DNA from: Acidobacteriota bacterium
GTDB taxonomy: Bacteria > Acidobacteriota > Terriglobia > Terriglobales > Acidobacteriaceae
Length of the DNA: 28,214 nt
Reading direction: 5' to 3'
Assembly: GCA_021799405.1 (NCBI GenBank)
Contig: JAJZAL010000041.1
Location: 1-28,214 of the forward strand
Part shown: positions 1 through 28,214 of the stretch, piece after piece
Numbering within the stretch: position 1 is the stretch's first letter
How the letters are laid out: each line of letters starts with the position of its first letter
Made by a program: the position numbers and the translations under genes
Notes under the pieces: generated by a model
Seen by the model: only the letters and a program-made list of their open reading frames with translations
Told to the model about the DNA's origin: nothing
Databases searched by the model: none

Positions 1-103
1 GCCTGTCCGCGTCCAGAAGAGCCAGCGCCCGCGATGCTTCCGCTACCAGATTCCTCAGCGCTGGTTGCTCCCCGCGCTCTTTGATCCCATGCATCGCTCG
101 CAT
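1..103 (-). CDS. flgN: Probable FlgN-like flagellar export chaperone, N-terminal part only
   Basis: An open frame runs off the left edge of the window from an ATG at 103 (second in-frame ATG at 94). A GGAG lies 8 nt before the first ATG. The visible peptide begins MRAMHGIKERGEQPALRNLV and continues through an Ala/Leu-rich stretch, as expected for an amphipathic helix. FlgN is the helical export chaperone of the hook-associated proteins FlgK and FlgL, and its gene commonly follows flgM, which ends 68 nt upstream here. The call rests on position and helical character; about 34 residues are too few for a firm family match. It could instead be an unrelated small flagellar gene. Confidence 0.45.
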   Translation of the reverse strand, partial: MRAMHGIKERGEQPALRNLVAEASRALALLDADR

Positions 104-171
104 TCCTTTCGCTCCCGCCGCAATCCATCCTTGCCGTTTCCGTCGCGGATGGCCCCCAGGTCAGCCGCGAA

Positions 172-471
172 TCAGCGCTCCGCCCCCAGCATGGCGTCCA
201 CCAGCCTGGAAGCCACCGCCGACGCCGGCACATGGTAGATCCCCGCAGCCAGCGCCGTCTGAATCGCGGCCACCTTGTCCGCGCGCACGCCTGCTTCCGA
301 CGCCGCCAGCGAAACCTTGCTTCCCGCGCTGCTCAGCGTCGCCTGATCCGTACCCAGAATCTCTCCCGCAGCGCTTGAAGTACTCTTCGGCGCAGCGGCT
401 GCAGGCGCCGCCTGAGCTGGTCCAAGAATTGATCTCAATCCATCCAGTCCGTTGCGAATGTCCATACGCAT
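172..471 (-). CDS. flgM: Anti-sigma-28 factor FlgM
   Basis: This 99-residue protein has the size and layout of FlgM: a disordered Ala/Ser/Pro-rich first half, then a C-terminal helical region from about residue 45 (VSLAASEAGVRADKVAAIQ, then GIYHVPASAVASRLVDAML). FlgM binds the flagellar sigma factor FliA and holds it inactive until the hook-basal body is finished and FlgM is exported. Its target, FliA, is encoded in the same block at 9239-10096. AAGGGG stands just before the ATG at 471; an in-frame ATG at 465 has better spacing from the same signal (8 nt). The gene lies 44 nt after the rod-binding gene and is probably co-transcribed with it. Confidence 0.85.
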   Translation of the reverse strand: MRMDIRNGLDGLRSILGPAQAAPAAAAPKSTSSAAGEILGTDQATLSSAGSKVSLAASEAGVRADKVAAIQTALAAGIYHVPASAVASRLVDAMLGAER

Positions 472-515
472 AGCCCCTTACCGGGTTCTATCGGCAGTTT
501 CGTCGAGGACTGTAG

Positions 516-860
516 CTATCGAGGCGATCTCAAGTTGATTTTGCTGTGTACATTCCTGGTTCCCTGCCCGGCTTTGTTGATTGCGCCGGAATGGGAGAGA
601 TCCTGTACGATGCGGTCCGCAATCCCAAAGCCTCCCTGCTCGCTCAAAGCCCGTCCCAGCGCCTCCGACGCGTACTCCGTCAGCGCTCCGCCCGATCCGG
701 AACCGTCTTCTCCCGTCAGGGCATCGCCGGCGGTCATTGGCTTCAACAATTCTTTCATGATTTCAGCCTCAAACTCATGAGCTGCAAGCACTAAACGCGG
801 CGCATTTCCACTTGCCGGCTGCGCCATCCTTGCGTCCCCGCCTATAGAAGCGAGATGCAT
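516..860 (-). CDS. flgJ: FlgJ-type rod-binding protein, no muramidase domain
   Basis: The 114-residue product matches the FlgJ N-terminal rod-binding domain: a helix reading AAHEFEAEIMKELLKPM at about residues 26-42, a Gly/Ser loop, then a second segment with YASEALGRALSEQGGFGIAD at about 63-82. In enterobacterial FlgJ a C-terminal peptidoglycan hydrolase follows. Here the protein stops, so the cell-wall cutting activity must come from elsewhere, as in many non-enteric bacteria. The start at 860 is supported by AAGGAAGGAGC upstream, with GGAG 7 nt from the ATG. The gene sits 36 nt after flgI, which fits a protein acting in the periplasm on the rod inside the P ring. Confidence 0.85.
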   Translation of the reverse strand: MHLASIGGDARMAQPASGNAPRLVLAAHEFEAEIMKELLKPMTAGDALTGEDGSGSGGALTEYASEALGRALSEQGGFGIADRIVQDLSHSGAINKAGQGTRNVHSKINLRSPR

Positions 861-896
861 CCCCCTGCTCCTTCCTTGCGTTCTCGTACCCTGCCG

Positions 897-2078
897 CTAA
901 AGCACTTCGAGGTCGGCCTCCAGGGCGCCGGCCTCCTTCATCGCCTGCAGGATCGAGATCACGTCACGCGCGCCCGCACCGATCCGCTGCAACTCCTGAA
1001 CCAGATCCTCCACTGTGGCTCCCTCCTTCAGGTCAATGCGGTTCACCGGCTTGTCATCCGACTGCACCGTCGTCTGCCGCACCACCTGCGTGGCTCCTGA
1101 AGAGAAACCGTTGGGCTGCGAAACCTCAACCTGCGAGATCACATTTACGCTCAGCCCGCCATGCAGAATCGAAACCGGCTGCAGACGTACCGTGCCGCCA
1201 ATCACCACCGTTCCGGTCCGCTCATCCACGACCACGCGGGCGCGTGGATAGACCTCAACCTGGGTGCCCTCCACGCGATCAAGCAGTGCCGCCACATCCT
1301 GCCCTGGCGCCGCCGCGACTGCCACGCGTCGGCTATCAACAGCACGGGCACTGGCCGATCCGAGGGTTCTGTTGATGGCCGCGGCCATCTGCTCGGCCGT
1401 ATGAAAGTCGGCATTGTTCAGCACGATGACGATGGTGCGCATATCCTTCAGGTCGAAGGGCACCGTCCGCTCCACCAGCGCACCGTTGGGAATGCGCCCC
1501 GTGGTGGGATGATTCATCTGCTGGGCATTGCCTGCCGCCGCGACCATGTAGCCGCCCAGCACCAGCGAACCCTGGGCCTGCGCATAGATCTGCCCATCCG
1601 GACCGTAGAGCGGGGTCATCAGCAGGATGCCGCCCTCCAGCGAGCGCGCATCGCCAGCCGAAGAGACCGTTACATCGATCCTGGAGCCGGGCTGGCTGAA
1701 AGGCGGCAGCGTGGCCACCACGAAGACACCGGCCATGTTCTTCACCTGCATATTCATCGCACTCAGGGTGCCAGTCTGAGGAACGGTGATTCCCATCCGC
1801 TCCAGCACGGAAAGCAGCGTCTGCGCGGGAAAAACCGTCTGCTGGCTGTCGCCGGTGCCGCGCAACCCCACCACCAGGCCGTAGCCCACCAGCTGGTTTT
1901 CGCGAATCCCTTCAATGCTCGCCACATCCTTCACCCGCGCCAGCCGCGGCGTGGGCGCAGGCTCGGACCACGCCGGCAAGGCAGCCAGCACCAACGCCAC
2001 GCCCGCCGCCCGCGTAACCTTCGCGACAACGAACCTCCGGATTTCGAACATTCGCATTCCGAGCACCCATCTCCCCAT
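897..2078 (-). CDS. flgI: Flagellar P-ring protein FlgI
   Basis: FlgI forms the periplasmic P ring around the rod. The mature part is colinear with the family: RVKDVASIEGIRENQLVGYG, then GLVVGLRGTGDSQQTVF, then NMAGVFVVATLPPFSQPGSRIDVTVSSAGDA, and a C-terminal segment ending ISILQAMKEAGALEADLEVL. An N-terminal signal peptide is visible (RRFVVAKVTRAAGVALVLAALPAWSE). The open frame extends to 2252, but the extra residues are translated heptamer repeat and flgH sequence, so that start is rejected. The ATG at 2078 has GAGG 6 nt upstream and gives 393 residues; ATGs at 2057 and 2051 are alternatives. The upstream gap holds a G-rich repeat array. Confidence 0.95.
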   Translation of the reverse strand: MGRWVLGMRMFEIRRFVVAKVTRAAGVALVLAALPAWSEPAPTPRLARVKDVASIEGIRENQLVGYGLVVGLRGTGDSQQTVFPAQTLLSVLERMGITVPQTGTLSAMNMQVKNMAGVFVVATLPPFSQPGSRIDVTVSSAGDARSLEGGILLMTPLYGPDGQIYAQAQGSLVLGGYMVAAAGNAQQMNHPTTGRIPNGALVERTVPFDLKDMRTIVIVLNNADFHTAEQMAAAINRTLGSASARAVDSRRVAVAAAPGQDVAALLDRVEGTQVEVYPRARVVVDERTGTVVIGGTVRLQPVSILHGGLSVNVISQVEVSQPNGFSSGATQVVRQTTVQSDDKPVNRIDLKEGATVEDLVQELQRIGAGARDVISILQAMKEAGALEADLEVL

Positions 2079-2108
2079 CGGCAACCTCAACCCCTGTCCT
2101 TTTCCCCT

Positions 2109-2157
2109 TGCTCCCTGCTCCCTGCTCCCTGCCCCCTGCCCCCTGATCCCTGTTCCC
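2109..2157 (-). repeat. Seven-unit heptamer tandem array (family A, GGGRNCA) between flgH and flgI
   Basis: Read on the minus strand, seven perfect-length 7-bp units follow one another: GGGAACA, GGGATCA, GGGGGCA, GGGGGCA, GGGAGCA, GGGAGCA, GGGAGCA. The array fills most of the 85-nt gap after the flgH stop and ends about 30 nt before the FlgI start. The transcript would carry at least seven runs of three or more G with short loops, so an RNA G-quadruplex is possible. A shorter array with the same unit order lies at 4404-4431. Confidence 0.95.
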
Positions 2158-2163
2158 TTTCCG

Positions 2164-2886
2164 TTAAAACACCACCAGCTTTTCCAGAAAGCGCACCAAC
2201 GGGCTTTGCCGGTAGGTGGAGTCGTTGACGATGCCCTTGCCGGTGACCTCAAGCTCCAGATCGGTCATGGCCGTGGACAGCACCTGGTTTTGCGCGCTCA
2301 CGTCCTCCGGACGCACCAGCCCGCGCAGCCGGATCAGTTGGGTCTGCTGCGAGAAAGTCAACTGCCGTGTCGCTTGGACCACCAGCATGCCGTTGGGCAG
2401 CACATCCACCACCTCCGCGCCGAAGGTCGTCACCAGGCTGGAGTTGGTCGTGCTCTGGCCCTGAGCGGTCAGCCCGGAAGCCGCGTTCATGCCGACCAGA
2501 TTCTGCAAGTTGTTCGAAGTCTTGAGCGCTCCGAACAGGGACGTCAGCCCGGAGTTGGCGCTCGACGAACGGGAGTTTTTCACCTGGCCGTCGGTTGATG
2601 CCTCCAGACTCTCGGTCACCACAATCGAGATCACATCGTGCAGCCGGAATGCCTTGGCGTCGGTGCTCAGCCGCACCAGCCTGCCCTCCGGCGACCAGAT
2701 GGAACCCGGCGTTCGGATCTCCGCCGCCTGTTGCTCTCGTACCCGCTCGACGTAGGACTCGAGCGCCGTCTCCGGCGGCGTGGCCCTGGTCAGCCCCGCC
2801 TTCGATCTCTTCCCGATATGCCCCGGGAATCCCCGGGCCGGCACCGCGCACAGGCAGAGCGCGATGACCCATGGAGCAGCTTTCAT
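2164..2886 (-). CDS. flgH: Flagellar L-ring protein FlgH
   Basis: FlgH builds the outer-membrane L ring, implying a diderm cell. The protein has the family core: GSIWSPEGRLVRLSTDAKAF, DVISIVVTESLEASTDG, a Ser/Asn-rich middle, FGAEVVDVLPNGMLVVQATR and LIRLRGLVRPEDVSAQNQVLS. The ATG at 2886 overlaps the flgA stop (ATGA) and has GGGGAG 7 nt upstream, giving 240 residues; the ATG at 2901 is less likely. The N-terminus is a signal peptide (KAAPWVIALCLCAVPARG). Most FlgH proteins are lipoproteins, but the cysteines here lack a convincing lipobox because Leu precedes each one, so this FlgH may be processed by signal peptidase I. Confidence 0.95.
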   Translation of the reverse strand: MKAAPWVIALCLCAVPARGFPGHIGKRSKAGLTRATPPETALESYVERVREQQAAEIRTPGSIWSPEGRLVRLSTDAKAFRLHDVISIVVTESLEASTDGQVKNSRSSSANSGLTSLFGALKTSNNLQNLVGMNAASGLTAQGQSTTNSSLVTTFGAEVVDVLPNGMLVVQATRQLTFSQQTQLIRLRGLVRPEDVSAQNQVLSTAMTDLELEVTGKGIVNDSTYRQSPLVRFLEKLVVF

Positions 2887-3398
2887 GGCCGTACTCCCCA
2901 ATCCGGCGCAAGCGCCGCCCGGCCCGGCCCCTGAGCTACCGCGCGCACCACCTTGCCGCCAACTTGCAGCCGCACCCGGAAGGCAGCCCCCGCCACCGCC
3001 GGCTCTAAAGCTACTGCCTCCAGACGCACATCAACGACGGCCGTATTCTCCTCGACGATCAGCTTTTCCCCGGCGCGAATCGCGGGGGCGAAGCTCTTGA
3101 GCCCGTCCGGCTTCGCGCCACCCACCTTGGCCTGCCGGGGCTCAGCGCTCTGGCCTGCCGCCAGCACCAGACGCCCCGGGCCACCGGGGTTGCCGGGGTC
3201 GCGCAGAAGCAGCCAGCGGTTGCCGTTAGGCGGATCGTCAATCTCCCGGACCACAGCTCCCGCGGATTCCTCCTGAACAGCTATCCACGCCGAGGTCAAC
3301 GGCACGCGCGGCCAGCCGCCCGTTAGCCCGCCTGTCTGCGCAATTGCCGGGAGCGCCACCAAAGCCACCTGACCCAGACACGCCTTCCATCCCCTCAT
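2883..3398 (-). CDS. flgA: FlgA, P-ring assembly chaperone
   Basis: This 171-residue protein begins with a short signal peptide (ACLGQVALVALPAIAQ). Its C-terminal 60 residues carry the SAF/FlgA signature: AIRAGEKLIVEENTAVVDVR followed by LEAVALEPAVAGAAFRVRLQ and a final GGKVVRAVAQGPGRAAL. FlgA is the periplasmic chaperone that helps FlgI polymerise into the P ring. The N-terminal half is weakly conserved, as usual for the family. GGAGG lies about 9 nt before the ATG. The gene sits between flgG and flgH with a 4-nt overlap into flgH, so rod, chaperone and ring genes are translated in assembly order. Confidence 0.85.
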   Translation of the reverse strand: MRGWKACLGQVALVALPAIAQTGGLTGGWPRVPLTSAWIAVQEESAGAVVREIDDPPNGNRWLLLRDPGNPGGPGRLVLAAGQSAEPRQAKVGGAKPDGLKSFAPAIRAGEKLIVEENTAVVDVRLEAVALEPAVAGAAFRVRLQVGGKVVRAVAQGPGRAALAPDWGVRP

Positions 3399-3443
3399 CC
3401 TTTTGCCCCTCCAGTGGTCAATTACTAAAGAAATACATGCAAT

Positions 3444-4232
3444 TTATTGCGCCATATTATTGACTTGCGAATACATGTCGTCCGCGGCTTTGATGACCTT
3501 GGAGTTCGATTCGTAGGCCCTCTGCGCCAGCACCATCTGGACAAACTCCGCCACGACGTCCACATTCGAGTTTTCAAGGTATCCCTGCTGCAGAGTTCCC
3601 AACCCCTGCGGACCGCCGGGGTTGTCAAGCAGCGGATCGCCGGAGCTGAGCGTCGCCCGCAAAAGGTTCGATCCCACACTTTCAAGGCCACCTGGATTGG
3701 GAAAGGTCGCCAGTTGGATCTGACCGAGCTGCGAAGGGTTCTGCTGGCCGGGCAGGGTTGCGTTCACCACTCCATACTGCGTGATGGTCACCGACGTGGC
3801 GTTGGGAGGAATAGTGATACTGGGCACCAACGGATCGCCGTCGGTGGTCACGATCATCCCCTGGTTGTTCAGATGAAACTGGCCGGCGCGGGTATAGGCA
3901 ATCGTCCCGTCGGGCCGTTGCACCTGAAAAAATCCGGCGCCTTCGATGGCAACGTCCAGTGGGTTGTCGGTCTCATTCAGAGAACCCTGGGTATTGATGA
4001 CCTCGGTCGCCGCCGATTTCGTGCCCAGGCCGATCTGCAGCCCGGCCGAGATCGTCGACTGGCTTTGCGCCGCGCCCGGCGTGACCAGGTTCTGGTAGAT
4101 CATGTCCTGAAACTGGAGGCGCAACTGGCGAAAGCCCGTGGTGGACGAGTTGGCCAGATTGTTGGCAATCGTATCCAGGTTCATCTGCTGTGCACTCATG
4201 CCGCTGGCGGCGGTATACAAGGCTTGAATCAT
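3444..4232 (-). CDS. flgG: Distal rod protein FlgG
   Basis: FlgG is the distal rod subunit of the flagellar drive shaft. The 262-residue protein has the expected length. The N-terminal rod signature is present (MIQALYTAASGMSAQQM, then NLDTIANNLANSSTTGFR), as are the central NPLDVAIEGAGFFQVQRPDG segment and the C-terminal coiled region with YLENSNVDVVAEFVQMVLAQ and AYESNSKVIKAADDMYSQ. GGAG lies 5 nt before the ATG; that Shine-Dalgarno is the last unit of a 7-bp repeat array. The gene follows flgF after a 206-nt gap that carries repeats but no convincing gene. Confidence 0.98.
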   Translation of the reverse strand: MIQALYTAASGMSAQQMNLDTIANNLANSSTTGFRQLRLQFQDMIYQNLVTPGAAQSQSTISAGLQIGLGTKSAATEVINTQGSLNETDNPLDVAIEGAGFFQVQRPDGTIAYTRAGQFHLNNQGMIVTTDGDPLVPSITIPPNATSVTITQYGVVNATLPGQQNPSQLGQIQLATFPNPGGLESVGSNLLRATLSSGDPLLDNPGGPQGLGTLQQGYLENSNVDVVAEFVQMVLAQRAYESNSKVIKAADDMYSQVNNMAQ

Positions 4233-4237
4233 CGTTT

Positions 4238-4279
4238 CTCCGTTCTCAGTTACCAGTTACTAGTTATCAGTGGTCAGAG
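4238..4279 (-). repeat. Heptamer tandem array (family B, AACTGRT) that includes the flgG Shine-Dalgarno
   Basis: On the minus strand the leader of flgG reads in 7-bp steps: CTCTGAC, CACTGAT, AACTAGT, AACTGGT, AACTGAG, AACGGAG, then AAACG and the ATG. The last unit (4238-4244) supplies the GGAG ribosome-binding site. The central C-T-G is kept at the same phase in most units while other positions drift. Confidence 0.85.
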
Positions 4280-4403
4280 ATCTGCCACAGTTCATCAGGC
4301 ATCCGCGTTCGCAGCTTCTTCCAGCGTTGAGGTAGTTTCCAGGACATCCCGGAAATCTCTGATAATCGTTCATCCCATGAACCTCCCGGCAAGCACTGAC
4401 AAC
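4280..4403. other. flgF-flgG intergenic core between two repeat arrays
   Basis: These 124 nt lie between the two heptamer arrays in the flgF-flgG gap. A minus-strand frame crossing them reads DERLSEISGMSWKLPQRWKK then LRTRMPDELWQISDH, which has more protein-like composition than most chance frames, but it starts inside the flgF end and crosses the family A repeat. No gene can be supported. It may be a remnant carried along with the repeats. Confidence 0.3.
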
Positions 4404-4431
4404 TGCTCCCTGGCCCCTGATCCCTGTTCCC
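4404..4431 (-). repeat. Four-unit heptamer array (family A) directly after flgF
   Basis: On the minus strand the units are GGGAACA, GGGATCA, GGGGCCA, GGGAGCA, beginning 7 nt after the flgF stop codon. The order of variants matches the 2109-2157 array (GGGAACA, GGGATCA, GGGG-CA, GGGAGCA), so the two arrays look like diverged copies of one element. A 7-bp rhythm seems to continue weakly into GTTGTCA/GTGCTTG. Confidence 0.9.
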
Positions 4432-4438
4432 TAAAAAC

Positions 4439-5176
4439 TCACACTCTCGGCAAATCCTCGGTCGCAAATTTATTGAACTCGGTGTGGAAGACGGTCAGCG
4501 CCCGCTGCATCATCTCGGCCTCGCGCTGCATCACGACCAGATCCAGCGAGCCCTGCACAACATCCTGATTCGCCGCCTCGACCGCCCCCTGATGCACGGA
4601 AGCGCTCGATGAGATGACCGGCTTGACGCCCTGCGGCGCGACGTAGCGGTCAGACCCTTCGGGCGTGAGTTGCGTACCGGTGGGAAAAGCAAAGACGCCC
4701 ACCGTGGCAACGGCGCCGCCCGCCACCGAAACCACCCCGTCCGCGCCTACCGTCACCGCGCCCGGCGGAATCGGAATCGGCTTACCGACCGCCGAAAGGA
4801 CCGGCTCGCCCGCCGCCGTCACCAACTGCCCGCTCCGGCCGCGGTGGAAGCTGCCGTCTCGCGTGTAGCGGATTCCGTTGGCCGTCTGAATCGCAAAGAA
4901 TCCCGCGCCTTCAATGGCCAGGTCGAGCGGATTGCCGGTCTGCTGGAGCGCGCCCTGGCCGAGATTGAGCCGGTCACCGCCCAGAAGTCCGTAATTGTTC
5001 ACGGTTTCGCCCAGTTGCGAATCCGCCGCACCCTGCCCAAGCAACACGGAGCGAAAGTACTCGCGCTCCGCGCGGTAGCCGGGCGTCTGCGCGTTGGCCA
5101 GATTCGACGCCGCCGTATCCAGCGCCTGCGTCCTCGCTACCAGCCCGGTCATCGCCGCATAGTAGCCGCTGTCCAT
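4439..5176 (-). CDS. flgF: Flagellar rod protein FlgF
   Basis: FlgF is a proximal rod subunit homologous to FlgG. The 245-residue protein starts MDSGYYAAMTGLVARTQALD followed by TAASNLANAQTPGYR, the N-terminal rod signature. It has the central NPLDLAIEGAGFFAIQTANG segment and a C-terminal VEAANQDVVQGSLDLVVMQR stretch ending in the coiled-coil helix. The open frame continues upstream to 5392, but the ATG at 5176 is chosen because a strong AGGAGG lies 6 nt before it and the family signature starts there. The gene follows the cheX-like gene after a 245-nt gap, so it may have its own promoter as well as read-through from the operon. Confidence 0.95.
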   Translation of the reverse strand: MDSGYYAAMTGLVARTQALDTAASNLANAQTPGYRAEREYFRSVLLGQGAADSQLGETVNNYGLLGGDRLNLGQGALQQTGNPLDLAIEGAGFFAIQTANGIRYTRDGSFHRGRSGQLVTAAGEPVLSAVGKPIPIPPGAVTVGADGVVSVAGGAVATVGVFAFPTGTQLTPEGSDRYVAPQGVKPVISSSASVHQGAVEAANQDVVQGSLDLVVMQREAEMMQRALTVFHTEFNKFATEDLPRV

Positions 5177-5421
5177 CGAATGCCTCCTGCAGGAAGGGAT
5201 CGTGCAGAAGGCGTGCCGAAATCGGGCAGAGAAGATTAGAGGGAGATCATGGAACGGATTCAGGACGGTTGGAAAAAGGGAGTGCAGCCGACTCGTAGGA
5301 ATCAGTGATGCAGGCCGGTTTGCTCCAGCGGGGCCCGAATCAGAAATATTCGAGATGAGCGACCCAGCAACGCCGGGCTCGCCTTCACCCATCTATCCCC
5401 GGGGACATCAAAGGCGGAGCA
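5177..5421. other. 245-nt leader between the cheX-like gene and flgF
   Basis: This is the longest gap inside the flagellar block. It holds two small dyads: the 10-bp palindrome TCCCCGGGGA at 5396-5405 and CGAAT-N7-ATTCG at 5336-5352. I searched by eye for sigma-70, sigma-28 (TAAA-N15-GCCGATAA) and sigma-54 (GG-N10-GC) promoters on the minus strand and found none convincing. A regulatory role is possible but unproven. Confidence 0.35.
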
Positions 5422-5919
5422 TTATCGCAGTCCGTCACAGACGATGGTGACCGCGAAGCTGGCGCCGTCGAACCGGTAACGATGCCGCAACTGAAACTCG
5501 GGCGCCTGCACATGCAGCCGGTAGTCGCTGCCGGTAATCACAGCCGGGACCGACAATCCGCAGTGAGCCGCCAGCTCCGGCACCTTGCCCTTCCAGGCTC
5601 CGGCCAGCATGTTGCAGATTTCGCCGACACCGTCCTTCACGATGTCGTCGACTTCCGCGAATTCCACACCCGTCATGCGCCCGGCGATCGCAAGCGCGGC
5701 GCTGATCCCCATACTGAAGACGCAGGCTCCGCTCAGCGCTCCGCCAAAGCCCACTACCGCGGTCACCGCCTCCGGCTCCTGAGCGAGCGGTCCCGGCTCG
5801 CGGGTGCAGTGTACGCCCAGCATCAGATCGAAGACCTCTTCTATGGTTGCATCCAGATTCCGCGGATCGGCAATCAGGCCCACGGATTCACGCAAAGATA
5901 CCCGCATCCCATCCCCCAT
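5422..5919 (-). CDS. cheX: CheX/CheC-family chemotaxis phosphatase
   Basis: The 165-residue protein has the CheX/CheC fold pattern: GFGGALSGACVFSMGISAAL, then AGRMTGVEFAEVDDIVKDGV and GEICNMLAGAWKGKVPE. The catalytic E-x-x-N of this phosphatase family is intact at E100 and N103 (EICN). CheX and CheC remove phosphate from CheY-P. A cheY gene lies immediately upstream, 84 nt away, so CheY is the likely substrate, tuning signal lifetime at the motor. Two starts are possible: ATG 5919 (no clear Shine-Dalgarno) and ATG 5907 (GGGGGA very close). The conserved domain begins around residue 15, so function does not depend on the choice. Whether it is CheX-like (one active site) or half-CheC is uncertain; one site is visible. 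Confidence 0.8.
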   Translation of the reverse strand: MGDGMRVSLRESVGLIADPRNLDATIEEVFDLMLGVHCTREPGPLAQEPEAVTAVVGFGGALSGACVFSMGISAALAIAGRMTGVEFAEVDDIVKDGVGEICNMLAGAWKGKVPELAAHCGLSVPAVITGSDYRLHVQAPEFQLRHRYRFDGASFAVTIVCDGLR

Positions 5920-6003
5920 TTCGCATTTGGCGCTCTCAGACCGCCGGCAAGAACTGCGCCGCGCACCACGCGGCCGCGCTGCGCTTTCCGGCCTCTGTCT
6001 CCT

Positions 6004-6381
6004 TCACGCGAGCAACGGCAGCACCCGCTCCTTCACCTGCTCGGCCGTAAAGGGCTTGCGGATATATCCACGCGCCCCGGCCAGGATCGCCTGCTTCACA
6101 TGTTCCTCGCTCGACTCAGTCGTAATCATCACCACGGGAACGCCGGGAGCCAGATTGCGGGCGCGGATCTGACGCAGAAACTCCAGCCCGTCCATCGCTG
6201 GCATATTGATGTCGGAGAGGATCAGATCCACCTGCTTCGCCTTGAGCAGTTCCAACGCCTCAGCACCATTGCCCGCTTCATGGACTGGCTGCAGGTCCAG
6301 CCCTGCCTGGCGCAGCGCACGCTCCACAATCTTGCGCATCACCGAAGAATCGTCCACGATCAGAGCTCGAATCTCGCTCAT
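6004..6381 (-). CDS. cheY: Chemotaxis response regulator CheY
   Basis: This is a stand-alone 125-residue receiver domain. The acidic pocket is D10-D11 (IVDDSS), the phosphoryl acceptor is D57 (ILSDINMPAMDG), the switch Thr is T87 or T88 (MITTES), and the conserved Lys is K109 (YIRKPF). No output domain follows, so it fits CheY, which binds FliM at the motor switch when phosphorylated. GGAG lies 7 nt upstream of the ATG. It lies between the MshEN-domain gene and the CheX-like phosphatase and close to fliM and fliN. No cheA, cheW or receptor gene is in the window, so its kinase must be encoded elsewhere. Confidence 0.93.
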   Translation of the reverse strand: MSEIRALIVDDSSVMRKIVERALRQAGLDLQPVHEAGNGAEALELLKAKQVDLILSDINMPAMDGLEFLRQIRARNLAPGVPVVMITTESSEEHVKQAILAGARGYIRKPFTAEQVKERVLPLLA

Positions 6382-6450
6382 GCACTGGCTCCTTTGCTGG
6401 ATGGTCTATCGGCCTTCGCCGCGATTCCATGAGCGGGCCCGCAACCGGCA

Positions 6451-7401
6451 TCAGAACGATCCGATCGAACCGATCAGATCCCGAACGCCGTTCACTTCGG
6501 GCAGCGGCCCGATCTGCGGGCGCAGCCACATGCGGAGCCAGAGGCAGCCGTGGACACGGACCAGACGCGACTCGGCCGGCTTATTTTTTTCAAGCGCCCT
6601 CGAAAACGCCTGCGCCAGCGCCGCCTCTGAAACCGCCTCAATCAGTTCAGCCGGCGGAAAACCCGATTCCAGCATGCGCACGTGCGCTTCGCGAAAGTGC
6701 GCCTGCTGCACGATCCCGCTCTCGACCCGCAGCCCCGTCATTTGCTCCACGCCAAAGGCCAGCGCCGGGTCAAGGCCCTGCTCGAATCCCAGGTAAAGCA
6801 GTCTGCCCGCCGCAACGCGCAGCGGGAGCGCCCCAAATGCCTCGACAAACAGCCGCGGCATCGCAGTTGCGAGCCATTCAGGCGCGTGCTGTTCCAAAGG
6901 CAGCACCGGGCAACTCCATTGCAAAGCCAGCGCCCTGGTCACCACGGGCTCGCTGACCGCATGCTGGCGGACCAGCCACTCGCCCAGTCTGCCTTTTCCC
7001 GCCGCTTTCTGGGCCTCCAGAGCCCGGCGCAGCTGGCTCTGCGTGATCCAACCCTGTTCCAGCAGGATCAGGCCGATCGGAATGCGATGGCGATGCGCCG
7101 CGATCCGGCCCGTTCCACGTCCGGAGACCTCGCGATGCAGCGCCGCCTCCACCCTGGCTCGCGTGCACTCCGCCGAGCAGCTCCAGCCGCCCTCGAACAT
7201 CGGCGTCGAACGGCTTCGCCAAAGCTGCAGCCAGCCGGAGTTGCAGCCGGGATGAGCGCAGGTGGCAAAGAGCCTCGACGGCCTCCCCGGCGAAACAGCA
7301 CTGCGCCAGCCTGACGATTCCCCCAGCGACTCTTCGCTTGCAAGGCTCGCCACCGGAAGCCGTCCCTCCCGGGTACGCGGGCTTCGCTTCAGAATAGGCA
7401 T
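6451..7401 (-). CDS. Zinc-ribbon plus MshEN (GspE N-domain) protein, possible cyclic-di-GMP sensor
   Basis: This 316-residue protein has no standard flagellar name. Residues 48-79 contain four cysteines (C48, C53, C75, C79; CAHPGC then CSAEC), suggesting a zinc-binding site. Residues 108-161 contain two tandem 24-residue motifs, PIGLILLEQG...LRRALEAQ (108-131) and RLGEWLVRQH...VTRALALQ (138-161). They fit the MshEN consensus RLGxxLxxxG-x6-LxxxLxxQ, except that the first lacks the leading Arg and the second has His for Gly. MshEN is the cyclic-di-GMP-binding N-domain of some type II secretion and type IV pilus ATPases. No Walker motifs or ATPase domain follow. The ATG at 7401 lies within fliN (13-nt overlap) with GGAG 8 nt upstream, so it is co-translated with the switch protein. 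Ligand binding and motor function are inference. Confidence 0.7.
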   Translation of the reverse strand: MPILKRSPRTREGRLPVASLASEESLGESSGWRSAVSPGRPSRLFATCAHPGCNSGWLQLWRSRSTPMFEGGWSCSAECTRARVEAALHREVSGRGTGRIAAHRHRIPIGLILLEQGWITQSQLRRALEAQKAAGKGRLGEWLVRQHAVSEPVVTRALALQWSCPVLPLEQHAPEWLATAMPRLFVEAFGALPLRVAAGRLLYLGFEQGLDPALAFGVEQMTGLRVESGIVQQAHFREAHVRMLESGFPPAELIEAVSEAALAQAFSRALEKNKPAESRLVRVHGCLWLRMWLRPQIGPLPEVNGVRDLIGSIGSF

Positions 7402-8123
7402 CGTATGCTCTCCAGACGCTTTTTGGGTTCGGCCACCTCGCTCACGCGCAGGCCGAAGTTGCCGTTCACCAGCACCACCTCGCCGCGCGCCACAATCTTG
7501 TCGCCAATGATCAGATCCACCGGATCGGAGACGTGCCGGTCCAGTTGCACCACATCTCCCGGCCCCAGGTCGAGAATCTCCCCGAGCGGCATCTCGCGCG
7601 AGCCAAAGCGCAGTGATGCCTCCAACTCCACATCGAGCAGCAATTCCAGCCCCGGACTCAAGGCCCGTGGCGTCCGCTCCAGCTCGGACGCAAGGCTCGC
7701 ACCGGATTCGGCTGCTCGCGTTTCATCGCGGACCAGGATCGTCCACGAGCGATCGCCGGAGCTTAACTGAAACGCGCGCGAAACCTCGATGCGCCCGGAA
7801 ACTGCCTCGAACTTTTCCAGCCGACACTTCTTTCCTGCCGTGGCGAGAAGATCTCCGGCTGCGGCCTCGGACGTCTCACGCAACAGCTCGCCCCATCCGG
7901 CCTTCTGATCCACGCCTTCCCCCAGCAGCGGAGCCGACAGGATCGCGCCATCTAGAGAAACCGTAAACCACCCCTCCACATCCCCGGCCAGGAAGGCTGC
8001 AAAGCCAAACGAGTCCTCCCTCGGAGGCTCAGGCGGGGCCTCGGCGAACCCGGGCTCTCCAGACAGTGCCTGAGGGAATAATGCCGCGGCCGCTATCGTC
8101 CAAGATTCCAAATAACTCTTCAT
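7389..8123 (-). CDS. fliN: Flagellar switch protein FliN with CheC-like N-terminal extension
   Basis: The C-terminal region (about 160-231) is a SpoA domain typical of FliN: LLLDVELEASLRFGSREMPL, GEILDLGPGDVVQLDRHVSD, then PVDLIIGDKIVARGEVVLVN. FliN forms the lower C-ring and helps dock CheY-P. At 244 residues it is far longer than a minimal FliN (about 100-140). The extra region at 37-133 resembles the CheC/CheX fold (FLAGDVEGWFTVSLDG; WGELLRETSEAAAGD), as in FliY, but the Asn of the catalytic E-x-x-N is not seen (ETSEA). It may be an inactive binding domain. The ATG overlaps the fliM stop (ATGA) with GAGG 7 nt upstream. A second SpoA protein is encoded at 15572-15991. Confidence 0.85.
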   Translation of the reverse strand: MKSYLESWTIAAAALFPQALSGEPGFAEAPPEPPREDSFGFAAFLAGDVEGWFTVSLDGAILSAPLLGEGVDQKAGWGELLRETSEAAAGDLLATAGKKCRLEKFEAVSGRIEVSRAFQLSSGDRSWTILVRDETRAAESGASLASELERTPRALSPGLELLLDVELEASLRFGSREMPLGEILDLGPGDVVQLDRHVSDPVDLIIGDKIVARGEVVLVNGNFGLRVSEVAEPKKRLESIRCLF

Positions 8124-9085
8124 CTCTCCACCTCAACCAATGTGCGCTCCACGTGAGCTCCGCGATACGCGCCAAGCCGGATCGCCTGCGCGCTGGCGAG
8201 TACCTGGCCGCCCACGCGCAACACCGGATCGGTGCTGGCCGGCAGGCCAAGGTCAAGAACGCTTCCGGGCTCCAGAGTTTCAAGAGCGCCGGCCACCAGC
8301 CGCACCGCCGGCAGTTGCAGCGAGCCGCCGAAGCGGATCCGCCGCGCCACCGCCTCGACCCGCGCGCGCGCCTCGCCGGTGTGACGCCGCCTGCGCCCCC
8401 AATCCGAGGTCAGCCTGCGCAGGATGGTGTTGGCCACCACTGCGGGAAAGGCCAGGTTGAGTAACCCTGAACTGTGCGGCATGCGGATTTCAAAACTCAG
8501 GCAAAGCGTCTTTTCCGCCACCGAGATCACCCGCGCCACCTGGGTCTGCATCTGGCGCCGTTCGAAGTTGAAGCTCAGGCCCACCGGCTGCCAGGCCGCC
8601 GTCAGCTCGCGGCAGATGATCTCCACCACGCTCCCCAGGATTGATTCCTCGATGTCGGTCAGCTCGCGCAACGGCCCATCCCTGCCCTCGCCGCCCAGCA
8701 GCAGGTCGATGATGGGCGGCGCCAGCCCCAGGTCCAGTTGCAGCACCGAAAGCGCTCCCAATGGCTCCAGCCGCACCGACGCCACATAGCTGATCTCGGG
8801 AATGCGCAGCAGAAAATCATTGAAGAGGATCTGCTCGGCCGAAACCAGATTGACCTGAAAGCGCGTGCGCAGCCACGCGGCCAGATTGTGCGTGAGATTG
8901 CGCGCGAACAGGTCATTGAGCAGGCTGATCGCGCGCAGCTGATCATTCGAAATCTGCCCGGCCGAGGAAAAACTGTAAGGCACGACCCGGGCCCGCACAT
9001 CCGCGGCCGCCGCGGCCGAAGTCGAACTCCGCGCCGCCTCAAAGAGCGCGTCGATTTCATCCTGCTTCAGTGTCTTTTCCGCCAA
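8120..9085 (-). CDS. fliM: Flagellar motor switch protein FliM
   Basis: FliM is the middle C-ring protein that binds CheY-P and sets rotation direction. The N-terminus carries the family peptide LKQDEIDALFEA (usually LSQDEIDALL). The CheC-like middle domain follows (FARNLTHNLAAWLRTRFQVN, then LRIPEISYVASVRLEPLGAL and LLLGGEGRDGPLRELTDIEE), and a C-terminal SpoA domain ends the protein. The open frame extends to a GTG at 9115, but I chose TTG at 9085: GGGAGG lies about 8 nt upstream and it places the DEIDALF peptide at the normal distance from the start. This gives 321 residues. The gene lies between fliA and fliN and overlaps fliN by 4 nt. Confidence 0.93.
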   Translation of the reverse strand: MAEKTLKQDEIDALFEAARSSTSAAAAADVRARVVPYSFSSAGQISNDQLRAISLLNDLFARNLTHNLAAWLRTRFQVNLVSAEQILFNDFLLRIPEISYVASVRLEPLGALSVLQLDLGLAPPIIDLLLGGEGRDGPLRELTDIEESILGSVVEIICRELTAAWQPVGLSFNFERRQMQTQVARVISVAEKTLCLSFEIRMPHSSGLLNLAFPAVVANTILRRLTSDWGRRRRHTGEARARVEAVARRIRFGGSLQLPAVRLVAGALETLEPGSVLDLGLPASTDPVLRVGGQVLASAQAIRLGAYRGAHVERTLVEVER

Positions 9086-9238
9086 TTCCGTCCCTCCCAC
9101 CGTTTTGCCTCGCACGGATTCGCCTGGTCATCAGCTTTTGCCGGCTTCGCTCCGCCATGCCGCGCTCCGGGTGCCGGGAGACCGGAGAATCAAGCAGCCA
9201 CTTTACTGGCCCCTTTACGCCTCGCCAGCCTGCCCGAG

Positions 9239-10096
9239 TCAACCTCGTTGCGCCGTTTGCGGCCTCCGCGGCGCTCGCTGCTGAAAGGCCCCGCGCGCCG
9301 CCAGATCCTTCAGCGCGCCGCGCAGATGCAACACCGCCGAGGCATGAATCTGGGAGACGCGCGACTCGACCACCCCCATCGCCAACCCGATCTCGCGCAT
9401 GGTCATCTCTTCGTAGTAGTAGAGCGTCATCACCAGCCGCTCCCGCTCGGGCAGGTTGGCGATCGCTTCGGTAAGCCGCTCTTCAAGCTCGCCCCGCAGG
9501 CAACGGAAGAGCGGGTTTTCCTCGGGCCGGCCCGGCACATAGGCCAGCTCTTCCTCACCCGATTCCTCGTTGCGTTCGATGTGCAACGTGCCGATCTCCA
9601 GGCCCTTCAGCTCCCCCAGCAACTGCTGGTACGCTTCCAGGTCCAGCCCCATCTCCGCAGCCACTTCAGCGTCTCCCGGGGCGCGGCCCAGGCGCGCGGT
9701 CAGCACGCGAATCGCCTCTTCGACCGCCCGGCCCTTGCGGCGCAGCTCGCGCGGGCTCCAATCGAGCGTCCTGAGGCTGTCCAGAATCGCGCCACGGATG
9801 CGGAACTGCGCATAACTGCGAAACTGCACCTTCTTTTCGGGATCGAACTTGGAGAAGGCGTCCATCAATCCCACCACACCGGCCGAAACCAGATCCTCCA
9901 TATCCACATGCTGCGGGAGCCGCTCATGGATGCGCCGCGCGAGATAACGCACGATCGGCAAGTGCTCGAGCAGCACGCGCTCCTGCTCCCCATTCAGCAC
10001 CGGGACAGCCGCCGCGACGGGTGGATATCCTCCTCCTGGCATGCCCTTACGCGCCCTCCGTTGATCTCCTGCTGCAACCGCTGCATCTGTCGCCAT
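9239..10096 (-). CDS. fliA: Flagellar sigma factor FliA (sigma-28)
   Basis: FliA directs RNA polymerase to late flagellar and chemotaxis promoters. The 285-residue protein has region 2 at about 43-112 (LLEHLPIVRYLARRIHERLP, then DLVSAGVVGLMDAFSKFDP and FRSYAQFRIRGAILDSLRTL), followed by DWSPRELRRKGR typical of FliA/WhiG. Region 3 is around 125-160 and region 4 at about 207-262 (LPERERLVMTLYYYEEMTMR, EIGLAMGVVESRVSQIHASA). The first 35 residues are a low-complexity extension. GGGGAG stands 6 nt before the ATG. The gene directly follows flhA with no flhF or flhG between them, unlike the order in many polar flagellates. Its inhibitor FlgM is encoded at 172-471. Confidence 0.95.
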   Translation of the reverse strand: MATDAAVAAGDQRRARKGMPGGGYPPVAAAVPVLNGEQERVLLEHLPIVRYLARRIHERLPQHVDMEDLVSAGVVGLMDAFSKFDPEKKVQFRSYAQFRIRGAILDSLRTLDWSPRELRRKGRAVEEAIRVLTARLGRAPGDAEVAAEMGLDLEAYQQLLGELKGLEIGTLHIERNEESGEEELAYVPGRPEENPLFRCLRGELEERLTEAIANLPERERLVMTLYYYEEMTMREIGLAMGVVESRVSQIHASAVLHLRGALKDLAARGAFQQRAPRRPQTAQRG

Positions 10097-10169
10097 CGCA
10101 GTCTCCCCTTACTGAACCCAAAGCTTCCGCGGATATGCCCTCATCGCCTGGCCCATCTACCCTGCCGCC

Positions 10170-12275
10170 TCAGCGCACCGTTCCGACCGGCCGCAAACGG
10201 GTCTCCGGAGGAATCTCCACGGCGGCAACCACCGCCAGGCGCGGCAATACCGGCTCCAGCCAGCGCCGCACGGAATACCGGGCCGGACTGGGACAAAGAA
10301 GCACGGGCATTGCCGCGTTGGGGGCCGCGCCGATGAGTTGTCTCACAGAATCGGCCAGCCGCCGGACCACCGGAGTCCCCGGCGCCGCGTTGGCCGCGAG
10401 CAATCGCTGGCCGGATTCCGGCGCCAGCGTCGAGAGAATCTCCTCTTCGAGCGACGGATCCAGCAGCAGTATCGGCAACTGGCCCTCGCCATCGAGCAGC
10501 GGCCGGACCAGACGCCGCCCCATCGCCTGCCGCGCGGCTTCGACCAGTGCGACCAGGCCCTTGTTCACCGGCGCCGTCTCCACCAGCGCCTCCAGAATCG
10601 ATCCCAGGTCGCGGATGGAGACGCGCTCGCGCAAAAGCTGCTCCAGCACCCGGCCCACCTCGCCCAGCGTCAGCAGCTTGGGCACCAACTCTTCCAGCAG
10701 CTTGGGATGGCTCTCGTTGAGCGAGTCCAGCAGCCGCTTGATCTCCGCCCTGCCCAGCAACTCCCAGGCATGCTGCCGGATCAGCTCGCCCAGATGCGTG
10801 GTGATCACCGTGACCGCATCAACGACGGAATAGCCGGCGGCCATGGCCTGATCCTCCAATGCCGGAACGATCCAGACCGCCGGCACACCGAATGCCGGTT
10901 CGCGTGTCTCCTTCCCCGGCAGGGGACGGCGGCCGGCCTCGCCGGAGACCGCCAGAAGTTGCGCGCCTTCCGTCTGCCAGCGGCCAACTTCTATGCCGCG
11001 TAGCGAGAAGACGTATTCGCGCGGCTTGAGGCGCAGATTGTCCGAGATATGCACGGGCGGCACCAGAAAGCCCATCTCCGCGGAGAGATGGCGGCGCAGC
11101 GAGCGCACCCGGTTGAGCAGCTGCCCGCCCTGCTTCTCATCCACCAGCGGAATCAACTGAAAGCCAATCTCCAGAGTCAGGTCTTCCAGGCGCAGCAGCG
11201 ATGCCAGTTCCAAACCTTGCGCCTGTTCAGCTTTTTTCTTCTCACCCGCCGCAGCCGCTTCCGGCAGGGTTGCGGCTCCCGCTTGCGCCGCCATGCGCCG
11301 CCCACCCCAGAAGAGCCCTCCCGCCACGGCCAGGAAGGCCAGTTTGGGCAATCCCGGAATCAGGCACATCGCCCCGGAAACGAGACCGGCCAGGTAGAGC
11401 GTGGCCGGCCGGGCCAGCAGTTGGTGGCGGATCTCGCTGCCCAGCATTCCGGCTGAGTTGGCGCGGGTCAGCGTGATGCCTCCGGCCACCGAGACCAGCA
11501 GCGACGGAATCAACGTCACCAGCCCATCGCCCACCGTCAGCACGGTATAGGTGCGCGCCGCCTCACCCAGCGCGATGCCCTGCTGCAACGTCCCGATCAG
11601 CAGGCCCGCGATGATGTTGATGGACGTAATCAGGATTGTGGCCAGCGAGTCGCGCTGGTTGAAACGCGCCGCGCCGTCCATCGCGCCATAGAACTCGGCC
11701 TCGCGGGCGATCGCCTGGCGCCTCCGCCTCGCCTCCGCCTCGTCGATCAGACCGGCGTTCATATCGGCGTCGATCGCCATCTGCTTGCCCGGCAACGCGT
11801 CGAGCGTGAAGCGGGCCGTCACCTCGGCGGTGCGCACCGCACCATGAGAAACCACTAAGAATTGAATCGCCACCAGCGCCAGGAAGAGGACAAAGCCGAC
11901 CACGTAGTTGCCGCCCACCACGAACTGCCCGAAGGCCTCGATGACCTTGCCTGCTGCTGCTGTGCCCTCCTGCCCATGCAGCAGGATGCGGCGGCTGGAG
12001 GCGATGTTCAGAGCCAGCCGGAAGAGCGTGAGCAACAGGAGCAGCGTGGGAAAGACCGACAACTCAACGGCGCGGCGGATCTGGATCGCGGAGAGAAAGA
12101 CAATACACGAGGCCGCCATCGAGAGCGCCAGCAGAAAGTCCAGCCCCGCGGCCGGCAGCGGCACCAGCATGACAAAGATCACGCTGATGGCGGCCAATGG
12201 CAGCATGTATTCGCGCAGCCTCTGCCAGATCGGTTGCGCCGGCAGCGAACCGGCCGGCAATGCCGTCGTGCTCAT
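10170..12275 (-). CDS. flhA: Flagellar export gate protein FlhA
   Basis: FlhA is the large gate subunit of the flagellar type III export apparatus. The 701-residue protein has about eight hydrophobic segments in its first 330 residues. It carries the FHIPEP signature around 155-180 (RFTLDALPGKQMAIDADMNA), an Ala/Lys-rich linker at about 335-355, and a cytoplasmic domain from about 360 to the end (VDEKQGGQLLNRVRSLRRHL; YSVVDAVTVITTHLGELIRQ). A strong AGGAGG lies 6 nt upstream of the ATG, which overlaps the flhB stop by 4 nt. Length and motifs are normal and no frameshift is seen. Confidence 0.98.
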   Translation of the reverse strand: MSTTALPAGSLPAQPIWQRLREYMLPLAAISVIFVMLVPLPAAGLDFLLALSMAASCIVFLSAIQIRRAVELSVFPTLLLLLTLFRLALNIASSRRILLHGQEGTAAAGKVIEAFGQFVVGGNYVVGFVLFLALVAIQFLVVSHGAVRTAEVTARFTLDALPGKQMAIDADMNAGLIDEAEARRRRQAIAREAEFYGAMDGAARFNQRDSLATILITSINIIAGLLIGTLQQGIALGEAARTYTVLTVGDGLVTLIPSLLVSVAGGITLTRANSAGMLGSEIRHQLLARPATLYLAGLVSGAMCLIPGLPKLAFLAVAGGLFWGGRRMAAQAGAATLPEAAAAGEKKKAEQAQGLELASLLRLEDLTLEIGFQLIPLVDEKQGGQLLNRVRSLRRHLSAEMGFLVPPVHISDNLRLKPREYVFSLRGIEVGRWQTEGAQLLAVSGEAGRRPLPGKETREPAFGVPAVWIVPALEDQAMAAGYSVVDAVTVITTHLGELIRQHAWELLGRAEIKRLLDSLNESHPKLLEELVPKLLTLGEVGRVLEQLLRERVSIRDLGSILEALVETAPVNKGLVALVEAARQAMGRRLVRPLLDGEGQLPILLLDPSLEEEILSTLAPESGQRLLAANAAPGTPVVRRLADSVRQLIGAAPNAAMPVLLCPSPARYSVRRWLEPVLPRLAVVAAVEIPPETRLRPVGTVR

Positions 12276-13405
12276 CGTGAACCTCCTTGCAGGAGCGCAT
12301 CGCCCGGGTGGGACTGGCTGGCGCGGGCGGCTTCGTGAGCCCGGCGCGCCTTCAGTTCAGCCTCGACGCGCTGGCGGTAGAGATAAGCCAGAATGGCAGC
12401 CACCGCCGCATACAGATCCACCGGGATGGCCTTGCCCACCTCGACCGAGCGGTAGAGCGAGCGCGCCAGCGGCGGATTCTCGATAATTGGCACGCCCGCC
12501 CACCGCGCCTCTGCCTTGATCTCTTCGGCCAGCAGGTTGCGCCCCTTGGCCAGCACCTTGGGCGTCTCCATGGTGGCGAAGTCGAAGCCCAGGGCCACGG
12601 CATAATGCGTCGGGTTGGTCAGCACCACGGCCGCACGCGCCACATCCGCCTTCACGCGGCGGCGGCGCATCTGCCGCTGCAACCCGCGAATGCGGCTGCG
12701 GATCTGCGGGCTGCCCTCGGTCTCCTTGTACTCATCGCGCAGGTCGTCGCGGCTCATCTTCAAACGCGACTCGCGGCTCTGCCACTCCACCATGTAATCG
12801 ATCGCCGACCAGCCGAAGAGCAGCCATGCCGCCGTCAGCAGCAGGCCGTAGATGTCGGAGCCAAGCAACTCCAGCCGCGCCGTCGAGAACGGCGGCACGG
12901 CAAGTTGCCGGGCAATGCGTTCGACGGCGAAGACAGCGAGCAAGGCCGCGGGGATGAGCGACTTGCCCAGCCGGGCCGCCGCGCGCAGCGAGAAGAGATT
13001 GCGGAGGTTCGAGACCGGATTGATGCGATCCGCCTTGAAGCCAATCGCTCCGGCATAAAAGCTGAGGCCGCCGGTCTGGAAAATTCCAGCCCCCAGCGCC
13101 GCCGCGGCTACCGCCGCCATCACCGCGGCCGGGCCGGCGAGCACCGCCAGCGCCAGGCCGCGCATGGCGCGCAGCGTGGGCACAATGGCGGACGGCTCCC
13201 AGTGGCCGGGCGCACCCATATCCAGAAAGGCGGCGTACGCTCCGCGCCATGCTTCAATCGAGCGGCCACCCACCGCGCCCAGCGCGATCACCCCGGCCAG
13301 AGTGCCGGCCGCCGCCGACAGCTCGCGGCTGTGCAGGATGTCGCCCTCGCGGCGCGCCTTCTCGCGGCGGTGCTGCGTGGCCTGTTCGGTGCGCTCTCCC
13401 GGCAT
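12272..13405 (-). CDS. flhB: Flagellar export protein FlhB
   Basis: FlhB switches export from rod/hook to filament substrates by cleaving itself. The 377-residue protein begins with the conserved ERTEQATQHRREKARREGDI, has four hydrophobic segments between about 35 and 205, and a charged linker (EWQSRESRLKMSRDDLRDEY). The autocleavage motif NPTH is intact at residues 264-267 (VLTNPTHYAVAL). The conserved C-terminal PIIENPPLARSLYRSVEVGK segment follows. The ATG lies just 3 nt beyond the fliR stop, and GGAGG sits in the last fliR codons, so the two are translationally coupled. The stop overlaps flhA by 4 nt. Confidence 0.97.
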   Translation of the reverse strand: MPGERTEQATQHRREKARREGDILHSRELSAAAGTLAGVIALGAVGGRSIEAWRGAYAAFLDMGAPGHWEPSAIVPTLRAMRGLALAVLAGPAAVMAAVAAAALGAGIFQTGGLSFYAGAIGFKADRINPVSNLRNLFSLRAAARLGKSLIPAALLAVFAVERIARQLAVPPFSTARLELLGSDIYGLLLTAAWLLFGWSAIDYMVEWQSRESRLKMSRDDLRDEYKETEGSPQIRSRIRGLQRQMRRRRVKADVARAAVVLTNPTHYAVALGFDFATMETPKVLAKGRNLLAEEIKAEARWAGVPIIENPPLARSLYRSVEVGKAIPVDLYAAVAAILAYLYRQRVEAELKARRAHEAARASQSHPGDALLQGGSR

Positions 13406-13408
13406 CGG

Positions 13409-14185
13409 CTATCCTCCGGCCCCGTGCGCCGGAGCCGCGATCAACCGCTGGGCCAGGTCAAGAAGTCCCGCAAAACGTGCCTCAATGAAGCGCGGCCACA
13501 GCGCCAGCGTGCCGGCCAAAACGGCAAAGCCGGTCAGCGTCTTCAGCGGTACGCTCAGCGACATCACCGGCAACTGCGGGCTGAGCTTTCCCATCAGCGC
13601 CACCGCGACTTCGACCAGCATGGTGGCCGCAAGCACCGGAGCAGCCAGCTCCACCGCCGCCAGAAAGATACCGGCGGCAGCGCGCACGATCGCCTGCGCG
13701 GACGTTGGCGCCAGCGCGTAACTCCCCAGCGGAGCAGCCTGAAAACTGCGCACCAGCGATGCCAGCAGAATTCGGTCCAGGCCAGCGCCAATCACCACCA
13801 GCGTGCCCAGCAGTTGAAACAGTTCGCCCAGAAGCGGCGTCTCGATCGACGAGCCGGGATCGAGCAGATTCACGAGGGAAAAACTGAACTGCAGACCTGC
13901 AATCTGCCCGGCGAAGAGCAGCATTTCATCGAGTAGAGCCAGGTTGAGGCCATAGACCAGTCCGACTGCCAACTCGCCCAGCAACGCCGAAAAACCCAGG
14001 GCCGGCCGCGACCCGGGCAGCGAGGCCACCAGCGGCGCCAGCAGAAATGCCACCGCTCCCACGAAGACCGCCTTGACACGCACCGGGATCGCTCTCGAAG
14101 AGAAGAAGGGCGCAAAGACCACGATTCCGCTCACCCTCACCAGGGCCAGCGTCATGGCGCTCAGAAAATTGCTCCAGTCAGTCAT
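13409..14185 (-). CDS. fliR: Flagellar export gate protein FliR
   Basis: FliR is an integral membrane subunit of the FliP5-FliQ4-FliR1 export gate. The 258-residue protein is hydrophobic throughout with about six membrane segments, including LALVRVSGIVVFAPFFSSRA near the N-terminus, conserved in FliR (RxxGxxxxxPxFSSRxIP), and LLGELFQLLGTLVVIGAGLD in the middle. The ATG at 14185 has no recognisable Shine-Dalgarno. Instead it directly follows a 7-bp repeat array that can also form half of an inverted repeat, so initiation here may be unusual. It lies between fliQ and flhB in the standard fliPQR-flhBA order. Confidence 0.95.
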   Translation of the reverse strand: MTDWSNFLSAMTLALVRVSGIVVFAPFFSSRAIPVRVKAVFVGAVAFLLAPLVASLPGSRPALGFSALLGELAVGLVYGLNLALLDEMLLFAGQIAGLQFSFSLVNLLDPGSSIETPLLGELFQLLGTLVVIGAGLDRILLASLVRSFQAAPLGSYALAPTSAQAIVRAAAGIFLAAVELAAPVLAATMLVEVAVALMGKLSPQLPVMSLSVPLKTLTGFAVLAGTLALWPRFIEARFAGLLDLAQRLIAAPAHGAGG

Positions 14186-14187
14186 TG

Positions 14188-14215
14188 GTCAGCTTTCAGC
14201 TATCGGCTTTCAGCT
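14188..14215 (-). repeat. Heptamer tandem array (family C, AGCTGAA) directly before fliR
   Basis: On the minus strand four units abut the fliR start: AGCTGAA, AGCCGAT, AGCTGAA, AGCTGAC, then CA and the ATG. The period (7 bp) and the phase of the central C-(T/C)-G match the arrays near flgG and flgI, though the sequence family differs. The array occupies the place where a Shine-Dalgarno would be expected. Confidence 0.85.
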
Positions 14216-14251
14216 TGTTCAGTGCCGGCATGCGCAGGCCCTGAAAGCTGA
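14189..14251. promoter_or_regulatory. Inverted repeat in the fliQ-fliR gap, possible fliR leader hairpin
   Basis: TCAGCTTTCAG at 14189-14199 is a perfect 11-bp inverted match to CTGAAAGCTGA at 14241-14251, with a 41-nt loop. In the fliR transcript this stem would lie a few nucleotides before the start codon. The arm next to fliR is part of the heptamer array, so the pairing could arise from one inverted repeat unit. It might modulate fliR translation; that is inference. Confidence 0.45.
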
Positions 14252-14270
14252 GGTTTGACAGCTACCTCTC

Positions 14271-14540
14271 TCACCCCAGAAAACGATGGAAATCCGCCAG
14301 CAGCGCGCGTGTGTAGTTCGCCATGCGGCCGAGAAACCACGGCATGCCCGCCAGCAGAATCAGAGCGATGGCCGCGAGCCGCGGCACCGCGGTCAGCGAC
14401 TGCTCCTGCAGGCTGGTCAGGGTCTGAATCAGGCTCAGCACGAAGCTGATGAGCACCGTTGCAATCAGCAGCGGCGCGGCCAGAATCATCGCCTCCTTCA
14501 TCAACTGGCGCAGCAGTTCGGCAACCAGGTCGGGCGTCAT
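14271..14540 (-). CDS. fliQ: Flagellar export gate protein FliQ
   Basis: The 89-residue protein has the normal FliQ length and two membrane helices: an N-terminal one around MILAAPLLIATVLISFVLSL, then the conserved IQTLTSLQEQSLTAVPRLAA turn, and a second helix ALILLAGMPWFLGRMANYTR. FliQ subunits surround the FliP ring in the export gate. GAGGAG lies about 6 nt before the ATG, just beyond the fliP stop. It is followed by an 85-nt gap with heptamer repeats before fliR. Confidence 0.95.
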   Translation of the reverse strand: MTPDLVAELLRQLMKEAMILAAPLLIATVLISFVLSLIQTLTSLQEQSLTAVPRLAAIALILLAGMPWFLGRMANYTRALLADFHRFLG

Positions 14541-14550
14541 CCTTGTCTCC

Positions 14551-15258
14551 TCAAAAACTCTTCAACAGCGAACGGGCCAACAGGTTCCAGCCATCCACCA
14601 TCACAAACAGCAAAATCTTCAAGGGCGTCGAAACCACCACCGGTGGCAGTTGGAACATGCCAATCGAGGTCGTGATTGAAGCCGTCACCATGTCGATCAA
14701 CAGGAACGGAAGAAAAAGTACCGCGCCAATGGCAAAGCCGGCCTTCAACTCCGAGAGGATGTAGGCCGGCACCACCACGCGCATGGGCAGATCGTCCGGA
14801 GTATTTGGCCGGGGAACCTGCCCGGCCGCCGTAAACAATGCGAGATCCTTCTCGCGCGCATACTTCAGCAGGAAATGCTTGACCGGCTGCGCGCCGCGAT
14901 CGATGGCCTCCATGCCGGTAATCTGCCCGGCGCGGTAGGGCTCGACGGCCTGCTGGTCCACCTGGTTCAGCACCGGCGCCATCAGAAACCATGTCATCAT
15001 CAGGGCCAGCCCCATCAGCGTGGGATTCGAAGGCGCTGTCTGCGTGCCTAGCGCCTGGCGCAAGAAGTGAAAGACCACCAGCAGCCGCACCAGCGGCGTC
15101 ATCGCCATCAGAATCGCCGGCAGCAAGGTAATCAGCGTGAGAACAAAGAGGATCGTCCACGGCGTCGAATCCGAAGGATGGAAGCGGGCATTCAGGTCGG
15201 GCAACAGAGGCGCGGGAGACACAATCCCCGCGGCCCGCACCGCCCATGCGCCTACCAT
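14551..15258 (-). CDS. fliP: Flagellar export gate protein FliP
   Basis: FliP forms the core ring of the export gate. The 235-residue protein has the family blocks LFVLTLITLLPAILMAMTPL, RLLVVFHFLRQALGTQTAPS, NPTLMGLALMMTWFLMAPVL, and a C-terminal half with VVPAYILSELKAGFAIGAVL and DMVTASITTSIGMFQLPPVV. Length is slightly short because the N-terminal signal region is brief. The ATG at 15258 overlaps the fliO end by 7 nt, with GAGG 5 nt upstream, showing tight coupling to fliO. Confidence 0.97.
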   Translation of the reverse strand: MVGAWAVRAAGIVSPAPLLPDLNARFHPSDSTPWTILFVLTLITLLPAILMAMTPLVRLLVVFHFLRQALGTQTAPSNPTLMGLALMMTWFLMAPVLNQVDQQAVEPYRAGQITGMEAIDRGAQPVKHFLLKYAREKDLALFTAAGQVPRPNTPDDLPMRVVVPAYILSELKAGFAIGAVLFLPFLLIDMVTASITTSIGMFQLPPVVVSTPLKILLFVMVDGWNLLARSLLKSF

Positions 15259-15527
15259 GAGACCCTCGAAAACCGCGGCGCTGGACGCGCTCCGCCGTCG
15301 AGCGGATAGAACGCCGGACCGCCTTCGGCCGAAGTTGCCACCAGAAACCGGCGCCCTTCCGCCTCCACCAGCGCCAGCGTCTGCCGCGGCGCCAGCGTAA
15401 TCCGGTCCACGAGCGCCAGCCTGGGCCGCACACGCTCAGTTCGCCGCCGCCCGATCCGCGCCAGCAACCAGCCTGCCAGCCCCGCCACCGGTTCCTGCGC
15501 CTTCTTCCCTCTGCTCGTCTGCCTCAT
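15252..15527 (-). CDS. fliO: FliO-like export protein lacking a clear membrane helix
   Basis: This 91-residue protein lies exactly where fliO is expected, before fliP and overlapping it. Its core RITLAPRQTLALVEAEGRRF followed by LVATSAEGGPAFYPL fits the small beta-rich cytoplasmic domain of FliO, which assists FliP assembly. Typical FliO has an N-terminal transmembrane helix. Here the only hydrophobic stretch is the short VAGLAGWLLARIG, and no in-frame upstream extension provides one. GGAG directly abuts the ATG at 15527, so the start is weakly supported. The identification is mainly positional plus domain pattern. Confidence 0.65.
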   Translation of the reverse strand: MRQTSRGKKAQEPVAGLAGWLLARIGRRRTERVRPRLALVDRITLAPRQTLALVEAEGRRFLVATSAEGGPAFYPLDGGARPAPRFSRVSW

Positions 15528-15571
15528 CTCCGCTTCGTCTCTCGTTTCCGCTTCTTCAACTCCGCCCGCGC

Positions 15572-15991
15572 TCAGGCCAGGCGAGTGACCCGCACCGCCA
15601 ATTGCGTATCAATCACCTCAAACTCGCTCCAGGCCAGCTGTACCTCTCCTGAAGCCAGCGGCAGATCGTCCCCGTTGCTCCACTGCGACTCGATCACCTG
15701 CCCTGCCTCCAGTGCCAGCAGATTGCGCACGCGAAAACCCCGCACCGGGATGGCGACATCCAGTTGCACCGGAAGCCGCGCCACCGGTCCGCCGAAGCGC
15801 ATCGGGCCGGCTTCTTCTTCCTGCTGTGGAGCCGACACCAGCGCCTGCGCGCAGGCAACCTCGTCCTCCGCGGCAGTTCCCGGCTTGCGCGTCTCGACGG
15901 CCGCCGGCAATGGATGTGCTGTAGCCATTTGCCGTGAATCTCTGCAGAAGAGTGGCCAGAAATAGGTCAGAACAGATTGGAAAACGCTCAT
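15572..15991 (-). CDS. FliN-like SpoA-domain protein, first gene of the flagellar block
   Basis: The C-terminal 70 residues form a SpoA domain: VARLPVQLDVAIPVRGFRVR, NLLALEAGQVIESQWSNGDD, LPLASGEVQLAWSEFEVIDT, QLAVRVTRLA. This is the FliN/FliM fold used in the C-ring. The first 60 residues are a variable, acidic, probably disordered segment. The gene occupies the usual fliN position just before fliO, while a second and longer FliN follows fliM at 7389-8123. ATG 15991 (139 residues, weak GGA upstream) or ATG 15928 (118 residues) are both possible starts; the first adds a hydrophobic segment SVFQSVLTYFWPLFC, which would be odd in a cytoplasmic ring protein. It opens a strand run divergent from pdxS. 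Confidence 0.7.
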   Translation of the reverse strand: MSVFQSVLTYFWPLFCRDSRQMATAHPLPAAVETRKPGTAAEDEVACAQALVSAPQQEEEAGPMRFGGPVARLPVQLDVAIPVRGFRVRNLLALEAGQVIESQWSNGDDLPLASGEVQLAWSEFEVIDTQLAVRVTRLA

Positions 15992-16145
15992 GAAAGTCCG
16001 CTGGGTTTGCGCGCGGCTTCAACAAGCAGTTCCAGACAGCGAACCTTTCACGTCGCATCGCTGCTAAACTGGAGGGTGAGATAAATGTGCGGGTTTTCGG
16101 ATTCCAGTGTGCCCGGAAACCGCCTTGAATCGAGGTCGAGGAACC
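15992..16145. promoter_or_regulatory. Divergent intergenic region between the flagellar block and pdxS
   Basis: These 154 nt separate the first flagellar gene (minus) from pdxS (plus), so promoters for both are expected here. I see no convincing -35/-10 pair, no sigma-28 or sigma-54 motif and no clear palindrome by eye. The GAGGTCGAGG at the right end is the pdxS ribosome-binding region. Confidence 0.4.
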
Positions 16146-17099
16146 ATGCCGGAAGAGAACGGAAACAAGAGCTTCAGCGGAACCAGTCTGCGCCTGAAAG
16201 TGGGCCTGGCGGAGATGCTTAAGGGCGGCGTCATCATGGACGTGATGAACGTGGAGCAGGCCCGGATTGCCGAGGAGGCGGGCGCCGCTTCGGTCATGGC
16301 GCTCGAGCGCGTGCCGGCCATGATCCGTGCCGAAGGCGGCGTGGCCCGGATGGCCAAGCCCGGTCTGATCAAGCAGATCATGCAGGCGGTCTCTATTCCG
16401 GTCATGGCCAAGGCCCGGATCGGCCACTTTGCCGAGGCGCAGATTTTGCAGGAGATCGGTGTGGACTTCATCGACGAGAGCGAGGTCCTCACGCCCGCCG
16501 ACGAGGCTCACCACATCGACAAACATGCCTTCACGACGCCCTTTGTCTGCGGCGCGCGCAACCTGGGCGAAGCTCTCCGGCGGATCGCCGAAGGCGCGGC
16601 GATGATCCGCACCAAGGGCGAGGCCGGCACCGGCGACGTCGTCCACGCCGTGCAGCACATGCGGCAGATCACGCGCGAGATGCGCCAGCTCACGGTGCTG
16701 ACCGAGCAGGAGTTATACGCGGCCGCCAAGGAACTGCAGGCACCCTATGAGCTGGTTCACATGGTGGCGCAGACGGGCAAACTGCCCGTGCCCAACTTCT
16801 CCGCCGGGGGTATTGCCACGCCCGCCGACGCCGCGCTGATGATGCAACTGGGCGCGGAAGCCATCTTTGTCGGCTCGGGAATCTTCATGAAAGAGCGCGC
16901 CACTCCACTTGACGTCGAGAAATCGCCGCAGGAGCGCGAAGAAGCTGTCTCACGCGCCAAAGCGATCGTAATGGCCACGACCCACTACAACGACCCCAAG
17001 GTTCTGGCGGAGGTCAGCGAACAGGTAACCGGCACCATGAAGGGCCTGGCGGCGGCAGCCATCGAGGAGTCGCAGCTCCTGCAGACGCGTGGCTGGTAA
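16146..17099 (+). CDS. pdxS: Pyridoxal 5'-phosphate synthase subunit PdxS
   Basis: PdxS makes pyridoxal 5'-phosphate from ribose 5-phosphate, glyceraldehyde 3-phosphate and ammonia supplied by PdxT. The 317-residue protein is a (beta/alpha)8 barrel. Key residues are in place: D32 ([13 protein letters not shown]), K89 (VMAKARIGH) and K157 ([11 protein letters not shown]), matching Asp24, Lys81 and Lys149 of Bacillus PdxS with an even offset of 8. The phosphate loop [20 protein letters not shown] and the GSGIF segment are intact. The ATG at 16146 has GAGG 4 nt upstream; the frame opens at 16107 but that ATG lacks such a site. The C-terminus is longer than the core and ends QLLQTRGW. Its partner gene pdxT lies 1.26 kb downstream beyond a toxin-antitoxin pair. 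Confidence 0.98.
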
Positions 17100-17629
17100 C
17101 ACCAGCGCGAGGCGAGCGCGAGGAACTGTCATGAATACCCATAAAGGTTTATGACTTCTGAAGAGGATTCGCATCGGTGGTTGTGCGAAGACTGCGTGGC
17201 TGCAGGCACGGTCGTGGACCGGCACGAGGCAAGCGCAGTCGCATCGGCCTTACATGTCGCTGAGAAGCCCGATGCGAGCGGGGTCTTATAACAGGCGCGG
17301 CTTCGGACGTGCCAATAACGCCTTTGAATACAGAGGCGGGCCTTTAGTCGTGGAGGGATGTTTTTGGCAAATTTCATCCCTTGCATAGAGTTCTTCAGCA
17401 GCATGTTTGGCTTCGTTCCCGGAGTCATTTCCCCGCCAATCAAGAAGTTGCTCGGCCCGATGCCGCCGCCGCGAAGAAGTCGCCGTACGAACGCTGTGAG
17501 AATTGGCGGAATTTACACTCCTGGCGCTAATCCCCCCGTCAACAGCGACTAAATCACACAAATATCTATCGATTTCAGCCGGATGAAACGGCGCCTGATC
17601 TCTCCCGGGATGAGTGAAGGCAAGAGAAG
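17100..17629. other. Poorly coding stretch between pdxS and the toxin-antitoxin pair
   Basis: About 530 nt without a convincing gene. Open frames of 64 residues (17358-17552, plus), 104 residues (17129-17443, minus) and 118 residues (17286-17642, minus) overlap each other and show no recognisable family, no good Shine-Dalgarno and no clean codon bias. Base composition looks less GC-rich than the flanking genes. No tRNA or obvious terminator is visible. It may be decayed DNA that arrived with the toxin-antitoxin cassette. Confidence 0.4.
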
Positions 17630-17659
17630 TGGACATGGTCATCTAACTAGTGATATGAC
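17630..17659 (+). promoter_or_regulatory. Candidate promoter with overlapping palindromic operator of the toxin-antitoxin operon
   Basis: TGGACA (17630-17635), 18 nt, TATGAC (17654-17659) resembles a sigma-70 promoter. Overlapping it, 17638-17659 is a 22-bp near-palindrome with half-sites GTCATCTAACT and AGTGATATGAC, matching at 9 of 11 positions when one is reverse-complemented. Antitoxins of Phd/VapB type commonly repress their own operon through such sites. The predicted start of transcription would leave a leader of only about 10 nt before the ATG, so the promoter part is less certain than the palindrome. Confidence 0.5.
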
Positions 17660-17675
17660 TATTTGGAAGGTACTT

Positions 17676-17930
17676 ATGAGCTGGCCTGTCTATTCCGCCA
17701 AAGCCCGCTTCAGTGAACTTCTCGACGCCGCAGTCAAAGACGGCCCTCAGATTGTGACCCGGCGCGGGGTCGAGACGGCCGTGCTGGTTCCCATCGACGA
17801 GTGGCAGAGACTGACTGAAGAATCCAGACCATCCATTAAAGACGTTCTTCTCGATCCCAACGGCCCGCGTGACCTCTTTGTGCCACCTCGGCGCAGACTG
17901 CGCCTTCGCGCCTGGAAACCGGAGGGCTAA
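17676..17930 (+). CDS. Phd/YefM-type antitoxin of a VapC toxin
   Basis: The 84-residue protein has the Phd/YefM N-terminal DNA-binding fold: WPVYSAKARFSELLDAAVKD, then GPQIVTRRGVETAVLVPIDE and WQRL. The C-terminal part (from about 48) is basic and Pro/Arg-rich and would wrap the toxin. It should neutralise the PIN-domain toxin encoded 5 nt downstream and repress the operon. The open frame extends upstream to 17583, but the ATG at 17676 is chosen because GGAAGG lies about 5 nt before it and the domain begins at this point. A near-palindrome lies immediately upstream. The pair is inserted between pdxS and pdxT. Confidence 0.88.
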   Translation: MSWPVYSAKARFSELLDAAVKDGPQIVTRRGVETAVLVPIDEWQRLTEESRPSIKDVLLDPNGPRDLFVPPRRRLRLRAWKPEG

Positions 17931-17935
17931 GCGCC

Positions 17936-18358
17936 GTGTTCCTGCTCGACACCAACGTGGTTTCGGAATTACGAAAAGCCAAGCCCCACGGCGCCGTCCT
18001 CGCCTGGTTTGATTCTGTTTCCGCCCGCGATATTTCCATTCCTGCCGTCGTGATCGGAGAGATTCAGGAAGGCGCCGAAATCACACGGAAACAGAACCCG
18101 TCAAAGGCGGTGGAAATCGAAGCCTGGCTGGAAAAGGTAATGGCCACCTTTGCTGTTGTGCCGATGGACGGAATGACGTTTCGAGAGTGGGCGAGGCTGA
18201 TGGCGGGCAAATCCGACGATTTGAGTGGCGACGCCATGATTGCCGCCACGGCTCGAGTGCGGCGCCTCATCGTGGCGACTCGCAATGTTAGAGACTTCAA
18301 AAGCTTTGGTGTAAATATCTTGAATCCTTTCGTTTCCACCAGACGGGAGCAGCGTTGA
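17936..18358 (+). CDS. vapC: VapC/FitB-type PIN-domain ribonuclease toxin
   Basis: This 140-residue PIN-domain protein has the acidic active site of VapC RNases: D5 (FLLDTNVVSELRK), E42 (VVIGEIQEG), D99 (LSGDAMIAATA), with N117 and D120 in ATRNVRDF. VapC toxins cut specific RNAs, typically tRNA or the 23S sarcin-ricin loop, when the antitoxin is degraded. The FLLDTNVVSE start and TRNVRDF end fit the FitB-like subgroup. The start is GTG, 5 nt after the antitoxin stop, with GGAGG about 10 nt upstream. Its stop TGA overlaps the TTG start of pdxT, so toxin and pdxT translation are linked. All catalytic residues are intact, so it is likely active. Confidence 0.92.
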   Translation: MFLLDTNVVSELRKAKPHGAVLAWFDSVSARDISIPAVVIGEIQEGAEITRKQNPSKAVEIEAWLEKVMATFAVVPMDGMTFREWARLMAGKSDDLSGDAMIAATARVRRLIVATRNVRDFKSFGVNILNPFVSTRREQR

Positions 18359-18984
18359 CCAAGCTGGACACACCCCGCATTGGCGTGCTGGCCATTCAAG
18401 GCGACTATGCAGCCCACGCCACCGCCTTGGCCGAAGCGGGAGCAGAGCCCTGCGAAGTCCGCAAGCCTGAGCAGCTCGCAGAGCTGGACGGGCTTGTGCT
18501 TCCCGGCGGCGAATCCACGACCATGCTGAAGTTTCTGGACAAGCACCATTTCTTTCTGGCGTTGAAGGAGTTCTGTGGGCGGCGGCCGGTCTTCGGCACC
18601 TGTGCGGGCTCCATTCTGCTGGCCCGCGAGGTTCGCAACCCGGCACAGCGAAGCCTGGGTATTCTGGACGCCGTGGTCGAACGCAACGCTTACGGGCGCC
18701 AGATCGACTCTTCGATCCTGACCGCTGAAACCCTGCTTCCCGGCGGCCCGCTGGAGATGGTTTTCATCCGCGCCCCGCGGATTGCGGAAACCGGCGCCGA
18801 TGTAGAGGTCATGGCCCGGCGCGATAGCTTCCCGACGCTGGTGCGGCAGGGCTCGGTCATGGCGGCCACTTTTCATCCCGAACTCTCCGCCGACCGGCGG
18901 GTTCACCGCTTTTTTGTTGAGATTGTGAGAGCATCGCGGGCTCAATCGAAAGCTGCGCAAGCGGGCGCCACCATTTCAATTTGA
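18355..18984 (+). CDS. pdxT: Pyridoxal 5'-phosphate synthase glutaminase subunit PdxT
   Basis: PdxT releases ammonia from glutamine and channels it to PdxS. The 209-residue protein is a class I glutamine amidotransferase. It has IGVLAIQGDYAAHATAL at the start, the oxyanion segment LPGGESTTM at 49-57, nucleophile C83 (FGTCAGSILLA), and the catalytic pair H174-E176 (ATFHPELSAD). The start is TTG at 18355 with GGGAG 5 nt upstream; it overlaps the vapC stop by 4 nt. In most genomes pdxT directly follows pdxS, but here a toxin-antitoxin pair intervenes, so pdxT expression probably depends on read-through across it or on the cassette's own promoter. Confidence 0.97.
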   Translation: MTKLDTPRIGVLAIQGDYAAHATALAEAGAEPCEVRKPEQLAELDGLVLPGGESTTMLKFLDKHHFFLALKEFCGRRPVFGTCAGSILLAREVRNPAQRSLGILDAVVERNAYGRQIDSSILTAETLLPGGPLEMVFIRAPRIAETGADVEVMARRDSFPTLVRQGSVMAATFHPELSADRRVHRFFVEIVRASRAQSKAAQAGATISI

Positions 18985-19083
18985 TCGCATCAAACAATCT
19001 GTTCCGCTATCTATGCTGTCTCTCATAATTCGGGATGCGTCCAAGCTCAAGTTGGAGTAACCTCATCTTCAAAAGGGTGCTCT

Positions 19084-19848
19084 ATGCCTTCCATCTTTTC
19101 TGCCATCCCCGCGGAGATAGAACGGAAAGCGCCTGGTACCGGCGGCAAGCCGCCTGTTGACCGGCGCCCGACCGGTGGTGGTGGAGGCGGGGGCGACGAC
19201 AACTGGAAAAATCAGCCCCGTGGCCCGCGGGAAAATCTCTACCGTGTACGCACCTTTGTCCTTTGCGCCCTGGCAGGCGACATGATGTTCTTTGTGGCGC
19301 TGGTCGTCATGTTCTACGCACGCCAGGTCGATACGCACATGGACCCTCGCACTCTGCGCCAGATTGGTGACTGGCACCCGATCCTGCTGCCGCCCATCCT
19401 CTACTTGAACACCGCCATTCTTCTGCTCAGCACTCTAACCATGGAATTTGCCCGCCAGAGCATCTTCCACGAGATCGACGTGCTGGAGGAGTGGCTGGGA
19501 CTGGGACGCCCGGCCCTGCGCCGCGCACGGCCCTGGCTGGCCGCGACCCTGGCGTTGGGGCTTCTCTTTCTCGCGGGACAGGGACTCGCATGGAAACAGT
19601 TAACCGAACAGGGGTTTGCATTTGACCGCTGGGCTACCCCGGCCAGCTACTTCTTTTATGTCATCACCGGTTTGCACGCGGCACATCTGCTTTTCGGCGT
19701 GTTGGCGCTCCTGGTGTGCCTGGTTGCTCTCGGCTTGCTCAAGCAGGTTGGGCAACGACAGATCGCGGTTGACTCAACGGCCTGGTTCTGGCACTGCATG
19801 AGCCTGGCATGGCTGGTGCTGTTTGCCGTGCTGATCTACGGGCAGTAG
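19084..19848 (+). CDS. Heme-copper oxidase subunit III with glycine-rich N-terminal tail
   Basis: Subunit III of cytochrome c or quinol oxidase supports stability and proton uptake of the terminal oxidase. The 254-residue protein has five hydrophobic segments at about 56-78, 99-119, 150-169, 186-219 and 234-252, and the conserved motif FYVITGLHAAHLLFG (H198, H201). The first 50 residues are hydrophilic with seven consecutive glycines at 31-37, probably a flexible cytoplasmic tail. The five-helix form fits a CyoC or short CtaE type. No subunit I or II gene is nearby, so its partners are encoded elsewhere. AAAAGGG precedes the ATG. A weak CATAAT at 19024-19029 is the only promoter hint. Confidence 0.85.
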   Translation: MPSIFSAIPAEIERKAPGTGGKPPVDRRPTGGGGGGGDDNWKNQPRGPRENLYRVRTFVLCALAGDMMFFVALVVMFYARQVDTHMDPRTLRQIGDWHPILLPPILYLNTAILLLSTLTMEFARQSIFHEIDVLEEWLGLGRPALRRARPWLAATLALGLLFLAGQGLAWKQLTEQGFAFDRWATPASYFFYVITGLHAAHLLFGVLALLVCLVALGLLKQVGQRQIAVDSTAWFWHCMSLAWLVLFAVLIYGQ

Positions 19849-19943
19849 CAGGCAGTAGCGCATCCTATCGCAAATCCAAAATACTCATCTCTCGGAGGGG
19901 GGTGACCTTCGCGCTCGTGGTGATCCAGGACGCTCGTCCGGAA

Positions 19944-20258
19944 TCATGAAGCGGTTCGAAGTCCCAGCAGTGAACGGCAGCGCTCGCTGAAGGAGATGAC
20001 CTCGGGGCAGGCGTAATAGACTTCCCGATTGATCGCCATGAGCAATTGAATGGCCTGCAACCGCCCGTCGTCCAGCGAGAGCGGTCCGCCCTCATGCACA
20101 AGTTCATCCGTCAGGTATTCAATGGCGTGGCCAAGAACTTCAAGTGCGCACCCGGCCTCGGGAGTGATGCGCCTGCGCCGGTTTGAGCGTGCGGGCATCT
20201 CGCCTGCCGTCAAAAGCGGCGCCGCGATCGGGATTTCTGTTGAAGTCAATGTCGCCAT
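19944..20258 (-). CDS. Small protein of unknown function
   Basis: I do not recognise this 104-residue protein. It has a variable N-terminus with a basic patch (RSNRRRRITPEAG at about 25-37) and then a mostly helical, acidic core: CALEVLGHAIEYLTDELVHE, DDGRLQAIQLLMAINREVYY, ACPEVISFSERC. No membrane segment, signal peptide or catalytic motif is visible. The reading frame has good codon character, unlike its overlapping frames. AGG lies about 9 nt before the ATG, a weak ribosome site. It is convergent with the oxidase gene (95-nt gap) and divergent from nuo, and the CRP-type site at 20369-20384 lies about 110 nt upstream of it, so it could be a target of that site. Confidence 0.6.
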   Translation of the reverse strand: MATLTSTEIPIAAPLLTAGEMPARSNRRRRITPEAGCALEVLGHAIEYLTDELVHEGGPLSLDDGRLQAIQLLMAINREVYYACPEVISFSERCRSLLGLRTAS

Positions 20259-20368
20259 TTTCTTTTGCCTGAACTACTTTTCGGCGTTTTTCAACTAATC
20301 TTCAGATAACGAAGGTACTCTCTCTTTCGGGTGATGCGGGCAGTATCTCGTTCCAAAACGGGAACCGA

Positions 20369-20384
20369 TGTGACGGCGATCACA
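20369..20384. promoter_or_regulatory. Perfect CRP/FNR-family binding site
   Basis: TGTGACGGCGATCACA is an exact TGTGA-N6-TCACA palindrome, the consensus for CRP-type regulators. It lies about 110 nt upstream of the minus-strand small gene and about 310 nt upstream of the predicted nuo promoter. It is therefore better placed for the small gene, or for looping or an unseen promoter. The regulator itself is not in the window. Confidence 0.65.
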
Positions 20385-20679
20385 CCTGATGCTCCCTGTT
20401 CACATATTGGTATCGCTGCCCCGCACCATGACGTGCGTCCTGCACAGGCGACGGCGCCAGACAAAGCCGAATCGCGAAGAACAGGACCCTGTGGACGGCC
20501 AGGAGAATCATCCATTAACGCCGCGGCGCCCGAGTCTGTCTCAAGGCCCGGCGAGAGCGCATCGGCCGGATGTGCAATCCTTTACAGGAGTCTCCATCGC
20601 GGTGCGCCGGACCACCTCGTCTGGCGCTCGAATTGGGGTGGGCAGGCAACCTCTCGATGCTGGCTTGCACCTCACAACC

Positions 20680-20708
20680 TTGACGGGACGCGGCTGAAAA
20701 CCTAATCT
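20680..20708 (+). promoter_or_regulatory. Sigma-70-type promoter of the nuo operon
   Basis: TTGACG (20680-20685), a 17-nt spacer and TAATCT (20703-20708) give a good housekeeping promoter with optimal spacing. Transcription would start near 20715, leaving about a 50-nt leader before the TTG start of nuoA. It is the best match in the 508-nt upstream region. Confidence 0.6.
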
Positions 20709-20766
20709 CAAACCAGCAACCTTTTTCATCGGAGACGCTTGTTGAGCCGGTGGACCGGGAGCCATC

Positions 20767-21195
20767 TTGAGAGACCTATCTGGGCTGGGCGACATGATTC
20801 CTTATGATTGGCAGTATCTTCCCCTCCTGATGCAAATCCTTGCCGCATTTTTGCTTGGGGTAGGGATGATTACGGCTTCATGGTTCATTGGCCGGCATCG
20901 CAACAGCAAGACCAAACTGGCACCCTACGAGTGCGGCATCGAGGCGGTGGGCGATGCCCGCGGGCGCTTCAGCGTGCGCTTTTATCTGGTGGCCGTGCTG
21001 TTCATCCTGTTCGACGTGGAAGCGGTCTTCATGATGCCCTGGGCGGTGATCTACCGCAAGCTGCCCCAGATCACCGGCTCACGCCTCTTTGGCTTCTGGG
21101 AGATGCTTGTCTACCTGGGCTTCGTGGCGGTTGGCCTCTACTACATTGTGCGCAAAGGCATCCTGAACTGGAGTCAGGACAAGGCGGACCTCTGA
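20767..21195 (+). CDS. nuoA: NADH-quinone oxidoreductase subunit A
   Basis: NuoA is a small membrane subunit near the quinone-site loop of complex I. The protein has three hydrophobic segments (about 18-41, 71-91, 108-127) and the conserved LAPYECGIEAVGDARGRFSV and RFYLVAVLFILFDVEAVFMM PW blocks with their acidic residues. I chose TTG at 20767, giving 142 residues, because GGGAG lies 5 nt upstream. ATG at 20794 is possible but has a weaker site. The next gene, 2 nt downstream, is nuoC rather than nuoB, which is unusual because nuoB normally sits between them. Confidence 0.95.
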   Translation: MRDLSGLGDMIPYDWQYLPLLMQILAAFLLGVGMITASWFIGRHRNSKTKLAPYECGIEAVGDARGRFSVRFYLVAVLFILFDVEAVFMMPWAVIYRKLPQITGSRLFGFWEMLVYLGFVAVGLYYIVRKGILNWSQDKADL

Positions 21196-21197
21196 AC

Positions 21198-21704
21198 ATG
21201 GACGACGCATTTAAAAACACATTGTCCGGCAAGGCGGCTGTTCTCGAAGGGCTACCGGATCATCCCGCCGTGAAAGCCATCCTGGCATGGAATCCCGAAG
21301 CCCTCACTGACGCCAAGTTTGACCGGAACGAACTCACGCTGACTATCGCGTCCGAGGAGATTCGCGCCGCGTGCGCCACGGTGCAGGCGGCTGGATATAA
21401 CTTCTTCGAAGATGTCACCGCGGTCGACTGGTTCCCTTCCTCGCCGCGCTTTCAGTTGAGCTATCACATCCTGTCGCACCGCTACAAAGAGCGCATCCGG
21501 CTGCGCGTTCTGCTGGAGGATACGGACCCTGCAGTGGAATCCATCACCACGGTCTGGCCCGGCGCCAACTACTACGAGCGCGAAGTCTTCGATCTCTTCG
21601 GCATCCGCTTTGAAGGCCATCCCAACCTGCGCCGCATCATGATGCCCGAAGATTGGCCGGGACATCCCTTGCGCAAAGACTACCCGGTGGAGGGCTATCG
21701 CTAA
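21198..21704 (+). CDS. nuoC: NADH-quinone oxidoreductase subunit C
   Basis: NuoC is the 30-kDa hydrophilic subunit that packs against NuoD near the quinone site. The 168-residue protein carries the family signature at 128-163: EVFDLFGIRFEGHPNLRRIM followed by MPEDWPGHPLRKDYP. FFEDVTAVDW at 69-78 is also typical. The open frame runs upstream through nuoA in another phase, but the ATG at 21198, directly after the nuoA stop, begins the family-like sequence. The Shine-Dalgarno is weak, so translation probably depends on coupling to nuoA. It is not fused to nuoD, which follows with no gap. Confidence 0.95.
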   Translation: MDDAFKNTLSGKAAVLEGLPDHPAVKAILAWNPEALTDAKFDRNELTLTIASEEIRAACATVQAAGYNFFEDVTAVDWFPSSPRFQLSYHILSHRYKERIRLRVLLEDTDPAVESITTVWPGANYYEREVFDLFGIRFEGHPNLRRIMMPEDWPGHPLRKDYPVEGYR

Positions 21705-22925
21705 ATGACTGCCACTGTTGGCACGCCCATTCTGGAAGCCCCTGTAGCCGAAGGCGCCAGGGACCAGCACATGGTCCTCAACATGGGGCCACAGCATCCG
21801 TCTACGCATGGCGTATTGCGGCTGGTGCTGGAGATCGACGGCGAAATCGTGGTCCGTCTCTACCCCGAGATCGGTTATCTGCACACCGGCATCGAGAAGA
21901 CCTGCGAAGCCAAGTTCTACCAGCAGGTGGTTCCGCTCACCGACCGGGTTGACTACCTCGGCCCGATGGCCAACAACCTCTGCTATTGCCTGGCCGTCGA
22001 AAAGCTTCTGGAGCTTGAGATTCCCGAAAAGGCCCAGTGGCTCCGCGTGCTGCTTGCCGAGCTGACCCGTCTGAATTCACACCTTATCTGGCTGGGCACG
22101 CACGCGATGGATATAGGCGCGCTGACGGTCTTTCTCTACACCTTCCGCGAGCGCGAAGATATCCTCAGGATCTTCGAGATGGTTTCAGGCCAGCGGATGA
22201 TGACCAGCTACATCCGCGTCGGCGGGCTTGCAATGGAGCCGCCGCTGGACTTCTTCGATCGTGTGCGCGCTTTCATTCAGACATTTCCGGAGAAGATTGA
22301 CGAGTACTCAAACCTGCTGACCGGAAATCCGATCTTCGTCAACCGCCTGAAGGGCGTGGGTTATTTGTCAGCCGAGGATGCGGTTGCGCTCGGCGTTACC
22401 GGGCCGGTCATGCGGGCCTCGGGCATCGACTTCGACGTCCGGCGCGATATGCCCTACTCCGGCTACGAGAAGTTTAAGTTCCACGTCCCCACGTCGACGG
22501 ATGGAGACGTGTGGGCGCGCTATCTGTGCCGGCTGACGGAGATGCGCGAGAGCACGAAGATCATCCAGCAGGCGCTCGACGGCATGCCCGAAGGACCGAT
22601 CAAGGCTGACGCGCCCAAGATTGTGCTGCCGGATCGCGAGAAGATGAAGACGCAGATGGAGGCGCTGATCCATCACTTCAAGATTGTCACCGAGGGCTTT
22701 ACGGTACCTGCCGGAGAGGTTTATCAGGCGATCGAGTCAGGACACGGGCTGATGGGCTACTACGTGGTCTCCGATGGCACGGCCAAGCCCTACCGGGTTC
22801 ACATGCGCTATCCGTCGTTCGCCACGCTGCAGGCGCTGGAGACCATGTGCAAGGGCCGCATGCTGGCCGACGTGGTGGCAGTCGTGGGCTCGATCGATAT
22901 CGTGCTGGGGGAGATTGATCGCTAG
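21705..22925 (+). CDS. nuoD: NADH-quinone oxidoreductase subunit D
   Basis: NuoD is the 49-kDa subunit that forms most of the quinone-reduction pocket with NuoB. The 406-residue protein has NMGPQHPSTHGVLRLVLEID at about 27-46, including the His pair (H31, H35) of the quinone site loop, PEIGYLHTGIEKTCE, LNSHLIWLGTHAMDIGALTV, and a C-terminus DVVAVVGSIDIVLGEIDR. The ATG immediately follows the nuoC stop, with GGAGG about 11 nt upstream in the nuoC end. Its stop overlaps by one base the GTG of a small unknown gene. Confidence 0.97.
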   Translation: MTATVGTPILEAPVAEGARDQHMVLNMGPQHPSTHGVLRLVLEIDGEIVVRLYPEIGYLHTGIEKTCEAKFYQQVVPLTDRVDYLGPMANNLCYCLAVEKLLELEIPEKAQWLRVLLAELTRLNSHLIWLGTHAMDIGALTVFLYTFREREDILRIFEMVSGQRMMTSYIRVGGLAMEPPLDFFDRVRAFIQTFPEKIDEYSNLLTGNPIFVNRLKGVGYLSAEDAVALGVTGPVMRASGIDFDVRRDMPYSGYEKFKFHVPTSTDGDVWARYLCRLTEMRESTKIIQQALDGMPEGPIKADAPKIVLPDREKMKTQMEALIHHFKIVTEGFTVPAGEVYQAIESGHGLMGYYVVSDGTAKPYRVHMRYPSFATLQALETMCKGRMLADVVAVVGSIDIVLGEIDR

Positions 22926-23236
22926 TGCCCTCGGCGACTCAGTTATACGGAGAGCTTTGGACGTCCCTCACTTCCCTCCTCCGCAGCTACACCGCGGTGC
23001 ACGGGTTGGCCGACAACCGACAGGCGGCCATCGAGGCGGATGAAAATCGGATTACTGTGCGGCGCGGCAGCGCCAGGTTGGATTTGGAACGGCAGGGCGC
23101 AACGGTGCGCTGGACACGCGAGGACGGCCGGAATGGACTACTGGAGTTGACTGAAACCGGAAGATTGCGATCGGGTGAGGGCGAGGAAGAGATGGATTTA
23201 GCAGCGGAAGCGTGGGCACGGGAGTTAATGCAATGA
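22925..23236 (+). CDS. Unknown 103-residue protein embedded between nuoD and nuoE
   Basis: I do not recognise this protein. It begins with a helical, tyrosine/leucine-containing segment (TQLYGELWTSLTSLLRSYTA), followed by a charged, beta-prone middle (NRITVRRGSARLDLERQ; ATVRWTREDGRNGLLELTET), and ends in an acidic helix (EGEEEMDLAAEAWARELMQ). No cysteine, membrane segment or catalytic motif is visible. Start is GTG at 22925, overlapping the last base of the nuoD stop, and the stop TGA overlaps the ATG of nuoE (ATGA). Such double coupling implies it is a real gene made with complex I proteins. It might be an accessory or assembly factor; that is inference. Confidence 0.72.
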   Translation: MPSATQLYGELWTSLTSLLRSYTAVHGLADNRQAAIEADENRITVRRGSARLDLERQGATVRWTREDGRNGLLELTETGRLRSGEGEEEMDLAAEAWARELMQ

Positions 23237-23790
23237 GTTCTGAAACCATGTCGATCTTTTCGCCCAGATTGGCGGCCCGCTTTGACGCGCTGGTCGCGAA
23301 ATATCCGGTGAAGCGCTCCGCGCTGGTTCCCATGCTGCTCTATGCGCAGGATGAGATCGGTTACCTCTCCGACGCGGTCATCGCCGAAGTAGCCGAGCGC
23401 ATCGGCATCACGGAGCTGGATGTGCGCAACGTAGCCACCTACTACTCGATGCTCCGCTTCAAACCGGCGGGCAAATACAACATTCAGGTCTGCACCAATA
23501 TCAGTTGCATGCTGCGGGGCGGCTACGACATCCTGGACCGCTTCCAGAAGGAATTGGGCGTCGGCCACAAAGGCATCACCTCCGACGGCGTTTTTTCGCT
23601 CGAAGAAGTGGAATGCATCGGGGCCTGCTGCTGGGCGCCGGCCATTCAGGTGAACTACGACTTTCACGACGAGCTGAAACCTGAACTCGTCCCCGGCATC
23701 CTCGAAGGCTATCGCGCGAAGGCCGGGTTCCCCGGCGACGGGTCTACGTCGCTGGGGCGAAAGGCAGAAGGGAAGGCTCCTCATGCCTAG
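23233..23790 (+). CDS. nuoE: NADH-quinone oxidoreductase subunit E
   Basis: NuoE is the 24-kDa thioredoxin-fold subunit holding the N1a [2Fe-2S] cluster of the NADH-oxidising arm. The 185-residue protein has all four ligands: C87 and C92 (VCTNISCMLRGG), C128 and C132 (VECIGACCWAP). The N-terminal helical part with YAQDEIGYLSDAVIAEVAER is typical. The frame opens at a GTG at 23212, but ATG at 23233 with GGAG 8 nt upstream overlaps the stop of the small upstream gene and is preferred. It overlaps nuoF by 8 nt. Confidence 0.97.
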   Translation: MSSETMSIFSPRLAARFDALVAKYPVKRSALVPMLLYAQDEIGYLSDAVIAEVAERIGITELDVRNVATYYSMLRFKPAGKYNIQVCTNISCMLRGGYDILDRFQKELGVGHKGITSDGVFSLEEVECIGACCWAPAIQVNYDFHDELKPELVPGILEGYRAKAGFPGDGSTSLGRKAEGKAPHA

Positions 23791-25093
23791 ACTTGTCTCT
23801 CATCCCGATGAAGTAAAGATCGTCACCCGCCGCTTCGGCCAGGGTGCGGCAAATATCGACCGCTATCTTGAGCTGGGCGGCTACCAGTCCGCGAAGAAGT
23901 GCCTGGAACAGGGCCCGGACTGGATCATCAACGAGATGAAGGCCAGCAACCTGCGCGGCCGCGGCGGCGCGGGCTTCGCCACCGGCATGAAGTGGTCCTT
24001 TGTGCCGAAGCAATCACCCAAGCCGAAATACGTGCTGGTCAACGGCGACGAGAGCGAGCCCGGCACCTGCAAGGATCACCTCATCTTCCTGCATGACCCG
24101 CACTCGGTCATCGAAGGCACGATTATTGCGGGGTTGGCGATCGGCTCCAAGCTGGGCTTCATTTACCTGCGCGGCGAGTACCGGTATCTGCTGGAAATTG
24201 TGGAGAAGGCCGTCGCCGATGCCTATGCTCGCGGCTTTCTCGGCAAGAATATCTTCGGCTCGGAGACGGAGTTCCAGATCATCACGCAATCCGGCGCAGG
24301 CGCATACGAAGTGGGCGAGGAATCGGCTCTGATGGAGTCGCTCGAAGGCAAGCGCGGAGTGCCGCGCATCAAGCCTCCCTTCCCGGCGGTCGTTGGCCTC
24401 TATGGCGGCCCCACCATCATCAACAATGCGGAGACGATCGCAACCGTGCCGCATGTGATCGCCATGGGGGCGGAGGCCTACGCCGCCGTGGGCACGCCGC
24501 GCAACGGCGGCACGCGCCTGTTCGGCATCAGTGGCCATGTAGAGCGGCCGGGCGTCTACGAGCTGCCCATGGGCTACAACCTGAAGAAGATGATCTATGA
24601 CGTTGCCGGAGGCGTGCGCGGCGGGCGCAAGCTCAAGGCCGTGGTTCCCGGCGGTTCATCGACGCCGGTACTGCTGCCCGAAGAAATCGAAAACCTGGGC
24701 ATGGACTTCGACCAGGTGGGCAAGGCCGGTTCGATGCTCGGCTCAGGCGGAGTGGTCGTGATCGACGACCAGACCTGCATCGTCGAGTTCGCACTGCGGA
24801 CAATCAGCTTTTATCAGCATGAGAGCTGCGGCTGGTGCATTCCCTGCCGCGAAGGCACGGACTGGCTGAAGAAGACCTTCACCCGCTTCCACGCCGGTTT
24901 CGGCACAGCCAGCGATATCGACAACATTCAGCACATCGCGCAGAACATTCTGGGCCGCACCTTCTGCCCGCTGGGCGACGCGGCGGCGATGCCCACGCTG
25001 GGCTTTATCAAGAAGTTCCGCAAGGAATTTGAGGATCATTTGAACGGCAAGCCGTGCCCGTATGCCAGGCATGAAGAACTAGCGGCAGTGTAG
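23783..25093 (+). CDS. nuoF: NADH-quinone oxidoreductase subunit F
   Basis: NuoF is the 51-kDa subunit that binds NADH, FMN and the N3 [4Fe-4S] cluster. In the 436-residue protein the FMN/NADH loops are LRGRGGAGFATGMKW (57-71) and LVNGDESEPGTCKDH (85-99). The cluster ligands are C349, C352 and C355 (ESCGWCIPCREG) plus C395 (TFCPLGDA). A further conserved Gly-rich segment is GPTIINNAETIATVPH. The ATG lies within the end of nuoE (8-nt overlap) with AAGG about 6 nt upstream. Length and motifs are normal. Confidence 0.98.
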   Translation: MPRLVSHPDEVKIVTRRFGQGAANIDRYLELGGYQSAKKCLEQGPDWIINEMKASNLRGRGGAGFATGMKWSFVPKQSPKPKYVLVNGDESEPGTCKDHLIFLHDPHSVIEGTIIAGLAIGSKLGFIYLRGEYRYLLEIVEKAVADAYARGFLGKNIFGSETEFQIITQSGAGAYEVGEESALMESLEGKRGVPRIKPPFPAVVGLYGGPTIINNAETIATVPHVIAMGAEAYAAVGTPRNGGTRLFGISGHVERPGVYELPMGYNLKKMIYDVAGGVRGGRKLKAVVPGGSSTPVLLPEEIENLGMDFDQVGKAGSMLGSGGVVVIDDQTCIVEFALRTISFYQHESCGWCIPCREGTDWLKKTFTRFHAGFGTASDIDNIQHIAQNILGRTFCPLGDAAAMPTLGFIKKFRKEFEDHLNGKPCPYARHEELAAV

Positions 25094-25108
25094 GAGTGCT
25101 GGAGACCA

Positions 25109-27442
25109 ATGGCAGACGTAACTTTTACAGTCGATGGAAAGAAGCTGACAGCGCCCGCCGGCACGCTGCTGATTGATGCCTGCCGCAAGGCTGGTATCGA
25201 AATTCCGGCCTTTTGCTACTATCCGGGCCTCAGCCTGCAGGCGGCCTGCCGTATGTGCGTAGTGCGCCAGGAAAAAGTGCCCAAGCTGCAAACCGCCTGC
25301 ACCACGCAGGTTGCCGAGGGCCAGGTTTTCATCACCGAATCGCCCGAGATCGCGGAGGCCCGTAAAGGCACCATCGAATTGCTGCTGGGCAACCATCCGC
25401 TGGATTGCCCGGTTTGCGACGCCGGCGGCGAGTGCGAGCTCCAGGATATGAACTTCAAATACGGCGCTGGTGAAAGCCTGTATGTCGAGGCCAAGCAGCA
25501 CCGCGAGGAGCAGCAGTGGTCGCCTGCCGTCTTCTATGACCGGCCGCGCTGCATCCTCTGCTACCGCTGTACGCGCATGTGCGGCGAAGGCATGGATGTG
25601 TGGGCGCTGGGTGTGCAGAGCCGCGGCGTCCGGTCAGTCATTACGCCCAACGGCGGCGACCGGCTGGACTGTGAGCAGTGCGGCATGTGCATCGACGTTT
25701 GCCCTGTCGGGGCGCGTACCAGCGGCAGCTATCGCTACAAGACCCGTCCCTGGGAGATGAAGCATGTCTCCACCGTCTGCCCCCATTGCGCCGACGGTTG
25801 CAGGGTGACGCTGGGCGTGCGCCAGATCGATGGCGATGCCGTGATTATCCGCTCTGACAACCGCGACAAGGGCGGCATCAACGGCGACTTCCTCTGCGCC
25901 AAGGGACGTTTCGGTTTCGATTTTGTCGAGAGCCGGGAGCGGCTTTCCACGCCGATGGTGAGAAACGCGGCGGGCAAGCTGGAGCCGGCCACGTGGGCAC
26001 AGGCGCTCGCTGCCGCGGCGAGCAAGCTCAAGGAGATTCGCGAGACGCGAGGCGGCGCGTCGATCGGTGTGATCGGCTCGAACCGCACCACCAACGAAGA
26101 GAACTACCTGCTGCAAAAGTTCGCGCGCACCGTCCTCCACACCAACAACATCGATCACGCGCGCTCGACCGATTATGCGGCCTTTGCGCGCGCCCTCGCC
26201 GGGCATAAAGACAAAGCGGCCAGCCTGCGCGATATCGCAGCAGCCCCGGCCATCCTGCTGGTGGGCGGCAATCCGACCGAGGAGCATCCGCTGCTGGCCT
26301 GGATCCTGCGCACCAATGTGCGGCTCAACAAAGCCCGCCTCTACATCGCCAACTCGCAATCCATCAAGCTGGAGCGGCAGGCGAAGGCCGTGCAGGGGCT
26401 TCCGCCCAACGGCTACAAGGATCTGACCTCCATCCTCGACCGCAATGATTCCGATTTTGCCAAAGCGGTCATGGCTGAGGAAGCACTCGTCGTCATCTTC
26501 GGCGCGGATTTTCGTGGCCAGGGGGTCGAGGATCTCGTCGCCTGGGGCCTGAAGCGGGGTCCAAATCCCGATTCTGTTCGCTTCGCCATCGTGGGCGACC
26601 ACTCGAACTCCCGCGGCGCGGCCGACATGGGACTCTTCCCGGATCTGCTGCCCGGCTATGTGCCCGTAACGGAGCCCGGCGCCTTCGCCGAGTATCCGGG
26701 ATTACCCGCGGCGCCCGGCAAAACGCTGCCTGAGATGTTTGCGGCGGCCGGCAAGGGCGATCTGGGCGCGCTGCTCGTCGTGGGCGCCAACCCGGTCGGC
26801 AAGCAGGGCATGGATGCTGCTGCTCTCAAGAACACATTTGTCGTGGTGCAGGATCTTTTTCTTACCGAAACCGCGGCTCTCGCCGATGTGGTGTTTCCCG
26901 CCGCCAGTCTCTACGAAAAGGCGGGTACGGTCACCAGCACCTACGGCGATCTGCAACTGGTGAAGAAAGCGGCCGACCGCGCCGGCGTCAAACCAGACTT
27001 TGAAATTCTGGTGCGGCTGGCGGAAGAGATGGGCGCCGATGTAAAGGCTCTGGTGCCTTTCGGCAAGGGCGGAGTCAGTGCCGATCTGGGGCAGTCGCGC
27101 GGCGCGCAGGCGGGCGAAGCCGACCGCCATGCTGTGTGGCTCGCGGCCCAGGGACTTGAACCCCGGCTCAGTCCGCTTGATCCCCTGGCCGTACTGGACG
27201 AGATCGAGCGGCTGGTTCCCGGCTATACACTGGACCGGATCAATTTGTTGAGCGGCAATGATGTGCGCACAGAATTGGGTGCAGCGCAGGGCCGCTCCGC
27301 ATCAAGCTCGGACGGCGCGGGCCTTATCGTTCCCGCGCACGATAGCTTATTTACCTCCGCAACCCTGGGCCGCTACAGCTTCGCATTGAAGGACCTGGAA
27401 CGGCACCAGACGCAGGCAGTGACAGAATCCGCGGCGGATTAG
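25109..27442 (+). CDS. nuoG: NADH-quinone oxidoreductase subunit G
   Basis: NuoG is the 75-kDa iron-sulfur subunit of the complex I peripheral arm. The 777-residue protein carries, in order: a [2Fe-2S] cluster (C36, C47, C50, C64), the His-ligated N5 cluster (H96, C100, C103, C109), two ferredoxin-type [4Fe-4S] clusters (C148/C151/C154 with C198, and C188/C191/C194 with C158), and a molybdopterin-oxidoreductase-like domain from about 217. That domain keeps the extra N7 cluster ligands C224, C227, C231 and C263, which many complex I enzymes have lost. GGAG lies 4 nt before the ATG. The final 40 residues are polar and variable. Confidence 0.97.
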   Translation: MADVTFTVDGKKLTAPAGTLLIDACRKAGIEIPAFCYYPGLSLQAACRMCVVRQEKVPKLQTACTTQVAEGQVFITESPEIAEARKGTIELLLGNHPLDCPVCDAGGECELQDMNFKYGAGESLYVEAKQHREEQQWSPAVFYDRPRCILCYRCTRMCGEGMDVWALGVQSRGVRSVITPNGGDRLDCEQCGMCIDVCPVGARTSGSYRYKTRPWEMKHVSTVCPHCADGCRVTLGVRQIDGDAVIIRSDNRDKGGINGDFLCAKGRFGFDFVESRERLSTPMVRNAAGKLEPATWAQALAAAASKLKEIRETRGGASIGVIGSNRTTNEENYLLQKFARTVLHTNNIDHARSTDYAAFARALAGHKDKAASLRDIAAAPAILLVGGNPTEEHPLLAWILRTNVRLNKARLYIANSQSIKLERQAKAVQGLPPNGYKDLTSILDRNDSDFAKAVMAEEALVVIFGADFRGQGVEDLVAWGLKRGPNPDSVRFAIVGDHSNSRGAADMGLFPDLLPGYVPVTEPGAFAEYPGLPAAPGKTLPEMFAAAGKGDLGALLVVGANPVGKQGMDAAALKNTFVVVQDLFLTETAALADVVFPAASLYEKAGTVTSTYGDLQLVKKAADRAGVKPDFEILVRLAEEMGADVKALVPFGKGGVSADLGQSRGAQAGEADRHAVWLAAQGLEPRLSPLDPLAVLDEIERLVPGYTLDRINLLSGNDVRTELGAAQGRSASSSDGAGLIVPAHDSLFTSATLGRYSFALKDLERHQTQAVTESAAD

Positions 27443-27555
27443 CGATTCCGCACGGCATAAGTGGAAGAGACAGCGTGCATCGCAGAGCGAAGCCGGAATG
27501 CAGTTTCAAGTCTTCGCTCAAGATGGCAACAAAGTAGAGAAAAGGCTGGACGCAC

Positions 27556-28214
27556 GTGACGATTTTTGAATTTTTTCTGTGGAGCTTGCTCAAAGTGGCC
27601 GTGGTTACGGTCGTGCTTCTGCTGGGTGTCGCCTACACGGTATTGCTGGAGCGCAAGCTCGTAGGCCACATTCAGAATCGCTGGGGACCCAGCCGCGTGG
27701 GGCCGTTTGGCCTGCTGCAGCCGCTGGTGGACGGCGCCAAGTCGTTCCTCAAGGAGGACCTGATTCCCACCAGCGTTTACAAGCCTCTCTATCTGCTGGC
27801 GCCGCTCATCTCTCTGGGCTGCGCGCTCATTTCGATCGCGGTTGTTCCCTTCGGCGCGCCGAATATCGGTCCGAAAGGCATGGATCTCTTTCAGATTTCC
27901 GATGTCAATATTGGCCTGCTGGTTCTTCTCGGCGTCACCTCCATCGGCGTTTACGGCATCGCGCTGGCTGGCTGGTCCTCGAATAATAAATATTCGCTGC
28001 TGGGCGCGCTGCGCTCATCGGCGCAGATGATCAGTTACGAGCTGGCTTTGGGGCTTTCGCTGGTGGGCGTGGTGCTGCGCGCCGGTTCCTTTAACCTGCG
28101 CACCATCGTCGAGCAGCAGGCCACCAAGGGCATCGTCACATGGAACATCTTTGGCGGGTTCCAGTTTCTGGCTTTCTTCATCTACCTGATGGCCGCCTAT
28201 GCCGAAACCAACCG
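27556..28214 (+). CDS. nuoH: NADH-quinone oxidoreductase subunit H, N-terminal part
   Basis: NuoH forms the membrane side of the quinone tunnel and links the peripheral arm to the proton pumps. The frame starts at GTG 27556 and is cut by the window edge after 219 codons. It reads through YTVLLERKLVGHIQNRWGPS, RVGPFGLLQPLVDGAKSFLK, ALRSSAQMISYELALGLSLV and ends in MAAYAETN, all strongly conserved in NuoH. AAAGG lies about 10 nt upstream. A 113-nt gap separates it from nuoG, the longest within the operon, with no clear promoter or terminator seen. Confidence 0.96.
   Translation, partial: MTIFEFFLWSLLKVAVVTVVLLLGVAYTVLLERKLVGHIQNRWGPSRVGPFGLLQPLVDGAKSFLKEDLIPTSVYKPLYLLAPLISLGCALISIAVVPFGAPNIGPKGMDLFQISDVNIGLLVLLGVTSIGVYGIALAGWSSNNKYSLLGALRSSAQMISYELALGLSLVGVVLRAGSFNLRTIVEQQATKGIVTWNIFGGFQFLAFFIYLMAAYAETN

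Follow-up and report, generated by a model that had tools for sequence, protein, structure and literature searches.

Can a domain of pilus and secretion ATPases act as a cyclic-di-GMP (c-di-GMP) input to the flagellar motor? The question is raised by a gene, hereafter X, located between fliN and a cheY-like gene in the window, i.e., the whole stretch of 28,214 nucleotides that was analysed (contig JAJZAL010000041.1 of assembly GCA_021799405.1, from an Acidobacteriota bacterium of the family Acidobacteriaceae). YcgR and related PilZ proteins are c-di-GMP flagellar brakes and, to our knowledge, few lineages have an established route by which c-di-GMP reaches their flagellar motor (PilZ brakes, Cle proteins). 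An earlier note on this DNA had read X as an MshEN protein that possibly conveys c-di-GMP to flagellar motility; this reading is supported by the present analysis, its c-di-GMP part being a prediction from sequence. The gene lies within a flagellar cluster with the following features:

8120..9115, minus strand: fliM (Pfam FliM, 123.3 bits)
7389..8123, minus strand: fliN, C-ring protein, upstream of X (Pfam FliMN_C, 80.1 bits)
7408..7413, minus strand: GGAGAG, resembling a ribosome-binding site, chosen by eye, inside fliN and 6 bases 5' of the ATG of X
7389..7401, minus strand: overlap of the fliN end and the X start, 13 nt
6451..7401, minus strand: gene X, 316 aa, with a four-cysteine finger, an MshEN (GSPII) domain and a probable N2 remnant
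7165..7260, minus strand: four-cysteine finger, residues 48-79, C-x4-C-x21-C-x3-C (Cys at 48, 53, 75 and 79), putative metal site
6919..7086, minus strand: both 24-residue c-di-GMP motifs and the conserved Arg106 before them, residues 106-161
6664..6918, minus strand: MshEN C-terminal subdomain, residues 162-246
6454..6657, minus strand: probable PilB/GspE N2 remnant, residues 249-316 by profile alignment, with no RecA ATPase after it
6004..6381, minus strand: cheY-like receiver gene, downstream of X (Pfam Response_reg, 111.8 bits)
5422..5919, minus strand: cheX-like phosphatase gene (Pfam CheX, 65.5 bits)

In the window sequence, X is a real ORF of 316 codons that starts with ATG. Several points made about it previously were borne out by the sequence and by Pfam: the spacing of the cysteines, the 13-nt overlap with fliN, the cheY-like gene downstream, the position of the two tandem motifs (residues 108-131 and 138-161) and the lack of an ATPase after the MshEN domain, the Walker A pattern being absent from X. 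The top NCBIfam match of the cheY-like neighbour is CheY, with a score under the CheY cut-off. Elsewhere in the window, a PIN-domain (VapC-like) ORF recognized by eye (17936-18358, plus strand) lies not far from the flagellar cluster, and genes for a cytochrome oxidase subunit and NADH dehydrogenase (nuo), also recognized by eye, extend from 19084 to 27442 on the plus strand, opposite to the flagellar genes.

The MshEN domain is present in X beyond chance. The NCBIfam model NF053729, built on the c-di-GMP motif, matches X with an E-value of 7.4e-14 and 51.3 bits (cut-off 38) and spans both motifs. The MshEN assignment is thus upheld by this model; it is not by Pfam MshEN (PF05157) for the X of the window (13.9 bits, under the cut-off of 23.1), whereas that cut-off is exceeded by 8 of 10 relatives belonging to other classes than that of the window. 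The motifs do fit the short consensus used by the earlier note, but with two substitutions each, four in all: R to P and L to I in motif I, G to H and L to V in motif II. The linker between them counts 6 residues in X versus 5 in MshE. The PDB sequence matches of X are PilF, PilB and MshE, and its structural matches include the EpsE-EpsL and GspE-GspL complexes (2bh1, 4pht). Domain, fold and two-motif pocket are those of the MshEN (GSPII/T2SSE_N) of MshE, PilB and PilF, as described in the available part of PMC5013675.

X ends after its N2-like part, and a RecA motor with Walker A was not found in the whole X sequence. Compared with N2 by hhalign, the C-terminus of X scored 25.7, versus a maximum of 17.7 among 300 column shuffles, and the HMMER alignment of X continues into the N2 of PilF; a first run of the hhalign type gave a weaker N2 signal. 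On these statistical grounds, the C-terminus is probably a remnant of PilB/GspE N2, a point that adds to the earlier note. The order N1 then N2 is the same as in PilB and GspE, from which X differs by its truncated N2 and the absence of the RecA motor. The four cysteines of the finger are invariant in 25 of 25 aligned X proteins; in 3 of 22 genomes from other genera of the window's family, the first cysteine is unaligned. Profile searches gave no zinc-finger family match in X. No PilZ domain was matched in X by the Pfam and NCBIfam profiles, nor a receiver domain by Pfam, which detects one in the adjoining cheY-like gene.

How closely is X tied to the flagellum? In the genus of the window, fliN is directly upstream of X in 31 of 31 loci, some of which share a genome, and a CheY match follows X in 30 of them; in L013, there is none inside the available stretch. 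Taking the first ATG, GTG or TTG as the start, fliN and X overlap by exactly 13 nt at 33 of the 44 loci of the window's family (L001-L020, L043-L064, L116 and L117). The remaining 11 include two overlaps of 22 nt, two of 4 nt and seven loci whose frame stays open in the 5' direction, which leaves their start ambiguous. Because this overlap is conserved, translation of X is probably coupled to that of fliN. Among 59 genomes of the genus, 44 contain X, 47 contain FlhA, 42 both and 10 neither. X without FlhA occurs in G001 and G050, where contig ends are near, and FlhA without X in G008 and G028 (both on contigs ending soon after fliA) and in G036, G014 and G052, the last two having flhA matched in pieces only. 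The flagellar cluster of G036 (L115) is decayed: its truncated flhA adjoins flgG directly, with no fliA, fliM, fliN, X, cheY, cheX or flgF between the two.

At the level of the phylum, FlhA was matched in 100 of 297 genomes at an E-value of at most 1e-30, a threshold that includes weak matches (34-39% identity) and short pieces. Full-length X is present in at least 40 of the 297 genomes, 25 from the window's family and 15 from other families. Since these 15 are labelled as belonging to the same phylum and not to the same class, X occurs in at least two classes, so that this protein family extends beyond the class of the window, which the earlier note had not proposed. The counted matches include the cysteine region (long ATPases, fragments and a G175 match with four internal stops were left out), and the X counts are lower bounds, 7 or 8 candidates having been scored per genome; the X of G108, G189 and G236, absent from the first phylum listing, was recovered by later searches. 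Among the matches listed, X is found in at least 39 of the 100 flhA-positive genomes versus 1 of the 197 flhA-negative ones (Fisher test, 2.8e-20, uncorrected for kinship), the latter being G001, where flhA runs off the contig.

Of the conditions that the earlier note set for refuting its reading, neither the lack of a significant MshEN match nor equal frequency away from flagellar loci applies: 39 of the 40 counted full-length copies adjoin flagellar genes, namely all 25 from the window's family and 14 of the 15 from other families. In other families, linked copies lie 121 to 2037 bp 3' of fliN or, on a single contig fragment that has no fliN, next to flgF. The exception, in G293 (L112:9246-10070), is an X-like protein with the cysteine finger and a canonical pocket in a non-flagellar setting, with tatD, secDF and tgt nearby, as judged by eye. 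By its genomic linkage to flagellar genes and its co-occurrence with them, X would be an accessory protein dedicated to the flagellum. It is not required for flagella in general, since none was found in 61 of the 100 flhA-positive genomes among the matches listed; 22 of 40 loci around flhA, several on cut contigs, also have no X. At loci without X, an HDOD-like protein, identified by eye, can follow fliN (L081:7787-8473; L088:13243-14175).

A tree was built from MshEN domains, 38 of them from selected X and 17 from PilB-like proteins. All 37 flagellar X group in a single clade (support 92), to which the G293 protein is sister (support 69); supports are moderate and, because PilB was used as root, the tree gives grouping and not direction. 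That X could be an ordinary fragment of a pilus or secretion ATPase, placed here by chance or decaying, is very improbable: the domain is common to X, PilB and GspE, but X occurs in 44 of the 59 genomes of the genus as well as outside the class, its overlap and linkage are conserved, and it forms a single clade.

Could this protein still bind c-di-GMP? According to the available part of PMC5013675, the site of MshE comprises R9, L10, G11, L25, L29 and Q32 with their counterparts R38, L39, G40, L54, L58 and Q61; R9 stacks on guanine, the ligand failed to stabilise the G11L and G40I variants, and changes at R9 and Q32 had at most a fivefold cost, although the discussion of the same paper rates both as important. 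For the first domain of PilF, measurable binding needed restoration of both Gln and of the motif-II Arg, and reverting this Arg to Ser in the engineered domain abolished binding (PMC12002112, available part). The X of the window keeps the motif-II Arg and all of these MshE site residues except R9, L10 and L54, replaced by P, I and V, respectively.

Counting one row per locus, none of the 14 flagella-linked X outside the window's class has lost G11, Q32, G40 or Q61; position R9 is occupied by R or K in 11 of them, and R38 in 12. The same four residues are retained by 29 of 29 X from system 1 of the genus (as distinct from the second flagellum described below). In other genera of the window's family, G11, G40 and Q61 are kept in 22 of 22 X and Q32 in 20 of 22; the two others (L063 and L064, from G224 and G351), in which A replaces Q32 and R replaces L29, possibly represent a separate loss of ligand binding. 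All 52 X of the family (the window's own, 29 from the genus and 22 from other genera) have proline at R9, and all 52 have arginine at the residue aligned with MshE R7. Of the 6 X outside the class that have R at R9, 5 carry another residue at this R7 position; the copy of G293 has R at both. The guanine-stacking arginine may have shifted two residues upstream in the window's family, as this alignment suggests.

Several genomes of the genus contain a second, divergent flagellar cluster (L032-L039), whose FlhA, where on the contig, is 52-60% identical to that of the window. The genus search yielded nine distant X copies, eight of which were analysed (a G015 fragment was left out); they share 26-30% identity with X, and each lies just 3' of its own fliN (8/8). 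Thus, each of the two divergent flagellar systems has an X of its own. The system-1 X is also present in five of the seven genomes whose second copy lacks pocket residues (G009, G032, G038, G041 and G056). The second-flagellum copies keep the cysteines (8/8) and the position after fliN, yet Q32 is lost in 7/8, G40 in 7/8, and R stands at L58 in 7/8; the pocket is conserved outside this group. Since 7/8 of these copies lost Q32 and G40, and 2/22 family genomes lost Q32, X can persist without the canonical pocket, and the second-flagellum copies suggest that it also has a pocket-independent role.

For this reason, the main rival explanation is that X is a ligand-free scaffold, with a structural or assembly role in the C-ring or at the export gate, and that its MshEN domain docks proteins as GspE N1 does with GspL, nucleotide binding being secondary or lost. 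Besides the second-flagellum copies, the EpsE-EpsL and GspE-GspL complexes among the structural matches and the proline at R9 in the window's family are in line with such a scaffold. We nevertheless regard it as rather unlikely, since none of 43 X (linked copies outside the class plus genus system 1) has lost either of the two Gly or of the two Gln of the pocket, while much of the protein drifts, the mean column identity of the X alignment being 32%.

We lean instead, by a modest degree of confidence, towards X being a flagellar accessory protein that docks at the C-ring, is gated by c-di-GMP and biases or slows the motor. In this reading, X is akin to the regulatory N1/MshEN-N2 half of the ATPases that drive type IV pili or type II secretion. 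It would most likely dock on FliM/FliN in the C-ring or, at that site, on CheY/CheX; occupation of the MshEN pocket by c-di-GMP would alter this docking, so that the motor is biased or slowed, and the finger would bind zinc. MshEN could also bind c-di-GMP with X acting on expression or assembly and not on the switch, e.g., through binding of nucleic acids by the finger. This seems improbable to us: the four nearly invariant cysteines would suit such a role, and an operon position is no proof of a target, but no nucleic-acid-binding family scored above cut-off in X or its relatives (Pfam, NCBIfam), and the setting of X, beside fliN and with cheY or flgF downstream, speaks for the switch or the basal body as its target; neither argument is decisive.

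The 12 Acidobacteriaceae genomes searched all match GGDEF (6 to 20 times per genome) and PilZ (1 to 6 times per genome); against our reading, their PilZ proteins could be the carriers of c-di-GMP control. The YcgR N-domains PF07317 and PF12945 were found in none of the 12; in control genomes, PF07317 was detected in E. coli and PF12945 in B. subtilis and Thermotoga maritima. YcgR and the PilZ brakes have the same job as that proposed for X, a c-di-GMP input to the motor, with another fold. The earlier note named PilZ domains as those used by known brakes, but PilZ is not the sole known effector type at the motor: the Caulobacter Cle proteins are CheY-like and bind c-di-GMP and FliM (PMC5677366, available part). 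Cle proteins resemble X as proposed here in being non-PilZ c-di-GMP effectors at the switch, but they have a receiver fold and an arginine-rich tail, whereas X is MshEN-based and encoded in a flagellar structural operon. The MshEN domains of MshE, PilB and PilF sit on ATPases; X differs by having no ATPase, a cysteine finger, a flagellar locus and, in the window's family, proline at R9. The available part of PMC5013675 also mentions MshEN associated with CheX or CheA, a chemotaxis link shared with X; those are domain associations in other bacteria, whereas X is a separate gene beside cheY and cheX. Among known systems, X would come closest to YcgR or Cle in its mode of action, but it is a member of neither family.

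More tentatively, and with somewhat less than even confidence, we suggest that a motorless relative of pilus ATPases, having gained a finger, may be a c-di-GMP-gated switch subunit made together with FliN in much of Acidobacteriota, that one motor would listen to c-di-GMP and the other, with its pocket-less copy, would not, and that the stacking arginine may have moved in one family. Genomes with two flagella form a natural pair in this respect, with the pocket present versus absent. X would exemplify the transfer of a component of pilus motors to the flagellum and, if our reading holds, an MshEN protein in the C-ring operon would provide a direct route from c-di-GMP to swimming.
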